A program made the position numbers and the translations under genes. A stretch of 64,000 nucleotides of DNA. Origin: Trichocoleus sp. FACHB-46 (GTDB taxonomy: Bacteria > Cyanobacteriota > Cyanobacteriia > FACHB-46). The notes below the pieces were generated by a model, which ran no database searches, was not told the origin of the DNA, and saw only the letters and a list, made by a program, of their open reading frames with translations. The DNA lies in contig NZ_JACJOD010000013.1 of the NCBI RefSeq assembly GCF_014695385.1, positions 496,001-560,000 on the forward strand, given 5' to 3'. Positions 1-64,000 of this stretch are shown here, in pieces (position 1 is the stretch's first letter; the number at the start of each line of letters is the position of its first letter).

Positions 1-680
1 CTGTGGAAATCAATATTCAACTGGGAGTACCGTTGGCTCGTGGTTTGGGCAGTTCGGCAACGGCGATTGTAGGTGGATTGGTTGGAGCAAATGCTTTCGC
101 AGGTTCGCCTCTTTCCGCAGCCGAGGTTATGCAACTAGCGATCGCGATGGAAGGTCATCCAGATAATGTGGTGCCTGCCTTAGTTGGCGGTTGTCGTCTT
201 GCCGCTACCACCTCGGAAGGGAAATGGGAAATCTGTGAAATTCCTTGGCACAGCGATATCGTGCCTGTCGTTGCCATTCCTAATTTTGAACTTTCCACTG
301 CTGAAGCTCGCCGGGTCTTGCCCAGCGACTATAGCCGCGCCGACGCCATCTTCAATACCGCTCATCTCGGCTTACTCGTCCGTGCCCTAGAAACTGGCAA
401 CGGTAAATGGTTGCGAGCCGCCTTGCAAGACCGCATCCACCAACCCTATCGCCAAACCCTCATTCCTGGATACAATGCCGTCCAAGATACCGCGATCGCG
501 GCAGGAGCCTACGGTCTTGTAATCAGCGGGGCAGGTCCTACCCTACTGGCCCTCACGAGTAGCCAAGAAGCTGCTAATGTAGAAGCCGCGATCGCCAACA
601 CCTGGATCGAGCAAGGCGTCACCCCTTTAGTTAAAGCGCTGAAAATCGACTCCACTGGGGCAACTACCAAAGAGGCATGA
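1..680 (+). CDS. thrB: Homoserine kinase, C-terminal part (5' end outside window)
   Basis: Homoserine kinase phosphorylates L-homoserine with ATP, the step before threonine synthase in threonine synthesis; cytoplasmic GHMP-kinase family. About 225 residues are visible. The glycine/serine-rich GHMP phosphate-binding motif ([16 protein letters not shown]) lies right at the start, followed by the [14 protein letters not shown] stretch and the late [11 protein letters not shown] motif typical of ThrB. Full-length members are about 300 residues, so roughly the first quarter lies upstream of the window; the GTG at position 3 is internal and not the real start. The gene ends 33 bp before the convergent HD-phosphodiesterase gene. 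Confident in the assignment because all three motifs match ThrB rather than other GHMP kinases. Confidence 0.9.
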
Positions 681-713
681 GGAGAGGACTAAGGGTAGGG
701 TGCCGACGCAATA

Positions 714-3206
714 CTACTTTGCTGATAAAACGGCTTTGGGGTAGGCGATGCGTTGGTGATTGAATTGTTGCCAAACCTGGACAAAGACTTCGGCGATTTG
801 GTTCATTTCTTCCCGGCTCAGACCCGAGTGCACTAGCTGATTGTCTTGCCAGCGGGCTCGCAGAATTTTGTTGATCATGGAGAGGGCTTCTTCCGAGCTA
901 GCATCTTTGAGCGATCGCAAGGCGGCTTCGCAAGAGTCGGCTAGCATGACAATCCCAGTCTCGCGGGATTGGGGAACGGGGCCGTCGTAGCGGAAGTCGC
1001 ACTCATCGACGGTGCAAGTAGATTCTTGTTTGGCTTGCTGCTGCGCTTGGTGATAGAAATAGGCGATTAACATCGTGCCTTGGTGTTCTGGAATAAAAGC
1101 TTGGATAGCTTTGGGAAGACGGCATTTGCGCGCCATGACTACCCCCGCACTCACATGCTTCTTGATCAGTTGAGCACTTTTCCAGGGGTCGTTGATGGTG
1201 TCGTGCTTATTGGGGCCACCCATTTGGTTTTCAATGAAGCCCAAGGGATCGTGCATCTTGCCAATATCGTGATACAAAGTTCCAGCCCGCACCAGTTCCA
1301 CATTGCAGCTCAAGGCTCTGGCCGCAGCTTCGGCTAAGGTGGATACAAACAAGGTGTGCTGAAAGGTTCCGGGCGCATCAGAAGCTAACCGTTTCAACAA
1401 GGGACGATTTGGGTTAGAGAGTTCAGCTAGACGAATGGGGGTGACAAGATCAAACAAGTGTTCCAAGTAGGGGCTAAGTCCTAGCGCCACTACACTCCAA
1501 GCCACCCCAGCTAATCCATGCAGCATGGCTCCACTAAGTACGAGGTACCAGACAGGGCCAGAAGCTGCATTCAGAGTTAAAGTCAGAATTAGGTAGGCGA
1601 CACCTTGGGTCAGACCGACCACACCACCTAAGAGGGCGAGTTCTTCCCGCGATCGCAATCTTCCCGCAATCAAGCCGCCTAGTAGACCGCCAACAGTGCT
1701 AGCTAACCAGTAGCTCCAACTCACTTCCAATCCTAGTGGCACTAGCGCTGCCAGTAAGCCGACAACTGCCACGCTCAAGGCAGAACCGTAGAAACTACCC
1801 ACTAACAAACCAATCGCGGGCAGGCTGGTGGAAGAAATGCCAAAAATTCCTAGCAGAGGAGCACTTAAAGTTAGAACCAGGAGCAAAAGATGGTCTCGCT
1901 GCCGCAACCCTGGGTGAAATCGTCGCTCTACCACCCAAACAAGACCTACCGCCCCAGTCATCAGCCCACCGAAACCCAGCAGGCCGAGCCAATTAATTTC
2001 CCGACGGCTCAAGCGGAAGTAGTCTAGCAAGACAAAGTTAGCTTGGGTAATCACCTGCCCTTCTTTCACAATTACTTCGTCTTGCTGAGCGGTGACGAAA
2101 ACAGGCTTAACTTCTTGAGCTGCTTGCTCGGCGCGGAGCTTAGTTTGCTCGGGATCGCGAGTGAGATTAGGTTCTAAAACTTTGGGCAAAAGATTGATTG
2201 CGATCGCCACTGCTGGCTCTGGAACGACTCCCCTCACTTGCACTTTTACCGCGTTTTGCAAAATGGCTTTAGGTAAGCCTGGGGAGATGCCTTGGGCCAA
2301 AATGCGTGTCACAACTTGGCGAATGTTCGCTTGAGCGCTCTCCCATTCTGCATCCGATAAGTTAAATAGGGTGGCGTTGTAAAGAGCCTCCGAATCTGAG
2401 GTGATTGTGTTGGATAAGGCGGCTAGAGCAATCGGGTAACTCCAACGACTTTTAGCAATGACTTCCACGAAGGCAGCAAAGTCTTCAGCAGGTATAGTTT
2501 GGCGATAACTACGCAACTCAGCGATCGCTTGCTGCTGAGCTGCATTCAGGAGAGGATTGCTTGGGTTTAGCCATTCATTCAAGCTTGGGTCAGTACTACT
2601 CTCCAGCCCTGAGTTATTAACAGTAGGAGGCTCCACAGCTTCTAAAACCGCGCGCCACTCCCACTCTTCAGCTTGGCGTAAGTAGATTTGCGTAGGCAAA
2701 GATAGGCTAATAGTAGGGACAAACGGAAAAGTTCCAGCCATGCGCCGCAGTTCAGTGCCTTGCTTTAAAGCTTGATCTAAAGCCTGCTGCACTCGTTGAT
2801 TCACCGCCACATCTAGCGCTAACACTGGCACCGCGCCAGTCCGGGCTTCTCGACGCTTTTCTTCTGTGGTTTTAGGGTCTTCTACACTGGCATTAAAGGG
2901 CGCTCGAATGGTCTGGGGCGCTGCTGTACCGACGTCTAGCTTCGGTTCGTTATAGAAACGGTACCCAATGGTGCTCGTTAAGGAAAGAACAGCCACGAAG
3001 ACCATAGCCGGAGGGCGATGACGGTGATGGTTGGGCGATCGCGGACCTGCTGCGGCACTAGTGAGGGGTTGCCGATTCCAGGTTTGGCTCAAAGCATGAC
3101 CGAACGTCTTACGCGATACGTCTGCCACGTACACACGCCACCCTTCATTTCGATACCGTCTATGCAGCCGCTCTGCCCGCCGCATCAACAATTGAATCGC
3201 TCTCAT
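714..3206 (-). CDS. 7TM-HD family phosphodiesterase (PgpH/YqfF-like)
   Basis: An 830-residue membrane protein with the layout of the 7TMR-HD family: a first membrane helix near residues 67-85, a long extracytoplasmic region (about 90-400), a block of hydrophobic helices (about 405-585), and a C-terminal cytoplasmic HD domain. The metal-binding pair is seen at H646-D647 within LYHDIGKMHDP, followed by a NKHD element and an HHQ-like EHQGT histidine. In Listeria the homologue PgpH hydrolyses c-di-AMP, so a role in c-di-AMP turnover, with osmotic and potassium control, is inferred and not shown here. The ATG at 3206 gives an arginine-rich cytoplasmic N-terminus. Same strand as the gene upstream (221 bp gap), so co-transcription is possible. 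Confidence 0.85.
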   Translation of the reverse strand: MRAIQLLMRRAERLHRRYRNEGWRVYVADVSRKTFGHALSQTWNRQPLTSAAAGPRSPNHHRHRPPAMVFVAVLSLTSTIGYRFYNEPKLDVGTAAPQTIRAPFNASVEDPKTTEEKRREARTGAVPVLALDVAVNQRVQQALDQALKQGTELRRMAGTFPFVPTISLSLPTQIYLRQAEEWEWRAVLEAVEPPTVNNSGLESSTDPSLNEWLNPSNPLLNAAQQQAIAELRSYRQTIPAEDFAAFVEVIAKSRWSYPIALAALSNTITSDSEALYNATLFNLSDAEWESAQANIRQVVTRILAQGISPGLPKAILQNAVKVQVRGVVPEPAVAIAINLLPKVLEPNLTRDPEQTKLRAEQAAQEVKPVFVTAQQDEVIVKEGQVITQANFVLLDYFRLSRREINWLGLLGFGGLMTGAVGLVWVVERRFHPGLRQRDHLLLLVLTLSAPLLGIFGISSTSLPAIGLLVGSFYGSALSVAVVGLLAALVPLGLEVSWSYWLASTVGGLLGGLIAGRLRSREELALLGGVVGLTQGVAYLILTLTLNAASGPVWYLVLSGAMLHGLAGVAWSVVALGLSPYLEHLFDLVTPIRLAELSNPNRPLLKRLASDAPGTFQHTLFVSTLAEAAARALSCNVELVRAGTLYHDIGKMHDPLGFIENQMGGPNKHDTINDPWKSAQLIKKHVSAGVVMARKCRLPKAIQAFIPEHQGTMLIAYFYHQAQQQAKQESTCTVDECDFRYDGPVPQSRETGIVMLADSCEAALRSLKDASSEEALSMINKILRARWQDNQLVHSGLSREEMNQIAEVFVQVWQQFNHQRIAYPKAVLSAK

Positions 3207-3427
3207 AGTAGTTAGGGTCTACCAGCGAGAGGGTGAGGTGGAATGCAAACGAGCAGGTAAAAAATTTATTGTGTGCATGAACTGGTTTCCCTGGTTAGAA
3301 GCTGTCTGTAAAGTTTGTGACAGCACCCGCTTGGTTTATTTATTCATGCTACTCGGTTCATAGAGGAAGGTGAGTGGGGGACACCATCACAATCGAGGCG
3401 ATGAACAATAGAGGTGAATGGGTAAAG

Positions 3428-4519
3428 TTAACGGGGCCGAATGACACGAGGAGCTGCGATCGCCGGAACTTGACAGCGCTTAACTGGAAACTTTTGTGTA
3501 TCATAAGTGCCCGACCAGGTAGCTAGCAAGTGAGTCGCTAATTCAATCACCTCTGCCTCGGACTCGACCACCTGCCAAACTGATTTAAGTGTAGAAATTC
3601 CAGAGTGTTGGCGATCGAGGGCTAGCCGCCAAACCACCGGAATGCCAGCCAAGCTGTTGTAAGCCCCAGCCAAAGCACCTGTGAGGGTTGCCACTAACTG
3701 TGGTGAAATTTTCATCTGCAAGGAGCGTAAAACAGCCAAATGCCAATCCTGGGGTGTCGCCAGGCAACAATAAAGTGCTGCCATCATCGGTGAAACGAAT
3801 TGAGCGTTTGGCAAAGCTGTAGCTTGCAGAGGCTGGCATAACTGCGATCGCGCCATTTCCAAGCTGGCGTTCTGCTGTATCAAGGTTTGCACTTGAGCCA
3901 GTTGCTGCATCAATACAGCGATAGTCTCTGAGTCGGCAATCGGATCAGCGGATTGGGCCTCTAAGCGAGTTAAGGCATTAATGATTTGGGGAATTAACTC
4001 TTGGGGCTGCAACTGATTCTGTAAGGCTTGAGCGATCGCCAAACTCAGCACGAAGCTAGGCAGAACAGCACTGTTCAGAATCGAACCGGGAGGCAGGGAA
4101 GCGTACTGGTAAAGCTGGCTTAGCTTTCGATGGAGTTTGGTTTCATCCTCATGAAAAAATAAGGCGATCGGTAGACTGGCGATCGCTATTCCTTCGGCTC
4201 CTGACCCATCTGGATGCCCAAGCTCAACATCTGACTGGAAGCGCTGCTGCCAATCTGCTAAATCCAACTCTCCTCGCTCCACCAGACTCCGAGTTCCTAA
4301 TACCGCTAGGCGGCCCCATGCTGGGGCTGAGGGGCTAAGGAGTTCGGAAGCTAGCAGTTGCTGAGCTTGGCGCTCAGGATGACCCAAAAAAAGCTGAGGC
4401 TGGGCTAGCTCACTTTGGTCTTGTTGAGACAAGTGAGCTGCCCAAGCTACGCCTAAAAGTTCTCCGATCGCCGCGCCTACGAGTACTCCTTGAAATTGAC
4501 TCAAGAGTGAGTATCGCAT
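3428..4519 (-). CDS. Degenerate ADP-ribosylglycohydrolase-like protein
   Basis: A 363-residue soluble protein that resembles the DraG/ADP-ribosylglycohydrolase fold: it opens with QFQGVLVGAAIGELLGVAW (family GALLGAAIGDALG), has a central GAEGIAIASLPIALFF stretch (family GxGxAMRxxPlgl) and late TGALAGAYNSLAGIP (family GALAGAxyGxxxIP). The acidic metal-binding motifs expected after the first glycine motif (TDDT) and just before the last one (DxDT) are absent; the latter position reads SPQLVATL. So the fold is probably kept while hydrolase activity is probably lost. A binding or scaffold role is possible. Ends 221 bp upstream of the 7TM-HD gene on the same strand; psbO lies upstream with its terminator between. 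Confidence 0.6.
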   Translation of the reverse strand: MRYSLLSQFQGVLVGAAIGELLGVAWAAHLSQQDQSELAQPQLFLGHPERQAQQLLASELLSPSAPAWGRLAVLGTRSLVERGELDLADWQQRFQSDVELGHPDGSGAEGIAIASLPIALFFHEDETKLHRKLSQLYQYASLPPGSILNSAVLPSFVLSLAIAQALQNQLQPQELIPQIINALTRLEAQSADPIADSETIAVLMQQLAQVQTLIQQNASLEMARSQLCQPLQATALPNAQFVSPMMAALYCCLATPQDWHLAVLRSLQMKISPQLVATLTGALAGAYNSLAGIPVVWRLALDRQHSGISTLKSVWQVVESEAEVIELATHLLATWSGTYDTQKFPVKRCQVPAIAAPRVIRPR

Positions 4520-4636
4520 TCATTTTCTTCCTGGTTGAGTTCAATCGATGGCAGAGGCAAGCGTGGCTTGAGCTGTCCTTCCCTACTCACCATTTCAGTA
4601 AATTCTGCCTACTTTCATAGTCCTTGCTGCATAACA

Positions 4637-4661
4637 AAAGAGGGGTGTTTCACCCCTCTTT
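4637..4661 (-). terminator. Rho-independent terminator of psbO
   Basis: An 11-bp perfect stem (4637-4647 with 4651-4661) closes a three-base loop. Read on the minus strand it is followed by TTG TTA after a run of T, and it sits 93 bp past the psbO stop codon, so it most likely ends the psbO transcript. The plus-strand side has only a short T run. Confidence 0.75.
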
Positions 4662-4754
4662 CTGCCAATATTATGCCAATGTAGTTTGCTGCTAGCTGAG
4701 TACCAAAGCGTCAATCTACTTTAGTGGTACAGCTACAGAACAGCGATCGCTGCC

Positions 4755-5594
4755 TTAGGCTTGGCCTGGCTCCAGACGAGCATAGAAGATGCCCCGGATC
4801 TTAACTTCTACAGGTTCACGAGAACCCATGTCAGTTTCCGAAGGCTGCTCACTTTCAAAGGTGCCAGCAATCTCGCCACTGGTGTTGTCCACCTTAGCGA
4901 CTTGGAGAGAAATCTTACCTTTACCAACATCAAAACTCTTCACGTTCTCGCGCCGTAGTTCATCACTATCAGCTTGAGCGGGTAACGCAACAGCGTTGTC
5001 ATAACCTGTTGCTAAACCACGGCCCTTGGGGTCCAGGAAGTTAGCGGTCCGGTAGGATGGGACTTTGAATTTACCTTCGAAGTCAGTAGAGGTGTTGATC
5101 ACACCATTCAAACCCGGCTGGGTCTGCGCGACTAACCCTTTGATGGTGAATAGGAAAGGCACCCGCTCACCACCAGCCAATTGCACGGTAATGGCTTGGA
5201 AGTCGAGACCATCTTCTTCCTTAAAGGTGAAGCTGCCATCAGCATTGGGTTCAAGTGCGCCGCTGACGGCTTCAATAGAAGAAGTTTGACGGGTCACTAG
5301 CTTCGCAGGCTTATAGGCAGCCTGGGAGCGCTTGCTAACACCCTCTTCCTTCACAAAGAAGTCAACTGGCTGTAAGCACAGGCTATTTAGGGTGTAAGAC
5401 TTACCCGTATCCACGGTGATGGACCCACGTGAGGTCTCATCTAATTGGGGACAAGTGTTTGCCAAACCAGTTCCTCTGATCTGCTCGTAGGTGAGCAGAT
5501 CTCGGTTCACGGTAGTACTTGGCCCACTGCTACAAGCAGTCAGCACACCCAAGCACAAAGCCAGGAGTGAAACGATTAAAGCACGATACCTCAT
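4755..5594 (-). CDS. psbO: Photosystem II manganese-stabilizing protein PsbO
   Basis: PsbO is the 33-kDa extrinsic lumenal subunit that protects and stabilises the Mn4CaO5 cluster of photosystem II. The 279-residue product shows family hallmarks: LTYEQIRGTGLANTCP near the mature N-terminus, DGLDFQAITVQLAGGERVPFLF, PSYRTANFLDPKGRG and the C-terminal VKIRGIFYARLEP. Two conserved cysteines (in NTCPQL and NSLCLQP) would form the known disulfide. The start is placed at ATG 5594, which has GAGG upstream at good spacing and gives a signal peptide; a longer frame adds 14 unlikely residues. The signal ends LTACSSG, a lipobox, so the protein may be lipid-anchored, as I recall for Nostoc-type PsbO. Monocistronic, with a terminator at 4637-4661. 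Confidence 0.97.
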   Translation of the reverse strand: MRYRALIVSLLALCLGVLTACSSGPSTTVNRDLLTYEQIRGTGLANTCPQLDETSRGSITVDTGKSYTLNSLCLQPVDFFVKEEGVSKRSQAAYKPAKLVTRQTSSIEAVSGALEPNADGSFTFKEEDGLDFQAITVQLAGGERVPFLFTIKGLVAQTQPGLNGVINTSTDFEGKFKVPSYRTANFLDPKGRGLATGYDNAVALPAQADSDELRRENVKSFDVGKGKISLQVAKVDNTSGEIAGTFESEQPSETDMGSREPVEVKIRGIFYARLEPGQA

Positions 5595-6042
5595 AGTCAA
5601 CCTCAATACCAATGTTATAAATCCCTGCCAGGGCAATCTAAAATTTGGGCTTCAGGCACTCAAGCGAGTAGGGTGATGGCCCGCAACCAACCTGAGGCAA
5701 AACGGCCACACTTCATAAACGCCTGCGCTCTGTTTTGGGCGTGCTGCCGCAACCACCAGGAGAATTTTGAACCACTGCCAGGTTTAGCTGGATTCTTATG
5801 ATTTTCGCAATGGTCCGGCCAAGACCTAATACAGCATTTTACACGTCCTTGGATCGCCTTTCGCTTGAGGTGGTAAGCAAATCACAATTGTTTGAGTGAA
5901 TGGGGATCAAGCTGAGTGATTTTCACCTGGAATGTCGGAGTACTTTTTGAGCAGTACATTCTCATTCAGCTTGGTATAAAGACTCCTGTAAAGTTGGGTT
6001 GACCCAATTGCGATTGATTGAAACGCAGCCCACAAGGATTAA
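5595..6042. other. Divergent intergenic region, psbO upstream
   Basis: About 450 bp between the divergent psbO and the small hypothetical at 6043. It should carry the psbO promoter and 5' leader on the minus strand, and a promoter for the plus-strand gene. I see no tRNA, no strong hairpin and no clear sigma-70 hexamer pair. Confidence 0.5.
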
Positions 6043-6426
6043 ATGGTGATGGATGACAATATTCAGGTGGCATCGGAGCTAAGGCCCGACTTTGCCGCGA
6101 TCGCTCAGGTAGTAAGAACTTCGGCTCAGAGCCATGAGGGTGACTGTTTAACTCTCTTAGCTCTCCTGCGACTACTGGAAAGCTTGCACCGAGAAATTAG
6201 TGACAGTTTTTTTCAAGATTCGCTACCGACCAATCGCCAAGCGCTCTATGCATTGTTACGGGACATAGAAGCTGAGGGAGGTTGGCCCTATATTCATCGC
6301 ATGAAGCTACAGGCACTTTTAGTGAATTTGCCACCAGAAGATCCAGGTGAGGTATCTTCAGAAGTAGTTTCAGAAGTAGTATCCATGACAGCTGAACCTG
6401 GAGTTGAGTCTGAGGACTACGGTTGA
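6043..6426 (+). CDS. Conserved hypothetical protein, small and acidic
   Basis: A 127-residue soluble protein I do not recognise by name. It is predicted mostly helical up to about residue 105 (LRLLESLHREISDSFF, RQALYALLRDIEAEGG), then ends in an acidic tail that includes a short tandem repeat SEVVSEVVS encoded by near-identical 12-base units around 6358-6381. The start is uncertain: ATG 6043, GTG 6046 and ATG 6049 all follow an AAGGA at 6034-6038; spacing favours 6046 or 6049. No signal peptide or membrane segment. It stands alone, divergent from psbO, 271 bp before the diguanylate cyclase gene. Codon use and HIP1 content look like the neighbours, so it is probably a real gene. Confidence 0.6.
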   Translation: MVMDDNIQVASELRPDFAAIAQVVRTSAQSHEGDCLTLLALLRLLESLHREISDSFFQDSLPTNRQALYALLRDIEAEGGWPYIHRMKLQALLVNLPPEDPGEVSSEVVSEVVSMTAEPGVESEDYG

Positions 6427-6697
6427 AGGCAACCATCGTTCACTCTATCGTTAACTATTGAGCTTCAGGTCAGCAAAAGGGCTCTAGACCTGAAAGCTCT
6501 TAACTACGGTTCAGTTTCAGTTGTCAGGACTAGGGTGTAACGAAGCTAGAAAAGTTAAGCTTAAATTCAGTTCAAGCTCGCAGCATTCAAGCTTTACTAA
6601 AGCAGTAGCTGACGCATCTCCTTAAGCTTAGACGCGTCTTACATAGACAAGCAGATCTTAGTATCTTCCCTAATTCCAGGAACTTTTACTGATCCTT

Positions 6698-7762
6698 ATG
6701 TCTAGCGCCTCCCACTCCCGATTGCTTCCCCTGTTGTCAGACATTTGTGGGCGAAATCTGAAGCTGGAGTCAACTTTAGCAGAATTAACCCTATATGACT
6801 TTGCAGTTGAGCCCCATCAGCCGGGAGAAGAGGTAGCGCAAGCGTTCCATCGGAATCCTTTGCTACCAGGGGTGATTCTGATGGAAGCAGGGCGCTTTAT
6901 CGGGATGATTTCTCGGCGGCGCTTCTTAGAACATCTCAGTCGACCCTATGGGTCGGAACTGTTTTTAAGGCGACCGCTAAGAGCGTTGTATCGCTTTACG
7001 GGAGAAGATTTTTTAATGTTTCCGAGTGACGTTGCCATTGTGGTAGCAGCCCGTCAAGCCTTGCAGCGATCGCCCGAACTTTTAGCAGAACCAATTTTGG
7101 TGCAATTTCAGCCGCACACTTACAAGTTGCTGGATGTACATCAATTGCTCGTGGCGCAGTCTCAAATTCATGAACTCGCTACTCAGATGTTAAATAAGCT
7201 TTATCAAAGACTAGAAGTTACCAACCAAGAGCTATATCGCCTCGTAGTCTTAGATAGCGTCACTCAAGTGGCAAATCGGCGGCACTTTGATGAATATCTG
7301 GCGCAGGAATGGTGGCGAATGGCCCGTGAGCGATCGCCTCTTTCATTAATCCTCTGTGATATTGACTGCTTCAAAGCCTATAACGATACTTATGGCCATT
7401 GCGAGGGCGATCGCTGTCTAAGGCAAGTAGCTCAAGCCTTGAGTCAAGCGGTCAAGCGTCCTGCCGATCTGGTCGCTCGCTATGGCGGAGAAGAGTTTGT
7501 GATAGTTTTGCCCAATACAGAAGCGGAAGGGGCGGTTCGGGTGGCTGAAGCGATTCGCTTAAGTATTAAAGATTTAGAAATTCCTCACGTTAATTCTTTG
7601 ATTGGCGATCGCTTGACGCTTAGCTTGGGCGTGTCTAGTACGATTCCCAATCCAGAGATTTCTCCTGAGGAATTAGTGGTGGCTGCTGACAAAGCTCTCT
7701 ACCATGCCAAAACTGCTGGGCGCGATCGCACCATTCTTAATTTGTCGCTGGGTGAGATTTAA
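6698..7762 (+). CDS. CBS-like domain diguanylate cyclase (GGDEF)
   Basis: A 354-residue cytoplasmic protein. Residues about 20-170 form a CBS-pair-like module (NPLLPGVILMEAGRFIGMISRRRFLEH, later LAEPILVQF), joined by a short coiled linker (about 160-185) to a GGDEF domain (about 185-350). The active-site motif is GGEEF at 263-267, and an inhibitory-site RxxD (RPAD, 254-257) sits exactly five residues before it, so the enzyme is predicted to make c-di-GMP from GTP and to be product-inhibited. The N-terminal module recurs in the two kinases at 39622 and 41410 and presumably binds a ligand such as a nucleotide; that is inference. It is followed by the convergent tRNA-Gly gene. Confidence 0.88.
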   Translation: MSSASHSRLLPLLSDICGRNLKLESTLAELTLYDFAVEPHQPGEEVAQAFHRNPLLPGVILMEAGRFIGMISRRRFLEHLSRPYGSELFLRRPLRALYRFTGEDFLMFPSDVAIVVAARQALQRSPELLAEPILVQFQPHTYKLLDVHQLLVAQSQIHELATQMLNKLYQRLEVTNQELYRLVVLDSVTQVANRRHFDEYLAQEWWRMARERSPLSLILCDIDCFKAYNDTYGHCEGDRCLRQVAQALSQAVKRPADLVARYGGEEFVIVLPNTEAEGAVRVAEAIRLSIKDLEIPHVNSLIGDRLTLSLGVSSTIPNPEISPEELVVAADKALYHAKTAGRDRTILNLSLGEI

Positions 7763-7777
7763 GTTCCTGATTTGGTA

Positions 7778-7848
7778 AGCGGGTGGCGAGAATCGAACTC
7801 GCATCAATAGCTTGGAAGGCTATGGTTTTACCACTAAACTACACCCGC
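7778..7848 (-). tRNA. tRNA-Gly (anticodon UCC)
   Basis: The minus strand folds into a full cloverleaf: acceptor GCGGGTG pairs with CACCCGC, a five-base anticodon stem ATAGC/GCTAT encloses CTTCCAA with anticodon TCC, and the T arm has GCGAG TTCGATT CTCGC. 71 nt including a U discriminator base; CCA is not encoded. It would read GGA/GGG codons. It lies between two convergent protein genes, 15 bp after the diguanylate cyclase stop. Confidence 0.95.
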
Positions 7849-7944
7849 GATTGAATTTTGCTTGATTGTCAGCCTTACTATCGTTTGCAATCAAGCCTCA
7901 ACTAGGATAGCACGAGCATTAAAAATTTCAAACCAAAAATTCGT

Positions 7945-9180
7945 TCAATTAATTAAGTTGATCGTGATACTCACATTTAGGTTACTAGAAACCTCAGATT
8001 TTTCATTCTCCTTTGTAAGGTTAGAAGCTGGGGTAAAATCCCAAGAAGTAATCACACACTTGGCTAGTTCGTCATAGGCTTGACTCGCACTAGGCTTTAT
8101 GACCGCTATTTCTCCCTCTCGATTTGAAACACGCCCTTGCTCATCGATCGTGATTCTTAGTTCTACTAGCTCGCCATAATAACGAGCAATTTCAGGCTTG
8201 AGTGGACAGCCAAAACCCGAAGCATCTGAGAAAAAGGTTTGGTTGGTGACTTTAGGCTCAGCGCGGGAATCGGGAATGTCTCCTACACCTTCAGGGTCGC
8301 TGACACTTAGACTAGCTTGAAATCCAACAGGAGCTTGATTTTGAGGAACAGATACTTGACCAGTTAGCTCATCCAAACCACCATCAGTCGGAGCGGGTGC
8401 TGAGCCTGGAACTGTGGGTTCTAGAGGTAAAGGGTTTGATTCAGTTTCCGATTCTTCTGAAGCACTGTCAGGATTCCCCAACGGATCTCCGCTACCTTCC
8501 TGAGCAGTTCCTGTTTGGCCTTCAGGTGCTGGTAAAGCCCCAGTATCCTCCGAGTTTTGTTCGGGTGGGATATTAGATTCTGTCGGTGCCTCACTCCCAT
8601 TGTCCGGCGCTACAGGTGCCTGATTATTATCAGCTGGCGGGGGTACTACATTTGCTTCTGGCTCTGGATCGCGGCTGGGTTCGGGACTGGCTTGGGGGTT
8701 GGGTAAGACAGGTGGAGTAAACGGTAAAGATGCTGGTGGAGTGGCCGAGGATGGTTGCGGTGGCTGCGATACAGGAGGCGAAGGGCTAGGAGATGGGACC
8801 GTGGGTGACGGGACCGTAGCCTCTACAGACTCTGGGAGGATGGCAGTTACCCCAGGTTCCAAGACGGCAACTCCGTCATCGGCTTGAGGTGGTGCCGAAT
8901 CAGTCACAGGGTCTTGAGCGATTGAGGCGGATGGAGCGGTGGCTTCAGCTTCTATAGACGCTGTTTCGGGCGCAATATCTACTACCTCAATGGGTGCAGA
9001 ACTGACATTTGAAGGTTGAGCTATCGCGACTCGAATAGACCACCACCGCAGCGTCAACGCCAAGAGCACATGGATCACGATGGAGCCAGAGAGGACAGCC
9101 AGCCAAAGGTTGGGCGGATCAGCGTGGCGACGCCAATCAGCAGACTGGTTTTGAGCGCTGGGATCGATTAAAGGGGTCAT
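7945..9180 (-). CDS. TonB-like protein with proline-rich linker
   Basis: A 411-residue protein with a short cytoplasmic N-terminus, one membrane helix (about residues 25-47, WLAVLSGSIVIHVLLALTLRWW), a very long Pro/Ser/Glu/Ala-rich low-complexity linker (about 60-290) and a folded C-terminal domain (about 310-411). That is the plan of TonB-family energy transducers, which span the periplasm. The C-terminal part has the TonB-like pattern VELRITIDEQGRVSNREGE followed by CVITSWDFTPA; two cysteines may pair. No exbB/exbD or TonB-dependent receptor gene is nearby, so coupling to proton motive force is unproven. ATG 9180 is preferred to a TTG two codons upstream. Divergent from the GH19-type hydrolase gene. 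Confidence 0.6.
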   Translation of the reverse strand: MTPLIDPSAQNQSADWRRHADPPNLWLAVLSGSIVIHVLLALTLRWWSIRVAIAQPSNVSSAPIEVVDIAPETASIEAEATAPSASIAQDPVTDSAPPQADDGVAVLEPGVTAILPESVEATVPSPTVPSPSPSPPVSQPPQPSSATPPASLPFTPPVLPNPQASPEPSRDPEPEANVVPPPADNNQAPVAPDNGSEAPTESNIPPEQNSEDTGALPAPEGQTGTAQEGSGDPLGNPDSASEESETESNPLPLEPTVPGSAPAPTDGGLDELTGQVSVPQNQAPVGFQASLSVSDPEGVGDIPDSRAEPKVTNQTFFSDASGFGCPLKPEIARYYGELVELRITIDEQGRVSNREGEIAVIKPSASQAYDELAKCVITSWDFTPASNLTKENEKSEVSSNLNVSITINLIN

Positions 9181-9278
9181 GGTCAAACGAGATAAAGGCT
9201 AGGCGATAAAAATTCTAACGATTCTCAATCTGAATTTGCTTTTTCGAGATAATCGGAGCAAAGCTGGGAAAATGTTTA

Positions 9279-10076
9279 ATGCGGTTACAAGATATTTGCA
9301 ATGGACCTGCTACCTTAACCTTGAATCAGGTCGCGCATGATGCAGATTTAGTGAAGCAGATTCAAGTTCGTTTGCGCGACTTACAAATGCCCATTGGTGA
9401 ACCTGATGGTCGGTGTGGACCTTTAACTGCCGCAGCGATCGCGCGTTTTTGTAAAGCGTTTAACGCGGCAAATGACGACCTCACGCCAGAGATTGCTAAG
9501 CAGCTAATTCAAGCAAAAACGATTCCTAACTGCAACCCGTTGCTGGAGATGCTAGGTCCAGGACAGGTAGCGGATATTTTGGACTGCTCTCTGAGTGATC
9601 TGGAGGCTTACTTACCGGGAGTTTTGCAAGCATTTCATCAGCGTCAGTTGCTCAATCGTCCTACTTTAATTGCCGCGATCGCCACCATCGGCGTTGAAAC
9701 AGGAGGTTTCCGCCCGATCCATGAGTGGGGAGACGACGATTATTTCACCCGCATGTACGAATACCGGGATGATTTAGGCAACACTCAACCCGGCGACGGA
9801 GCCCGCTACCACGGACGTGGTTTTGTGCAAATCACGGGACGAGCGAATTATCGAGAATATGGGCAAAAGCTAGGGTGCCAGCTAGAAGAAAATCCAGACC
9901 TGGCCCTCGACCCCAAAACTGCTGCCGAAATTTTAGCGTTGTATTTTTACGATCGCGGAGTCGATCAGGCTGCCCAAAACTCTGATTGGGAACAAGTTAG
10001 ACGACTGGTCAATGGTGGCCTCAATGGTTGGGATGAATTCATCAACTTCGTCAAACGGGCTCAAAAAATGCTGTAA
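9279..10076 (+). CDS. GH19-type chitinase/lysozyme-like hydrolase with peptidoglycan-binding domain
   Basis: A 265-residue protein. Residues about 15-80 look like a PG-binding-1 domain (VRLRDLQMPIGEPDGRCGPLT), and about 90-265 match the glycoside hydrolase 19 / lysozyme-like fold: VETGGF with the likely catalytic Glu140, then GARYHGRGFVQITGRANY and a late VNGGLNGWDEF. Such enzymes cleave beta-1,4 bonds of chitin or peptidoglycan; in a cyanobacterium a peptidoglycan substrate is more likely. There is no signal peptide, so it would need release by another route or act inside the cell; similar proteins occur as phage endolysins, but no phage genes surround it. Divergent from the TonB-like gene and convergent with cyaC. 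Confidence 0.75.
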   Translation: MRLQDICNGPATLTLNQVAHDADLVKQIQVRLRDLQMPIGEPDGRCGPLTAAAIARFCKAFNAANDDLTPEIAKQLIQAKTIPNCNPLLEMLGPGQVADILDCSLSDLEAYLPGVLQAFHQRQLLNRPTLIAAIATIGVETGGFRPIHEWGDDDYFTRMYEYRDDLGNTQPGDGARYHGRGFVQITGRANYREYGQKLGCQLEENPDLALDPKTAAEILALYFYDRGVDQAAQNSDWEQVRRLVNGGLNGWDEFINFVKRAQKML

Positions 10077-10111
10077 CAGTACGTTGCTGCTTTTTGCTGC
10101 GTGTTTCGTCA

Positions 10112-13100
10112 CTACTCCTGCGACTTCGCTTCTGGGTTAAGGGCAAAAGTCAATACCGTTTCATCCACTCCTTTTAACTTGAGCGGGCTGAACTTGGTGA
10201 TTTCTTCTTCTTCCAAATAATCCGCTACTGCCGCAGAAACCAGAATGCAATTAGGTTCCGCTGCCTCTTGGATGCGCGAAGCAATATTGACACTGGGGCC
10301 AATGGCTGTGTAGTCAGCGCGGTCAGCACTACCAAACATACCCACCACAGCGGTTCCTTGATGGATACCACAGCGGAACTGAACTTGACTAATCCCTTGC
10401 TCCTGCCAACGCTGATTGAGTTGATCGAGTGAGCGATACATCTGCCGAGCCGCTGCGATCGCCCGCCGCACTTGCTCGTTGGGGGTTAGTTCCTCAGGAG
10501 CCCCAAACAAAGCCAGAATCGCATCTCCCATAAACTTATCTACGGTACCACCATTGTCAAAAATGGCCTGGGTCATTTCTGCCAGGTACTCGTTGAGCAA
10601 TTCTGCCACGCGGCGCGATCGCAACGTATTCGACAGTTGGGTGAAGCCAATGATGTCGCTAAATAAAACCGTTATAAGGCGCGGTTCAGGCCGTAAATCT
10701 AGGGATAAATCACCTGCTGCAGCTTTTTGCACCATCGTTGGTGGCAAGAACCGTCGTAGGACAGACTCTGTCAGGTAAGTATTCAGCTCTGCTACTCTTC
10801 GCTCATTCGCTTTCAAGGCGAGCAAGTTCCGCACCTCTGCCAACAACTCTCGATCATTAAAAGGTTTAGATAGGTACGCATCTGCACCCCGCTCCGCTCC
10901 CTCAATCCGGGTATCTTCATCGACCTTCGCAGTCAGCAGAATAATTGGAGTGCCGCGCAAAGTCTCAGAAGCCCGCAGCATTTGGATCATGTCGAGTCCA
11001 GACACCAGCGGCATCATCAGATCGGTCACAATCAAGTCTGGGTGCTGCGCCTGAGCCGCCTTGAAGCCCTCACCCCCATTGCGAGCAGTCAACACTTGGT
11101 AGCCCGCTTGCCGCAATACCCTGGAAACATAAGTTCGTAAGTCTGGATTGTCATCTACAACTAGAACCTTACTGAGTGAGGCTACCGCAGCAGCAGTTTT
11201 CTCCTGTCCGGGTCTGGCAATTTTACCGACAACCGTATCTAGTCCAGTGAGGTCTGATTCTGGTATAGGTAACGCTTTCTCATCCTTTTCATACCGTTCA
11301 GCTTCAATATCAGCCAGCTCGACAGCAGCACGACTCATCTGGGCTTCTGTCGCGACTTCGATGACTTGCTCTGCTGGCAAGTGCGCCAGACCTGTCTGGA
11401 GCCAAACAGTAAAAGTCGTGCCTTCGCCATACACAGACTCAACTGAGATCTGTCCTCCGTGCAGCTCAACTAGTTCTTTCACCAAAGCAAGGCCCAAACC
11501 GCTTCCTTCATAGCTCCGATTCGCAGAGCCCTCAGCTTGTCGGAAGCGCTCAAACAAGTGCGGAATTTGATCGGTACGAATGCCGATCCCGGTATCTTTG
11601 ACCTGCAACAGGCAGTGATCGCCAGCCAATTGCATCGATACTGTGATTCTCCCGCCCGCTGCCGTAAACTTCATGGCATTGGACAAGAGGTTGTAGAGTA
11701 CCTTGTCAAATTTTTCTAGGTCAAGGTAGATGGCAGGGCAGTCTTTTAGCTCAGTCAGCAGTGTAATTTCTTTCTTGTCGCAGTAAGGCTGAAACGACTC
11801 CACCACCTGACTAACAAACTCTGTCAGGTCGCAAGGTCGGAAGCTCGGCTGCATTCGCCCAGCATCGAGTCGCTGCAAATCAAGCAATTGATTGACCAAC
11901 CGCAACAGGCGGCGCGAGTTTCGCAAAGCGATTACTGATTGGTCAGCAGCCAACCCTTCCTTCTGAGCAACTGCCGATTCTAAAGGACCAATCATCAACG
12001 TGAGCGGGGTACGAAACTCGTGAGAAATATTTTGAAAGAATTCAGTTTTTTGGCGGTCTAACTCTATGAGCTGCTCCGCTTGCTGCCGAGTTTTTTGGTA
12101 AAGGCGGGATTGTTGCACAGCGATCGCGGCTTGTGCTGCCACAGCTTGAGCCAAATCAATCTCTGAAGCTTTCCAGCGACGAGAGTGACGCACTTGGCGC
12201 AGAGAAATACTGCCAATAATCTTGCCATCGGACAGCAAAGGCACTACCAACAAAGCGCGGGCAGGCGATCGCAAAGGTAAATCAACTACGTTTAACTCTG
12301 GATGCTGGCTCAGATCCTCAGTGGCCACCGGTTTTTGGGTAGTCAACAGATGCTGTAATACTGGATTCCCCTTGATCGGCACCCGTGACTGGGGCAGATG
12401 CCGCAGAGTCGCTCCCGCATCTTCTAATCCATCCAGCGATGTTCCACTCCGACGAGTGTTTATTTGAGGATGACCCGCTGAAGGTAGTTGGGTGTTTTCC
12501 AGAAATAAGTGTGAATTCAGCGGCGAATTGGTACCAACTGTAGGAGTCGGCAGCAAGCTAACCAAATCTTCGCCTATTGACTCACTCGTCTGCGAGCTGG
12601 AGTCATGCAAGCCCACACACTGCACATATTCATCATCTTCCGTCCACAGCGACAGCGCACAGCCATCCACATGCAGGGCTTGACCTAACTGTTGAGTAAT
12701 CGCAGCAAAAATATCTTGCGGATCTAAGCTAGAACGAATTGCTGAGGTAATCGTATTCACCAACGCCTCTCGCTGGGCCAAAGCCTGGACCTGCTCGTAA
12801 GCGCGGGCTTGGGATAAAGCTAGGGCTGCTTGATCCGCCACCACAATTACTAATTGAATTTCGTCATCCTGCCAGACTCGGGGTTCACCACTTTGGTGCA
12901 ACGCTAGCACCGCCATCAACTCTTGGCGGCAGATCAAAGGTACAACCAGGCTAGAACGAATATCCGCATCACGATAAATCTGCTGACGCAGCTTAAAATC
13001 TGGAATCTCCGATTCAGAATCGCTCAGCGTAGCAACATCGTCTAGGATTTTGACTTCCTGAGTTTTCCAGACAGTCTGAGCTAGGTAGCTCCAATCATTA

Positions 13101-13810
13101 GTACTTGGCTGTGCAGCATCATTGGGCACAGAGATCAGTGTGCCTGCACTACTCTCAGCACCATTATTCTCTAGAGCGTGGTGATTTGAGTGGGTATCGC
13201 CATAAGAACGAGCTGCATAAACAAACCACTCATCCTCCATGCGATCGTCTTGAAAGGGGCGTAGAACGCAGCAACTCACTTCAAACATTTGCCCCATCGT
13301 ATCGACAATCGTCTGCATGATTTGTCGATAATTGAGAGCGCTGCGAATTGTATTCGTAACAGCGTTTAGCAAAGATTCTTGACGCAGCGTCCGACACAAT
13401 TCTCGGGTGCGAGCTTTAAGCACATTGTGAGTATCAACTGCTTGCCGCACTACACCTTTAAGCTCCTCATCATCCCAAGGCTTAGTGACATATTTAAAGA
13501 CTTTGCCAGAGTTAATAGCCTCTACCAAATCTTCCACATCCGTATAACCCGTCAAAATGATCCGGATAATATCTGGATATTGCGTAGCTGTGAGGCTCAG
13601 AAACTCTGTACCACTCATCAAGGGCATGCGCTGGTCTGAAATGATGACCGCGATATCCCCTTCATTGGCTAGAATATCCAGCGCCAGAGGTGCACTTTCA
13701 GCTCTAAGTACCTTGAACTCCCGGTGGAAAGTTCGGTAGAGCAAATCCAAGTTGTCTGGTTCATCATCGACAACCAGAATTTTGGGTTTCTTATTTTCTG
13801 GTGGTTTCAT
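10112..13810 (-). CDS. cyaC: Hybrid sensor kinase / class III adenylate cyclase, CyaC type
   Basis: A 1232-residue cytoplasmic multidomain regulator that makes cAMP under phosphorelay control. Order: receiver 1 (about 9-125; D15/D16, phospho-acceptor D59, K110), GAF 1 (about 150-340), GAF 2 (about 350-575), histidine kinase with H597 in NISHEFRTP and an ATPase domain with DTGIGI and GSGLGLAL motifs (to about 815), receiver 2 (about 880-1000; acceptor D930), and class III cyclase (about 1045-1220). Cyclase metal aspartates D1052 and D1096, lysine K1092 (adenine-specifying), T1168 and R1179 are all present, so it should be an active adenylate cyclase. This is the same architecture as CyaC of Spirulina and Anabaena. 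A GGAG eight bases upstream supports ATG 13810. It has an unusually long upstream region of about 750 bp. Confidence 0.9.
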   Translation of the reverse strand: MKPPENKKPKILVVDDEPDNLDLLYRTFHREFKVLRAESAPLALDILANEGDIAVIISDQRMPLMSGTEFLSLTATQYPDIIRIILTGYTDVEDLVEAINSGKVFKYVTKPWDDEELKGVVRQAVDTHNVLKARTRELCRTLRQESLLNAVTNTIRSALNYRQIMQTIVDTMGQMFEVSCCVLRPFQDDRMEDEWFVYAARSYGDTHSNHHALENNGAESSAGTLISVPNDAAQPSTNDWSYLAQTVWKTQEVKILDDVATLSDSESEIPDFKLRQQIYRDADIRSSLVVPLICRQELMAVLALHQSGEPRVWQDDEIQLVIVVADQAALALSQARAYEQVQALAQREALVNTITSAIRSSLDPQDIFAAITQQLGQALHVDGCALSLWTEDDEYVQCVGLHDSSSQTSESIGEDLVSLLPTPTVGTNSPLNSHLFLENTQLPSAGHPQINTRRSGTSLDGLEDAGATLRHLPQSRVPIKGNPVLQHLLTTQKPVATEDLSQHPELNVVDLPLRSPARALLVVPLLSDGKIIGSISLRQVRHSRRWKASEIDLAQAVAAQAAIAVQQSRLYQKTRQQAEQLIELDRQKTEFFQNISHEFRTPLTLMIGPLESAVAQKEGLAADQSVIALRNSRRLLRLVNQLLDLQRLDAGRMQPSFRPCDLTEFVSQVVESFQPYCDKKEITLLTELKDCPAIYLDLEKFDKVLYNLLSNAMKFTAAGGRITVSMQLAGDHCLLQVKDTGIGIRTDQIPHLFERFRQAEGSANRSYEGSGLGLALVKELVELHGGQISVESVYGEGTTFTVWLQTGLAHLPAEQVIEVATEAQMSRAAVELADIEAERYEKDEKALPIPESDLTGLDTVVGKIARPGQEKTAAAVASLSKVLVVDDNPDLRTYVSRVLRQAGYQVLTARNGGEGFKAAQAQHPDLIVTDLMMPLVSGLDMIQMLRASETLRGTPIILLTAKVDEDTRIEGAERGADAYLSKPFNDRELLAEVRNLLALKANERRVAELNTYLTESVLRRFLPPTMVQKAAAGDLSLDLRPEPRLITVLFSDIIGFTQLSNTLRSRRVAELLNEYLAEMTQAIFDNGGTVDKFMGDAILALFGAPEELTPNEQVRRAIAAARQMYRSLDQLNQRWQEQGISQVQFRCGIHQGTAVVGMFGSADRADYTAIGPSVNIASRIQEAAEPNCILVSAAVADYLEEEEITKFSPLKLKGVDETVLTFALNPEAKSQE

Positions 13811-14564
13811 GCACCGCTCTCCTGCTGTAGAGGCAGTTGGTTCAACAATCGTCGCGCTGGATATGAGTTACTTAAACAGGAAAAACCGAGCTGTGCCAGA
13901 CTAGCGGCACACCTGAGCGCTCCATCAGTGAGTTGATCGACACCAAGTTGCTGCACTACAGTTAAAGCGATAATTCGTATTTGTCCCGCGCAAACTCTTG
14001 GTAGAGATTGCAGACTTGAAGGTTGCTGACGAGACACCCCCATCAAAGGCAGCAGCGCAAAGACCCGCATCACAAACCTAGGTTGCGGTCCTTTGCTACC
14101 AGTTCTGAAGAAAAGAGATGTGACGACAGTCCCGATACTCAAAGACGAGAAAATCCAGTTGCTAATCTGTACTGATTTACTAATTCCGTCTGAAATAGGA
14201 CTCCTCAGAAAAAATCGTGACAATTTTAAGGAGCAAACCTCGATCATGATGGTAGTTAGTACGCGAACGCTCTGCTGTACAACTTGTGCAATCAGAGCTG
14301 AGTCTTGCAAGACTATCTAAATATCTAAAGTTAAGGTGCCCAATCTAATTGAGGATTTAGCCAGGCTTAGCTCAAGGTTAATGCACTCCTCATACAATCC
14401 TAATACAGTTCCAAAATTGCAAAAATTAACAAGCTAGCTATGGTGCGGAGGGCTCTAGTCTGAATTGCAGCCTTGATAGAACCCTGACCTCGTCTCGGCA
14501 AATAATTTAGGATCTTTACTGGCTATGTATCCTGAAAACAGTGAGTTTTCCTTTTTATTCCTCA
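13811..14564. other. Long non-coding region between cyaC and a GNAT gene
   Basis: About 750 bp between divergent genes. It must hold the cyaC promoter and 5' leader. One 167-codon minus-strand frame (13807-14310) overlaps the cyaC start by four bases, but its product has no recognisable domain and an unprotein-like run of Leu, Ser, Gln and Arg, and I do not call it. No strong hairpin or tRNA seen. Confidence 0.45.
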
Positions 14565-15188
14565 ATGTCTGATGAGCGAACCTCTTCTGAACGACTACTA
14601 GACTCGGCCAACTTCAGCATTCGTGTGGCTCAGTTGACAGATTTAGGTGGTCTAGCTGACGTTCTGGCCGATAGTTTCCATCCTCGGTCTGGCCTTATGC
14701 ATTGGTTGTACCCGCTGCTCCGCCTAGGCATTTATGAAGATTTGCGGAATCGCCTCCGGTCTGCAGTTCCGGATTATGTTTGTCTAGTGGCTGTGCAAAC
14801 TTCGACCGAGCAGGACTTGTCCGCTTCAGCGCCGAGTGATGCCTTAATGGGAACGGTGGAGATGGCGCTACGCCCTGCGCACCTGTTCCAGTTTCATCAA
14901 ACTAAATATCTCTATCTTTCCAATTTAGCGGTTCGCTCAGAGTACCGTCGGCAAGGGGTGGCTCATCACTTGTTAACTGCTTGTGAGAGCATTGCCCTGA
15001 GTTGGGGCTTTCAAGATATTTATCTCCATGTTTTGGAAAATAATCATCAAGCCAGACGGCTTTATCTCAAAACAGGCTACAAACTGCAACAAGCCGATCC
15101 AGGTTGGAGTGCTTGGTTACTAAGGCAGCCACGACGCCTGTTTTTACACAAGCGCCTGACCCCTATGTCAGCAGCACAGCTCACATAG
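14565..15188 (+). CDS. GNAT family N-acetyltransferase
   Basis: A 207-residue soluble protein with the GNAT acetyl-CoA-binding core: strand 4 LYLSNLAVRSEYRRQG followed by the pyrophosphate loop RRQGVAHHLL, then DIYLHVLENNHQARRLYLKTGY typical of the fold's motif B. It transfers an acetyl group from acetyl-CoA to an amine; the acceptor cannot be read from sequence. The N-terminal region (FSIRVAQLTDLGGLADVLADSFHP) and the C-terminal basic tail resemble cyanobacterial/plastid-type GNATs. ATG 14565 is preferred; an in-frame GTG at 14541 would add eight residues, and neither has a strong ribosome site. Stands alone between two long intergenic regions. Confidence 0.8.
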   Translation: MSDERTSSERLLDSANFSIRVAQLTDLGGLADVLADSFHPRSGLMHWLYPLLRLGIYEDLRNRLRSAVPDYVCLVAVQTSTEQDLSASAPSDALMGTVEMALRPAHLFQFHQTKYLYLSNLAVRSEYRRQGVAHHLLTACESIALSWGFQDIYLHVLENNHQARRLYLKTGYKLQQADPGWSAWLLRQPRRLFLHKRLTPMSAAQLT

Positions 15189-15747
15189 GCATGTACTGTT
15201 AGTAATGCACCAAACTAGATTTGCGAGATTGCTTAGTTAGAGCTAGCCACGTTCGAGCGCCCAAGACAACCCTAACTAGCAAAATAAACGTAGTGAATAA
15301 TAAAAGCATGCAGAACTTGCCTGTTTATTCTGCATTGCTTCTGTAGTTATAAGCAGTCAGCATAATTTTTGCTAAGACAGATTAAATTCCCTAACAAAAG
15401 CTGATTTTCTACGACAAGCCATTCAAGTTTGTCAGGAAACTTTACTCTTTCTTGATTTAACTTCTGTTTATCTTTATATGCCCTTTAAACTATGACCCAT
15501 CAAACAACTTTTGAGCATCAAGCTACTCCTAAGGATTGATTAGTCTAGGGTTGATTGCATGCCATAGAATATGGGTATGAAGCCAGCATTTGACTCCTAA
15601 ATGCAAATTAGACAAAATTAACGTCAAGTTATAGCCGACTAACCAAGATTATTTTTAATCGCCATACTTGCCATACTTATGGTTAGTTAGCTAGTCTGTG
15701 CTGGGTTCGGGTGCATGCCCACAGGAAGTTACTAGGAGTAAGTCTTG
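15189..15747. other. AT-rich intergenic region
   Basis: About 560 bp, visibly richer in A and T than its flanks, with no open frame I believe in, no tRNA and no strong hairpin. Its 3' end carries the AGGAG ribosome site (15734-15738) for the next gene. Confidence 0.5.
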
Positions 15748-16353
15748 ATGGATAGCGAAAGTCAGCAGCGCTACCAGACTGCCTCTTTCGAGGTTGATGT
15801 TCCCGTCAACCGTACCTGTGCTGTAGGCAAACACGCAGAAGCTCAAAACATTCAAAGGATGAATATTCCAGATCCCAACCCTTGCCGAGCTGTTGTTGAG
15901 CACCCAAGTTCACCTGAATTTATCACTCAACTAAACAGCGGACGGTTGTTGATGGTGAATAGCCGCCGCAGAAATGGTTTAGTTATTTACAAACAATTTC
16001 ATGCCGAGTTCGCTGGCCCTGGTGCGGCTGTAGGCGGATTCTTTGATGTTAATTGTACAAAAGCAATTGCAGTTGGAGATTTGTCGCTCATAGACCCTAA
16101 CGCTCATGAAGAACGACAAAAAGCTTATTTAATTCGCCGACAATGGATTCGGCTAACTCAACAATTTACAGATAATGCGGTGCCCCTCCAGCGGGCACAG
16201 ATGATTTTGAATCAGTTTGACAATTATTTTGACCCAGGTACAGTAGCTCAGTTACCAGATGAAGCATTTGCGCTTTTGGTGGGGGTGCTGCCTCAAACGA
16301 TTCGGATGGTGCGTCAAGGCTCCACTAATCTCAATGCCAAAACTCGACGCTAG
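15748..16353 (+). CDS. Conserved hypothetical protein
   Basis: A 201-residue protein of unknown function. ATG 15748 is chosen because AGGAG lies nine bases upstream. No membrane segment or signal peptide. The middle part (GRLLMVNSRRRNGLVIYKQFHAEF, then GAAVGGFFDVNCTKAIAVGDLSLIDPNAHEERQKAYLIRRQWIRL) looks like a mixed alpha/beta domain, followed by helices (about 130-190). The many charged and aromatic residues and normal codon use indicate a real gene. Its stop overlaps that of the convergent esterase gene by four bases (16350-16353). Confidence 0.65.
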   Translation: MDSESQQRYQTASFEVDVPVNRTCAVGKHAEAQNIQRMNIPDPNPCRAVVEHPSSPEFITQLNSGRLLMVNSRRRNGLVIYKQFHAEFAGPGAAVGGFFDVNCTKAIAVGDLSLIDPNAHEERQKAYLIRRQWIRLTQQFTDNAVPLQRAQMILNQFDNYFDPGTVAQLPDEAFALLVGVLPQTIRMVRQGSTNLNAKTRR

Positions 16354-17003
16354 GGCTTGAGTTGGCAAAACCTTTGAATAGTGATCCATATCTGCTCGCT
16401 GACGTTGATAAGGGCATGATCGCTCTCTAGCTCTATCATCTCAACCCACGATCGCTGGGCTGCAAACTGTTGACTAGCTTGGATCGGGATCACATCATCG
16501 GCACGGCCATGTAAGACCAACGTAGGAATAGGGCGTCGCAGTTGGGCTGTTGGGTATCGGGCCGCATCGCGAATGAATTCATAGTTGAGGGGTAGCGATC
16601 GCTCTTCGCCATAGTGGTAGACCGATAAATACTGCTCAGCTTGCCAGCGTTCTACTTGAGCGGCTCCTAAGCGCGGTAGCCAGTGGTCTAAAAACTGAAA
16701 TGCTGGAGCCAGTAAAACCAAGCGTTGAATCTGAGGTTGCCCCTCAGCGGCCCAAGCTGCTGTTAAACCTCCGAAACTAGAGCCAATTAAGGTGACAGGG
16801 GTAGAATCTGCCGGGAGTAACGCTGAGACCTGTTGCAGTTGTCTGGTTAGGGTTAAATCGGTAAAGTCTGGTTGATTCAAGTCGGGGATTATTAGCTCAA
16901 TGCCTAGCGCTTGGAAGCGATCGCGGAGATCTTGGGCTTTCGTAGAACGAGGGCTGGAGGCAAAGCCATGCAGGTAAATGTAATGAGGCGACGCAGCAAT
17001 CAT
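16350..17003 (-). CDS. YqiA-like alpha/beta-fold esterase
   Basis: A 217-residue alpha/beta hydrolase close to the YqiA/YcfP family. It starts with the oxyanion-region motif YLHGFASSPRSTKAQ, has the nucleophile elbow GSSFGG (Ser76), an acid in LVLHGRADDVIP and a final histidine in ESDHALIN, so the catalytic triad is complete. These enzymes hydrolyse short-chain esters; the natural substrate is unknown. ATG 17003 places the first strand a few residues from the N-terminus as in the family; a TTG 16 codons upstream is less likely. Convergent with the hypothetical gene at 15748. Confidence 0.85.
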   Translation of the reverse strand: MIAASPHYIYLHGFASSPRSTKAQDLRDRFQALGIELIIPDLNQPDFTDLTLTRQLQQVSALLPADSTPVTLIGSSFGGLTAAWAAEGQPQIQRLVLLAPAFQFLDHWLPRLGAAQVERWQAEQYLSVYHYGEERSLPLNYEFIRDAARYPTAQLRRPIPTLVLHGRADDVIPIQASQQFAAQRSWVEMIELESDHALINVSEQIWITIQRFCQLKP

Positions 17004-17171
17004 GCTAGGAAACCATAGAAGTCTAGCTAAGGTCAGACCTGAGTATGCCAAAATCCCACGTCTGCTAGAGACAAATTTCAGTCAAACATTGCAAAATGGG
17101 GCGGCAATCCATTAGACAGCAGCATGGCTGAGCGATCGCCTGCAACCTTTACACCTTGACTGGAGTTGGTC

Positions 17172-18080
17172 ATGTCTTATCCTTGTCCGCTTGCCGAACA
17201 AGTCGTTCTGATTACCGGGGCTTCCACCGGAATTGGCGCGGCTTTGGCACGAGTTTTAGCTGCAAAGTTTTTCGGTATTCGACTGGTGTTAGCCGCTCGC
17301 AGCGCCGAAAAGCTAGAAATTGTCGCTACGGAGTGCCGCAAAGCTGGAGCTGAGGTTTTGGCGGTTCCTACGGATATTGCTCAAATTGAACAAGGACAGG
17401 CATTGGCCCAAACAGCGATCGACAAGTTTGGCCGAGTTGATGCTCTAGTGAATAATGCTGGCTATGGTCAGATGGGCCCCCTGGAGATGGTTCCTGCCCC
17501 CGCCACTCGTCGCCAGTTTGAGGTCAATTTGCTCGGTCCCTTGGCCTTAACCCAAGCCCTAATTCCGGTCATGCGGCATCAAGGCGGGGGCCGCATCATC
17601 AACATCAGCTCTCTCGGCGGGCGCTTGGCGTTTCCCTTTGGCGGTCTCTATAGCGCTTCCAAGTTTGCCCTAGAAGGGTTGAGTGATGCTCTCCGGATGG
17701 AACTGGAGCCGTTCAATATTCAAGTCAGTGTGGTGGAGCCTGGACCTGTCAGCACTGACTTTTTTGGCGTGGTAGCGACGGCAGTCGAGGAAGCAGTTCC
17801 CGATCCCCAGAACACGCCTTACCGCGCGGCTTTCGAGAAGCTGAAAAAGCTAGAGCAACAAACCAGCAGTCGCGCTTGGAGTGCAGAGCGAGTGGCTGAC
17901 GTAATTATTCAAGCACTGAGCGATCGCCGTCCTCGGCCTCGTTACCTAGCGGCTACGGGTGGGGGCATTTTGCTGTTTCTCATGACTAAACTTTTACCGA
18001 CTTGGGCTGTCGATAAATTCTGGCAGCGTTTCTATGGCATTGACCGTGTGGCGAAAGACTGGCAGAGTCGGCAGAAATAA
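17172..18080 (+). CDS. Short-chain dehydrogenase/reductase
   Basis: A 302-residue classical SDR. The Rossmann motif is GASTGIGAAL near the N-terminus, followed by NNAGYG, the catalytic serine in INISSLGGR, and YSASK with Tyr160 and Lys164. After the core, VVEPGPVSTDF is typical of NAD(P)-dependent oxidoreductases of the DltE/YbbO type. A C-terminal extension contains a hydrophobic stretch (GGGILLFLMTKLLPTWAV), which could attach the protein to a membrane. Substrate unknown. ATG 17172 follows a TGGAG at 17161-17165; a TTG two codons upstream is an alternative. Upstream of sucCD on the same strand, 119 bp away, but no functional link is evident. Confidence 0.85.
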   Translation: MSYPCPLAEQVVLITGASTGIGAALARVLAAKFFGIRLVLAARSAEKLEIVATECRKAGAEVLAVPTDIAQIEQGQALAQTAIDKFGRVDALVNNAGYGQMGPLEMVPAPATRRQFEVNLLGPLALTQALIPVMRHQGGGRIINISSLGGRLAFPFGGLYSASKFALEGLSDALRMELEPFNIQVSVVEPGPVSTDFFGVVATAVEEAVPDPQNTPYRAAFEKLKKLEQQTSSRAWSAERVADVIIQALSDRRPRPRYLAATGGGILLFLMTKLLPTWAVDKFWQRFYGIDRVAKDWQSRQK

Positions 18081-18199
18081 GCGAAACTAGCCTTTACCGA
18101 GCTGTGTGAAGTAACGAGTCTGCCAGCTCCAGCTCAAACCCAAGTTGCTTCACGCTTTTTAGTGTTTTTCTCCACCGATTACAGGCATTCTCGGCTCTC

Positions 18200-19381
18200 A
18201 TGGATTTGCTAGAGTACCAAGCGAAGGAATTATTTCGGGAGATGGGCATCCCTGTGCTGTCCTCCCAACGGATTGACCACCCCAAGGATCTGAAGGGCCT
18301 GAAAATTCCTTATCCTGTTGTGCTCAAGTCGCAAGTGCGGGCTGGCGGACGGGGCAAAGCTGGGGGCATCAAGTTCGTGGAAAACACCATTGATGCGATC
18401 GCGGCGGCTCAGACCATCTTTAACCTGCCAATCATGGGGGAATACCCTGAAGTTCTGCTGGCCGAAGCTAAATATGACGCTAATCAAGAATTTTATCTAG
18501 CAGTCGCCATTGATCCCTCCGCTCGCCGTCCGGTGCTGCTGGGCTCTCAGCATGGCGGGGTGCAACTGGAAGCATCCCTGGAGAAAATGCAGCAGGTGAT
18601 GGTCGATCAAGAATTCTCGCCGTTCTATGCTCGTCGCTTAGCGCTGAAGATGGGACTCCAGGGAGCACTGATTCAATCAATTAGTGCCGTAGTCGAGAAA
18701 ATGTACCGGCTGTTTGTCCAGAAAGATTTAGATTTGGTAGAAATCAATCCGTTGGGAATCAGCATTAAAGGCGAGGTCATGGCCCTAGATGGCAAAGTCA
18801 CGGCCAATGATGATGCTCTGCATCGCCATCCCGATCTAGCTCAGCTAGCCGTCAAACGCAGTCAGCGCATGAAGGAGACAGCGGCGCAGTCAGCGGGCCA
18901 GTACCGTCGCTTTGCCAAGCTGCCTTTCTTGATCGAGATGGAGGGTAATATTGGCATTCTCTGCAATGGCGCAGGTCTGACCATGACGACTCTAGACTTG
19001 GTGCATCAAGCGGGAGGTAAGCCCGCCAATTTACTCAACATTGGTCGAGATTTCTATAGCGATCGCATGCCCGCCGCTTTGCCAGAACGCATCGAGCAAG
19101 GATTAGAGCTGATCCTCCGAGACAAAAGCGCCAGAGTAGTTTTGGTCAATCTACTAGGCAATATTGTTTCCTGTGACGAAATTGCTCAAACCATCACGAC
19201 CTACATGCAAAATAAAAACTGGGCGGGGCGGATACCACGGTTGATTGTGCGCTTGGTTGGGCCAGATTTTGAAACTGCGAAAGAACGATTGGCCGCTCAA
19301 CAAATTACCCTCACAGAGAGCCTAGACGAGGCGATCGCTCAGGTCGTCTCCTCATCTAGGTCTAATGCTAAACAAGCCTAA
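18200..19381 (+). CDS. sucC: Succinyl-CoA ligase (ADP-forming) beta subunit
   Basis: The beta subunit binds nucleotide through an ATP-grasp domain and, with SucD, interconverts succinyl-CoA and succinate with formation of ATP. The 393-residue sequence opens with MDLLEYQAKELFREMGIP and has VLKSQVRAGGRGKAGG (nucleotide loop), LVEINPLGI and VMALDGKVTANDDA (metal and ATP site), and GNIGILCNGAGLTMTTLD in the C-terminal CoA-ligase-like domain. All are typical of SucC; length matches the family. sucD follows 127 bp downstream on the same strand. In cyanobacteria this pair works in the modified TCA cycle, which uses a 2-oxoglutarate bypass instead of the classical dehydrogenase. Confidence 0.95.
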   Translation: MDLLEYQAKELFREMGIPVLSSQRIDHPKDLKGLKIPYPVVLKSQVRAGGRGKAGGIKFVENTIDAIAAAQTIFNLPIMGEYPEVLLAEAKYDANQEFYLAVAIDPSARRPVLLGSQHGGVQLEASLEKMQQVMVDQEFSPFYARRLALKMGLQGALIQSISAVVEKMYRLFVQKDLDLVEINPLGISIKGEVMALDGKVTANDDALHRHPDLAQLAVKRSQRMKETAAQSAGQYRRFAKLPFLIEMEGNIGILCNGAGLTMTTLDLVHQAGGKPANLLNIGRDFYSDRMPAALPERIEQGLELILRDKSARVVLVNLLGNIVSCDEIAQTITTYMQNKNWAGRIPRLIVRLVGPDFETAKERLAAQQITLTESLDEAIAQVVSSSRSNAKQA

Positions 19382-19508
19382 GCTCCCTTTAACCAATTGG
19401 TAATTGGATGTCACTACTGGTCTTCTGACCCCATACAATCAAAGTAGATCAGCACTTGGAGCAGGTGCTATATCTGGGGATCAGCTTCGTTTCAGTAGGT
19501 AGAAAGAT

Positions 19509-20399
19509 ATGAACTTTAATCCAGACAGCAAAGTCCTGGTTCAAGGCATTACAGAACCACTGGGCAAGCTATACACCCCTCTGATGAAGGCTTACGGCAC
19601 CAACATTGTGGCGGGAATCAGCCCTGGCTATGGCGGACAGCAGCTTGAGGACATCCCCATTTTTAATATGGTGGAGCAGGCGCTACCCACAGTCGGACCA
19701 GTCGATACCACCATTTTGTTTGTCTCGCCCTATCTCATCCTAGACGCAGCTCTAGAAGCGATCGCTGCTGGCATTCGACAGATCATTATTGTGACTGAGG
19801 GGATGCCACCCTTAGATATGGTGCATTTGACTCGCAAGGCAGAAGCGACAGACACTCTGATTGTTGGCCCGAATTGCCCTGGCATTATCGTACCGGGGCA
19901 GAATGTGTTGCTGGGAACTCACCCAGCGGAATTCTACACCCCTGGGCCAGTCGGTCTGATTAGTCGCAGCGGCACGCTCACTTATGAAATTGCCTTAGAA
20001 CTCACACGCTCAGGCTTAGGGCAATCCATTGGCGTGGGTATTGGAGGAGATAGCATTGTCGGCTCCTCGTTCCCCCAATGGTTGCAAAGCTTGGACGAGG
20101 ACGACACGACCGAAGTCATTGTCTTGGTGGGAGAGATTGGGGGAGACAGCGAGGAAGTTGCCGCTCGTTATATTGCGGAAGTGATTGACAAACCAGTGAT
20201 TGCTTACCTTGCGGGCCGCACCGTTCCTAAGGGCAAACACATGGGACATGCGGGAGCGATTATTGCAGCCCAAGTAGCTGAGTTGGGCACCGAAATCGGG
20301 ACGGCTGAGAGTAAGATTGCCGCCTTTAAGCGGGCCAATATTCCTGTTGCAGAGCGCCCTTCTCAAATTCCAGCTTTGGTAAAAAAGGCGCTCCACTAG
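19509..20399 (+). CDS. sucD: Succinyl-CoA ligase alpha subunit
   Basis: The alpha subunit carries the CoA site and the histidine that is phosphorylated during catalysis. The 296-residue protein begins with the CoA-binding domain (SKVLVQGITEPLGKLYTPLMKAYGTNIVAG), has GPNCPGIIVPG and SRSGTLTYEIA, and then VAYLAGRTVPKGKHMGHAGAI-type sequence with the active His247. The usual first-domain motif is TxxxGxQG; here it reads TEPLGK, a modest variation. Ends 12 bp from the convergent ABC permease gene. A weak spacer palindrome (CCAATTGG near 19394) lies between sucC and sucD but no terminator is evident, so the two are probably one transcript. Confidence 0.93.
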   Translation: MNFNPDSKVLVQGITEPLGKLYTPLMKAYGTNIVAGISPGYGGQQLEDIPIFNMVEQALPTVGPVDTTILFVSPYLILDAALEAIAAGIRQIIIVTEGMPPLDMVHLTRKAEATDTLIVGPNCPGIIVPGQNVLLGTHPAEFYTPGPVGLISRSGTLTYEIALELTRSGLGQSIGVGIGGDSIVGSSFPQWLQSLDEDDTTEVIVLVGEIGGDSEEVAARYIAEVIDKPVIAYLAGRTVPKGKHMGHAGAIIAAQVAELGTEIGTAESKIAAFKRANIPVAERPSQIPALVKKALH

Positions 20400-20411
20400 G
20401 GATAGTTTTAG

Positions 20412-22163
20412 TTAGGTTCTCCCAGACAAGTGGGGGCGATCCAGAGGGCGATCGCTCAGTAAAGCCTTGGAAGCCGACTCCCCAATCTGCCGCACTTGCC
20501 GCGTCAAGTTCAAACTCAATAAGCTCACAATGCTTAACTGGCCTAGCCAACTCAGCACGATTTCATGACTGGCAGCCTCACGGATAGCAGCAAAGGGAAC
20601 CGCTGAGAACAGCCACAGCCCAGCCGCTTTGTCAGGACCGAGTGACAAAATGGCAAAGACTAGAATTGGTAATACTACGGCTGCACTCACTGACCCAAAA
20701 GCCCAGAAACCCCGCTTGGGACTAGGCAGGAGTAGTAAGACTTGTGCTAGCACTGCGTAGACGGCCAGCACGCTAAAACCCAGCACTAGTCCTGCAATCG
20801 CTCGTTCTCGGGTTGCGACCGGAGGCCAAGAAAGCACCCAAAGCAGCAGCATGATAGAGGCAATGCCTAGATTAGTGGCGATCGCCAATACCGCAGGGCT
20901 TTTTTCATTCCACAGTAAGTCGGCAATCAGAGCCCTAGACCAAAAATGTTTACGACTCGTAGCTCGCTCATGCCGATACCTGGCCCAATCCTGAACTGCT
21001 TGGCGATGGGGCAGCAAAGCAGCGATCAGACCTAGAAAGAACACCAGATTTAGCAATAGGGCGAAATCTAAGTTTTGCGATAGCAAGTGTAGGAAATGCT
21101 GGAATGAAGCTGACTCTTGACCCGCAGGAACAATCTCGTTTGGCATTTGTTCCAGAGATTTCTGAGTCTGTACTGCCAAACCTAAAACCAAAGTTTCAAA
21201 GCAAAGCGTTAGACCATAACTTTGCTGTTTACTGAAAAGCGGAATATTAGCGTTACGAAAGCGGCGACCTAGGGCTTGCCAAGCCCAAAAACTGTAGAAC
21301 CCATAATTTAGCAATGTAAAGCCCAGAGCCGCAAACAAACTGCTACCGACAGGCAAGTGGAACCATTGTAGGTGCTGGAGCCTTTCCTGATACAAAAGGG
21401 ATTTCTCTAAAAGCTCCATAGGCATTATTTGCTCTAATACCAAACCAGGCGTGAGCCCCCTTAGTAAATCGCCCGGAGAGTTGTTAACCCTTTGGCTTAG
21501 AGCACAAACGAGTAAGAACAGTAAACCTCCGCTACCTAACCAAGCTTGAAAACCACCTAACCAAGTTCCTGTCAAGCCAATCAGTAGCGCGACACTATAG
21601 AAACAAACACAGCTAGCTAAGACTGCTCCATAAAATACCATCATTGCAGTTAGGGAAATTCCAGCTGCATTACCCAACCACAGATGTAATGGCACTGCTA
21701 GCAGAGTCGCCCAATACAGCAAAATTGGTACTCCCAGCATCTTACCGACTAGCAGACCGCCCGCCGACTGAGGGGTCAAACGCAGAAAGTTAAGGGTACC
21801 CCGTCGTTCCTCGCGATCGAGATCGCTTACTAGCAGATAAGTCCCCACTACAGGTAGCATCACCATGCCAATCATGCTTAGGGTGATAAAGGCATCCAGG
21901 GACCATAGGGGCCAATCGACTAAAATATGGCCCAAGGTATTAGTCAGGCAACGACGTGCATGATCTGAGCCAACCCCCGTACAGTATTGATGACTAGAAG
22001 TTAGGGTTGGCAGCTGTCCCCACACGTACAGCAGAAAAACTAGTTGTACCCCGACCGAAATCACGATCGCGAGTAGCAGATTGCGGATCGTCAGGCGACC
22101 TTTGATTTCTCGAAAGAGTTGTGGGTTCCAATCCCCCAGACGGTCCAAGCCAACTTGTAGCAT
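20412..22163 (-). CDS. ABC-2 type transporter permease, second copy
   Basis: A 583-residue membrane protein, the third gene of an ABC exporter operon. It begins LDRLGDWNPQLFREIKGRLT, nearly the same as its upstream neighbour, then has about a dozen hydrophobic segments. The cytoplasmic sequence DLDREERRGTLNFLRLTPQS between the early helices is shared by both permeases and is typical of ABC-2 export permeases, where it contacts the ATPase. The two genes clearly arose by duplication and probably form a heterodimer. Substrate cannot be told. Starts 61 bp after the stop of the upstream permease gene. Confidence 0.8.
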   Translation of the reverse strand: MLQVGLDRLGDWNPQLFREIKGRLTIRNLLLAIVISVGVQLVFLLYVWGQLPTLTSSHQYCTGVGSDHARRCLTNTLGHILVDWPLWSLDAFITLSMIGMVMLPVVGTYLLVSDLDREERRGTLNFLRLTPQSAGGLLVGKMLGVPILLYWATLLAVPLHLWLGNAAGISLTAMMVFYGAVLASCVCFYSVALLIGLTGTWLGGFQAWLGSGGLLFLLVCALSQRVNNSPGDLLRGLTPGLVLEQIMPMELLEKSLLYQERLQHLQWFHLPVGSSLFAALGFTLLNYGFYSFWAWQALGRRFRNANIPLFSKQQSYGLTLCFETLVLGLAVQTQKSLEQMPNEIVPAGQESASFQHFLHLLSQNLDFALLLNLVFFLGLIAALLPHRQAVQDWARYRHERATSRKHFWSRALIADLLWNEKSPAVLAIATNLGIASIMLLLWVLSWPPVATRERAIAGLVLGFSVLAVYAVLAQVLLLLPSPKRGFWAFGSVSAAVVLPILVFAILSLGPDKAAGLWLFSAVPFAAIREAASHEIVLSWLGQLSIVSLLSLNLTRQVRQIGESASKALLSDRPLDRPHLSGRT

Positions 22164-22224
22164 GGCGATTTCTCCTGGTAATGATTTTGGTCATCAAGGC
22201 TCAGTCATTAGTGAAGGGCGATCG

Positions 22225-23790
22225 CTAATCTGCACCTCGCGGTCTCGCCCGGAAAGCGGTATCTCTTCCAGGGAGCAAAGCTTTTGTTTCAGAGGCACCC
22301 AGTTCTGTCAGTTTTTGCGTGAAGCGGAAGGTCAGCAGCCCCAGCAAACCCAACTGTCCTAACAAACTCAAGGCGATCGCGGTTGCAGAAACATCGTCTA
22401 AGACCAGCCAGAGCAAAGGGGAAAAGAGCATCAGTTCTTTGGCGTGGGTGGGCTCTCCTTGAGCGGCCAAAACCAAGAGCAGTGGTGGCAATAAAGCAAC
22501 TCCGCCAATGGCTACTGCAACTTGCAACGTATGTTGCCGTGACTTGGCTAAAGTGGCAAACTGGGCGATCGCGACGTAGATTGCTAGCAAGGTAAAGCTA
22601 AGGAGCAAGCCTGCCAACAATCGCAGTTTTTGTGCCTCGCCAGACGCCAAAAAGACCCAAGTCCCCAAGATTGCCGCCACAAGGCCGAAGTTGAGCAACA
22701 TCGCCACCAGCACAGGGCTTTTGTCACCCCCAATCAAATCTGAGATCAGAGAACGTTGTCTTGCCCCAGAAGCCATGTCAGTCATGGCGTGGCGATAGCG
22801 AGCCCAATCTAGCAAGGCTTGCCGCTGAGGTGAGAGGAGGAGCATTAATACTCCAAACCAAATCAGGTTGACCAGGCTGAAGCAGAGTAGAACGCTAAAC
22901 CAGTCAGATGTAGCGTTCAAGGAAACGGAACTTTGAACCAAAAAACCTAGCAGCAACAGCTCTACATGAGCGGTCATTAAGTAGCTGTAGCGCTTACTCA
23001 GCAAAGCCGACGTAGGAGAACGAAAACAGCGGTTGAGGATATGCCAAATCCAGTAAATCCCTAAGCCAGCATTAAGCAAGGTAAAGCTATGGGCGATCGC
23101 TGGACTGCCTCCAATCGGCAAAAAGAACCATTGCAAATCATTAACACCCCCTGTATCCAGCCCTGACAGCCAGACACTCCAGACGGTGAGCTGATTCCAA
23201 TTCATGTAAATCGGCAAAAAGGCTAGCCCTACCAACAAGGCGGTTACCAGAGCGGAAGTACTGCCCAAGGAGTTCGTCTGTCCTGCCGAAAATCGTCCGA
23301 CAAAGGCAGACAACAGCGCCAAGCTAAAGATGAAAGCGCAAGCGACCCCTAAAAGACCATAGAAACTAACCAGAAAGCTGAGAGACACGTTGGCCGCTAA
23401 GGTAGACCAAATATGCATCGGTACTAGCAATGCTGCACCGAGGTACACCAGAACGGGTACTCCCAGCAACTTGCCTAGCAGAATACTCTGGCTAGTTTGC
23501 GGACTTAAGCGAATAAAATTCAACGTGCCTCGTCGTTCTTCTTGCTCTAAATCGGTCATCAGCAAGACAGTACCCAGGACAAATAGCATCATGGGTAGCA
23601 GCCAATTGAGAATACGGAAGACAGGAACAGGATCGCTCCCACTCTCAAACACCAAACTCCCTAGCAAGAACTGCAATAGTAGAGCTGCCAAAGTGACTAA
23701 GAAAGCGCTTTGCCGCGTTAAACGGCCTTTCAGTTCTCGAAACAGTTGTGGATTCCAATCCCCCACCCGATCCAACCATTGAGCGGTCAT
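22225..23790 (-). CDS. ABC-2 type transporter permease, first copy
   Basis: A 521-residue membrane protein paralogous to the permease at 20412-22163. Shared features: WLDRVGDWNPQLFRELKGRLT at the N-terminus, a second helix pair enclosing DLEQEERRGTLNFIRLSPQ, and about twelve hydrophobic segments with a long middle cytoplasmic loop (RQALLDWARYRHAM). ATG 23790 is chosen because AAAGGAGG lies about ten bases upstream; a start seven codons earlier would place the ribosome site inside the gene. Lies between the ATPase gene (101 bp upstream) and the second permease, all one operon. Confidence 0.82.
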   Translation of the reverse strand: MTAQWLDRVGDWNPQLFRELKGRLTRQSAFLVTLAALLLQFLLGSLVFESGSDPVPVFRILNWLLPMMLFVLGTVLLMTDLEQEERRGTLNFIRLSPQTSQSILLGKLLGVPVLVYLGAALLVPMHIWSTLAANVSLSFLVSFYGLLGVACAFIFSLALLSAFVGRFSAGQTNSLGSTSALVTALLVGLAFLPIYMNWNQLTVWSVWLSGLDTGGVNDLQWFFLPIGGSPAIAHSFTLLNAGLGIYWIWHILNRCFRSPTSALLSKRYSYLMTAHVELLLLGFLVQSSVSLNATSDWFSVLLCFSLVNLIWFGVLMLLLSPQRQALLDWARYRHAMTDMASGARQRSLISDLIGGDKSPVLVAMLLNFGLVAAILGTWVFLASGEAQKLRLLAGLLLSFTLLAIYVAIAQFATLAKSRQHTLQVAVAIGGVALLPPLLLVLAAQGEPTHAKELMLFSPLLWLVLDDVSATAIALSLLGQLGLLGLLTFRFTQKLTELGASETKALLPGRDTAFRARPRGAD

Positions 23791-23830
23791 TAATCCCTGT
23801 CCTCCTTTCATCTCTTTTCTTCCTCCTACC

Positions 23831-23884
23831 CTGCGGGAACGCCAAAGGCGTATATCCTACGCTTCGCGAATGGCAAAGCCGAAC
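23831..23884. repeat. Short palindrome-rich repeat-like sequence
   Basis: A GC-rich stretch between the ABC ATPase and permease genes holds two small palindromes, ACGCC-AAA-GGCGT (23839-23851) and TTCGCGAA, in a context that looks like the short interspersed palindromic repeats common in cyanobacterial intergenic DNA. Only this copy is seen in the window, so repeat status is inferred from resemblance. Confidence 0.4.
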
Positions 23885-23891
23885 ATCCTTT

Positions 23892-24842
23892 CTAAGACGC
23901 TTGCTTGTGTCCCAATTTGAGGAAAATCGTTTCTAGGTCTTCCTGTGTGCAATGAAATTCGGTGAGGGGAATTCCGGCGGCGACCAGTGATCGCAACAGC
24001 ACAGCACTCTCTTCAGCCCCACCCGAAAACTGCACCCGTACTTGCTGAGTTCCGGGTACGATTTCGTAACCTTCTACCGAGGAGTGATTTCTCAACTCCG
24101 CCTGCAACGCATCTAAACTGCCCAGCGTCGCTACCACAATTTGCTGCCGACTGAGGCGACGATATAGGTCTTTGAGAGAAGCGCTTTCGACCAAATAGCC
24201 CAGCTCCATGATGCCGACCGAGGTGCAAAGCTCGGCCAAGTCGCTGAGGACGTGTGACGAAATCAAAATTGTCATACCCGCTTCGCGCAAAACCTTGATA
24301 ATTTCGCGAAACTGCATCCGGGCGATCGGGTCGAGACCTGATACAGGTTCATCCAAGAGCAGCAGAATTGGCTCATGAATAATCGTGCGAGCGAGACTGA
24401 GCCGCTGTTTCATGCCACGCGATAGGGTAGCGATCGCACTATTTCTTTTGTGGCTCAGTTGCACCAGTTCCAGCACATCTCGCAAACGCCGAGTCCGCCG
24501 GGGTTCCTGTAAGCGGTAGAGCCGCGCAAAGTAGTCTAGGTAGTCCCAAACAGTGAGGTCATCGTAGAGAGGAAAGTCGTCGGGTAAGTAACCCAGCCTT
24601 CGCTTCAGATTGGGGTTGCTGTGGTCTCGCAACAAGCGATCGCCGTTGATAAAAATTTCGCCTGTGGTTGGTTCTTCTGCCGCCGCCAACATGCGAATTA
24701 ACGTAGTTTTTCCCGCCCCATTGGGGCCAATTAGCCCGTAAACTTCCCCCGTTGCAATTTCTAAATCTAAATCGTGAACCGCAAGGTGACGGTCGAACTG
24801 CTTAGTCAGCCCACGAGTTCGAACTGCTAATTCTTTTGCCAT
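23892..24842 (-). CDS. ABC transporter ATP-binding protein (ABC-2 exporter)
   Basis: A 316-residue ATPase that would power the two permeases encoded downstream. Visible motifs: Walker A GPNGAGKTT, signature LSRGMKQRL, Walker B ILLLLDEPVSGLDP and the H-loop SSHVLS. The sequence DFPLYDDLTVWDYLDYFARLY and the C-terminal domain after the ATPase core place it with the CcmA/NatA/GldA group of exporter ATPases. ATG 24842 is preferred over an upstream TTG at 24863. It is first in an operon reading leftwards. Substrates of related systems include drugs, polysaccharides and lipids, so none is assigned. Confidence 0.88.
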   Translation of the reverse strand: MAKELAVRTRGLTKQFDRHLAVHDLDLEIATGEVYGLIGPNGAGKTTLIRMLAAAEEPTTGEIFINGDRLLRDHSNPNLKRRLGYLPDDFPLYDDLTVWDYLDYFARLYRLQEPRRTRRLRDVLELVQLSHKRNSAIATLSRGMKQRLSLARTIIHEPILLLLDEPVSGLDPIARMQFREIIKVLREAGMTILISSHVLSDLAELCTSVGIMELGYLVESASLKDLYRRLSRQQIVVATLGSLDALQAELRNHSSVEGYEIVPGTQQVRVQFSGGAEESAVLLRSLVAAGIPLTEFHCTQEDLETIFLKLGHKQAS

Positions 24843-25004
24843 AGGTGCTGAGGAGCGATGCAAGTTAACAGCAAGGCTAGCCTTTCACCGATTGCTTTGG
24901 CATCTGGTTTATAGAATTGAAACAACTGGCACAATCAGCTTCTTCGTAGTGCCTAATAGCAACGTTATTTCTATGTTTAAAAAATATTCAGTTGCGATCA
25001 CAAA

Positions 25005-26252
25005 TCAGGTGGATGCAGGAGCGACTGGCACTGCCTCTAAATGAGGTTGCTCGACTGAACCATCCTTAAGGGCTTCGCGAAATTCACGCCAATCTCTCTC
25101 CACCTGCTGACTGTAATGTTGGGCATAGTCCAGCGCTGTGGCTTGCCAAGTTGCTTGTTGGGCAAAGTCGATCAGCTCATCCGCGATCGCTGAACCCTGC
25201 CGCCCGCCGCTGCGCAACTGCGCCCAAGCAACCACCTCGCCCATCGTCGCGATCACCTTTTCTAAACGCTTCAGTCTGCCGCGATTGGCTTCTAGGTTGA
25301 CTCGACTTTCAAAAGGTTGCAGTTCAGTCAAGACAAAGGATTTATTGTCCTGAGTCACCGCTTTGAGCAGAGCAGGCGGACAAGCCTGAACTCGTTTGTG
25401 AACAGCCACGATCCGCTCTGCTTCGTTGGGCCATTGCGGTTGAGCCACTGTCAGGTAAGGTTGCAAGGCGGAGGAGTGAGCTTGCTTGAGATCGAGCAGG
25501 TAGTTGCCGTTAGGCGAGCCATGCCCCACCACTAGCAAGATGTAGCGCTCAATCCCCAAGCTGCCAGTGCCCGCTGCTCGCTGAGCCACATCCAGCAGCT
25601 TAAAAAACTTAGGTTTGGTTTGCTGCGCTCTAAATTTCTCAATCAAAGCGGTGATTTTTTTGCGCTCAGCAGCTTCAATTGGCAAGGCTCGTTTACCATC
25701 TAAGCGAATGCGACGAGTGTTGCCCTTGATCTCAGTCCGGTTGTTCAAAAAATCTGGACGTTGGCGCTGTTTGAGCTGACTCAAGAGTTCTTGGACTAAG
25801 CCAGTGGCGGTGCTGCGTTCAATCCAGCCTGCTTTGCCTGTCGCAAGAGCCTGCTTGTAGTGGGTGAGAAAAGATTGAGCCAAGGCGATCGCGTCTGTGT
25901 ACCCTAAACCTAGGGTGTTGGCTCCGACAAAAATGCTAGTGAGAAAACGAGTAATATCCCAAGTGCAGGGAGCCAGCACGGCTTCATCAAAATCGTTTAG
26001 GTCAAAGTACGTTAAGCGGTTATCACCCTTGAACGTGCCAAAGTTTTCTAGATGTAGATCGCCACAAATCCAACTCAGAGGCGCTTGATTCAAAGCCGAT
26101 GTACTGGGCCAATCTTGATAAAACAGATGGCAAGTTCCGCGCAAAAAGACAAACGGACTGCGTTGCATCGCCTTGTATTTGCGGTGCAGTAGTTGGGGGT
26201 CGCGACCTTGATTAAATTGCTGAATGCGCTCGACTAGGGGGGCACGGGTCAT
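25005..26252 (-). CDS. DUF2252 family protein
   Basis: A 415-residue soluble protein of the DUF2252 family. Diagnostic stretches are the N-terminal MQRSPFVFLRGTCHLFYQDW, then WICGDLHLENFGTF and YFDLNDFDEAVLAPCTWDI, which resemble the catalytic and metal-binding segments of aminoglycoside-phosphotransferase-like kinases (GDLHxxNF and FDxxDFDE). A small-molecule kinase activity is therefore plausible but unproven. ATG 26252 is preferred; a start five codons upstream is possible. It stands alone, 162 bp upstream of the ABC exporter operon start on the same strand with no terminator between, but co-transcription would put it in the wrong order and is not indicated. Confidence 0.8.
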   Translation of the reverse strand: MTRAPLVERIQQFNQGRDPQLLHRKYKAMQRSPFVFLRGTCHLFYQDWPSTSALNQAPLSWICGDLHLENFGTFKGDNRLTYFDLNDFDEAVLAPCTWDITRFLTSIFVGANTLGLGYTDAIALAQSFLTHYKQALATGKAGWIERSTATGLVQELLSQLKQRQRPDFLNNRTEIKGNTRRIRLDGKRALPIEAAERKKITALIEKFRAQQTKPKFFKLLDVAQRAAGTGSLGIERYILLVVGHGSPNGNYLLDLKQAHSSALQPYLTVAQPQWPNEAERIVAVHKRVQACPPALLKAVTQDNKSFVLTELQPFESRVNLEANRGRLKRLEKVIATMGEVVAWAQLRSGGRQGSAIADELIDFAQQATWQATALDYAQHYSQQVERDWREFREALKDGSVEQPHLEAVPVAPAST

Positions 26253-26722
26253 AGGCGATCGCTGCAAGCCATTGCCGTACTTTACAGCGTCATCCTAACA
26301 ACAAATCAGCAGAAATCCTAAAACATTAGGTGGTTCATTGATGGCTGAATTAGCTGGAAAGACTGGCGATTTCAACTGAAACTAATCTCAGGTTCAGATA
26401 GCCACAGCGCTTCATCGGGACTTATGAAACACTCGCATCCTAGACCAATTAGCCTTCCGAGTACTCCAATCGGAACCGCCGAGAGAAATGCGAGTTGAAC
26501 ATGATGGCGGACGAGAGAATTTTCCTGTGTCTCTACAGCAGGCCTGTTGAATCTCTTCATTAATTGCGGCTCTGATCCTTCAAATCCTGTCCTAAGCAGG
26601 TTATCACCCGTGTTTCAACCATTGGCTTATCCCTTACGAAAGAGGGTTAGGCGCAGAATTTTCGATAGGTTGAAGTCGTCATATTTTCGTGGCAAAAAAC
26701 AAATTTTTTAGAGGAGATTGAA
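26253..26722. other. Divergent intergenic region
   Basis: About 470 bp between the DUF2252 gene and the exported CsbD-like gene. A 62-codon minus-strand frame (26372-26560) is not convincing. The 3' end carries a strong AGAGGAGATT ribosome site for the CsbD-like gene. No tRNA or clear hairpin. Confidence 0.45.
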
Positions 26723-27088
26723 GTGAATTTACTTCAGCAAATTCGTCGAGTTCTGACCGCTGTTGTCTTAGGATTGGTGCTGACCTTGGCTAATGTAGCC
26801 TTCGCTCAGCCTAGCTTGGCTGCTTCTAACCAGGGTGGTAATGAAGTAGGCCAAGAAGTAACAGGATTTGTCCAAAGCCTACAGGGCAAAACCCAGGAAA
26901 TTAAAGGCAATTTAACAGGCGATCGCGAAGACCAAATTCGTGGCAAAGTTCGCCAAGCCGAAGGTAACATCCGCCTCAGCCAACCTAATTCTGATGTAGG
27001 GGCTAAAACTCAAAAAGCTGAGCAAGATATCCGCGCTCGTCAAGCTCGTCCTGAATCCGCAGGCAATTTGCACAACGTCGTGCAGTAG
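26723..27088 (+). CDS. Exported CsbD-like small protein
   Basis: A 121-residue protein that starts at GTG 26723, eight bases after GAGGAG. Residues 1-33 form a signal peptide (basic n-region, hydrophobic core VLTAVVLGLVLTLANVAFA, likely cut near AFA or SLA). The mature part contains KTQEIKGNLTGDREDQIRGKVRQAEGN, which resembles the general-stress CsbD domain, where a lysine-rich repeat surrounds LTGD. CsbD proteins are normally cytoplasmic and induced by stress; an exported version is less usual. Function unknown; a stress or envelope role is inference. It has its own terminator at 27116-27157, so it is monocistronic. Confidence 0.7.
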   Translation: MNLLQQIRRVLTAVVLGLVLTLANVAFAQPSLAASNQGGNEVGQEVTGFVQSLQGKTQEIKGNLTGDREDQIRGKVRQAEGNIRLSQPNSDVGAKTQKAEQDIRARQARPESAGNLHNVVQ

Positions 27089-27115
27089 TCGCTAATTCTT
27101 GATTTAACCTTGCCT

Positions 27116-27157
27116 CCCGTAAAGACTAGTGTTGACCCTAGTTTTTGCGGGTTTTCT
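27116..27157 (+). terminator. Rho-independent terminator of the CsbD-like gene
   Basis: A 14-bp stem with two G-T pairs (27116-27129 with 27138-27151), eight-base loop, followed by TTTTCTGTTT. It sits 27 bp past the stop codon. Confidence 0.8.
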
Positions 27158-27243
27158 GTTTGGGTGCAGCCTACTGGTTGGTGCCCTTGCCAGGTATGAT
27201 AAATACCCTGTGAGTACTTCCACCGTTCCCTTTGAGTTGACTT

Positions 27244-28335
27244 ATGGCGCAGCAGTACCGAATTACCCTTCTACCTGGCGATGGCATTGGCCCTGAAATC
27301 ATGGCAGTGTCGGTAGACGTGCTGAAAGTTGTAGGCCAGCAACTCAATCTAGAATTCGATTTTCAATCGGCATTGATTGGGGGAGCCGCGATCGATGCTA
27401 CAGGTGAACCGCTGCCTCAAGAAACTCTAGAAACCTGCCGTAACAGCGATGCTGTCTTGTTAGCCGCGATCGGTGGTTATAAGTGGGACACGTTGCCTCG
27501 ACACCTGCGCCCTGAAACTGGGCTACTGGGGCTCCGCTCAGGTCTGGAACTCTTTGCTAACTTACGTCCTGCTAAAATTTTGCCTCAATTGGTTGATGCT
27601 TCCAGCCTGAAGCGCGAAGTCGTGGAAGGCATCGACATCATGGTGGTGCGAGAGCTGACAGGCGGTGTTTATTTTGGTCAGCCCAAAGGCATCTTCGCAA
27701 CGGAATCGGGTGAGAAGCGGGGTGTCAATACGATGGCTTACACCGAATCAGAAATCGATCGCATTGCCAAAGTAGGGTTTGAAACTGCTCAGAAGCGGGG
27801 TAAGAAACTTTGCTCTGTCGATAAAGCCAATGTGCTGGATGTGTCGCAGTTGTGGCGCGATCGCGTCACCCAGTTATCTGCTGAATACTCAGACGTAGAG
27901 CTTTCCCACATGTACGTAGACAATGCGGCCATGCAGTTAGTGCGCTGGCCCAAGCAGTTTGACACCATTCTCACCAGCAACTTGTTTGGCGACATTCTCT
28001 CCGACGCTGCTGCTATGCTGACCGGAAGTATTGGCATGCTACCCTCTGCCAGTTTGGGAGCTTCTGGTCCTGGTGTTTATGAGCCAGTTCATGGCTCCGC
28101 ACCCGATATTGCGGGGCAAGACAAAGCCAACCCGATCGCGCAAGTGCTGAGTGCCGCCATGATGCTACGCTACGGACTGAATCAACCGGAGGCAGGCGAT
28201 CGCATTGAGCAAGCGGTGATGCAAGTGCTCGACCAAGGCTACCGCACCGGAGACATCATGTCTGAAGGCAACACTCTAGTTGGTTGCCGAGCGATGGGAG
28301 ATGCTTTGATTCAAGCACTGGAAAAGGCTCAGTAG
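27244..28335 (+). CDS. leuB: 3-Isopropylmalate dehydrogenase
   Basis: LeuB oxidises and decarboxylates 3-isopropylmalate with NAD+ in leucine synthesis. The 363-residue protein has the family opening [14 protein letters not shown], substrate-binding arginines in [28 protein letters not shown], the metal-binding region [30 protein letters not shown], and NAD-binding [20 protein letters not shown]. All catalytic segments are intact and length is normal. Cytoplasmic homodimer in the family. It stands apart from other leu genes, as is usual in cyanobacteria. A perfect 18-bp inverted repeat begins 5 bp after its stop. Confidence 0.96.
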
Positions 28336-28340
28336 GGGGG

Positions 28341-28397
28341 TTAACTTTTAGCGATTAGCAGTGGGTAATTAGCCAAAAACTAATCGCTAAAAGTTAA
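28341..28397. repeat. 18-bp perfect inverted repeat after leuB
   Basis: The bases 28341-28358 are the exact reverse complement of 28380-28397, separated by 21 bases. The stem ends next to CTAAAAACC and not a T run on the plus strand, so it could be a terminator-like hairpin, an mRNA-stabilising 3' structure, or a small mobile repeat. The stem is AT-rich apart from the AGCGATTAG core. Confidence 0.8.
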
Positions 28398-28504
28398 AGC
28401 TAAAAACCGATCGCTGTTTGCCAAAAACCAACAATTTTCTCTTCCACTCTTGCTGTAATCACCCAAATCGACTAAAGTCGAGCGTAAAAATTAGGGATAG
28501 GTTT

Positions 28505-28768
28505 GTGGTATACGTTTCCCAACAACGACCCGAAAATCGGATAGAAGATGTGGAGTTTCCCGTCTTTGTGGACCCAGCAATTATTAGAGCGGCGCGGCAA
28601 ATTTATCGGACTTACTACGAAGTACACCCCGAACTGACGCAACCTCCTCTCGGAGTCGCGATCGATCGCTACACCCATCGGGGCAAACTGATCTTCTCTG
28701 GCAGGCCCGTTTTACTTCCCCAAGAGTGTTTCGTGCCGTTCAATCAAATTGAGTCAGAACTTTATTAA
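28505..28768 (+). CDS. Small conserved hypothetical protein
   Basis: An 87-residue soluble protein I cannot name. I place the start at GTG 28505 (VVYVSQQRPENRIEDVEFPVF follows), since the longer frame from 28418 begins with an unlikely sequence and runs from the leuB inverted repeat region; an AGGGATAGG lies just upstream. The product has proline-rich and charged segments (YYEVHPELTQPPLGVAIDRYTHRGKLIF, VLLPQECFVPFNQIE) and no membrane segment. It lies between leuB and pilD, same strand, with no clear operon link. Confidence 0.55.
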   Translation: MVYVSQQRPENRIEDVEFPVFVDPAIIRAARQIYRTYYEVHPELTQPPLGVAIDRYTHRGKLIFSGRPVLLPQECFVPFNQIESELY

Positions 28769-28877
28769 CGCTGAATGAGTGCTGGCAGTTTGGAGCCACT
28801 AGAGCCTCTACGTGCCCTAATGTTCAGTAACCTGACCATAACCGTTCGGCCACTACTGCCAAACTAAAGCCTTGGTT

Positions 28878-29699
28878 ATGGACACCCTGTTTACCGTTCT
28901 CACCGCTCTGATTGCCTTTACCCTTGGTGCCTCTATCGGCAGTTTTCTGAATGTCGTGGTCTATCGCTTACCCGCAGGCTTATCCGTTCTTTGGCCACCT
29001 TCACGCTGCCCTCAATGTTCGCACCGCTTAGGTAAGCAAGACAATGTCCCAGTTTTAGGCTGGCTGTGGCTACGGGGACGTTGCCGTTATTGCAAAAGCC
29101 CTATCTCTATTCGGTACCCGTTGGTAGAAGCCGCAACGGGTGCTCTTTTTGTGCTGGTTTTTCTAATTTTTGGTTTTTCAGTTCAAACTTTAGGTTACTG
29201 GACCTTTGTTAGTTGGTTGCTAGCCTTATCCCTGATTGACTTGGATACCATGACCCTGCCAGAACCGCTGACTCGATCCGGTTTGTTGGTGGGCTTAGGT
29301 TTTCAAGTTGCCGTCGGTTCAGTGCTGAGTTTTAGTGTCACTCCAGTCGTCAACCAACTGATGGTGGGGGTGATTGGTGCCGTTTTGGGTCTGTGGTTAC
29401 TCAACCTCATCACTCTGGCTGGTTCGATCGCCTTGGGACAAGAGGCAATGGGAGCAGGCGATGCCAAACTAGCTGCCATGATGGGCGCTTGGCTCGGTTG
29501 GAAATATCTGCTGCTAGCAGGATTTGTCGCCTGTGGAGTTGGTGCTTTCGTGGGAGGTGGGGCGATCGCTTTTGGCTGGCTGGGTCGGCGTCAACAAATG
29601 CCCTTTGGACCCTTCCTGGCGTTAGGAGCTGTAATTGCAGCGTTATGGGGCGAAGCCATTATCTCAGGCTACTTACAGCTATTTTTTCCGGCTCTATAA
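28878..29699 (+). CDS. pilD: Prepilin peptidase / N-methyltransferase
   Basis: PilD cleaves the leader of type IV prepilins and methylates the new N-terminal residue; it is an inner-membrane aspartic protease (A24 family). The 273-residue protein starts with the conserved helix and SFLNVVVYRLP, has the two zinc-type pairs CPQC and CRYC of the methyltransferase region, and both catalytic aspartates: D121 in LIDLDTMTLPE and D195 in GAGDAKL. About eight membrane helices. ATG 28878 is preferred over a TTG two codons upstream. In cyanobacteria PilD supports pili, motility and natural transformation. No other pil gene is adjacent. Confidence 0.93.
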   Translation: MDTLFTVLTALIAFTLGASIGSFLNVVVYRLPAGLSVLWPPSRCPQCSHRLGKQDNVPVLGWLWLRGRCRYCKSPISIRYPLVEAATGALFVLVFLIFGFSVQTLGYWTFVSWLLALSLIDLDTMTLPEPLTRSGLLVGLGFQVAVGSVLSFSVTPVVNQLMVGVIGAVLGLWLLNLITLAGSIALGQEAMGAGDAKLAAMMGAWLGWKYLLLAGFVACGVGAFVGGGAIAFGWLGRRQQMPFGPFLALGAVIAALWGEAIISGYLQLFFPAL

Positions 29700-29780
29700 G
29701 TAGCGATCGCTGATAAGCCCTAAACTCTTCACTTCCTTAATCTTTTGATAAAATTCCCATATTTTTGATACAATCCCTCC

Positions 29781-29999
29781 GTGTCATGGATCACATTACG
29801 AACGACGAGTACCCGTTGGGAAGCGGAAATTATGCAGCAGGTTTTGGCTGCTCATCAAATTCCAGCTCGGGTGCTTGACTTAGGTGTAGCGCCTTATTTG
29901 GGGCTAGGAAGTCCTGCTGCTCTACAAGTGCGTGTCGAAGACCAATGGACAGCTCTACTCCTCATTAGCCCTGTCGAGGAAGAGCAAACAGAGGGATAA
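29781..29999 (+). CDS. DUF2007-like small protein
   Basis: A 72-residue protein starting at GTG 29781. The sequence TTSTRWEAEIMQQVLAAHQIPARVLDLGVAPYLGLGSPAALQVRVEDQWTALLLI matches the plan of DUF2007-type putative signal-transducing proteins: an alpha/beta fold that pairs a helix reading like AELIxxxLxxxGIPA with a later strand LxVpxxdxxxAxxLL. It has no membrane segment. Function unknown. It lies 81 bp after pilD and 224 bp before accD. Confidence 0.65.
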   Translation: MSWITLRTTSTRWEAEIMQQVLAAHQIPARVLDLGVAPYLGLGSPAALQVRVEDQWTALLLISPVEEEQTEG

Positions 30000-30223
30000 C
30001 AAAAGCGGGTGAACCAAATTCACATCAACTCGTTAGCAACTCACAAGAAAACTTTCGGTCTACAGTAATTGCTGTAGCAGAATTTTTACTGGAGTATCAA
30101 AGCTGTTTTGATCAAGACTGACTAGGCCATTCTGGCTAGGTCATTAAAGCTTAAATTCAGGATTTTGCCTGCTTGAGGCTGATTGGAATAGAAATAACAA
30201 AATAAAAGGAATCAATCGCTTTC

Positions 30224-31147
30224 ATGTCTCTATTTGATTGGTTTGCAAATCGACGAAAGGCAGAGCCGACCAGCAAGGAACGGCAAGAACGAGAAATTGC
30301 AGATGGTCTATGGACTAAGTGTGAGTCGTGCGGTGCCCTGACTTACACCAAAGACCTACGGGCAAATCAGATGGTTTGCTTAGAGTGCAATCACCATATT
30401 CGAGTCTTCAGTGACGAGCGCGTTCGCCAGCTCATTGATGCCAACACTTGGCTACCTTTAGACACGGCGATTCGTCCGATCGACCCACTGAAGTTTCGCG
30501 ATCGCAAGGGCTACGGCGATCGCATCCGAGAAATGCAGGACAAAACAGGCTTGCCCGACGGTGTTCAAACGGGACTAGGCCAACTAGAAGGCTTGCCCGT
30601 CGCGCTGGGGGTCATGGACTTCCGCTTTATGGGTGGCAGCATGGGTTCAGTCGTGGGCGAGAAATTTACCCGCCTCATTGAACGGGCGACTCGTGAGCGG
30701 TTACCAGTAATGCTTGTGTGCGCCTCTGGCGGAGCCCGGATGCAAGAGGGCATGCTTAGCTTGATGCAGATGGCTAAGATCTCTGGAGCTTTAGAACGGC
30801 ATCGAGAGGCGCGGCTCCTTTACATTCCCATCTTGACCCACCCGACCACAGGCGGTGTGACAGCTAGCTTTGCCATGCTCGGTGACATTATTCTGGCAGA
30901 GCCAAAAGCCACCATTGGTTTTGCGGGTAGACGGGTGGTTGAGCAAACGCTGCGAGAGAAACTACCTGAGAACTTCCAAACCGCTGAATATCTGCTGGAA
31001 CATGGCTTTGTAGATGCGATCGTTCCTCGAACGCAACTGAAGAAGACCCTAGCGCAACTGATTCGCTTGCACCAGCCTGTCCCGGCGGCCTCGCACTTTG
31101 TACATTTGCCGGAAACTGTTTCTCTCAGTCCTGCAAACCCCTTGTAG
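30224..31147 (+). CDS. accD: Acetyl-CoA carboxylase carboxyltransferase subunit beta
   Basis: AccD and AccA form the carboxyltransferase that moves CO2 from biotin to acetyl-CoA, making malonyl-CoA for fatty acids. The 307-residue protein has an N-terminal zinc ribbon with C33, C36, C52 and C55, then the crotonase-like core: [44 protein letters not shown] and AGRRVVEQT. All motifs are intact and length is as expected. An AAAAGGA precedes the ATG. Stands alone on this strand, with a 213-bp gap to psbV. Confidence 0.97.
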
Positions 31148-31360
31148 AAACTCAACGAGTCGTTCTATTGGGAAAGGGCCCCCTCAGTGGCATGATATTG
31201 ATATTAGAAAGGCTCAATCCTGACCTTTGCAGGACCTCACTTCCAGGGCTGTTTTTGGGCCTTGACATGAGGATGGGTTCCCAAAAATGAGGAGCAATGG
31301 GTTGAGCCAACCTGTGTTGAGGATTGAATATCTGCTAACTGAGCCACATTAAGGAGAACC

Positions 31361-31849
31361 ATGCTTAAAAGATACATCTGGCTTGCTGTGGCCACTGTAT
31401 TTTTCGCCTTCCAAACCTTTATCGGCAGTGCTAATGCAGTTGAACTAGATGCAGCTACCCGCACTGTCCCAAGTAGCGAAGGTCAAAATGTTGTTTTGAG
31501 CTTAAAGCAAGTTCAAGAAGGCAAACGCTTATTTAACTACGCTTGTGGCCAATGTCACGTAGGCGGTGGCACCAAGACTGACCCTAACGTGGGTCTGGAG
31601 CCAGAAGCCCTGGCTTTAGCAACTCCACCTCGCACCAACATTGAAGCGCTGGTGGATTACATGCACAATCCCACCACCTACGATGGGGCTGAGTCTATTG
31701 CTGAGTTGCATCCCAGCACTCAAAGCACCGACATCTTCCCCAAGATGAGAAACCTAACCGAAGAGGATCTCGTGGCGATCGCAGGTCACATCCTCTTACA
31801 ACCCAAGATCGTTGGTCAGAAGTGGGGCGGCGGCAAAATTTATTATTAA
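31361..31849 (+). CDS. psbV: Cytochrome c550 (PSII extrinsic protein)
   Basis: PsbV is a lumenal heme protein bound to photosystem II near the Mn cluster, stabilising chloride and calcium sites. The 162-residue precursor has a signal peptide to about residue 26 (ending SANA), a c-type heme site C62-GQ-C65-H66 and the second axial histidine in IAELHPSTQSTDIFPKMR, so bis-histidine ligation is kept. The C-terminal IVGQKWGGGKIYY is typical. Ribosome site AAGGAG precedes the ATG. First of the array psbV, psbV2, petJ with gaps of 141 and 144 bp. Confidence 0.97.
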   Translation: MLKRYIWLAVATVFFAFQTFIGSANAVELDAATRTVPSSEGQNVVLSLKQVQEGKRLFNYACGQCHVGGGTKTDPNVGLEPEALALATPPRTNIEALVDYMHNPTTYDGAESIAELHPSTQSTDIFPKMRNLTEEDLVAIAGHILLQPKIVGQKWGGGKIYY

Positions 31850-31990
31850 GGCCTGCCAAATTAAGGAAATCGTCTTTGGCAGAAACTGGAGCCTTTCCAC
31901 TTGAGCCCAAATCGCTACTAACGATTTTGAGCTAAAGAGTTTCTGCCATCTGCTGATTCACTTGCTGACCCACTAAAGGTTGCTCATGTC

Positions 31991-32485
31991 ATGCGACGCC
32001 TACGCTTTTCAGTTCCCTCTTTACTCGCAACTTTGGTTGTTTGGCTAGGTATGCTGTTATTCAGTAGCCCCGCGCAAGCAGCCACTGAGCCTTATATCAC
32101 TCAGTATTTGCGAGTAACTGAGCCTGTAGCCGTGGAGTTGGATGGGCAAGGTCAAACACGTTGGTTTGCACCAGACGACTTTGTAGTGGGCAAGCATTTA
32201 TTTGAAAACAACTGTAAGAACTGTCATTTGGGCGGCACTACCTTGCCTAATCCTCCGGTGTCTTTATCACTAGCTGCTTTGCAGGGAGCAGTTCCCCATC
32301 GAGATAACATCAATAATTTGGTTGATTATTTGCGCCAACCAATGACCTATGATGGCACCGAGGAAAATTACGTCTGTCGCCAGGTACCCGAAAGCTGGTT
32401 ACCTCAAGCACAGGCCGAAAAATTGGCTGCGTTTGTTCTCAGAGCGGCTCAAAAAGCGCCCGGTTGGGGTACTAGTGATTTTTGA
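31991..32485 (+). CDS. psbV2: Cytochrome c550-like protein PsbV2
   Basis: A paralogue of PsbV found in a subset of cyanobacteria, always next to psbV and petJ. The 164-residue precursor has a signal peptide (to about AQA, residue 29-30), heme site C75-KN-C78-H79, and lacks the second histidine of PsbV: that region reads ENYVCRQVPESW with C129. In Thermosynechococcus PsbV2 the equivalent cysteine is the sixth heme ligand, which lowers redox potential, so His/Cys ligation is expected here. Function in vivo is not settled. The protein ends at 32485 just before a 9-bp stem hairpin. Confidence 0.9.
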   Translation: MRRLRFSVPSLLATLVVWLGMLLFSSPAQAATEPYITQYLRVTEPVAVELDGQGQTRWFAPDDFVVGKHLFENNCKNCHLGGTTLPNPPVSLSLAALQGAVPHRDNINNLVDYLRQPMTYDGTEENYVCRQVPESWLPQAQAEKLAAFVLRAAQKAPGWGTSDF

Positions 32486-32550
32486 GCTAAAGTTCAAACG
32501 CTTTGCGAATTTGCAAGCCATGAATGGGTAGATGTCCGTCCTCACTAAAA

Positions 32551-32590
32551 AACGCCTTGTAGAAGCGTAGAATAGTCTAAGCAAGGCGTT
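32551..32590. terminator. Hairpin between psbV2 and petJ
   Basis: A 9-bp perfect stem (32551-32559, AACGCCTTG; 32582-32590) with a 22-base loop, preceded by an A run and followed by CTTGTTGTTT. It may be a weak terminator or a processing site separating psbV2 from petJ. Neither T run is strong, so confidence is moderate. Confidence 0.5.
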
Positions 32591-32629
32591 CTTGTTGTTT
32601 GCTGTGTATTGATTGAGTAGAGGAGAACT

Positions 32630-32965
32630 GTGTTGAGAAAGCTATTGTCTATCGTCTTGGTGGCGATCGCCATGTTTGCTGTTGGTTTCGGTCGTCCTGC
32701 CCTCGCAGGTGATGCAGCGAATGGTGCCAAGGTGTTTAGTGCTAACTGTGCTGCCTGCCATATGGGCGGTAACAACGTCATTATGGCTAACAAGACCCTG
32801 AAGAAGGACGCTCTAGCCCAATTTGGCATGAACTCTGTGGAAGCCATTACCAACCAAGTAAAAAATGGTAAGAATGCCATGCCCGCTTTTGGTGGCCGCC
32901 TCAGCGATCAGCAAATTGACGATGTAGCAACCTACGTTTTAGAGCAATCTGAAAAAGGTTGGTAA
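32630..32965 (+). CDS. petJ: Cytochrome c6
   Basis: Cytochrome c6 carries electrons from cytochrome b6f to photosystem I in the lumen and can replace plastocyanin. The 111-residue precursor has a signal peptide to about PALA (residue 26), then [21 protein letters not shown] with heme site C40-AA-C43-H44, and the axial methionine in KNAMPAFGG. Two starts are possible: GTG 32630 and TTG 32633; AGGAG at 32621-32625 leaves 4 and 7 bases respectively, favouring the latter or the former only weakly. A strong terminator follows at 33034-33061. Confidence 0.95.
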
Positions 32966-33033
32966 GCTTCTAGCAAACTGACACCTGCTGACAAAACTAT
33001 TTTCTATAGATTGAGTGATCTAGTTTTTGCAAG

Positions 33034-33061
33034 AACCCCTCCAGTATGTGAGGGGTTTTTT
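33034..33061 (+). terminator. Rho-independent terminator of petJ
   Basis: An 8-bp perfect stem (33034-33041 with 33050-33057) with an 8-base loop ends in a T run through 33061, 68 bp after the petJ stop. Confidence 0.9.
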
Positions 33062-33168
33062 GCTGATCCCAACGGAAAACTTTGTGAAGAAATCTATCTG
33101 GAGATCAACAGACAGCCTTAAATTAAATCAGTTATCTTCCAGCTAGTAGATACTTAGGAAAAACGCCT

Positions 33169-33882
33169 GTGGTTCCTCTCCGTGATGATAATCCGACTAC
33201 AATCACGCCCTTTGTTACCTACGGCCTTATTGTTGCAAATATATTAGTTTTTCTAGTTGAATTGAGTTTGGCTCCCGGCCAATTGGAGAAGTTCTTTTAC
33301 ACTTGGGCCGTTGTTCCTAGAGAATTAACAGCTAGTTTTGCGGGGCAAGCCGTTAGTGCTGGACCCACCGAATGGCTCACTTTATTTAGTTCGCAGTTTC
33401 TGCATGGTGGCTTCTTACATATTGCAGGCAACATGCTGTTTCTCTGGATTTTTGGCAACAATGTAGAGGATCGCCTTGGTCATGTTAAATATTTAATTTT
33501 TTATCTAGCCTGTGGTGCTTTAGCAGCCCTGACTCAGTGGTTTTTCTCGCCTAATTCCGCTATTCCTTCCTTAGGAGCAAGTGGCGCGATCGCAGGGGTG
33601 ATGGGAGCCTATATCTTGAAATATCCTAAAGCGTCTGTCTTAACCCTGTTACCTTTGGGCTTCTTTATCACTACCGTCCGCATTCCAGCGTTTTTCTTCT
33701 TGGGCTGGTGGTTTGTCCAACAAGCTTTCTATGGCGCGGCTAGCCTGAATGCCCCCACAAATATTGGTATGGAAGGCGGTGGTGTGGCTTACTGGGCTCA
33801 CGCGGGTGGCTTTGTCTTTGGCGCCATCTTAGGACCCTTACTGGGTCTCTTTTCCTCCGACTCAGAAGCCAGCGTCCTTTAA
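33169..33882 (+). CDS. Rhomboid family intramembrane serine protease
   Basis: A 237-residue membrane protein with six or seven helices. The catalytic serine is S138 in LGASGAIAGVMGAYI and the partner histidine H211 in YWAHAGGFVFGAILG, both inside hydrophobic segments as in rhomboids. The first helix is followed by a long loop and FLHGGFLHIAGNMLFLWIFGNNVEDRLG, the family's L1/H2 signature. It cleaves other membrane proteins near their membrane segment; substrates unknown. GTG 33169 start. Ends with its own terminator at 33918-33959, so it is a single-gene unit downstream of petJ's terminator. Confidence 0.93.
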   Translation: MVPLRDDNPTTITPFVTYGLIVANILVFLVELSLAPGQLEKFFYTWAVVPRELTASFAGQAVSAGPTEWLTLFSSQFLHGGFLHIAGNMLFLWIFGNNVEDRLGHVKYLIFYLACGALAALTQWFFSPNSAIPSLGASGAIAGVMGAYILKYPKASVLTLLPLGFFITTVRIPAFFFLGWWFVQQAFYGAASLNAPTNIGMEGGGVAYWAHAGGFVFGAILGPLLGLFSSDSEASVL

Positions 33883-33917
33883 CTCCGTTAAATTGTTCTC
33901 TCCCAAACAGGTTGTCT

Positions 33918-33959
33918 AACCGCTGAAACTCTGTAGCAATACAACTTCAGCGGTTTTTT
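33918..33959 (+). terminator. Rho-independent terminator of the rhomboid gene
   Basis: A 10-bp perfect stem (33918-33927 with 33946-33955) and 18-base loop end in TTTTTT, 35 bp after the stop codon. Confidence 0.85.
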
Positions 33960-33982
33960 GTACAAAGTTGAATGACACTCAA

Positions 33983-34825
33983 CTAATCCACGGGATGCAA
34001 CAGCCAGAAACCACTATAGGTCATCCCAGAGTCATCGGGCTGCACCAGTAAGAAGTGCAGGCCTTGAGTGACTTGTTTTCGTTGTTCATAGGCTTGCGCC
34101 GCAGCTTGCACTTCTAGATCTTCAAAGGTGGCCATGACCCAACGCTCGGCTAAACCAGCTTCCAAAATTAAGCCGTCTGGACTCCCAGCCATGTAGTTTA
34201 AGGCAACAGGATGAACTTGCTGCAACCACTGAGCTAACTTCATAGAGCGGCGGCCCGCGTCAATAATTACACCAGGTACAGGCAAATCAGAAGCCAATCC
34301 TAAACTGAGAGGTAAGAGAATTTCGGGCATCTCCAAAATCGGGATGGGGCGGTCTTGAAAAGCATCGACGAGTTGACCTGCGGCGATCGCGGCAAATCGC
34401 CACTGTTCCCCTTGAAGATTTTCGGCAATGGGGGTCGGTGGCGGCTTATCTAAAGCTAGGGGCGAATAAGGCTGCTGGGCGTAGCTGCTGGCCTGAGAAT
34501 ACTGCTGGGCTTTCTCGCGTAGTAGCTGCTTTAGAGCAAAGGTCCGGCGAGTCGGTTCCACCGTTATTCCTAGCTCTTTCCCTGCCAACTCAAGCAAACC
34601 TAAGGCTTGAGGCCGAAAAACCTGCAAGCGCTCTGGAAAGTGCTGTTGCGTTTTTGCTGCTGCCTGTAGCTGGCTCACGACCCAAGTAGCATTGGCTTCT
34701 GCTTGGGGGCACAGAGCACTAAATTCCCAGGTTCGGGTGCGATCGCAAAGCAACAACTCCCAAAGGGGATGCCCCTGCTCATCCTGCAAGGGACGACGAT
34801 AAAAATCAGCTTCCCAAATCAGCAT
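33983..34825 (-). CDS. Tab2/Atab2-like RNA-binding protein
   Basis: A 280-residue cytoplasmic protein related to Tab2/Atab2, which in Chlamydomonas and Arabidopsis chloroplasts is needed for translation of photosystem subunit mRNA. Family signs: IWEADFYRRPLQDEQGHPLWELLLCD at the start, FRPQALGLLELAGKELGITVEPTRRT, LPVPGVIIDAGRRSMKLAQWL and the end MTYSGFWLLHPVD. Role in cyanobacteria is inferred. ATG 34825 is chosen; an alternative TTG upstream would add five residues. Convergent with the rhomboid gene. It lies downstream of glgP on the same strand with a terminator between. Confidence 0.83.
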   Translation of the reverse strand: MLIWEADFYRRPLQDEQGHPLWELLLCDRTRTWEFSALCPQAEANATWVVSQLQAAAKTQQHFPERLQVFRPQALGLLELAGKELGITVEPTRRTFALKQLLREKAQQYSQASSYAQQPYSPLALDKPPPTPIAENLQGEQWRFAAIAAGQLVDAFQDRPIPILEMPEILLPLSLGLASDLPVPGVIIDAGRRSMKLAQWLQQVHPVALNYMAGSPDGLILEAGLAERWVMATFEDLEVQAAAQAYEQRKQVTQGLHFLLVQPDDSGMTYSGFWLLHPVD

Positions 34826-35002
34826 ACTGTGGTGGTCCAAGTTTAATTCCCGTTTGTTGAGTTCGTGCGTTATAGCTGTGCCTCACAGATGCTACGGTCG
34901 CGGTTGATTGGGCCAGCTTCAGCCAATTCATTCTCAGGCTATCAGCTAGAGCTGGATCAATGGCACAAGCTCGGCAAATCACCTGGCAACATTGCACTCA
35001 AT

Positions 35003-35041
35003 ACAAAAAGCTGCCGCAGAAACATCATCTACGACAGCTTT
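35003..35041 (-). terminator. Terminator of glgP (minus strand)
   Basis: A 10-bp stem including one G-T pair (35008-35017 with 35032-35041). Read on the minus strand it ends with TTTTTG and lies 59 bp past the glgP stop. Confidence 0.7.
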
Positions 35042-35099
35042 CGATCGCTAAACTAAGTTAACTGTTTGTGCTTTTATCTGGACTTAACAGCCAAAACAC

Positions 35100-37313
35100 T
35101 TACGCCAGAGCACTCGCCAGAATCGGTTCAGCGTTGACGACTGCACCAGGAGCATACATTTGCCTCACGTAGTCGGCCACCATGCGATCGGTGTTGAAAG
35201 CAACGGAGTTGGTTTTGATCGAAGCCTTCATTTTTTGAATCCAACCGTGGGGAATGCCATTGGCATCTTGGTCGTAGTAGAGGGGAACAATTTCCTCAGT
35301 TAGGAGCCGATACAACGATTCAGAATCAATGCGGTCTTGCAGTTCTTGGTCGCTGGTGTTGGCATCTTCGCCGATCGCCCAACCATTTAGACCTTTGCCG
35401 TCGGGTCCAACTTGGTAGCCTTCGCACCACCAACCATCTAAGACACTACAGTTGAGGCCGCCATTAAAGCACACCTTTTGGCCACTAGTTCCAGAAGCTT
35501 CTAAAGGACGACGAGGATTGTTCAGCCACACATCTACACCTTGAATCAGCTTTTGAGCAGTATAGATGTCGTAGTCTTCAATGAACGCCACGCGATCGCG
35601 AATGGCATGATGACGACACCACTCCATTAAGCGCTGAATAATCCGCTTGCCTTCCTCATCGGCAGGGTGAGCCTTACCTGCAAAGATGATCTGCACAGGG
35701 CGATCAGAGTTACCGAAAATTTGCAGTGCTAGCTCCGCATTTCGCAGCAGTAACGCCCCACGCTTATAGGGGCTGAAACGACGAGCAAAGCCAATCGTCA
35801 GAATGTTGGGATCGAGCAGGTGATCCGCCGCATGAATTTGATCTGGCTCTTCACCTCGTCCTTGCCGCGATGCCTTAACCTTAAACCGGGTATGAGCAAC
35901 CAACCGCTCCTTCAAGATTTGGTGGCGCGACCACAGTTCCTCATTCGGAATTTGGTCTACTCCTGCCCACATCTGGGGATCAACCACCCGCGCAGACCAG
36001 TTCTCGCCGAGATATTGCGCGTATAAATCGCTTAGCAAGGGAGCTGTCCAGGTGCGGGCATGCACACCGTTGGTAATGTGGCTAATCGGTACTTTGTCTT
36101 CTGGGCGATCGGGGTACAGAATACTCCACATCTTGCGGGACACTTGACCATGCAGCTCACTGACCCCATTGGCACCACGGCACAAGCGTAAAGCTAAAAC
36201 TGTCATGCCAAACGGTTCCCAAGGATCACCGAGGCGACGGGCACCCAAGGAGAGAAACTGCTCTCGGGACAGCCCTAACTCTGGCCAGAAACTGGCAAAG
36301 TAGGAATCCATCAGATCAGCCGAGAAAACGTCGTGGCCTGCGGGTACAGGGGTGTGAGTCGTGAATACACAGCGATCGCGCACTGAGGCTTCAATGTCGT
36401 AGAAAGACTTGCTCGTCCGTTGCACTTCCAAGCGCGACAACTCTAGAAGGCAAAACGCCGCATGACCTTCATTTAGGTGGTAGACCGTAGGCTCAATCCC
36501 TAAAGCTTGTACTGCTTTAACGCCACCAATCCCTAAGACAACCTCTTGGGCGATCCGGGTTTCCTGGTTGCCGCCATACAAGTGTCCTGTCAACCAGCGA
36601 TCGATCGGATCATTATCTTCCCGGTCTGTATCCAGCAGGTAGAGCTTCACCCGCCCTACTTGCACTCGCCAAATTTGAATTTTGACCATGCGCTGGCGAA
36701 TTTGTAGCTGAACCGTAATCGGTTCTCCCTCAGCATTGGTCATTAGTTCCAAGGGCATCTGCTCAAAAGGATTGTCTGTGTAGTAATCCTCTTGCCAACC
36801 ATTACGGTTGAGACGTTGGTGAAAATATCCTTGGCGGTAGAGTAAACCGATCCCAATCATTGGCACGCCTAGATCGGAAGCCGACTTGAGGTGATCCCCA
36901 GCCAAAATTCCCAAACCACCGGAGTAAACGGGGAGCGATTCGTGGATGCCAAACTCAGCACAGAAATAGGCGACAGGATGCTCTTGAGACAGTTGTGGGG
37001 CCACTCGGCTCGCCCAAGTATCTGTTTCTTGCATGTAGCGATCGAATTGGGTCGCTAACCCTTGCAAGCGCTTGAGATACAGGGGATCTTCTGCTAGCTG
37101 AGTTAAACGTTCGTAAGAGGCGGACTCCAAAAGAGCCACAGGATTATGCCCAGAGCGCTGCCATTCGTCCGGGTTAATGTTTTGAAATAGAGAAACATGG
37201 CCATTGGCCCAGCTCCACCAGTAGTTGTAAGCTAAGTCTGCTAGTCGTTTCAGCGGAAGGGGTAGCTTCGCACTCAGCTTAGCAGCAGGTGTCATAGCGG
37301 CAGTATTCGTCAT
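35100..37313 (-). CDS. glgP: Alpha-glucan (glycogen) phosphorylase
   Basis: Releases glucose-1-phosphate from glycogen; PLP-dependent GT35 enzyme. At 737 residues it belongs to the shorter alpha-glucan phosphorylase family with an N-terminal DUF3417-like region (LPLPLKRLADLAYNYWWSWANGH). Active-site features: VAYFCAEFGIHESLPVYSGGLGILAGDHLKS, THTPVPAGHDVFS, ITNGVHARTW, and GTSGQKV in which K613 is the likely PLP lysine (family EASGTSxxK). C-terminus ends with RQMYAPGAV, so the usual 800-residue GlgP end is absent, as expected for this type. Single gene. Confidence 0.9.
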   Translation of the reverse strand: MTNTAAMTPAAKLSAKLPLPLKRLADLAYNYWWSWANGHVSLFQNINPDEWQRSGHNPVALLESASYERLTQLAEDPLYLKRLQGLATQFDRYMQETDTWASRVAPQLSQEHPVAYFCAEFGIHESLPVYSGGLGILAGDHLKSASDLGVPMIGIGLLYRQGYFHQRLNRNGWQEDYYTDNPFEQMPLELMTNAEGEPITVQLQIRQRMVKIQIWRVQVGRVKLYLLDTDREDNDPIDRWLTGHLYGGNQETRIAQEVVLGIGGVKAVQALGIEPTVYHLNEGHAAFCLLELSRLEVQRTSKSFYDIEASVRDRCVFTTHTPVPAGHDVFSADLMDSYFASFWPELGLSREQFLSLGARRLGDPWEPFGMTVLALRLCRGANGVSELHGQVSRKMWSILYPDRPEDKVPISHITNGVHARTWTAPLLSDLYAQYLGENWSARVVDPQMWAGVDQIPNEELWSRHQILKERLVAHTRFKVKASRQGRGEEPDQIHAADHLLDPNILTIGFARRFSPYKRGALLLRNAELALQIFGNSDRPVQIIFAGKAHPADEEGKRIIQRLMEWCRHHAIRDRVAFIEDYDIYTAQKLIQGVDVWLNNPRRPLEASGTSGQKVCFNGGLNCSVLDGWWCEGYQVGPDGKGLNGWAIGEDANTSDQELQDRIDSESLYRLLTEEIVPLYYDQDANGIPHGWIQKMKASIKTNSVAFNTDRMVADYVRQMYAPGAVVNAEPILASALA

Positions 37314-37698
37314 AGGATTTAAGGCTCTCGTGCTTCACTAAAATCTCGGCTCAGGCTTATCCAATGGCATCACTCCAGATGAAGCCTGAATCAGGGGGTC
37401 CAACGTGCTTAGCGGGGTTCGATCGACGGCTGGACAAATACAAATCTTTTCGAATCAGCTCTCTACAAGCAACGCAACGTAACGGGACTGGGTTCTAGCT
37501 TGACAGGACTTAGAGAGGGAGGGGCGATTATTTCATACTCTCTAAAGCTTCGTTACCAAAGTTGTAAGTAGAGCTAAAGAAATTTTTTGCCAAGTTAAGT
37601 TTTGAAAGCTACCTCAGCGTTTAACAAGCTTCTATCACGCCCCTCTAACGGTTAGCATTGATCAGCGTCCTCAAGTAGCACTGGCCCTAAGTTCTTCT
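37314..37698. other. Divergent intergenic region of glgP and avtA
   Basis: About 385 bp between divergent genes, expected to hold both promoters. A TTGACA at 37500-37505 on the plus strand has no good -10 partner at 16-18 bases. No tRNA or strong hairpin. Confidence 0.4.
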
Positions 37699-38982
37699 AT
37701 GAACCCTGTCTTGACTCAATTCGGCGCTCAAATGTCCCAGTTAACTGGGGTGCGAGCCATTATGAAAGACATTATTGAAACGCTGCGAGCCGGAGATGGT
37801 CAAGAGTTCATCAATTTAAGTGCTGGAAATCCGGTGATTTTGCCCGAAGTGGAACAACTGTGGCGAGATTGCACCGCAGAACTCCTAGCCAGCAATGAAT
37901 ATGGAGAAGTGGTTTGTCGTTATGGGTCAAGCCAAGGTTACCAACCACTGATTGAGGCGATTGCCCAAGATTTTAATCAGCGCTATGGGCTCAAATTGAG
38001 CGATCGCAACATCCTGATTACACCAGGTAGCCAAGCCCTGTACTTCTATGCTGCAAATGCTTTTGGCGGCTATACCACTAGCGGCAACCTGAAGCAAATT
38101 GTCCTGCCTCTTAGCCCTGATTACACAGGCTATGGCGGCGTTACCTTAATTCCCGAAGCTTTAGTTGCTTATAAGCCAGCACTAGATATTGACGCTAGCG
38201 CTCACCGCTTCAAGTATCGCCCCGACTTCAGTCAACTGGAAATTAACGAAACTACAGGGTTTGTTTTATTTTCGCGGCCTTGCAACCCAACGGGTAACGT
38301 CCTCACCGACGAAGAGGTGCAAAAAATTGCCGCCCTCGCTACTCCTCACAATGTTCCGGTTTTGATTGACTCCGCTTATGCGTCACCCTTCCCAGCCTTG
38401 AACTTTACGGACATGACTCCGGCGTTTGGTGACAATATCGTTCACTGCATGAGCTTATCTAAAGCAGGGCTACCGGGAGAACGGGTAGGGATTGCGATCG
38501 GAGATGAGCAAGTGATCCGAGTGTTGGAGTCATTCCAAACCAATCTTTGCATTCACTCTTCTCGTTACGGCCAAGCGATTGCTGCCCGTGCGATCGCTTC
38601 AGGAGCCTTAGCAGAAATCTCAACTCAAGTGATTCGCCCTTACTACCAAGAAAAATTTACCGTCGTGGAGACGAGCCTCGATCAAGCAATGCCCCAGGAA
38701 ATTCCTTGGCTGCTCCATCGCGGAGAAGGTGCTATTTTCGCCTGGCTGTGGCTCCAAGACTTGCCCCTCACAGATTGGGAGTTTTACCAGCGACTCAAAC
38801 AGGTGGGTGTTATTGTGGTCCCCGGCAGCTCGTTTTTTCCAGGCTTGCGTGAAGATTGGCCCCACAAGCAGCAGTGCATTCGCATTAGCCTCACCGCTAG
38901 CAACGAAGAAATTGCCATAGGCATGCAACGTTTAGCCAAAGTGGTTGCAGAAGTTTATCAATTGGCAGCCGCAAGTGAATGA
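37699..38982 (+). CDS. avtA: Valine--pyruvate aminotransferase
   Basis: A 427-residue PLP aminotransferase of fold type I. It begins FGAQMSQLTGVRAIMKDI, the typical AvtA N-terminus, and has YGSSQGYQPLIEAIA, ITPGSQALYFYAAN, SRPCNPTGNVLTDEEV, and the PLP lysine K255 in SLSKAGLPGERVG; a C-terminal arginine in CIRISLTASNEE binds the substrate carboxylate. The family converts 2-oxoisovalerate and alanine to valine and pyruvate and may use other amino acids. rimM follows after 9 bp, so the two are probably one transcript. Confidence 0.9.
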   Translation: MNPVLTQFGAQMSQLTGVRAIMKDIIETLRAGDGQEFINLSAGNPVILPEVEQLWRDCTAELLASNEYGEVVCRYGSSQGYQPLIEAIAQDFNQRYGLKLSDRNILITPGSQALYFYAANAFGGYTTSGNLKQIVLPLSPDYTGYGGVTLIPEALVAYKPALDIDASAHRFKYRPDFSQLEINETTGFVLFSRPCNPTGNVLTDEEVQKIAALATPHNVPVLIDSAYASPFPALNFTDMTPAFGDNIVHCMSLSKAGLPGERVGIAIGDEQVIRVLESFQTNLCIHSSRYGQAIAARAIASGALAEISTQVIRPYYQEKFTVVETSLDQAMPQEIPWLLHRGEGAIFAWLWLQDLPLTDWEFYQRLKQVGVIVVPGSSFFPGLREDWPHKQQCIRISLTASNEEIAIGMQRLAKVVAEVYQLAAASE

Positions 38983-38991
38983 GTTTCTTCC

Positions 38992-39612
38992 ATGATCCGC
39001 GAGAACCCCATGTCTGAGAGCCGTAAAACTAATCCTTCCCAGACCAATACCACCCCGCCAAGTTTGGCCACAGTTCCTGAAGGTTGGCTACAAATTGGTA
39101 AAATTGTCGCCGCTCAAGGCTTGAAAGGCGAAGTGCGGGTTTACCCAGACTCCGACTTTCCAGAACGCTTTGAGCAGCCGGGAACCCGTTGGCTATTGCC
39201 CACCGATGCGACTGAACCCCAACCGATTGAGTTGATCAAGGGCCGCTATTTGCATGGCAAAAACATGTATATCTTGCAGTTGGCAGGCATTAGCGATCGC
39301 GACCAAGCTGAGGCGCTAAAAGGCTGCAAGTTATTAGTGCCAGAAAGCGATCGCCCCCAATTAGAAGAAGGAGAATTCCACGTCATCGACTTGATCGGCT
39401 TAGACGTGTTTGATCAAGCGACGCAAGCGCTGCTAGGTACAGTCACAGATGTGATTCCTGCTGGAAACGATTTGCTAGAAGTCAAACTGGTCGCTCCTTC
39501 AAATCCTAAGCAACCCACGGTTTTAGTTCCATTCGTCAAGGAGATTGTCCCTGTGGTAGACTTAGCGGCCCGGAGAGTGGAACTGACTCCGCCAGTGGGA
39601 CTAATCGAATAG
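38992..39612 (+). CDS. rimM: Ribosome maturation factor RimM
   Basis: RimM helps assemble the head of the 30S subunit by binding S19. The 206-residue protein has the RimM domain ([29 protein letters not shown]) followed by a PRC-barrel domain ([38 protein letters not shown]). The glycine-rich start [15 protein letters not shown] is diagnostic. The N-terminus has about 35 extra residues, low in structure ([22 protein letters not shown]), which is common in cyanobacterial members. In a probable operon with avtA. Ends 9 bp from the convergent kinase gene. Confidence 0.95.
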
Positions 39613-39621
39613 GTCAGACGA

Positions 39622-40998
39622 TTACACCAACGGTAGGAGAATCGTAAACTCCGTCCCAACCCCTAGTTGCGATCGCAGTTCAAATTTGCCTCCATGTCTA
39701 GCTGTCACAATTTGATAACTCATGGACAAACTAGTTTCCTTCGCAGCCCGTTTCTCTACGGAAAACGATTCCAAAATGCGTTGATGTTGTTCTGGAGCCA
39801 AACCGGGGCCATTATCGGCGATTTTTACGGAAACCCAACGAGTTCCGGAAGCGACACTGAGTAGCTTAGCGGGACAAACTTGAGTGGTAATTTCAATCTG
39901 AGGCTTTTGGGGCGGAGCCAGAATACCTGGACTGCAATACTCAATGGCTAGCTCTTGTCGAACCGCTTGATTAATTAAGGCATCGACCGCGTTCGTCAAA
40001 ATATTCATAAAAACTTGGCTGAGCTGCCCCGAAAAACATGAAACTGGTGGGAGCTGACCATAGTTTCTAACAATCTGAATTTCCCCAGTCAAGCGGCTTT
40101 TCAGGAGTAGCAAAATGTTGTCGAGGCACTCATGCAAATCGGCTGGCTTCGGATAAACCTCATCAATATGACAAAAGTTTTGCAGGCTGGTTGCTAGTTT
40201 GGATAACCGTTCTGCTCCGGAGCGAATACTAGCAATAGTATGGGGGAGATCCTTGATGACATACTCCAATTCCAAGTCTTCTTGTAAATTGAGAATCTCT
40301 TCTGGGGGTTCTGTCAGACAAGCTTGATAGGCAGCAATTAACTCCAGCAAGTTCTGGCTATAGCTGGAAACATGGGTTAAATTGCCCCAAATAAAACTGA
40401 CTGGATCTAAGATTTCGTGTGCAATCCCATCTACTAAGCGCCCCAAACTGGCCATTTTCTCAGTCTGAATCATTTGGGCTTGCGCTCTCTCGTACCTCAC
40501 CTGCGTCTCAATGCCACGAATTTGCCAGTAAGCAATGTTTAACTCGTGCATGTTGAGCAGTTGATAGGTTTGGGGTTCTGTGTAAACTACAATCGGCTCC
40601 CCTAGCAACTCGCGCGATCGCCGTAGAGCTTGCTGAGCTGCTGTCACAATGGGGGTGCTGGCAGGCAAAACTAGCAGCTTGGTTCGGGCATAACTGTACA
40701 GCACGCTCAAAGGTTGGTTGAGAAACAATTCTAGTCCTTGAGGACGTAGCAAATATTCCAAAAATTGCTGCCGAGAAATCATCCCGACAAACTCACCTTG
40801 CTCTAGCAAAATTACCCCTGGCAGCAAGGGGTTTTTTTCAAAAACCTGAGCAATTTCTGACCCTAAATGGCTGAGTTCAACTTGAAAGCTATAGAGCCGT
40901 AGGTCCTGTAGTGGAGACTCTAAACTGAGGGCCAGCCCATTTCCTTCTGAGAGAGCGGGTGGAATAAAGTGAGAACTGGATTGATTTAGCACAAGCAC
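39622..40998 (-). CDS. CBS-like histidine kinase with defective ATP lid
   Basis: A 458-residue cytoplasmic protein starting at GTG 40998. Residues about 20-165 are the same CBS-like module as the diguanylate cyclase at 6698 (NPLLPGVILLEQGEFVGMISRQQFLEYL, LGEPIVVY). Then a kinase core: H194 in GIAHEILDPVSFIWGN, an N box QVFMNILTNAVDAL and G1 box ADNGPGLA. The F and G2 boxes are degraded: where its paralogue has PVGQGTGLGLAISHQIV this one has AAKETSLSMSYQIV. Without the glycines it is unlikely to hold ATP normally. It may be an inactive partner of the intact kinase next door. Convergent with rimM. Confidence 0.85.
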   Translation of the reverse strand: MLVLNQSSSHFIPPALSEGNGLALSLESPLQDLRLYSFQVELSHLGSEIAQVFEKNPLLPGVILLEQGEFVGMISRQQFLEYLLRPQGLELFLNQPLSVLYSYARTKLLVLPASTPIVTAAQQALRRSRELLGEPIVVYTEPQTYQLLNMHELNIAYWQIRGIETQVRYERAQAQMIQTEKMASLGRLVDGIAHEILDPVSFIWGNLTHVSSYSQNLLELIAAYQACLTEPPEEILNLQEDLELEYVIKDLPHTIASIRSGAERLSKLATSLQNFCHIDEVYPKPADLHECLDNILLLLKSRLTGEIQIVRNYGQLPPVSCFSGQLSQVFMNILTNAVDALINQAVRQELAIEYCSPGILAPPQKPQIEITTQVCPAKLLSVASGTRWVSVKIADNGPGLAPEQHQRILESFSVEKRAAKETSLSMSYQIVTARHGGKFELRSQLGVGTEFTILLPLV

Positions 40999-41409
40999 TC
41001 AACTCTCCCAGACACCCTAAACTACATCCCTTGAAACAGAACCAGAACCAGCACCAGCTTTAGTCATCAAGTCTAGCTACACCTTAGGCACAGCAGCCGT
41101 AGTCAGGTTAGCCTTTACAATACCTTGGCCTCGGCAATATCGGCTTCTGCCTTTCAATATAGGTGCTATAGCAATCCCAAATGGGGTGCGGCCCTCACAA
41201 CCCACCAACCTAATAAATCATTTAGGACGGCGATCGCAGTATAGAGGTTGAGAAGCGGTAAATCGTCCGCAAAACTATCAGGACTAACTCAGTTCTAATG
41301 CCTTCAGCTCAACTTACTCCGTAATTTCTGATAGTTGAATTTCTGGAAGAATAGGCTATATCTCTCAAATCTTGCCAACTTCGATCGCTAACCCGCTAAG
41401 TCTTTGACA
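40999..41409. other. Intergenic region between the two CBS-like kinases
   Basis: About 410 bp, both flanking genes on the minus strand, so it holds the promoter of the 39622 kinase and the end of the 41410 kinase transcript. I see no clear terminator, tRNA or open frame. Confidence 0.4.
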
Positions 41410-42801
41410 TTAGGGTATAGAGACAATGGGCAGCCGAATTTCAAATTCAGTCCCGACTCCAGGTTGCGATCGCAAGCTCAGCTGCCCTTGGTGCTTTTCA
41501 GTCACAATCTGATGACTAATAGCTAACCCAAGCCCGGTACCTTGGCCCACTGGCTTGGTCGTAAAGAAATTTTCAAAAATTCTTGCTTGAATCTCACTGG
41601 GTATGCCGCAACCATTATCAGCAATCTCAATCACAACCCACTCATCAGACTTGAAAGATGCTGATGACTCAACCCTCAAAACTGTGGTTGAAATTTTAAT
41701 TTGCGGCTGCCAAGAATTTGTTGTTGTAACTGGCTGTTTTGCCAAAATTCCGTTTAGCTTCTGCTCATTAGTGGTATTGTCTGTTTTCTCAGCTAATGCA
41801 TCAATGGCGTTGCTAATCAAATTCATAAACACTTGGCTGATCTGACCGGGATAGCAATTAATTAGAGGTAAATCTCCATAATGCTTCACTACCTCGACGC
41901 CGTACTTCAGGCGATTACCCAAAATCAGCAAGGTGTTATCAATACATTCATGCATATCTGTCGCTCGAAGCTTTGCTTCATCCATGTGTGAGAAGCTACG
42001 CAGGCCCCCCACAATTCTTTTAAGGCGTTCTGCGCCCATTCGCATGCTGTCAATTACCTGCGGCAAATCTTGAAGCAAAAAATCAAATTCAATTTCTGCT
42101 TTTTCTTGCTGGACTAGGGTGCTATCAAGAGAAACTTGAGCTATTTCCTGGTCATAAGTTGACACCAGTCTAATCAAGTCCTGACTGTATCTAGATAAAT
42201 ATCCTAAATTTCCCCAAATAAAATTTACAGGATTTAGAATCTCATGAGCCACACCTGCCACCATTCGACCTAGACTCGCCATTTTCTCTGTCTGGATCAT
42301 TTGAGCTTGAGTTCGCTCATGGAGTAGCTGAGTGGTCAACTCATGAATTTTAGCTTGGGCTACTAATAGTTGATGTACATCTAATAAACGGTAAACTGAA
42401 GGCTCTATCTGTACAATAATCGGCTCATAAATCAGCTCTAGCGATCGCGCTAACGATTGCCGAGTCGCAGCCACAATTGAAGTACCACCTAGTAAGATTA
42501 AAGTTTCACTTTTAGTGAAGTTATAGAGTACCTTTAGAGGCCGTTTAGAAAATAGTTCCACCCCATAAGGACGGCTCATTTGCTCTAGAAACCTACGACG
42601 TGAAATACCACCAATCAGCTCTCCACAGTCAACTAAAATGACACCAGGTAGCAAAGGGTTCTGTTCAAATACTTGGGAAACCTCTGAGCCAAGACAATTA
42701 GAGTCAACTTGAAAGTTGTGTAGCTGTAATTCTTGCAGAGTGGACTCCAAAGACAAGGTAGGCTCTAAGAAGTCCAAATGAGATTCAGTCATCATAGCCA
42801 T
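41410..42801 (-). CDS. CBS-like sensor histidine kinase (intact)
   Basis: A 463-residue cytoplasmic kinase paralogous to the gene at 39622. N-terminal CBS-like module (about 15-160: NPLLPGVILVDCGELIGGISRRRFLEQM, IYEPIIVQ), coiled linker, then HisKA with phospho-acceptor H186 (VAHEILNPVNFIWGN) and a complete ATPase domain: N box QVFMNLISNAIDAL, G1 ADNGCGI, F box FENFFTTK and G2 GQGTGLGLAIS. No membrane segment, so it senses a cytoplasmic cue, perhaps through the CBS-like module; this is inference. No response regulator gene is adjacent. ATG 42801 chosen; further ATGs at 42795 and 42792 and an upstream TTG are alternatives. Confidence 0.87.
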   Translation of the reverse strand: MAMMTESHLDFLEPTLSLESTLQELQLHNFQVDSNCLGSEVSQVFEQNPLLPGVILVDCGELIGGISRRRFLEQMSRPYGVELFSKRPLKVLYNFTKSETLILLGGTSIVAATRQSLARSLELIYEPIIVQIEPSVYRLLDVHQLLVAQAKIHELTTQLLHERTQAQMIQTEKMASLGRMVAGVAHEILNPVNFIWGNLGYLSRYSQDLIRLVSTYDQEIAQVSLDSTLVQQEKAEIEFDFLLQDLPQVIDSMRMGAERLKRIVGGLRSFSHMDEAKLRATDMHECIDNTLLILGNRLKYGVEVVKHYGDLPLINCYPGQISQVFMNLISNAIDALAEKTDNTTNEQKLNGILAKQPVTTTNSWQPQIKISTTVLRVESSASFKSDEWVVIEIADNGCGIPSEIQARIFENFFTTKPVGQGTGLGLAISHQIVTEKHQGQLSLRSQPGVGTEFEIRLPIVSIP

Positions 42802-43173
42802 TGGTGAGTATATCAACAGGGTGGTAACTAACTAATCAATCAAGCACACAACTGAATATCCCTATTTTGCATGACACTAGGCTTGTCTCAAATCCATTAA
42901 AGACAATCTAGATTTAACCCAAAATTAACCTTTTGAGTGCTTAACTATGTTGAGCAATTAAATTAGTTACGCTTGGCACAGACTTTAACTCACTTCTTAA
43001 AAGAAAAAACTTATCAACTAATTCATCGCCCATCCCTTAATTATTTTCATAAAAAAAGGGCAGGTTACAGGAACCTACCCTAGAGTTTGAAACCTCTAAA
43101 ACAGAGGTGAGATTGGCTGAAAGAATGTCAGTAGTGACAATAGGTGAGCTTTAGGACTCCCTAGCGACTCAGG
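42802..43173. other. AT-rich intergenic region
   Basis: About 370 bp. It carries the promoter side of the intact kinase gene and, at 43051-43081, the terminator of the upstream secreted-protein gene. Nothing else recognisable. Confidence 0.45.
43051..43081 (-). terminator. Terminator of the secreted small-protein gene
   Basis: A 10-bp stem with one mismatch (43057-43066 with 43072-43081) and five-base loop; on the minus strand it ends in seven T. Lies 93 bp past the stop of the gene at 43174. Confidence 0.85.
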
Positions 43174-43551
43174 CTATTTACCTTGAAGCTTTTCAAGGTT
43201 CTTCTTGATGGTTTGTTCAACTGAAGGAGCCGCATCCTGAGAATTGGAAGGGCGATACATCTTGTCAACATCAGCGTCACCCTGAGCAGCATTTAAGCCT
43301 TTGCCTTGGGTTTCAGCTTCCTGTTTTTCTAGTCCATAGGGGTCTGGCGCTTCAATAGCTTGGTAAGCTTTTTCTTCAATACCTTTGAGCTGGGCTTCAC
43401 CTTTGGTAGGGCTGCTGCTGCCCGAATACATAGAAGAAGCAGCAAAAGCAGGAGCGGCTTGCGTTACCAACAGTAATGCACAAGTAAAAGCAATTACTAA
43501 AAAGCGCACAGGACGTAGAAGAGCAGATAAGTTGATGCGAATAGATTGCAT
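43174..43551 (-). CDS. Small exported protein, low-temperature-induced-like
   Basis: A 125-residue protein with a clear signal peptide (RFLVIAFTCALLLVTQAAPAFA, cut near residue 38). The mature part is hydrophilic and acidic (PTKGEAQLKGIEEKAYQAIEAP, KGLNAAQGDADVDKMYRPSNS, VEQTIKKNLEKLQGK), with the GLNxxQGxADVDKM element I associate with cyanobacterial low-temperature-induced proteins. Function unknown; exported, probably to the periplasm or thylakoid lumen. A CGGAGAAG nine bases upstream supports ATG 43551. Own terminator at 43051-43081. Confidence 0.7.
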   Translation of the reverse strand: MQSIRINLSALLRPVRFLVIAFTCALLLVTQAAPAFAASSMYSGSSSPTKGEAQLKGIEEKAYQAIEAPDPYGLEKQEAETQGKGLNAAQGDADVDKMYRPSNSQDAAPSVEQTIKKNLEKLQGK

Positions 43552-43729
43552 ATAGAGCTTCTCCGAGTAACAGTTATTATGTGTTGTTAAGCAGGAATTT
43601 TGTGATTAACTTCCTGAATGACCTGCACTTAATTTGCTGGAATCTGTGACTCTGCTGCATCTATACCCGGATAGATTCTGGAGAAATAAATTCGAAGCGA
43701 GGAGCCACAATCGTTTAAAAACCCAACTG

Positions 43730-44026
43730 TTACGAGACTGAAGATAGAAACTCTACCTGAGGTAAGAGTGGATCCTGGACAATACCAACCCCTGCAAACC
43801 CCCAACGCTTCATTAAACCAGTGATTTGCGTGCCAGGAACGGATTCCACGGCAAAGCGATCGCTTAGATCCGAGGCATGAGTGTTTAAATAACTTAAGGC
43901 TTCGAAGTCCTCACGAAACATTAATAAGTAACTAGATTTAGTGCCGCTAGAACTTTGACTAAAATTCGCAGTTAGATAATTGCCATCGAGTCTAGAGCGA
44001 ATAATGTAATAAACCTGAGAAAGCAT
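43730..44026 (-). CDS. Small conserved hypothetical protein
   Basis: A 98-residue soluble protein: SQVYYIIRSRLDGNYLTANF, then YLLMFREDFEALSYLNTHASDLSDRFAVESVPGTQITGLMKRWGFAGVGIVQDPLLPQVEFL. It looks like an alpha/beta domain with no membrane segment. I recall similar cyanobacterial proteins without known function. ATG 44026 is preferred because GAGGTGAG lies just upstream. Lies 63 bp downstream of the DppB-type permease on the same strand, so it may be the last gene of that operon. Confidence 0.65.
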   Translation of the reverse strand: MLSQVYYIIRSRLDGNYLTANFSQSSSGTKSSYLLMFREDFEALSYLNTHASDLSDRFAVESVPGTQITGLMKRWGFAGVGIVQDPLLPQVEFLSSVS

Positions 44027-44089
44027 ACTCACCTCAGGGAGAAGATTAGGAGTAACTATTTACTAAGTTGCTTAAGTTGCTGGCGTTGG

Positions 44090-45181
44090 CTACTTCAAAT
44101 TTTCCAAGCGAATTCGGGGGTCTACTGCTTTGAGCAACAGATCGGCTAATAGATTGCCGATGATTAACATCACAGCCCCCATCATCAAGCTAGCCATCAC
44201 TACATAAAGATCCTGAGCAATCACAGCTTGCAAAATTAATCGACCTAACCCAGGCCAGTTAAAGAAAAATTCTGCAATAAAGGCACCACTCAACAGACCC
44301 GCAAATTCAAACCCTAGCAACGTAATTAAAGGGTTGATCGCGTTGCGTAGAGCATGGACATAAATGACTCGGTTTTCTGGTAAACCTTTAGCCCGTGCCG
44401 TCTGGATGTAGTCTTGCCGCAAAACATCCAGCAGTTCCCCTCGCATGATGCGCTGCAAGCCTGCAAAGCTAGTAACGCTCAGGGCTAAAGTGGGCAAAAT
44501 CATGTGCCAACCCACATCTAAGATTTTGCCAATGGGGGAAAGATCATCATGGTTGATGCTGGTCATATCTCCCACGGGGAAGAGCGGCGAGGTATTTTGG
44601 GCCAAAATCAGCAACAGCAGCGCCGTGATGAAACTGGGAAACCCTTGACCCACATAACTAATGACTTGTAGCACTCGATCCGCTGTCCGATTTTGATTCA
44701 CAGCGCTGACAATCCCTAGAGGAATCGCGATCGCCCAAGTGATCACCAATGAGGAAATCGCCAACAACAGCGTATTGCCGACTCGCTCCCATAACAAAGC
44801 AGCCACCGATCGCTGATAGACAAAGCTAGTGCCAAAATTCCCTTGGGGCAAAATCAGGGGAATTGGCCCCACCTTAACCACATGAGGCTTGAGGATCTGC
44901 CAAAGCCAGCGTCCGTATTGCTCCAGCATTGGCTTATCCAAACCAAACTGTTGCTGCAACTCTTGGATTCTCTCCGGCGAAATCTTAGGATTCTGCCGCA
45001 AAGTATCGAGGTAATCTCCAGGTGCCAGTTGAATAATCGCGAAACTCAAGGCCGATGCCAGCAGTAAAGTCAGCAGTGCCTGTAATAGTCGCTTAACGAC
45101 ATAGACAGCCGTTTCGCTGGTAACTGAGGAGATTACCCGTTGCCCAAAAGAGTCTAGCCCACCACGCTCAGAAAGAGTCAT
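44090..45181 (-). CDS. DppB/OppB-type ABC transporter permease
   Basis: A 363-residue inner-membrane permease of the peptide/nickel/oligopeptide group. After a short N-terminal part it has the DppB opening VKRLLQALLTLLLASALSFAIIQLAPGD, a long periplasmic loop and the EAA loop ARAKGLPENRVIYVHALRNAINPL that docks to the ATPase. About six helices. Its partners (DppC-like permease, ATPases, binding protein) are not in the window. It follows apt by only 11 bp, so the two are probably co-transcribed, an odd pair. Substrate cannot be assigned. Confidence 0.88.
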   Translation of the reverse strand: MTLSERGGLDSFGQRVISSVTSETAVYVVKRLLQALLTLLLASALSFAIIQLAPGDYLDTLRQNPKISPERIQELQQQFGLDKPMLEQYGRWLWQILKPHVVKVGPIPLILPQGNFGTSFVYQRSVAALLWERVGNTLLLAISSLVITWAIAIPLGIVSAVNQNRTADRVLQVISYVGQGFPSFITALLLLILAQNTSPLFPVGDMTSINHDDLSPIGKILDVGWHMILPTLALSVTSFAGLQRIMRGELLDVLRQDYIQTARAKGLPENRVIYVHALRNAINPLITLLGFEFAGLLSGAFIAEFFFNWPGLGRLILQAVIAQDLYVVMASLMMGAVMLIIGNLLADLLLKAVDPRIRLENLK

Positions 45182-45192
45182 TCAACCTAGTA

Positions 45193-45705
45193 TTAATAAT
45201 CAACCAAGGTCACAATCGGAACTTCGGGCAACCGTTCACGGCCTTTGAGGTCCCGTAGCTCGATGATAAATCCAAAGCCTACGAGGTGACAGCCTGATTG
45301 TTGCACTAACTTGGCCGTTGCCTGAGCGGTGCCACCTGTAGCAATTAAGTCATCTACAATCAAAATCCGACAGCCCGACTGAAAGGCATCTTGATGCACT
45401 TCCAAGCGATCCATGCCGTACTCCAGCTCATACTCAATCGCGTGAACTGGACCAGGCAACTTCCCAGGCTTGCGGACGGGGATGAAACCAGCTCCCAATT
45501 TGTAAGCCAGAGGAGCCCCAAAGATAAATCCTCGTGATTCCATGCCAACTACATAGTCCGCACCCAAATCGGCACACTTATCCGCTAGGGTGTCAATGGT
45601 GTAACGCAGCCCTTCTGGATCGCGCAGTAAGGTTGTAATATCTCGGAACAGAATTCCTGGCTTAGGAAAATCGGGAATCTCACGAATGAGGGATTTCAGA
45701 TCCAT
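45193..45705 (-). CDS. apt: Adenine phosphoribosyltransferase
   Basis: Apt makes AMP from adenine and PRPP in purine salvage. The 170-residue protein begins [24 protein letters not shown], then has [34 protein letters not shown] and the PRPP-binding loop [16 protein letters not shown]; all match Apt. ATG 45705 gives the family length; a longer frame adds 12 unlikely residues. The DppB-type permease gene follows by 11 bp. Confidence 0.96.
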
Positions 45706-46014
45706 AAAATTGCGAGTAAGAATTGAGGGTGCAGTTGGCAACTATTGTCTAATTGAACCTGAAATTGGCTGCGATCGCTTGAATAAGCTTTTTAGAGCGT
45801 CAATCATTTAGTTGCCTCAGAAATCGTACAATGGAAGTTTGTAAAGTTTTGGCTGATTCTAAACATTTGGAGTTGTTATTAGCTGGGTTCGAATAATCTA
45901 AGTAGAGTTGGGGAATGATAGAAATTGGCACATCCCCGATGCTCTGAGTGCAAAATTCTAAACTATCGGTAGGTTGCTGCTGATATTTCACCCCCTAAGG
46001 TCTAGCAAGCTGGA
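45706..46014. other. Divergent intergenic region of apt and the DUF3038 gene
   Basis: About 310 bp. A 63-codon minus-strand frame (45800-45991) is not convincing: no ribosome site and no known domain. Both promoters should be here. No tRNA or strong hairpin. Confidence 0.4.
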
Positions 46015-46641
46015 ATGAATGTGTCTGTGAGCGTAATGCCGTCAACGAGTCTATCCGCCCCGTCAGCTCCTTTATTCTTGGAGAATCTACCCGATCCAGA
46101 CTTAAGCGCTGGCGTTTGTCCCCGTCGAGCTCGCTTAGAAATTGACCTAATGCTTTTGGCAATTGAAGCGCTGGACTTAGGGGGCTCTGAAGCGATTTTG
46201 TCAGTGGCGAAGGAGTTGGAACTCCAGGGGATTATTAAGAATCGGGTCGCTTTGTGGCGCATACGCAGCACCAACCCACTTCGTCGTTATAGCCAGCGCC
46301 AGCCCTTGACTTTAGTAGAAGCTAAGGCCCTCGTCGCGATCGCCTGTCACTTAGCTCGCCGCCTGACCGTGGTGATTCGCCAGTTATTGCTCGCCTACCA
46401 GCAACTCACAGAAAAGCAACTTTCAGTAGAGCATCACTTCCGTTTGTATGACTACCTAGAGCGCTTCCGGGCGCACTTCCGGGCCAGAATGAACCCCCGA
46501 CGCGCTGGGGTTCTAGCCTACAGCTCCGATGAGAAACTGAACGAATTGGCGCTGAGTTTGCTAGGCAAATTACTCTTCTGCACTGGCACCTTTGGTATGC
46601 AACGGTTTTGGATTAGTTTGTTTGATGGAGAGGTAGAATGA
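46015..46641 (+). CDS. DUF3038 family protein
   Basis: A 208-residue mostly helical, soluble protein of the cyanobacterial DUF3038 family: RLEIDLMLLAIEALDLGGSEAILSVAKELEL, LWRIRSTNPLRRYSQRQPLTLVEAKALVAIACHLA, and the late LSVEHHFRLYDYLERFRAHFRARMNPRRAGV. Function unknown. Its stop overlaps the start of the DUF4335 gene (ATGA, 46638-46641), so the two are translationally coupled, and the families are found side by side in many cyanobacteria; their products probably act together. Confidence 0.88.
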   Translation: MNVSVSVMPSTSLSAPSAPLFLENLPDPDLSAGVCPRRARLEIDLMLLAIEALDLGGSEAILSVAKELELQGIIKNRVALWRIRSTNPLRRYSQRQPLTLVEAKALVAIACHLARRLTVVIRQLLLAYQQLTEKQLSVEHHFRLYDYLERFRAHFRARMNPRRAGVLAYSSDEKLNELALSLLGKLLFCTGTFGMQRFWISLFDGEVE

Positions 46642-48128
46642 CGATTCAACGTCAATACAGCTTGCCTAACTGCACGCTGGTTTTAGAAGGATTAAGCGAT
46701 CCGACTGCCTCCATGAATCCGGCTGAAATGCGGCCTTTGATGTCGATTTTGATTAACGCCGAGTGTCGGATTTCTGGACGAGAGCAACCCATCTCCGGTG
46801 GACGTGACTTTTTTGTCGCTTTAGTAGCTGCCGTGAGCCGCTATGCCCAAGAGTTTCTGAGCGGCATCCACCTACCTGTCTCCTCCTCAGCTGTTCAAAT
46901 ACAGGGGGTGGATCGGAAGCAACATCGCTTAGTTGTGCAGCCTCCAGAAGACGGACCTAAAGAGACAACGCGTCCCACCCAGGTCGATTTAAACACGGTG
47001 CAGCTATTCGATCTGGTGGATGCGATAGATCAATTTTTTGCCGACGCCCAAACCTTGCCTGACCTGACCCTACAGTTAGCCCCTGTCTCGAAGCGCTATA
47101 CTGCGGCTCGTCAGATTACAGCAGAACGAGTAGTGCCCGCTGCCATAGGGGTATCCAGCTTGGCTCTTACTGCTGTGGCTCTTTTCTTCATTCCCATTCC
47201 TGAAGTTCAGAAGCCTAAAGATCCAACTCCTCAGTCAAATACTAGTCAGTCGCAAGAACCCTCACCTACAGGTGCTGCTAGCCCTTCCCCTCAGGCAGCC
47301 GCAGCCCTACAAACCAGTCCTACTACTTCTCCTACCCCTTCGCCAGCAGCTTCTACAACACCTAGTCCTGCTAGTACAACTCAGCCCAACCTAGAGGACG
47401 TGCAAGCCGCTCTGGCTGCTGCACCAGAGATCACCGACCCGACTCAACTCGATAGTTTGAGCAAAAAGGTATACGACCAAATCGACCAATCTTGGAAGCA
47501 AGAGCCAGAGTTCGAGCAGGAACTAGTGTATCGAGTCAGTGTAGCCCAAGATGGGGCGATCCTGGGCTACAGAGAAGCTGAAAATACACCTACTGGAGCG
47601 GCTCAGCAAACTCCTTTGCTTGACCTTCTGTACATTCCTGCCAATGGTGGCAGCCTTGCGCAAGAGCCAGTTGGTCAGTTCCGAGTGGTCTTCCGGCCCA
47701 ATGGCGTGTTGCAAGTCAGCCCTTGGGGTGGTTATAGCGCTCCACCCAGCCCTAATTCAGAAATTACTGACTCATCGGCGATTGAAGATTTGACTGGTAA
47801 GCTCTACGACCAAATCGACAGGAATTGGAAAGAGAAGCCTACCTTTGAGCGGGAGTTGGTTTACCGGGTGAATGTCGCACCGGATGGTTCGATCGCCAAT
47901 TATGAGCCAGTCAATCAGCCTGGTTCTGACTATGTAGAAGATACACCTTTGCCCACCTTGCTCAAGCCTGATGCTGCCCCTGCTCAGAATGACTCTGCTC
48001 AGAACAACTCTGCCCAGAATAATTCTGCTCAGAATAACTCTGCCAACCAAGCCTCCTTAGCCCCTTTTAAGGTGGTATTTAAGCCCAATGGGGTGCTGCA
48101 AGTCAGTCCTTGGCGCGGCTACCAGTAA
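46638..48128 (+). CDS. DUF4335 protein with duplicated C-terminal domain
   Basis: A 496-residue protein. Residues about 1-165 are the DUF4335 domain (RQYSLPNCTLVLEGLSDP, MRPLMSILINAECRISGREQPISGG). A hydrophobic segment at about 170-192 (VVPAAIGVSSLALTAVALFFIPI) anchors it in the membrane. Then comes a Pro/Ser/Thr linker and two copies of one domain (about 47450-47745 and 47785-48128), each YDQID..W...F..ELVYRV.V..DG ... FKVVFKPNGVLQVSPW. The second copy contains four tandem AQNNS-type units (47982-48041). Cytoplasmic N-domain and external repeats are inferred. Translationally coupled to the DUF3038 gene. Confidence 0.85.
   Translation: MTIQRQYSLPNCTLVLEGLSDPTASMNPAEMRPLMSILINAECRISGREQPISGGRDFFVALVAAVSRYAQEFLSGIHLPVSSSAVQIQGVDRKQHRLVVQPPEDGPKETTRPTQVDLNTVQLFDLVDAIDQFFADAQTLPDLTLQLAPVSKRYTAARQITAERVVPAAIGVSSLALTAVALFFIPIPEVQKPKDPTPQSNTSQSQEPSPTGAASPSPQAAAALQTSPTTSPTPSPAASTTPSPASTTQPNLEDVQAALAAAPEITDPTQLDSLSKKVYDQIDQSWKQEPEFEQELVYRVSVAQDGAILGYREAENTPTGAAQQTPLLDLLYIPANGGSLAQEPVGQFRVVFRPNGVLQVSPWGGYSAPPSPNSEITDSSAIEDLTGKLYDQIDRNWKEKPTFERELVYRVNVAPDGSIANYEPVNQPGSDYVEDTPLPTLLKPDAAPAQNDSAQNNSAQNNSAQNNSANQASLAPFKVVFKPNGVLQVSPWRGYQ
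47982..48041 (+). repeat. Four tandem 15-bp repeats inside the DUF4335 gene
   Basis: Four adjacent 15-base units, each coding for Ala-Gln-Asn-Asn/Asp-Ser, differ at only a few third positions. They form a flexible insert within the second repeat domain and are a likely site of length variation by slippage. Confidence 0.9.
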
Positions 48129-48157
48129 CTGCGAGATTACCCTAACGCTCATTTGGC

Positions 48158-48853
48158 CTACAGATGTGATTGGGGGCCTGTCCAAATGCTGTTGACCGAG
48201 CGACCAAACACTTGGGGGCGATCGCGGGGGGCGGCAGTGGTCTGACCTGCGAGATCCACGGTCCACAAAGGCCAAGGAGACTCACCAAGGTTGCCCGCTT
48301 GGAATAAGGTTTGCTCCGGGTGAGCTTGACTCCATCCGAGCAGGACCGCATTGGTATATTGAATCCGAGTCGGTGCCACTGTGCTGGTACGGTTCAATTG
48401 GCGATCCCAAATGACGGCGTAGTCCGAAGCAATATCTGACCCAAAAATAGACTCAAACTCTCTTGCTAAGATGCGATCGCCTGTTGCAGACCAAGCAATA
48501 GGAACCAGAATCGCGATCGTGCCTGCCACTGCCTCCGCTGGATCAACCTCTGTTGGCTGGCCAGACATGGAGAGCGGAGAAGAAGCAGTGATTGTTCTTA
48601 AATCTCCAGTTCTCAAGTTCTCCAGAAACAAAACGCTGCTAACCCAACTTTGAGTGAAGTCTGGGTGAACCTGCATTTGAATTCGGCTGTAGGCCGCGTA
48701 CTGTCCGTCAGGAGAAATGAGAGACTGGCTCCGGTAATACTGCCTATGAGCAGCTTCACTATCTTCGGTTACCGTCAGGTTGGCTAGAACCCAATTCCAA
48801 GGAATGGGGTGGGGGCTATTGAGGGGATCAAGTTGAACTGAAGATGAGCGCAT
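48158..48853 (-). CDS. Conserved hypothetical protein, beta-rich
   Basis: A 231-residue soluble protein I cannot name. It has many short strands and phrases such as SLISPDGQYAAYSRIQM, VSSVLFLENLRTGDLRTI, PIAWSATGDRILAREFES and YAVIWDRQLN, which recall blades of a beta-propeller (SPDGxxxAY, ATGDRILA). No signal peptide. Length suits half of a propeller or a small barrel. Similar proteins are, as far as I recall, cyanobacterial. Convergent with the DUF4335 gene 29 bp away. Confidence 0.6.
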   Translation of the reverse strand: MRSSSVQLDPLNSPHPIPWNWVLANLTVTEDSEAAHRQYYRSQSLISPDGQYAAYSRIQMQVHPDFTQSWVSSVLFLENLRTGDLRTITASSPLSMSGQPTEVDPAEAVAGTIAILVPIAWSATGDRILAREFESIFGSDIASDYAVIWDRQLNRTSTVAPTRIQYTNAVLLGWSQAHPEQTLFQAGNLGESPWPLWTVDLAGQTTAAPRDRPQVFGRSVNSIWTGPQSHL

Positions 48854-49194
48854 GGGAGGAACAGTCTCAGGAAACGCAATACCAGCATCAGTAGCGCATC
48901 AATAGCCAAGAGCGAATGCCCAACTAAGCTGGATGTAAAATGAGTTGAAGCATTAAACCAATCAAGCTGGCATTTTCGCTTGTCTGGAGCAACGCCTATG
49001 AGCTGGGGCCAATCCTTTTAACTATGTATAACAACCGGAGGTGGAGGAGGTTTTACAGTTCATCAAAGTTTTCATGCACCGTAACGTTTCTTAGCCCAAC
49101 CTCGAAAATTCCGGAAGAAATTCTAATTTGCTCAATTGGTTCCCGGAGTTGAGATAGCATCACAAGTGAATTGTTTTTAGATTGATTAGTTAGC
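48854..49194. other. Divergent intergenic region
   Basis: About 340 bp between the beta-rich hypothetical and the OmpA-like gene. Two promoters are expected. I see a purine-rich CCGGAGGTGGAGGAGG stretch near 49035 but no open frame that uses it, and no hairpin of note. Confidence 0.4.
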
Positions 49195-50136
49195 GTGACT
49201 CCCGTTTCCAAAGCAAACTCTCCCACGACAATGCCACCAAGGCAAAATTGGCCGCTCTTGGTATTTATTTTTAGACTCCTGCTCTTGCTGGTGGGAGGGG
49301 GATTTGCTTGGCTGGCTGGGGTAGTGGTCGCTACCTTCTATCCGCTTGCCAATCCAGAACTGCCTTTTTTTGAAAAGGTGTTGCGCCGCTCCAGCGACTG
49401 GGTGACTCAGGTCAAACAGTTGCCCGAAGTTTGGACCCAACCGAGTGCTTCGCCTCAGTCTAATGCTGCGCCTGTTGCTCCTAGCCCCACGGTGGAAGTG
49501 AGTCCCTTACCTTCGCTTACTCCCACCCAACAAGAGCAAGTCCAGACAGAGGTGGCTCAGCTAGAAGCGAGTGTGCAAACGTTAAGCGATCGCCTCACCA
49601 ACTTGGAAACTCAGCTAGGAACAAACCTGGGTTCGGAACCTTTAGAAAACCGTCTGGCTATCTTGACTCAACAGCTAGCAGCAGCATCTGGCCAAGAATT
49701 GCCGAGTCCTGCTCCTACCACGGTTGCCGCTCCCGCGATCGCTCCCGTCGCAAACGCAATTAATAGCACTGGTACGTATCCAGGCGATCGCTTAACAGTC
49801 ACGCTACCCAGCGATTTACTGTTTAGACAAGGCCAAGCGGGATTAAATCCGCAGACGCGCAATCTGCTGGATAGCATAGTTGGAGACTTACGCAATTACC
49901 CAGGAGCCTCAGTCCAAGTAGCAGCTCACACGGATAATGTAGGTAAAACAGAGGTCGTTCCAGATGCCTCGTTTCAGCAGGCACAAATGGTCCAGCAATA
50001 TCTTGCCAGTACCCTAGGCAACGACTATCACTGGGTGGTAGTTGGTTATGGTGCAGCCTATCCCTTGGCAGAAAACAATAGTGCTCCTAATCGTCAGCGG
50101 AATCGGCGGATTGAAATCGTGATTGATCCCCGATAA
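49195..50136 (+). CDS. OmpA/MotB-like peptidoglycan-binding protein
   Basis: A 313-residue protein with an N-terminal membrane helix (about 21-45, LLVFIFRLLLLLVGGGFAWLAGVVVA), a Pro-rich linker, a coiled-coil segment (about 115-150, QTEVAQLEASVQTLSDRLTNLETQLG) and a C-terminal OmpA-like domain (about 195-313: LTVTLPSDLLFRQGQAGLNPQTRNLL, AAHTDNVG, NRQRNRRIEIVI). Such domains bind peptidoglycan. It would link the inner membrane to the cell wall. GTG 49195 start, with ATG 49231 as alternative. fmt follows almost directly, so both may be on one transcript. Confidence 0.85.
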   Translation: MTPVSKANSPTTMPPRQNWPLLVFIFRLLLLLVGGGFAWLAGVVVATFYPLANPELPFFEKVLRRSSDWVTQVKQLPEVWTQPSASPQSNAAPVAPSPTVEVSPLPSLTPTQQEQVQTEVAQLEASVQTLSDRLTNLETQLGTNLGSEPLENRLAILTQQLAAASGQELPSPAPTTVAAPAIAPVANAINSTGTYPGDRLTVTLPSDLLFRQGQAGLNPQTRNLLDSIVGDLRNYPGASVQVAAHTDNVGKTEVVPDASFQQAQMVQQYLASTLGNDYHWVVVGYGAAYPLAENNSAPNRQRNRRIEIVIDPR

Positions 50137-50169
50137 AGTGTGGATTCTGAATCAAATTTGCCACAAAGC

Positions 50170-51192
50170 ATGAGAGTTGTTTTCTTCGGTACGCCCCAAT
50201 TTGCGGTTCCCAGTTTGGAGCAGCTGCTCAATCATCCTGAGTTTGAAGTGGTAGCAGTGATTAGCCAACCCGATAAACGTCGCGGGCGGGGTAATCAGCT
50301 GACTGCTTCACCCGTTAAAACAGTGGCTTTGGCGCACCAGCTACCCGTTTGGCAACCCCAGCGGATTAAAAAAGATCCTGAAACATTAGAGCAACTAGCA
50401 GCTTTACAAGCCGATGCCTTTGTAGTGGTAGCTTATGGGCAAATTCTCTCTCAGCAGATTTTGGATATGCCCCGACTGGGATGTGTAAATGGGCATGGGT
50501 CTATTTTGCCTCGATACCGTGGGGCAGCTCCGATTCAGTGGTGCCTCTATCACGGTGAAGCTGAGACAGGCATTACTACCATGCTGATGGATGCGGGCAT
50601 GGATACGGGGCCAATGCTACTCAAGGCTACGACTCCAATTGGGTTACTGGATACAGCCCAAACGCTAGCTACTCAGTTAGCAAAGTTGAGCGCGGATTTG
50701 TTAGTGGAAACCTTGCTGAAGCTAGAGCGCCAAGAAGTTGAACCCACCCCACAGGATGCCGAGGCTGCAACTTACGCTCCCCTGATTCAGAAGCAAGATT
50801 ACTGGCTAGATTGGTCGCGCTCGGCGATCGCCCTGCATAATCAAATTCGTGGTTTCTTTCCCAACTGTGTGGCAAACTTCCGAGATACTGCCCTCAAGAT
50901 TGAATCAACCCTGCCCTTAGGACCTGCCTACTGGGATCTGCTGCCCACTGAATTCCGTACCTTGGCAGCAAACTGGCCAGAGCTAAGTGCTCAGTTAAGT
51001 GCTCAGCAACTTTCTCCGGGGTCAGTCGTGCAAATTGCTAAAGGCTTGGGGCCGATTGTGCAAACGGGGGATGGTTTATTGTTGCTGCGAGACGTGAAAT
51101 TAGCGGGAAAGCGATCGCAATCAGGCTGGGACTTTGCCAATGGTGCTCGCTTAGAAGTGGGGGAAGTCTTAGGCAACGGCCAAGAGTTTTGA
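50170..51192 (+). CDS. fmt: Methionyl-tRNA formyltransferase
   Basis: Fmt formylates Met-tRNA-fMet for translation initiation. The 340-residue protein begins [20 protein letters not shown], then QPDKRRGRG, the catalytic segment [19 protein letters not shown] with Asn and His, and [15 protein letters not shown] with the key aspartate. The C-terminal barrel (tRNA binding) is present. ATG 50170 is chosen because the family begins MRxVFxGT; ten extra codons upstream are unlikely. Closely follows the OmpA-like gene; 2 bp from the convergent DUF6464-like gene. Confidence 0.95.
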
Positions 51193-51194
51193 GA

Positions 51195-51551
51195 CTAAAC
51201 CGACTGCTCGTAAAACTGACAAGCTTCACAAGGGCCTTCAGGATTGACCGCACAACGAATGAGTTCAGACTGAGCATTAAAGCGACAACTGACATCGCCC
51301 AGAACCCAGCGCCCTGCCACTAAACTTCTCTCTAGAGGGCGTGGCGCAGATTGGACATAAAGGGCGATCTTATGCAGTTGGTAACGGCCAGCTCTGAGCT
51401 GATAGCGATGATGACGCTCTAAAACCGCATAAGTTTTGCCGTCTAAATCCAAGTAAGAACCAGGCTGAGGAGACCAGTCAAGCTGGACATTGCCAATGGT
51501 TTGTTGTGGGTGGGTGAGAATCACCTCGGTGGATAAAGTAGGTTGCTCCAT
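51195..51551 (-). CDS. DUF6464-like small protein
   Basis: A 118-residue soluble protein. It ends with a cysteine-rich segment: VSCRFNAQSELIRCAVNPEGPCEACQFYE, four cysteines that could bind a metal, a trait I associate with the cyanobacterial DUF6464 family. The first half is beta-rich (VILTHPQQTIGNVQLDWSPQPGSYLDLDGKTYAVLERHHRYQLRAGRYQ). Function unknown. Convergent with fmt with only two bases between stops. Confidence 0.7.
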   Translation of the reverse strand: MEQPTLSTEVILTHPQQTIGNVQLDWSPQPGSYLDLDGKTYAVLERHHRYQLRAGRYQLHKIALYVQSAPRPLERSLVAGRWVLGDVSCRFNAQSELIRCAVNPEGPCEACQFYEQSV

Positions 51552-51680
51552 GAGTGTTGCTGTAATTCGACTGGGCTCCGGCTGACATTAGTAGAGATGC
51601 TAACGCATTTATCCCCAGCCACCTTTTGCAGTCTAAATTCCAGAGAGCACCTCAAAAAAAGCTAGCTCACCAAAGAAAAA

Positions 51681-52772
51681 CTAAATTTTCGGTAACTTGA
51701 CGATAAAGCTTGTTCCTTGGCCTTCACTACTTTGGACCTCAATCGTCCCTTTATGGGCTTCAACAATACTCTTGGCCAGAAATAATCCTAATCCCCATCC
51801 TGTTTTATCCTCTGCAGAGACGGTTCGGCGAAATTGTTGAAATAGGATGGATTGAGCCTCTGGGGCAATCGGATTGCCTTCATTGTGCAAGGTAAGGGTG
51901 ATCAGCGTTTCACTTTGTTGGAGCGTGAGTGTAATCGGTGTGCTAGGGGCTCCATATTTCACCGCATTAATTGCTAAGTTTTCAATCACTCGCCGGATTT
52001 CTTTAGGGCTACATTTAGTCCTGACACCAGAATCCGAGACTATAACAAACCGATTGTCATAAGTGAAGTTCAAATCCTCCACTACGTCCTGGACTAGAAT
52101 CTCTAAATTGCATTCTTCGAAGGCAAAGTTCAAACTCTGCCCTGCCCGTAAACGACTGGCATCGAGGAGATTTTGAATCATTGCGTCGAGGCGATCGATC
52201 GCAGTGATCATTCTCGCTGCCACATCAATGTGGGCGTCCCCCCGTTCCAGGCGGCGCAGAATCAACTGGGTTCCCATCTTGATGACATTGATGGGATTTT
52301 TGAGGTCGTGAGTTAGCGTCACCATAAACAGCTCTTGAACATCTCGTAGCGTCTGGGAAAATTGAGTCGCAGCGTCATTAACAGCTTGCTCAATAGAGCC
52401 AATAATGATGTCTCGTTCCCGTACACCTAGAGGTGCTTCTGCTTCTAAAACTTGAAAGATAACTTGACGGAGGATGTGATACTCAAGAATTAGCTGGCTC
52501 ATGGAGTAGTCTGCGTACCCCGCCCGTTCGTGCCCATGCAGCTTGCCGATCCGAGTGCTCTCTACTTCGTCGGATGCAATGCGGTCAGGAGTTCTGTCGA
52601 TTGTGGTTGAGAGTTCATCAGTCAGTTGGTCTAAGTAAAGGGGTAGCGAATTTCGCAAGACCAAAGAGTTTTGATGCATGGAGGCATTGACTTCATCACG
52701 CGCCCGCTTCTCCCATATCTGCATGATGCGTGGGGCATTTTGCTTAAGCTGTTCAGAGGCTTGGTTAGACAT
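51681..52772 (-). CDS. Sensor histidine kinase with RsbRD-like N-terminal domain
   Basis: A 363-residue cytoplasmic kinase. Residues about 5-140 match the all-helical RsbRD/RsbU-like N-domain (PRIMQIWEKRARDEVNASM, GRLHGxxRA-like GKLHGHERAGYADYSMSQLILEYHILR). The kinase core has H155 in TLTHDLKNPINVI, N box VIENLAINAVKYG and the G2 motif TGWGLGLFLAKSIVEAHKG; the G1 box reads LHNEGNPI, slightly off consensus. RsbR-type domains sense stress or oxygen in relatives, so a stress role is inferred. No regulator gene is adjacent. Confidence 0.87.
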   Translation of the reverse strand: MSNQASEQLKQNAPRIMQIWEKRARDEVNASMHQNSLVLRNSLPLYLDQLTDELSTTIDRTPDRIASDEVESTRIGKLHGHERAGYADYSMSQLILEYHILRQVIFQVLEAEAPLGVRERDIIIGSIEQAVNDAATQFSQTLRDVQELFMVTLTHDLKNPINVIKMGTQLILRRLERGDAHIDVAARMITAIDRLDAMIQNLLDASRLRAGQSLNFAFEECNLEILVQDVVEDLNFTYDNRFVIVSDSGVRTKCSPKEIRRVIENLAINAVKYGAPSTPITLTLQQSETLITLTLHNEGNPIAPEAQSILFQQFRRTVSAEDKTGWGLGLFLAKSIVEAHKGTIEVQSSEGQGTSFIVKLPKI

Positions 52773-52934
52773 CGTTTTTGAGGCTTAGCAGGAGTGGAAG
52801 TAGAGACAAATTTCTAAAACGTGGACGTGAGCTGTGTTCTCCTAGATTTATTGCTTAGCTTCTAATGCTAAAACCCTTAATCCAAAAAAGTAATAAAGAC
52901 AGCGTGCCGCGATCGCTTGGTTGCGCCATGCCAT

Positions 52935-53516
52935 TTACTGAGTTACCTGGACGAGAAATTGCTCGAAGGTCTGGACAGAACGCAGGGCTATTTGAACCAG
53001 CGGCCAACCAACTAAGCAAATTAATCCTGCCCAGCGCAAGCTGATATCTAAGCCTTGACGAACAGCCAGAATCACAGTCAGCAAGCTCCAGAGGGCAAGG
53101 GCAAATTCTATGGGTGAGCCTAGCAAAGGAATCAGCGTCAAAAAATTAAATGCTTGCGGCGCATAGGCAAAGCCGATCGGAATCAACAATTCGCGGTAAG
53201 TCGGTTGGCTAGAGCGCAACCACTGGCCAAGCTGCCAGATCGTAGCCGTCCAGAAATAGTAACCTGCGACTACTGCGAGACCATCAATTAAGAGAGCTAA
53301 GCCTAGAATCGGCAGTGAGGCGCGATTTGTGATCAAAATAACGGCGCTGCCCAACATGTGCGACAAAGCCGCCAAAATCACGATCGCGCGAGCGATACTA
53401 CGATTTCGGGATGTGTTTAAGGCGTTTTCATAGAACTCAGCATTCAAAGCGATCGCGTTCCAAAGAGTTTGAACTAAAGTCGCCTTGGTTTCTCGGTCTC
53501 TTATGTGTTCACTCAC
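52935..53516 (-). CDS. Small polytopic membrane protein (Yip1-like)
   Basis: A 193-residue protein with about five membrane helices: near 45-62, 70-90, 120-140 and 145-185 (VILAALSHMLGSAVILITN, LALLIDGLAVVAGYYFW, PIGFAYAPQAFNFLTLIPLLG, LALWSLLTVILAVRQGL, WAGLICLVGWPLVQIAL). The layout and the FAYAPQAFNFL element resemble YIP1-type proteins. Function unknown. GTG 53516 is supported by AGGAG just upstream. Divergent from the hypothetical at 53594. Confidence 0.68.
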   Translation of the reverse strand: MSEHIRDRETKATLVQTLWNAIALNAEFYENALNTSRNRSIARAIVILAALSHMLGSAVILITNRASLPILGLALLIDGLAVVAGYYFWTATIWQLGQWLRSSQPTYRELLIPIGFAYAPQAFNFLTLIPLLGSPIEFALALWSLLTVILAVRQGLDISLRWAGLICLVGWPLVQIALRSVQTFEQFLVQVTQ

Positions 53517-53593
53517 AATGTCTCCTATTACTGGTGATGCTACTACTGGTGATGGATGACAGCCTTGAGTAGGATACGGTACAAAATCAACTC

Positions 53594-54637
53594 ATGTTCA
53601 ACTTCGTAGGACGTCTACTTCTGTGGCTGCGGGGTGGTAGCCTCAAGCTATTGGCCTTGGCAGGTATTATCCTGCTGGTCTGGGGCACAGTTTCACCTGT
53701 GGGAACTCTGATTTGGTGGCTGAATGAAGGTGCAGAGACTTTAGGTTTTAGAAAAAGCTCGGCCAAGCGCTTACTTCCTAGCGATCGCGCTCAAGGTGCT
53801 CCTGGTAAGCCCATCAACTGCTACATCGTCTTTTTGACTGGGGTCGGAGACTTTTCCGCCAACCAGCTTACGCTTGGGGAAGAATATTTTCTCAATCAGC
53901 TAGATCAAGCTCATCCTGATTGCGTCACGGTACGAGACGTATTTCCTTACTCTGCCGCCAACGAAAGTTTGGGTGGCCGAAGGCTCTTAGCTCCTGTCTG
54001 GCGCTTTGCTGACAATGCTGACGGTTGGCTAAGAGCCGCTAATATGTTGATCCAAATTCGCAATTTGTGGCGCTTTGCCATTTCCGCAGACGATCGCTAT
54101 GGCCCGTTGTACAACCAAGGCATTGCCACTGCAATCATCGATCGCATGAATGCGGCTCATCCCATCACGCCAGCAACTCAGCGACCCTTGAAAATAATTT
54201 TGATGAGTACGAGTGGTGGCACCCAGGTTTCTCTAGGAGCGGCTGAGTATCTGGACCAGTGGCTAGACACAAAAGTTTTGGTGGTTTCCGTAGGTGGCGT
54301 ATTTTCGGGAACCGATGGCTTCGAGGCGGCGGAGCGAGTGTATCACCTGCAAGGCAAGCGAGACTGGGTTGAAGACATCGGCCAAGTTGTATTTCCCTCA
54401 CGTTGGCCTTGGACAGTCGGTTCTCCATTTCACCAAGCCCAATGGCAAGGCCGCTACAGTGTCCATAACACCGGGCCTCACGACCATGATGGTCCCAAGG
54501 GTTACTTTGGAGAGGCGATCGCTCCCCCAGGACCAACCCAAAAGGCAGGGCAACCCAAATATGTGGATTTAACGCTACAGGTGGTAAATCAACTACCGAT
54601 CTGGACGGACTCTCCAACTGACCAAAGCGCTCCGTAA
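53594..54637 (+). CDS. Membrane-anchored hypothetical, alpha/beta-hydrolase-like
   Basis: A 347-residue protein with an N-terminal membrane helix (about 12-35, LLALAGIILLVWGTVSPVGTLIWWL). The soluble part reads like an alpha/beta fold: CYIVFLTGVGDFSANQLT (an oxyanion-type strand), PLKIILMSTSGGTQVSLGAAEYLD (a nucleophile-elbow-like STSGGTQ), VLVVSVGGVFSG, and HNTGPHDHDGPKGYFGE near the end. A histidine and an acid are available but the triad is not certain. I recognise no named family. It is 78 bp before the membrane protein at 54715 and probably shares its transcript. Confidence 0.68.
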   Translation: MFNFVGRLLLWLRGGSLKLLALAGIILLVWGTVSPVGTLIWWLNEGAETLGFRKSSAKRLLPSDRAQGAPGKPINCYIVFLTGVGDFSANQLTLGEEYFLNQLDQAHPDCVTVRDVFPYSAANESLGGRRLLAPVWRFADNADGWLRAANMLIQIRNLWRFAISADDRYGPLYNQGIATAIIDRMNAAHPITPATQRPLKIILMSTSGGTQVSLGAAEYLDQWLDTKVLVVSVGGVFSGTDGFEAAERVYHLQGKRDWVEDIGQVVFPSRWPWTVGSPFHQAQWQGRYSVHNTGPHDHDGPKGYFGEAIAPPGPTQKAGQPKYVDLTLQVVNQLPIWTDSPTDQSAP

Positions 54638-54714
54638 CAGGACTTTAATATCGATTGCGAAATTCTGGACTGGCTTTCATACTCAGGGAGAAGTCAATCC
54701 AAAATTCTGCTGCC

Positions 54715-56184
54715 ATGTCATCACCACAGAAAATAGCCAGGCGGCGCTTAGCTGCTCGTCGCAACCTCTGGTTTGAACGAGTGATGGCAATTTTGGCGTC
54801 TGCTAATCTGCTGCTAGTGCTATTTGACGTGAGTTACGTACCGCTGCGGGATTTTTACCTGTTGCGCTTGCCTCGCCTAATTCCTCCTGCCGGAAACCTA
54901 ACTAAGCTATATGACCCTATAAAAGGGATTGAACCGCATCGGGACACCCAAAATTACTTGCAGGCTGTCGCTGATTTAGAAGCGCAAGTGGAGAAAACGG
55001 GGATCAGTTCTCCGGAGGTCGAGCCTTACCTAGAGCAGTTGCGTAATCTCAGTACTGAAATGGTCGATACCGATCCCTTCCGAGTCGCTGACAAGAGTGG
55101 CACTCTGGAGAAAATCAAAAATCGGATGCGAGAACACATCTACGATCAGCGCCGTCGCGTTTCTTCTCGCCAATCCTTTAATCTTTTTTGGAGTCAAGAC
55201 CATTTACTGCAGGCAGGATGGCGCGGTGAAATTGACTTCTTTAATCAAGAAATTCGTCCCTTAATTGCAACCAATTATTTTCGGCCCCTGGGGGAAACGG
55301 GAGATTTCGTCAGTTATTTTTGGCGCATTGATCTGCCTTTCGCGATCGTTTTCGGCGTGGAATTCTTAGCTCGGACTTTTTATATCAGCCGCCGCCATAA
55401 AGGTATCAGTTGGCTCGATGCTATGTTGTGGCGCTGGTATGACGTGTTTTTATGGTTACCTTTTTGGTTCTGGTTGCCCTCCTGGCGGTTGCTGCGGATT
55501 ATTCCTGTGACTATTCGCCTGCATCAAGCCAAACTGGTTGACTTAGACTTTGTGATCGCTCAGATCAATCGTGGGTTCGTAGCCAACTTCGCCGAAGAAT
55601 TAACGGAAGTGGTAGTGATCCGTGTGATTAACCAAATCCAGGGCTCAGTTCAGCGGGGTGAGGTGACACGCTGGTTATTTCGCTCACCCAGCGCCCGTGG
55701 TTACATCGACATCAACAACACCAATGAAGTAGAAGCGATCGCCACTCTGCTAGTCAAGCTGGTGGTGTATGAGGTGCTGCCGAAGATTCAACCTGACCTC
55801 GAAGCTATTCTGCGCCACAGCGTGGAGAGCGGACTCCGACAGTTGCCTCTCTACCAAGGCTTGCAACAAGTGCCGGGGGTGCGGGATTTGCCAACCCAAC
55901 TTGCCGATCAAGTGGTTACCAATGTGACTCAAACCGCTTACCATGCTTTAGTCGCTGCTTTAGAAGACCCAGTTGGAGCGCAACTCTCTAGCCAGCTTGT
56001 ACAACATTTCGCTGAAGCCCTAGGCTCAGAAGTGCAAAACCAGCAAACTCTACATAAAATTCAAGGGCTGCTCTCCGACCTCCTGGAAGAAGTGAAGGTG
56101 AACTACATTCAGCGCCTCTCGGAAGAAGACATGGAGGGTGTCCTAGAGCAAACTCATCAGCTCCATCAAATTGTTAAAAAGTAA
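54715..56184 (+). CDS. Conserved cyanobacterial membrane protein
   Basis: A 489-residue protein. ATG 54715 (MSSPQKIARRRLAARRNLWF) is preferred over an earlier start 20 codons upstream. It has a helix near 24-42, a hydrophilic region (about 60-190), then two or three aromatic membrane helices (about 225-265, WRWYDVFLWLPFWFWLPSWR), followed by a long helical C-terminal region to 489 with no motif I recognise. Positive charges at the N-terminus fit an inside orientation. Function unknown; coupled in position to the hydrolase-like gene at 53594. Confidence 0.7.
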   Translation: MSSPQKIARRRLAARRNLWFERVMAILASANLLLVLFDVSYVPLRDFYLLRLPRLIPPAGNLTKLYDPIKGIEPHRDTQNYLQAVADLEAQVEKTGISSPEVEPYLEQLRNLSTEMVDTDPFRVADKSGTLEKIKNRMREHIYDQRRRVSSRQSFNLFWSQDHLLQAGWRGEIDFFNQEIRPLIATNYFRPLGETGDFVSYFWRIDLPFAIVFGVEFLARTFYISRRHKGISWLDAMLWRWYDVFLWLPFWFWLPSWRLLRIIPVTIRLHQAKLVDLDFVIAQINRGFVANFAEELTEVVVIRVINQIQGSVQRGEVTRWLFRSPSARGYIDINNTNEVEAIATLLVKLVVYEVLPKIQPDLEAILRHSVESGLRQLPLYQGLQQVPGVRDLPTQLADQVVTNVTQTAYHALVAALEDPVGAQLSSQLVQHFAEALGSEVQNQQTLHKIQGLLSDLLEEVKVNYIQRLSEEDMEGVLEQTHQLHQIVKK

Positions 56185-56562
56185 AGGCTAAGAAATCATG
56201 CTTCAAAGCGCAATTTCCTAGAAAAATAGGTTCATCAATCTGCCTCAATGCAGACTTTCCAGGGTTGATCTAGGCCCATCTGCCTATTCCAAAATGGGTG
56301 CGCTAAACTATAATCATGTGGGTTTGGGGCTACCCAAATCTAAGCGGTGATTTCATGAAAGTAACTATTTCATGGGGAGTGGGTCGTCACCCACTTTTTT
56401 TATTGATAGGGTCTGTGATAAATCTCTACGAACTTGAGAATTTGTCAAAGTAGATCATTGTGTAGCTCCGCTTACACATCACCCCTGATAGTCCCACTTT
56501 ATAAAGTATGGATGTACAGCAAGCCGAAATAGTCGCTGGAGCTTGACGAAGGAGATAAGACA
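56185..56562. other. Intergenic region upstream of rimP
   Basis: About 380 bp. It holds the candidate small RNA unit (56309-56402) and then a second possible promoter: TATAAA at 56500-56505, about 60 bp upstream of the rimP start, with no clear -35. The rimP ribosome site GAAGGAG lies just before the ATG. Confidence 0.55.
56321..56402 (+). ncRNA. Candidate small RNA with own promoter and terminator
   Basis: A perfect TATAAT is at 56309-56314. Seven bases later begins a hairpin with an 8-bp stem including one G-T pair (56321-56328 with 56333-56340, loop GCTA), then a TTTCATGAAA palindrome (56351-56360) and an intrinsic terminator (stem 56378-56384 with 56389-56395, loop CGTC, followed by seven T). 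No open frame or tRNA is present. A transcript of about 80 nt is predicted. It resembles no cyanobacterial sRNA I can name; Yfr1 and Yfr2 motifs are not visible. A rimP-leader attenuator is the main alternative. Confidence 0.55.
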
Positions 56563-57024
56563 ATGGCTCACCCTTTGATCCCACAAATTATTGACATTGC
56601 AACGCCCGTTGCCGCAACTTTGGGATTAGATGTGGTTGGGGCTGTGTTTCACACAAATCAAAGCCCTCCGATTTTGCGCGTAGACATCCGCAACCTCCAG
56701 GAAGACACTGGACTGGAGGACTGTGAACGGATGAGCCGTGCCCTAGAAGCGGCTTTAGATCTAGCTGATATTATTCCCGATACCTATGTACTGGAAATTT
56801 CCAGTCCTGGTATTTCTCGGTCGCTTACCAGCGATCGCGAGTTCATTTCATTTAAAGGGTTTGCTGTGGTTGTCAGCACTTCAGAGCCTTACGAAGGAAA
56901 AAAAGAGTGGCAAGGACTACTGGTGCGGCGCGATGACACGGCTGTTTACATCAACCAAAAAGGGCGAGCGATCGCTATTCCTCAAGCTTTGGTGACTAGA
57001 GTGCAACTCGATGAGCAACGTTAG
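56563..57024 (+). CDS. rimP: Ribosome maturation factor RimP
   Basis: RimP aids 30S assembly. The 153-residue protein has the N-terminal RimP domain ([58 protein letters not shown] with the diagnostic SPGxxR) and a C-terminal SH3-like part (RKDWQGLL-type [13 protein letters not shown]). GAAGGAGAT precedes ATG 56563. First gene of the rimP-nusA-ylxR-infB cluster; 172 bp to nusA. Confidence 0.96.
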
Positions 57025-57196
57025 CCCTGGCTACTAGTGATGGGTTTATCGACAAACCAACACGAGCTAATCAGCGTAGTAAGCGGTTTCTAACTTGAGC
57101 AAATTGCCAAATGAGGCCATCCCTATCTAGCCAGCGTTAATTCCTGACGACTCACTGCTTCATTTAATCTTTCAAAACTATGGAGGTGTTACTGAT

Positions 57197-58534
57197 ATGT
57201 CAATGGTTCCTCTGCCTGGACTCAAAGTCATGATTGATAGTATTAGCCAGGAGCGTAATCTGCCGAAGCATGCTGTGCAAGCAGCATTGCGTGAAGCGCT
57301 CCTCAAAGGCTATGAGCGCTATCGACGGACTCAGCGCCTCGATCACGTCAATTTTGATGAAGAATACTTTGACAATTTTGAGGTAGAGCTTGATCCCGAA
57401 GAAGAAGGATTTCGCATTTTATCTACCAAGACGATTGTCGAAGCAGTGAATAATGCCGACCACCAAATTGCCTTAGAAGAAGTGCAAGAAGTGGCTGCCG
57501 AAGCTCAACTGGGTGACACCGTGATTTTAGATGTCACCCCTGACCAAGGAGAGTTTGGTCGGATGGCTGCCATTCAAACCAAGCAAGTACTGGCCCAAAA
57601 ACTCCGGGATCAACAGCGCAAGTTAGTCCAAGAAGAGTTTCAAGAATTAGAGAGCACAGTACTACAAGCCAGAGTGCTACGGTTCGAGCGTCAATCTGTG
57701 ATCATGGCGGTCAGCAGTGGGTTTGGTCAGCCAGAGGTAGAAGCTGAATTACCCAAGCGAGAGCAATTGCCCAACGATAACTATCGGGCTAACGCCACAT
57801 TCAAGGTTTACCTGAAGCGAGTTTCTGAAGGCTCACATCGGGGGCCGCAGCTGCTCGTATCTAGAGCTGACGCAGGCTTAGTGGTGTATCTGTTTGCTAA
57901 CGAAGTCCCAGAGATTGAAGATGAAGTCGTACGTATTGTTGCCGTAGCCAGAGAAGCTAATCCACCTTCTCGCTATGTTGGCCCGCGTACCAAAATTGCT
58001 GTCGACACCTTAGAGCGTGATGTAGACCCAGTAGGCGCTTGCATTGGGGCTAGAGGTTCTCGGATTCAAGTCGTGGTGAACGAGCTACGTGGCGAAAAAA
58101 TTGATGTAATTCGCTGGTCTCCTGACCCATCAACTTACATTGCCAATGCTCTTAGCCCAGCCCGTGTGGATGAAGTGCGCTTAGTTGATCCCGAAGAGCG
58201 CCAAGCCCACGTTCTGGTAGCCGAAGACCAGCTCAGTCTTGCCATCGGTAAGGAAGGGCAAAACGTGCGTTTAGCAGCACGTCTGACAGGTTGGAAAATT
58301 GACATCAAAGATATTGCCAAGTACGACTACGAAGCTGAGAACCGCAAGATTGAGGCTTTAGCAGAAGCACGTCAGAGATCTAGGCCAGTTGAGTATGAGG
58401 AAGACTACGACGAAGAGTACGACGAAGAGTACTTGGAAGAAGATTATGCAAACTCTCCTGTCGAAGTGGAAGCCGATGAGGATGAGGACTTAGCAACTTC
58501 TGAGACAGATGAAGCCCAGCCTGTTACTGAATAG
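57197..58534 (+). CDS. nusA: Transcription elongation/termination factor NusA
   Basis: NusA binds RNA polymerase and RNA, modulating pausing, termination and antitermination. The 445-residue protein has the N-terminal RNAP-binding domain ([23 protein letters not shown]), an S1 domain (about 130-200), KH domains (about 240-370: [23 protein letters not shown] and [21 protein letters not shown]) and an acidic tail (about 395-445) rich in Glu, Asp and Tyr, replacing the C-terminal repeats of E. coli NusA as in most non-proteobacteria. Ribosome site GGAGGT nine bases before ATG 57197. Confidence 0.96.
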
Positions 58535-58627
58535 CTTTGTCATCCAGTAGTTCCTAACTAGGTAACTACGCCAGCCAAGGATGAGGGCATCAATAACCAT
58601 CAATAGCAATGACTGGTGAATGACACG

Positions 58628-58918
58628 ATGAAGCCTAACTACCGTCGGTGCGCTAGTTGTCGGAAGCTGGCTTCCAAACAGGATTTCTGGCGCATTGTGC
58701 GGGTGCATTCCTCGCAAACGGTACAATTAGATCAGGGCATGGGGCGCTCTGCTTACCTGTGTCCTGAGGTTAGTTGCTTGCAAGCCGCCCAGAAGAAAAA
58801 TCGATTAGGGCGATCGCTGAAAGCTTCAGTACCACCCGATTTGTACCAAACCTTAGAGCAGCGTTTGGCAAAAGCAAGGGCAGTCGATGGACTAAAACCA
58901 GATCGCGCTCTAGAATGA
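58628..58918 (+). CDS. ylxR: YlxR family RNA-binding protein
   Basis: A 96-residue protein of the YlxR (DUF448) family, commonly placed between nusA and infB. It shows MKPNYRRCASCRKLASK and MGRSAYLCPEVSCLQAAQKKNRLGRSLK, the conserved double cysteine motifs and basic groove. ATG 58628 is preferred over GTG 58616. YlxR acts in RNA metabolism and RNase P regulation in some bacteria. No ylxQ (L7Ae-like) gene follows; a 497-bp gap precedes infB. Confidence 0.93.
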   Translation: MKPNYRRCASCRKLASKQDFWRIVRVHSSQTVQLDQGMGRSAYLCPEVSCLQAAQKKNRLGRSLKASVPPDLYQTLEQRLAKARAVDGLKPDRALE

Positions 58919-59415
58919 GAGAGTGGCAAATCCTCACTCTCTGAATAGGATTTAGCATGAATGTTGAGCTTGTAGGAGCATAATGACGGTATATTCTGGA
59001 ATTGACAATCAAAATACAGGGGTAAAAAACTCTTGTCAGCAGCTAGGTGATCACCAAACGCAGGTTGTAGTCTACCTGCTGAGTTTGGTTCGGGAAAGTT
59101 AACACCAGGCGAGGATTAGTCAAAACCAGTATTTACAGGTTAATGAGGTTGCCCGGAAAGCAGCACTAAGTGGCATCTCAACCGCCTGCAAACCTACAAA
59201 GATTCATGCAAGACTTTAAACAAGAAAGCTGGTTACAAGCTAGAAATAGCTGTTTGTCTTCTGGAAAACACTCTCACAGCAGAGTGCAACTTTTCTCGTT
59301 TAAAGTTAAAAGAGAAAACGACGTTTAAGATTCTAATGCGTCAGCAGATCAACCACTTGTAGTTAGTTTGCAAAACAGTAGGCCACTATGTAACACATTC
59401 AAGAGGGAAGAGTGG
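58919..59415. other. Gap between ylxR and infB
   Basis: About 500 bp with no gene found. It contains a modest hairpin GCAGGT-ACCTGC near 59061-59080 and a purine-rich AAGAGGGAAGAGTGG just before the infB start. The ylxQ gene often seen at this position in other phyla is absent. The region may carry a separate infB promoter. Confidence 0.5.
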
Positions 59416-62400
59416 ATGAATAACGGCAAAGTCAGAATTTACGAGCTATCAAAGGAACTAAATTTGGATAACAGGGATATACTAGCCGTTTGCGAACAGC
59501 TAAATATTTCAGTTAAGAGCCATAGCAGCACGATTACAGAAGGTGAGGCTGAGCGCATCCGTGCTGCTGCCGAGAAATATACAGCGACCCACTCCTCTCC
59601 TCCAAAGCCAGCTACAGTCAGTCACGGTACGGGTGCCCAAGCCCGCGAAGCTGCCCAAGCTGCTGGCAGGAAGCCACAGATTTTAGAAATTCGTAGACCC
59701 AAAACGATTAGTCCCAATCAGCAGTCTGCCGACGATGGGAATGAACCCATTCCTCAAGCAGCTAAACCTAATCCTCAACCTCCTATTAATCAACCCTTGC
59801 AAACTCCTGTCAAACCAGCGGCCCCGAGTCGTCCAGCCCGCTCTGCACCCTCTGCCCCTGAAAGTGCAGCTCCCGCTGTTTCTATTCCCAATTCTCCTAG
59901 TTCCGAGACTCCTGTTGAAGTAGCTTCACCTGCTAGTGAGCCCGAAAAGCCTCAAGTTAAGCGGCCTCCTAGCATCACAGAAGAACCTGCTCCTCGACCC
60001 AGAGTGAGTCACCAACCGACTATTCAGCCACAACAATTGGTGGCACCGCCCTCTAGACCCGCCCCTCCTACAGCAAATCGCGCTCAAGCGAATCCTGCTA
60101 ATCGTGTCGTCTTAAAGCGCGATCGCCCTGAGCGTCCTGAAGGGGGTACATCATCACCAAGTAGCCCTTCAGAGCCTAGAGTTGGCCAACCGCCCTCCGA
60201 AAGACGTTTCGACGCTCCGGCACGCCAGCGCGATCGCCCCGCTGCTGCTGGCTCGGACAGTGATGAGCGGCGTCCTCAGCCTGTGACTGAGCTGAGACGT
60301 CCTGCCAGCCCTGCTAGACCTGTACGTCCCACTGCTCCCCGCGAAGGCCAGCCTGGTGCTTCCGGCGATCGCGCTGGTGGCCACCAGGGGGAACGCTCAG
60401 AAGCGGCTGTGGGAGCAGGCCCAATCGATGAGCTGCGCCGACCCACTCTACCGCGCAATCTGAAGAAAGGTAAGAGTTGGGAAGAAGAAGAAGAGGAAAA
60501 CGCAGAAAACGCGAAGGCTAAGGCTGGGCCAAAAGCTAAGCGGCGGCTCCAGCCTGTTCTCGATGACGAGGACATTGAAATTGAAGACCTCGACATTGAC
60601 AGCATTGATGAAGAAGAGGAATTTGATGACGGCGAGGATGCTCCTGTTCAAGTGAGTCTCTCTCTAGCACGTCCTGCTAAGCCTAAATCTCGTCCAGGCC
60701 AAGCTAGACCTGTGGCTGCTGCCCCAGCTGCCCCGAAGAGTAGAAAGTCAAACAGCCCTCGCGATCGCCGGGAACGTCGGGAGCAGGAAGCCAAAGTTGA
60801 GCGCCCCACCAAGATCACGCTGACGACCGGGTTAACGGTGCAGGAGCTGGCCTCACTTCTAGCGGTCCCAGAAACAGAAATCATCAGAGCTTTGTTCTTC
60901 AAAGGTATTGCTGCCAATATCAACCAAACCCTTGACGTTCCCACCGCGAGCATGATTGCTCAAGAGATGGAAGTGGAAGTCGAGATGGCAGAGAAAGAGG
61001 CAGAAGCTCGGAAAGTTACCGAGATGCTAGATGCAGCAGATTTGGAACTTTTGCAGCGTCGTCCTCCAGTGGTTACGATCATGGGTCACGTAGACCACGG
61101 AAAAACCACCTTGCTCGACTCGATCCGCAAAACCAAAGTGGCTCAGGGAGAGGCAGGAGGCATTACCCAACATATTGGTGCCTACCACGTTGACGTTCCT
61201 CACGAAGGTGATGTGCAGCAGGTTGTCTTCTTAGATACGCCAGGTCACGAAGCCTTTACCGCCATGCGAGCACGGGGTACGAGAGTCACTGATATCGCCA
61301 TCCTGGTAGTTGCTGCGGATGATGGTGTTCGACCTCAAACGATTGAGGCTATCAGCCACGCCAAGGCGGCAGAAGTGCCTATTATCGTAGCCATCAACAA
61401 GATTGACAAAGAAGGCGCTCAGCTCGATCGCGTCAAGAACGAGTTGATGAACTATAACCTCGTACCGGAAGAGTACGGTGGTGACACCATCATGGTCCCA
61501 GTCAGTGCGATTAAAGGGGAAAATCTAGATACCTTGCTAGAAATGATTCTGCTGGTGTCAGAAGTAGAAGATCTCTACGCAAACCCAGATCGACCTGCTA
61601 AGGGAACAGTCATCGAAGCTCACCTCGACAAAGCTCGTGGTCCTGTTGCTTCTATGTTGGTCCAGAACGGTACCCTTCGTGTGGGCGATACCATCGTCGC
61701 AGGCTCAGCCTTGGGCAAAGTACGAGCAATGGTAGACGATCGTGGTCAGCGAGTCGAGGCAGCGGGTCCATCCTTTGCAGTGGAAATTTTAGGTCTAGGC
61801 GACGTTCCCGCTGCTGGTGATGAATTTGAAGTCTTCCAAGATGAGAAAGAAGCAAGAGCGGTAGCTTCGGCTAAAACCGATCAGCAACGTCAATCTCGTC
61901 TACAGCAGCAAGCGCTTGGTGCTCGTCGGATCACCCTCAACTCCTTGTCAGCTAAGGCTCAAGAAGGCGAATTGAAGGAACTCAACCTGATTCTAAAGGC
62001 GGATGTGCAAGGGTCTGTAGAAGCAATTCTGGGATCACTGCAACAACTGCCTCAAAATGAAGTGCAGGTCCGGGTGCTGTTGTCTGCGCCGGGAGAGGTC
62101 ACAGAGACTGACGTTGATCTGGCGTCAGCTAGTTCTGCCGTGATTATTGGGTTCAACACTACCCTGGCTAGCGGTGCGAGACAAGCTGCTGATGCAGCGG
62201 GTGTTGATATTCGTGAATACAACATTATCTATAAGCTCTTGGATGACATTCAAGGAGCAATGGAAGGTCTCCTAGAACCAGAAATGGTCGAAGAACCGCT
62301 GGGTCAGGTAGAAGTTCGGGCTGTCTTCCCAGTTGGTCGAGGTGCAGTAGCAGGTTGCTATGTCCTCTCTGGTAAGGCAATTCGTAACTGTAATGCGCGG

Positions 62401-62592
62401 GTTCGCCGAGGCAGCAACGTCATTCACGAGGGCATCCTAGACTCGCTCAAGCGGATGAAGGAAGACGCCAAGGAAGTCAATGCTGGCTATGAGTGCGGTG
62501 TTGGCATGAGCAGCTTCCATGATTGGGTTGAAGGGGACATCATTGAAACCTTCCGAATGGTAACGAAGCGCCGGACCTTGTCAGCTAGCTAA
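59416..62592 (+). CDS. infB: Translation initiation factor IF-2
   Basis: IF-2 is the GTPase that places fMet-tRNA on the 30S subunit and joins the 50S. The 1058-residue protein starts at ATG 59416 ([19 protein letters not shown]); the longer frame adds 16 unlikely residues. Order: IF2_N domain (1-55), a long Pro/Ala/Arg-rich disordered region (about 60-440) with an acidic block, a second N-type domain (about 465-520), the G domain with GHVDHGKT at 557-564, DTPGHEAF and NKID, then the barrel and fMet-tRNA domains (C-terminal [25 protein letters not shown]). Large size is normal for cyanobacteria. Terminator at 62661-62701. Confidence 0.97.
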
Positions 62593-62660
62593 AAATCGAA
62601 CTAGATAGATTTGTCGGTTTCCCTTAAGGCACCACAACTCTATCTAACTTATCTAATGGA

Positions 62661-62701
62661 ATGAGAGGAGAGCGTTCTAGCTGTTTCCTCTCATTTTTTT
62701 A
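62661..62701 (+). terminator. Rho-independent terminator of infB
   Basis: A 9-bp perfect stem (62661-62669 with 62686-62694) with a 16-base loop ends in seven T, 69 bp after the infB stop. It ends the rimP-infB transcript. Confidence 0.88.
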
Positions 62702-62771
62702 TGGTTTCTCGAGATTGAAGGATCTCTCCCTTATACTGAGGCTGGATTATGCACTATTTCAGCTAATTGCT

Positions 62772-63377
62772 ATGCGCTCTTCTTGGTCAGAGCCTTATTT
62801 GTGGGTTCATGCTGCTGGAGCGGCAGTGTTGCCTATTTTTTTGGAACTTTGCCTACTGGGATATGCCGTTGGAGATCCCATCCTGCCTGCTGGGCTCGAA
62901 GTTGGCTTAGTTGCAGTTATTGGCATTGCTCCCCTGCTGTGGATGCAGTTGTTCTGCCCGTTCTACATTTTCAGTCTTATGGTATTCGCGCTGAAACCAG
63001 AGAGCTTAACTGTGGAGCAGCGCCGAATTCTCAGCTTATTTAAGATGCAAGAAAGCCGAGTTCTGGCAACAGTCACGCCAGTGTTCTTGGTAGGTGTCCT
63101 ATGGCAACTCTATCGAGTCGCACCTGTAGCCGCCACTGTTGCACCGTTTTCGGCAGGATGGCGAGTTCTAGGTTTACTGATCGCTGCGATCGCTTTTTTG
63201 GCTTGCAACCTCTTTTTGCAGGTATCAGTTAGCGTTGCTCGGATACTGCTACTCAGTAATGCCGAGGTCGCTGCTACCGAACCCTTTCCTGCTGACAAAA
63301 TCCGACAAAATTTTACGATTCCTGGCATCCAGGTTAATCAAATTTTGCCCCCTGTTTTGCCAGAAGTTGGGTCCTAA
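62772..63377 (+). CDS. Low-complexity-tail membrane protein (cyanobacterial)
   Basis: A 201-residue protein with about four membrane helices (AGAAVLPIFLELCLLGYAVG, LEVGLVAVIGIAPLLWMQLFC, TPVFLVGVLWQLYRVAP, WRVLGLLIAAIAFLACNLFLQ) and a hydrophilic C-terminal tail ending NQILPPVLPEVGS. It matches the cyanobacterial low-complexity-tail membrane family, whose function is unknown. ATG 62772 (MRSSWSEPYLWVHAAG) is the family start; a frame from 62661 runs through the infB terminator and is not used. Confidence 0.82.
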   Translation: MRSSWSEPYLWVHAAGAAVLPIFLELCLLGYAVGDPILPAGLEVGLVAVIGIAPLLWMQLFCPFYIFSLMVFALKPESLTVEQRRILSLFKMQESRVLATVTPVFLVGVLWQLYRVAPVAATVAPFSAGWRVLGLLIAAIAFLACNLFLQVSVSVARILLLSNAEVAATEPFPADKIRQNFTIPGIQVNQILPPVLPEVGS

Positions 63378-63465
63378 GTGAGTGCAGTAGGTGTTACAAC
63401 TACTATGCCTATAGCAGAATCAGCAGGTTCCAGTTCTAGCTCTACAGAAGGAAATGAGGTTTAAG

Positions 63466-63527
63466 CCCCTCAAGCGAGGGGAGATAGTGTTGTTTGCAGC
63501 ACACCTCTAGGAGGTGACTTCGCTATC
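63466..63527 (+). other. Nested hairpins, possible structured RNA or leader
   Basis: Three stems are visible: CCCCTC/GAGGGG (63466-63471 with 63476-63481, loop AAGC), GATAGTG/CGCTATC (63483-63489 with 63521-63527, one G-T pair) and inside it CACCTC/GAGGTG (63502-63507 with 63511-63516, loop TAG). Position is 74 bp upstream of the gene at 63601. It may be a leader structure or sRNA; no T run follows. Confidence 0.4.
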
Positions 63528-63600
63528 CTAAGAAAAGGGCGAAGATCAAAGCTCTATTCGTCTGAGTTCTGCTGTGTTTATAGCTTTTTTTGAGGTATTT

Positions 63601-63843
63601 ATGGCTAATTCTGCCTTTTCCTTTGGTGACCTATCCGGTCCAAGTGCGGCTGCTAATAGTCTCTCTAGCCACTTCTCTGCAGATCCAGAAATTTGGTCGA
63701 ATCTGAAGCAAGCGATCGCCACTAGCTCCGGGTTTCAGCGTTGGCAGCTAGAAGGCAAGACCGATGAAAACCTAGACGCTCTGAGCCTAGACCATCGAGT
63801 TCAGCGTTATCTACGCGAAACCTTAGAAACGTTAGCTTACTAA
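63601..63843 (+). CDS. Small conserved hypothetical protein
   Basis: An 80-residue soluble protein, start at ATG 63601 (MANSAFSFGDLSGPSAAANS). It reads as a helical domain: ADPEIWSNLKQAIATSSGFQRWQLEGKTDENLDALSLDHRVQRYLRETLETLAY, with a polar N-terminus. I recognise similar short cyanobacterial proteins but no function. A longer frame from 63574 adds nine hydrophobic residues and is unlikely. Its stop is 4 bp from the convergent gene at 63848. Confidence 0.62.
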   Translation: MANSAFSFGDLSGPSAAANSLSSHFSADPEIWSNLKQAIATSSGFQRWQLEGKTDENLDALSLDHRVQRYLRETLETLAY

Positions 63844-63847
63844 ATGC

Positions 63848-64000
63848 TTAAAACAAGCGGCCTCGATTTAGCAAGTTTTCGAGGCGATCGCTGAGACGGC
63901 TCAGTTGACGGTAGGCTCCCACTAGGCGATCGCCTTCGACTTCAACTTCTTGAGTTGGATAATTTTGCAGCACTTCCATCAATGTCAGCTTGCCATCAGG
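63848..64000 (-). CDS. C-terminal end of an unidentified gene (cut by window edge)
   Basis: The last 153 bases hold an uninterrupted minus-strand frame of 50 codons ending at TAA 63848-63850. The translation has VLQNYPTQEVEVEGDRLVGAYRQLSRLSDRLENLLNRGRLF, a regular leucine/arginine heptad pattern suggesting a C-terminal coiled coil. The start lies outside the window, so identity cannot be given; convergent with the 63601 gene. Confidence 0.6.
   Translation of the reverse strand, partial: PDGKLTLMEVLQNYPTQEVEVEGDRLVGAYRQLSRLSDRLENLLNRGRLF

Follow-up and report, generated by a model that had tools for sequence, protein, structure and literature searches.

The rimP-leader, described by Naville and Gautheret in 2010, was presented as the most widespread bacterial attenuator, present in most species (PMC2965389). 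It consists of a short conserved terminator, GGGc..gCCC, followed by a U-stretch and located 4-130 nt before rimP; usually, no antiterminator is visible, and NusA is the favoured regulator (PMC2965389). The main text of that study does not mention cyanobacteria; its supplementary species lists may already include them. In E. coli K-12, GGGCTTTAGGCCCTTTTTTTAT lies just ahead of rimP, the metY-rimP-nusA-infB leader contains the terminators t1/t2, and NusA reportedly limits the operon that encodes it (PMC6511841).

Cyanobacteria lack Rho, and two cyanobacterial intrinsic terminators are stimulated by NusA in vitro (PMC13289151). Cyanobacteria also have actuatons, i.e. abundant sRNAs that double as 5' UTRs (PMC5386190). 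Publications on actuatons and on sites of termination in Synechocystis do not mention the rimP leader in their main texts, and rimP and nusA do not occur in the main text of the actuaton paper (PMC5386190). Here, we analysed a 64,000-nucleotide stretch of DNA from Trichocoleus sp. FACHB-46 (the window), in which a first-pass annotation had proposed a small RNA gene ahead of the rimP-nusA-infB cluster.

Results

An element with three predicted hairpins precedes rimP

The rimP region of the window contains the following genes:

54655-56184, + strand: 509-aa ORF upstream of rimP, co-directional with it and ending 190 nt ahead of the terminator
56563-57024, + strand: rimP (ribosome maturation factor), first gene of the operon; Pfam RimP_N and RimP C-terminal domain above cut-off
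57197-58534, + strand: nusA (transcription elongation/termination factor), the proposed feedback regulator; Pfam NusA_N and KH_5 above cut-off
58616-58918, + strand: ylxR; Pfam YlxR above cut-off
59368-62592, + strand: infB (IF-2), given as the longest ORF, so that the true start may be further in; Pfam IF-2, IF2_N and GTP_EFTU above cut-off

The 509-aa ORF has no match in Pfam or NCBIfam. Its homologues (up to about 60% identity) are present in 49 of the 110 rimP loci examined, in most cases upstream of rimP and co-directional with it. The sole Rfam match in the window is a tRNA gene at 7778-7848 on the - strand.

Between the 509-aa ORF and rimP, we distinguish the following features:

56304-56309, + strand: -10 element TAAACT (CGCTAAACTA), in a form conserved across cyanobacterial families, with CTANACT clustering in diverse leaders
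56309-56314, + strand: TATAAT, overlapping TAAACT; conserved only in two genomes of the same genus
56320-56341, + strand: P1, a 5' hairpin of variable sequence, GGGTTTGGG-GCTA-CCCAAATCT (arms 56320-56328 with 56333-56341); based on the fold, complementarity permutations and compensatory changes in Nostocales
56353-56375, + strand: P2, a palindromic middle hairpin, TCATGAAA-loop-TTTCATGG (arms 56353-56360 with 56368-56375); based on the fold and the complementarity of its two boxes
56376-56401, + strand: P3, the intrinsic terminator, GGAGTGGGT-CGTC-ACCCACTTT plus U7 (arms 56376-56384 with 56389-56397; U7 at 56395-56401); based on the fold and a core, AGTGGG..CCCACTTTTTTTATTG, conserved upstream of rimP
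56402-56562, + strand: spacer from the terminator to the rimP ATG, conserved only within the genus

The TATAAT, 5' hairpin, palindrome and strong terminator that the first-pass annotation had placed within 95 bases are all present there. Similarly, its remark that the stretch contains no coding frame agrees with the finding that no ORF of at least 50 aa lies over the element on the + strand, and the 160 bp that it gave between terminator and rimP ATG correspond to 161 nt between the U-tract and the ATG at 56563; in relatives, this distance is usually 10-20 nt. It had also found no -35 hexamer, and a promoter scan returned neither a -35 hexamer nor a promoter pair at the leader. By contrast, its choice of -10 box is only partly borne out: TATAAT is present, but only in this genome and two congeners, and the form conserved across families is TANACT. 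Because the widely conserved box is TANACT (here TAAACT) and not TATAAT, we infer that the transcript may start at ~56316 and not at 56321. P1 begins at the predicted start of transcription or close to it.

The 94-nt stretch has an MFE of -35.0 kcal/mol, compared with -20.5 +/- 3.0 kcal/mol in dinucleotide shuffles (z -4.9), and none of the 200 shuffles folded as well. Moreover, P3 has the longest stem among the 14 terminator candidates detected in a scan of 50-64 kb of the window.

The element resembles the rimP-leader and extends it

Like the rimP-leader (PMC2965389), the element lies 5' of rimP, which heads rimP-nusA-infB, and the two share a GGG(c/u)..(g/a)CCC stem, a U-stretch and conservation of the stem sequence. 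By contrast, the cyanobacterial stem is extended and nearly fixed (AGUGGGU..RCCCRCU), and the cyanobacterial form has three additional parts: a -10 box that is conserved, a 5' hairpin that covaries, and a middle hairpin. The spacer in the window is 161 nt, compared with 4-130 nt in the published description (PMC2965389).

The Rfam model for the rimP-leader (RF01770) stands for the same operon and the same presumed role; however, this covariance model gave no match at the window locus at any threshold tried. At gathering as well as loose thresholds, Rfam gave only chance matches at the locus, and RF01770 matches elsewhere in the genome were below the cut-off. Among 14 control genomes, RF01770 exceeded the cut-off in just one. 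Hence, the first-pass statement that no known motif was recognised holds for Rfam matches, but not for the literature, which has contained the rimP-leader since 2010 (PMC2965389).

The E. coli leader has a terminator, GGGC-UUUA-GGCCC-U7-AU, with the same core shortly ahead of rimP, as in the window; it differs in having the tandem terminators t1/t2 and a tRNA gene, where the window has a single terminator. The element is also similar to actuatons (PMC5386190) in being an sRNA-sized terminated leader that would also be a 5' UTR; what defines actuatons, however, is abundant sRNA accumulation.

The element is linked to rimP across cyanobacterial families

In BLAST searches with the leader, the terminator was detected in distant cyanobacterial families, and the convincing matches adjoined rimP. 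Genomes were next gathered by their RimP protein, so that the leader itself would not determine the sample. AGTGGG-loop-CCC(A/G)CTTTTTT was present ahead of rimP in 77 of the 79 RimP-sampled cyanobacterial genomes having upstream sequence. An additional set of about one genome per family showed the element, in a strict or slightly altered form, in most of the oxygenic families. The first-pass annotation had named a lack of conserved stems and sequence in related genomes as an observation that would speak against its candidate; the element is conserved in these relatives.

The strict pattern matched 64 of 388 class genomes with exactly one copy in each, a reversed control pattern had no matches in the same 388 genomes, and all 30 of the strict-pattern copies that were fetched precede rimP. 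Because the stem pattern occurs once per matching genome and before rimP in every copy fetched, the motif is not a generic terminator consensus; among the genomes compared, the P3 stem sequence is specific to rimP and not shared with other terminators.

These observations bear on whether P3 is an ordinary 3' terminator of the 509-aa ORF, unrelated to the control of rimP. The orientation of this ORF and its end 190 nt before the terminator agree with such a function, as does the presence of its homologues ahead of rimP at almost half of the loci that were examined. However, the identity of the upstream gene varies, and by a heuristic assignment the nearest ORF on that side runs in the opposite direction at about 25 of 107 loci; where the upstream gene is another one or is oppositely oriented, the element still accompanies rimP. 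Moreover, the conserved -10 box sits between the upstream gene and the terminator, and a generic terminator would not need a fixed stem sequence. In total, we consider a function as 3' terminator of the upstream gene highly improbable.

In 61 dereplicated diverse leaders, AGTGGG and CCC are mostly 5-6 nt apart, (A/G)TTG usually comes directly after the U-tract, and in 33 of the 61 the U-tract ends 10-19 nt ahead of the rimP start codon. Because of this short gap, no separate rimP promoter fits in these 33 leaders, and read-through must reach rimP there. In diverse leaders, CTANACT is concentrated 58-75 nt ahead of AGTGGG, and conserved sequence is found mainly in and beside the terminator stem. 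In Microcoleus/Tychonema-type genomes (L102, L105, L106, L109 and L111), the terminator lies 230-540 nt ahead of rimP, and sequence appears to have been inserted between the two.

The first-pass annotation had offered two readings, a free-standing RNA of about 80 nt or an attenuator. If the element were a free-standing gene for a trans-acting sRNA of this size, rimP would be transcribed from its own promoter downstream of the terminator. A promoter-like box, a stable fold and a strong terminator inside 95 bases fit such a gene, the 161-nt spacer found in this genus could hold the promoter, and cyanobacterial actuatons provide a precedent (PMC5386190). Nevertheless, the terminator is near the rimP start codon in most lineages, the element is found with rimP and not elsewhere, and conservation is mainly in or next to the terminator stem and not in an unpaired seed. 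On this comparative evidence, the attenuator is the part of the proposal that stands, and a new free-standing sRNA is improbable and that suggestion probably wrong; termination would nonetheless yield a short RNA of ~80-86 nt.

Related hairpins occur outside oxygenic cyanobacteria

The element is absent from the picocyanobacterial genomes examined, although rimP is present. Several of the rimP upstream regions of picocyanobacteria L220-L226 have in common a GCCCGGCGGGC-like palindrome that lies about 100-130 nt ahead of rimP, with a second CGG-rich stretch closer to the gene; the palindrome is possibly a different leader.

Related hairpins are present in non-photosynthetic sister classes, nearly all with a GGG..CCC core. 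In hairpins of the type GAGUGGG..CCC(A/G)CUC, the U-tract is interrupted or displaced in L193, L194, L196, L210 and L211 and good in L209; in hairpins of the type GAACGGG..CCCGUUC, it is good in L200-L206 and L208 and slightly altered in L207. Retention of the hairpin despite the interrupted or displaced U-tract in L193, L194, L196, L210 and L211 hints that the hairpin itself may be recognised.

P1 covaries, and P2 covaries more weakly

In permutation tests with dereplication as the sole correction for shared ancestry, P1 partners paired better when both came from one leader than when they were taken from separate leaders (z -4.9 to -5.8 for 49-63 diverse leaders; 0 of 5000 permutations gave complementarity as good), and the two P2 boxes were complementary with z -2.5 to -3.0 in diverse leaders, compared with about 0 for a control region pair. 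Moreover, compensatory changes in P1 are present in Nostocales. We conclude that, among the leaders compared, P1 covaries and P2 covaries more weakly.

We found no support for a general antiterminator. With the 3' arm of the terminator removed, the observed pairing of AGUGGG with the upstream leader was 0.62, compared with 0.66 in shuffles, and was above shuffles in 25 of 61 leaders. Because, across diverse leaders, the upstream region as a whole did not pair with the 5' arm of the terminator more than expected by chance, no general antiterminator appears to explain regulated read-through. A leader peptide was rejected: although TTTCATGRGAAGTGGG recurs, conservation does not extend to the ATG, and the loops differ in length without keeping the frame.

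A more restricted proposal is an RNA switch in which P2 acts as an antiterminator by competing with the terminator 5' arm. In the Nostocales consensus fold, P2 is extended into GGAAGU and the terminator is shortened to GGGU..GCCC, with ACUUCUUG paired with CAGGAAGU, thus taking the base of the terminator arm. In the printed examples, the gap between the alternative folds is about 1.5-5 kcal/mol in Nostocales and smallest in L084 (0.2 kcal/mol); the covariation of the P2 boxes, and the extension into AGU of 40 of 61 predicted duplexes, would also agree with a switch. However, in the window leader P2 is compatible with the terminator and the terminator is favoured (-20.6 vs -15.5), the terminator fold is favoured in 61 of 61 leaders (median difference 4.9 kcal/mol), and no compensatory double changes were found in P2 of Nostocales. 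A switch would refine the attenuator, with which its probability overlaps, and we regard it as unlikely in general. It is possible in one lineage, Nostocales; termination set by a protein would be the simpler reading.

Discussion

We propose, with a probability of about 0.82, that 56304-56402 is the leader and premature intrinsic terminator, i.e. the attenuator, of rimP-nusA-ylxR-infB and a cyanobacterial form of the rimP-leader. We favour an attenuator because the element tracks rimP while the upstream gene, and even its strand, changes, and because the U-tract lies 10-19 nt from the ATG in 33 of 61 leaders. The lack of a -35 box, a spacer that at 161 nt is long enough for another promoter, the chance-level pairing between the upstream region and the terminator 5' arm, and the presence of rimP without the element in picocyanobacteria are points against it.

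According to the proposed mechanism, transcription would begin a few nt past the -10 box, and the nascent RNA would fold P1, next P2 and finally the GUGGG/CCCAC terminator hairpin. We infer that most polymerases would terminate prematurely and release a leader RNA of ~80-86 nt, while the remainder would read through into rimP, nusA and infB. Read-through would most probably be set by NusA as the sensor: abundant NusA would stabilise the hairpin pause, raise termination and, thus, lower expression of its own operon, making the direction of control negative.

The comparison establishes the anatomy of the element, its conservation, its linkage to rimP, and the covariation of P1 and, more weakly, P2, and it supplies the boundaries, helices and phylogenetic range of the putative attenuator. 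New in this analysis are the TANACT -10 box, the covarying 5' hairpin, the second helix overlapping the terminator arm in Nostocales, the loss in picocyanobacteria and the related hairpins in non-photosynthetic sister classes. The element would be a native attenuator present in one copy per genome, and it is missed by the Rfam model and, hence, by routine annotation.

The rimP-nusA-infB operon determines how much IF-2, termination factor and 30S maturation factor the cell contains. In cyanobacteria, which lack Rho, a conserved terminator ahead of nusA is a clean place for testing the adjustment of termination. More speculatively, and in our view doubtful, the element could be a cyanobacteria-wide leader of three hairpins in which P2 competes with the terminator, forming a co-transcriptional switch that responds to the NusA level, with GUGGG/CCCAC as a protein recognition site. 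If true, such a three-hairpin switch would give Rho-less bacteria control of their own transcription and translation factor operon.
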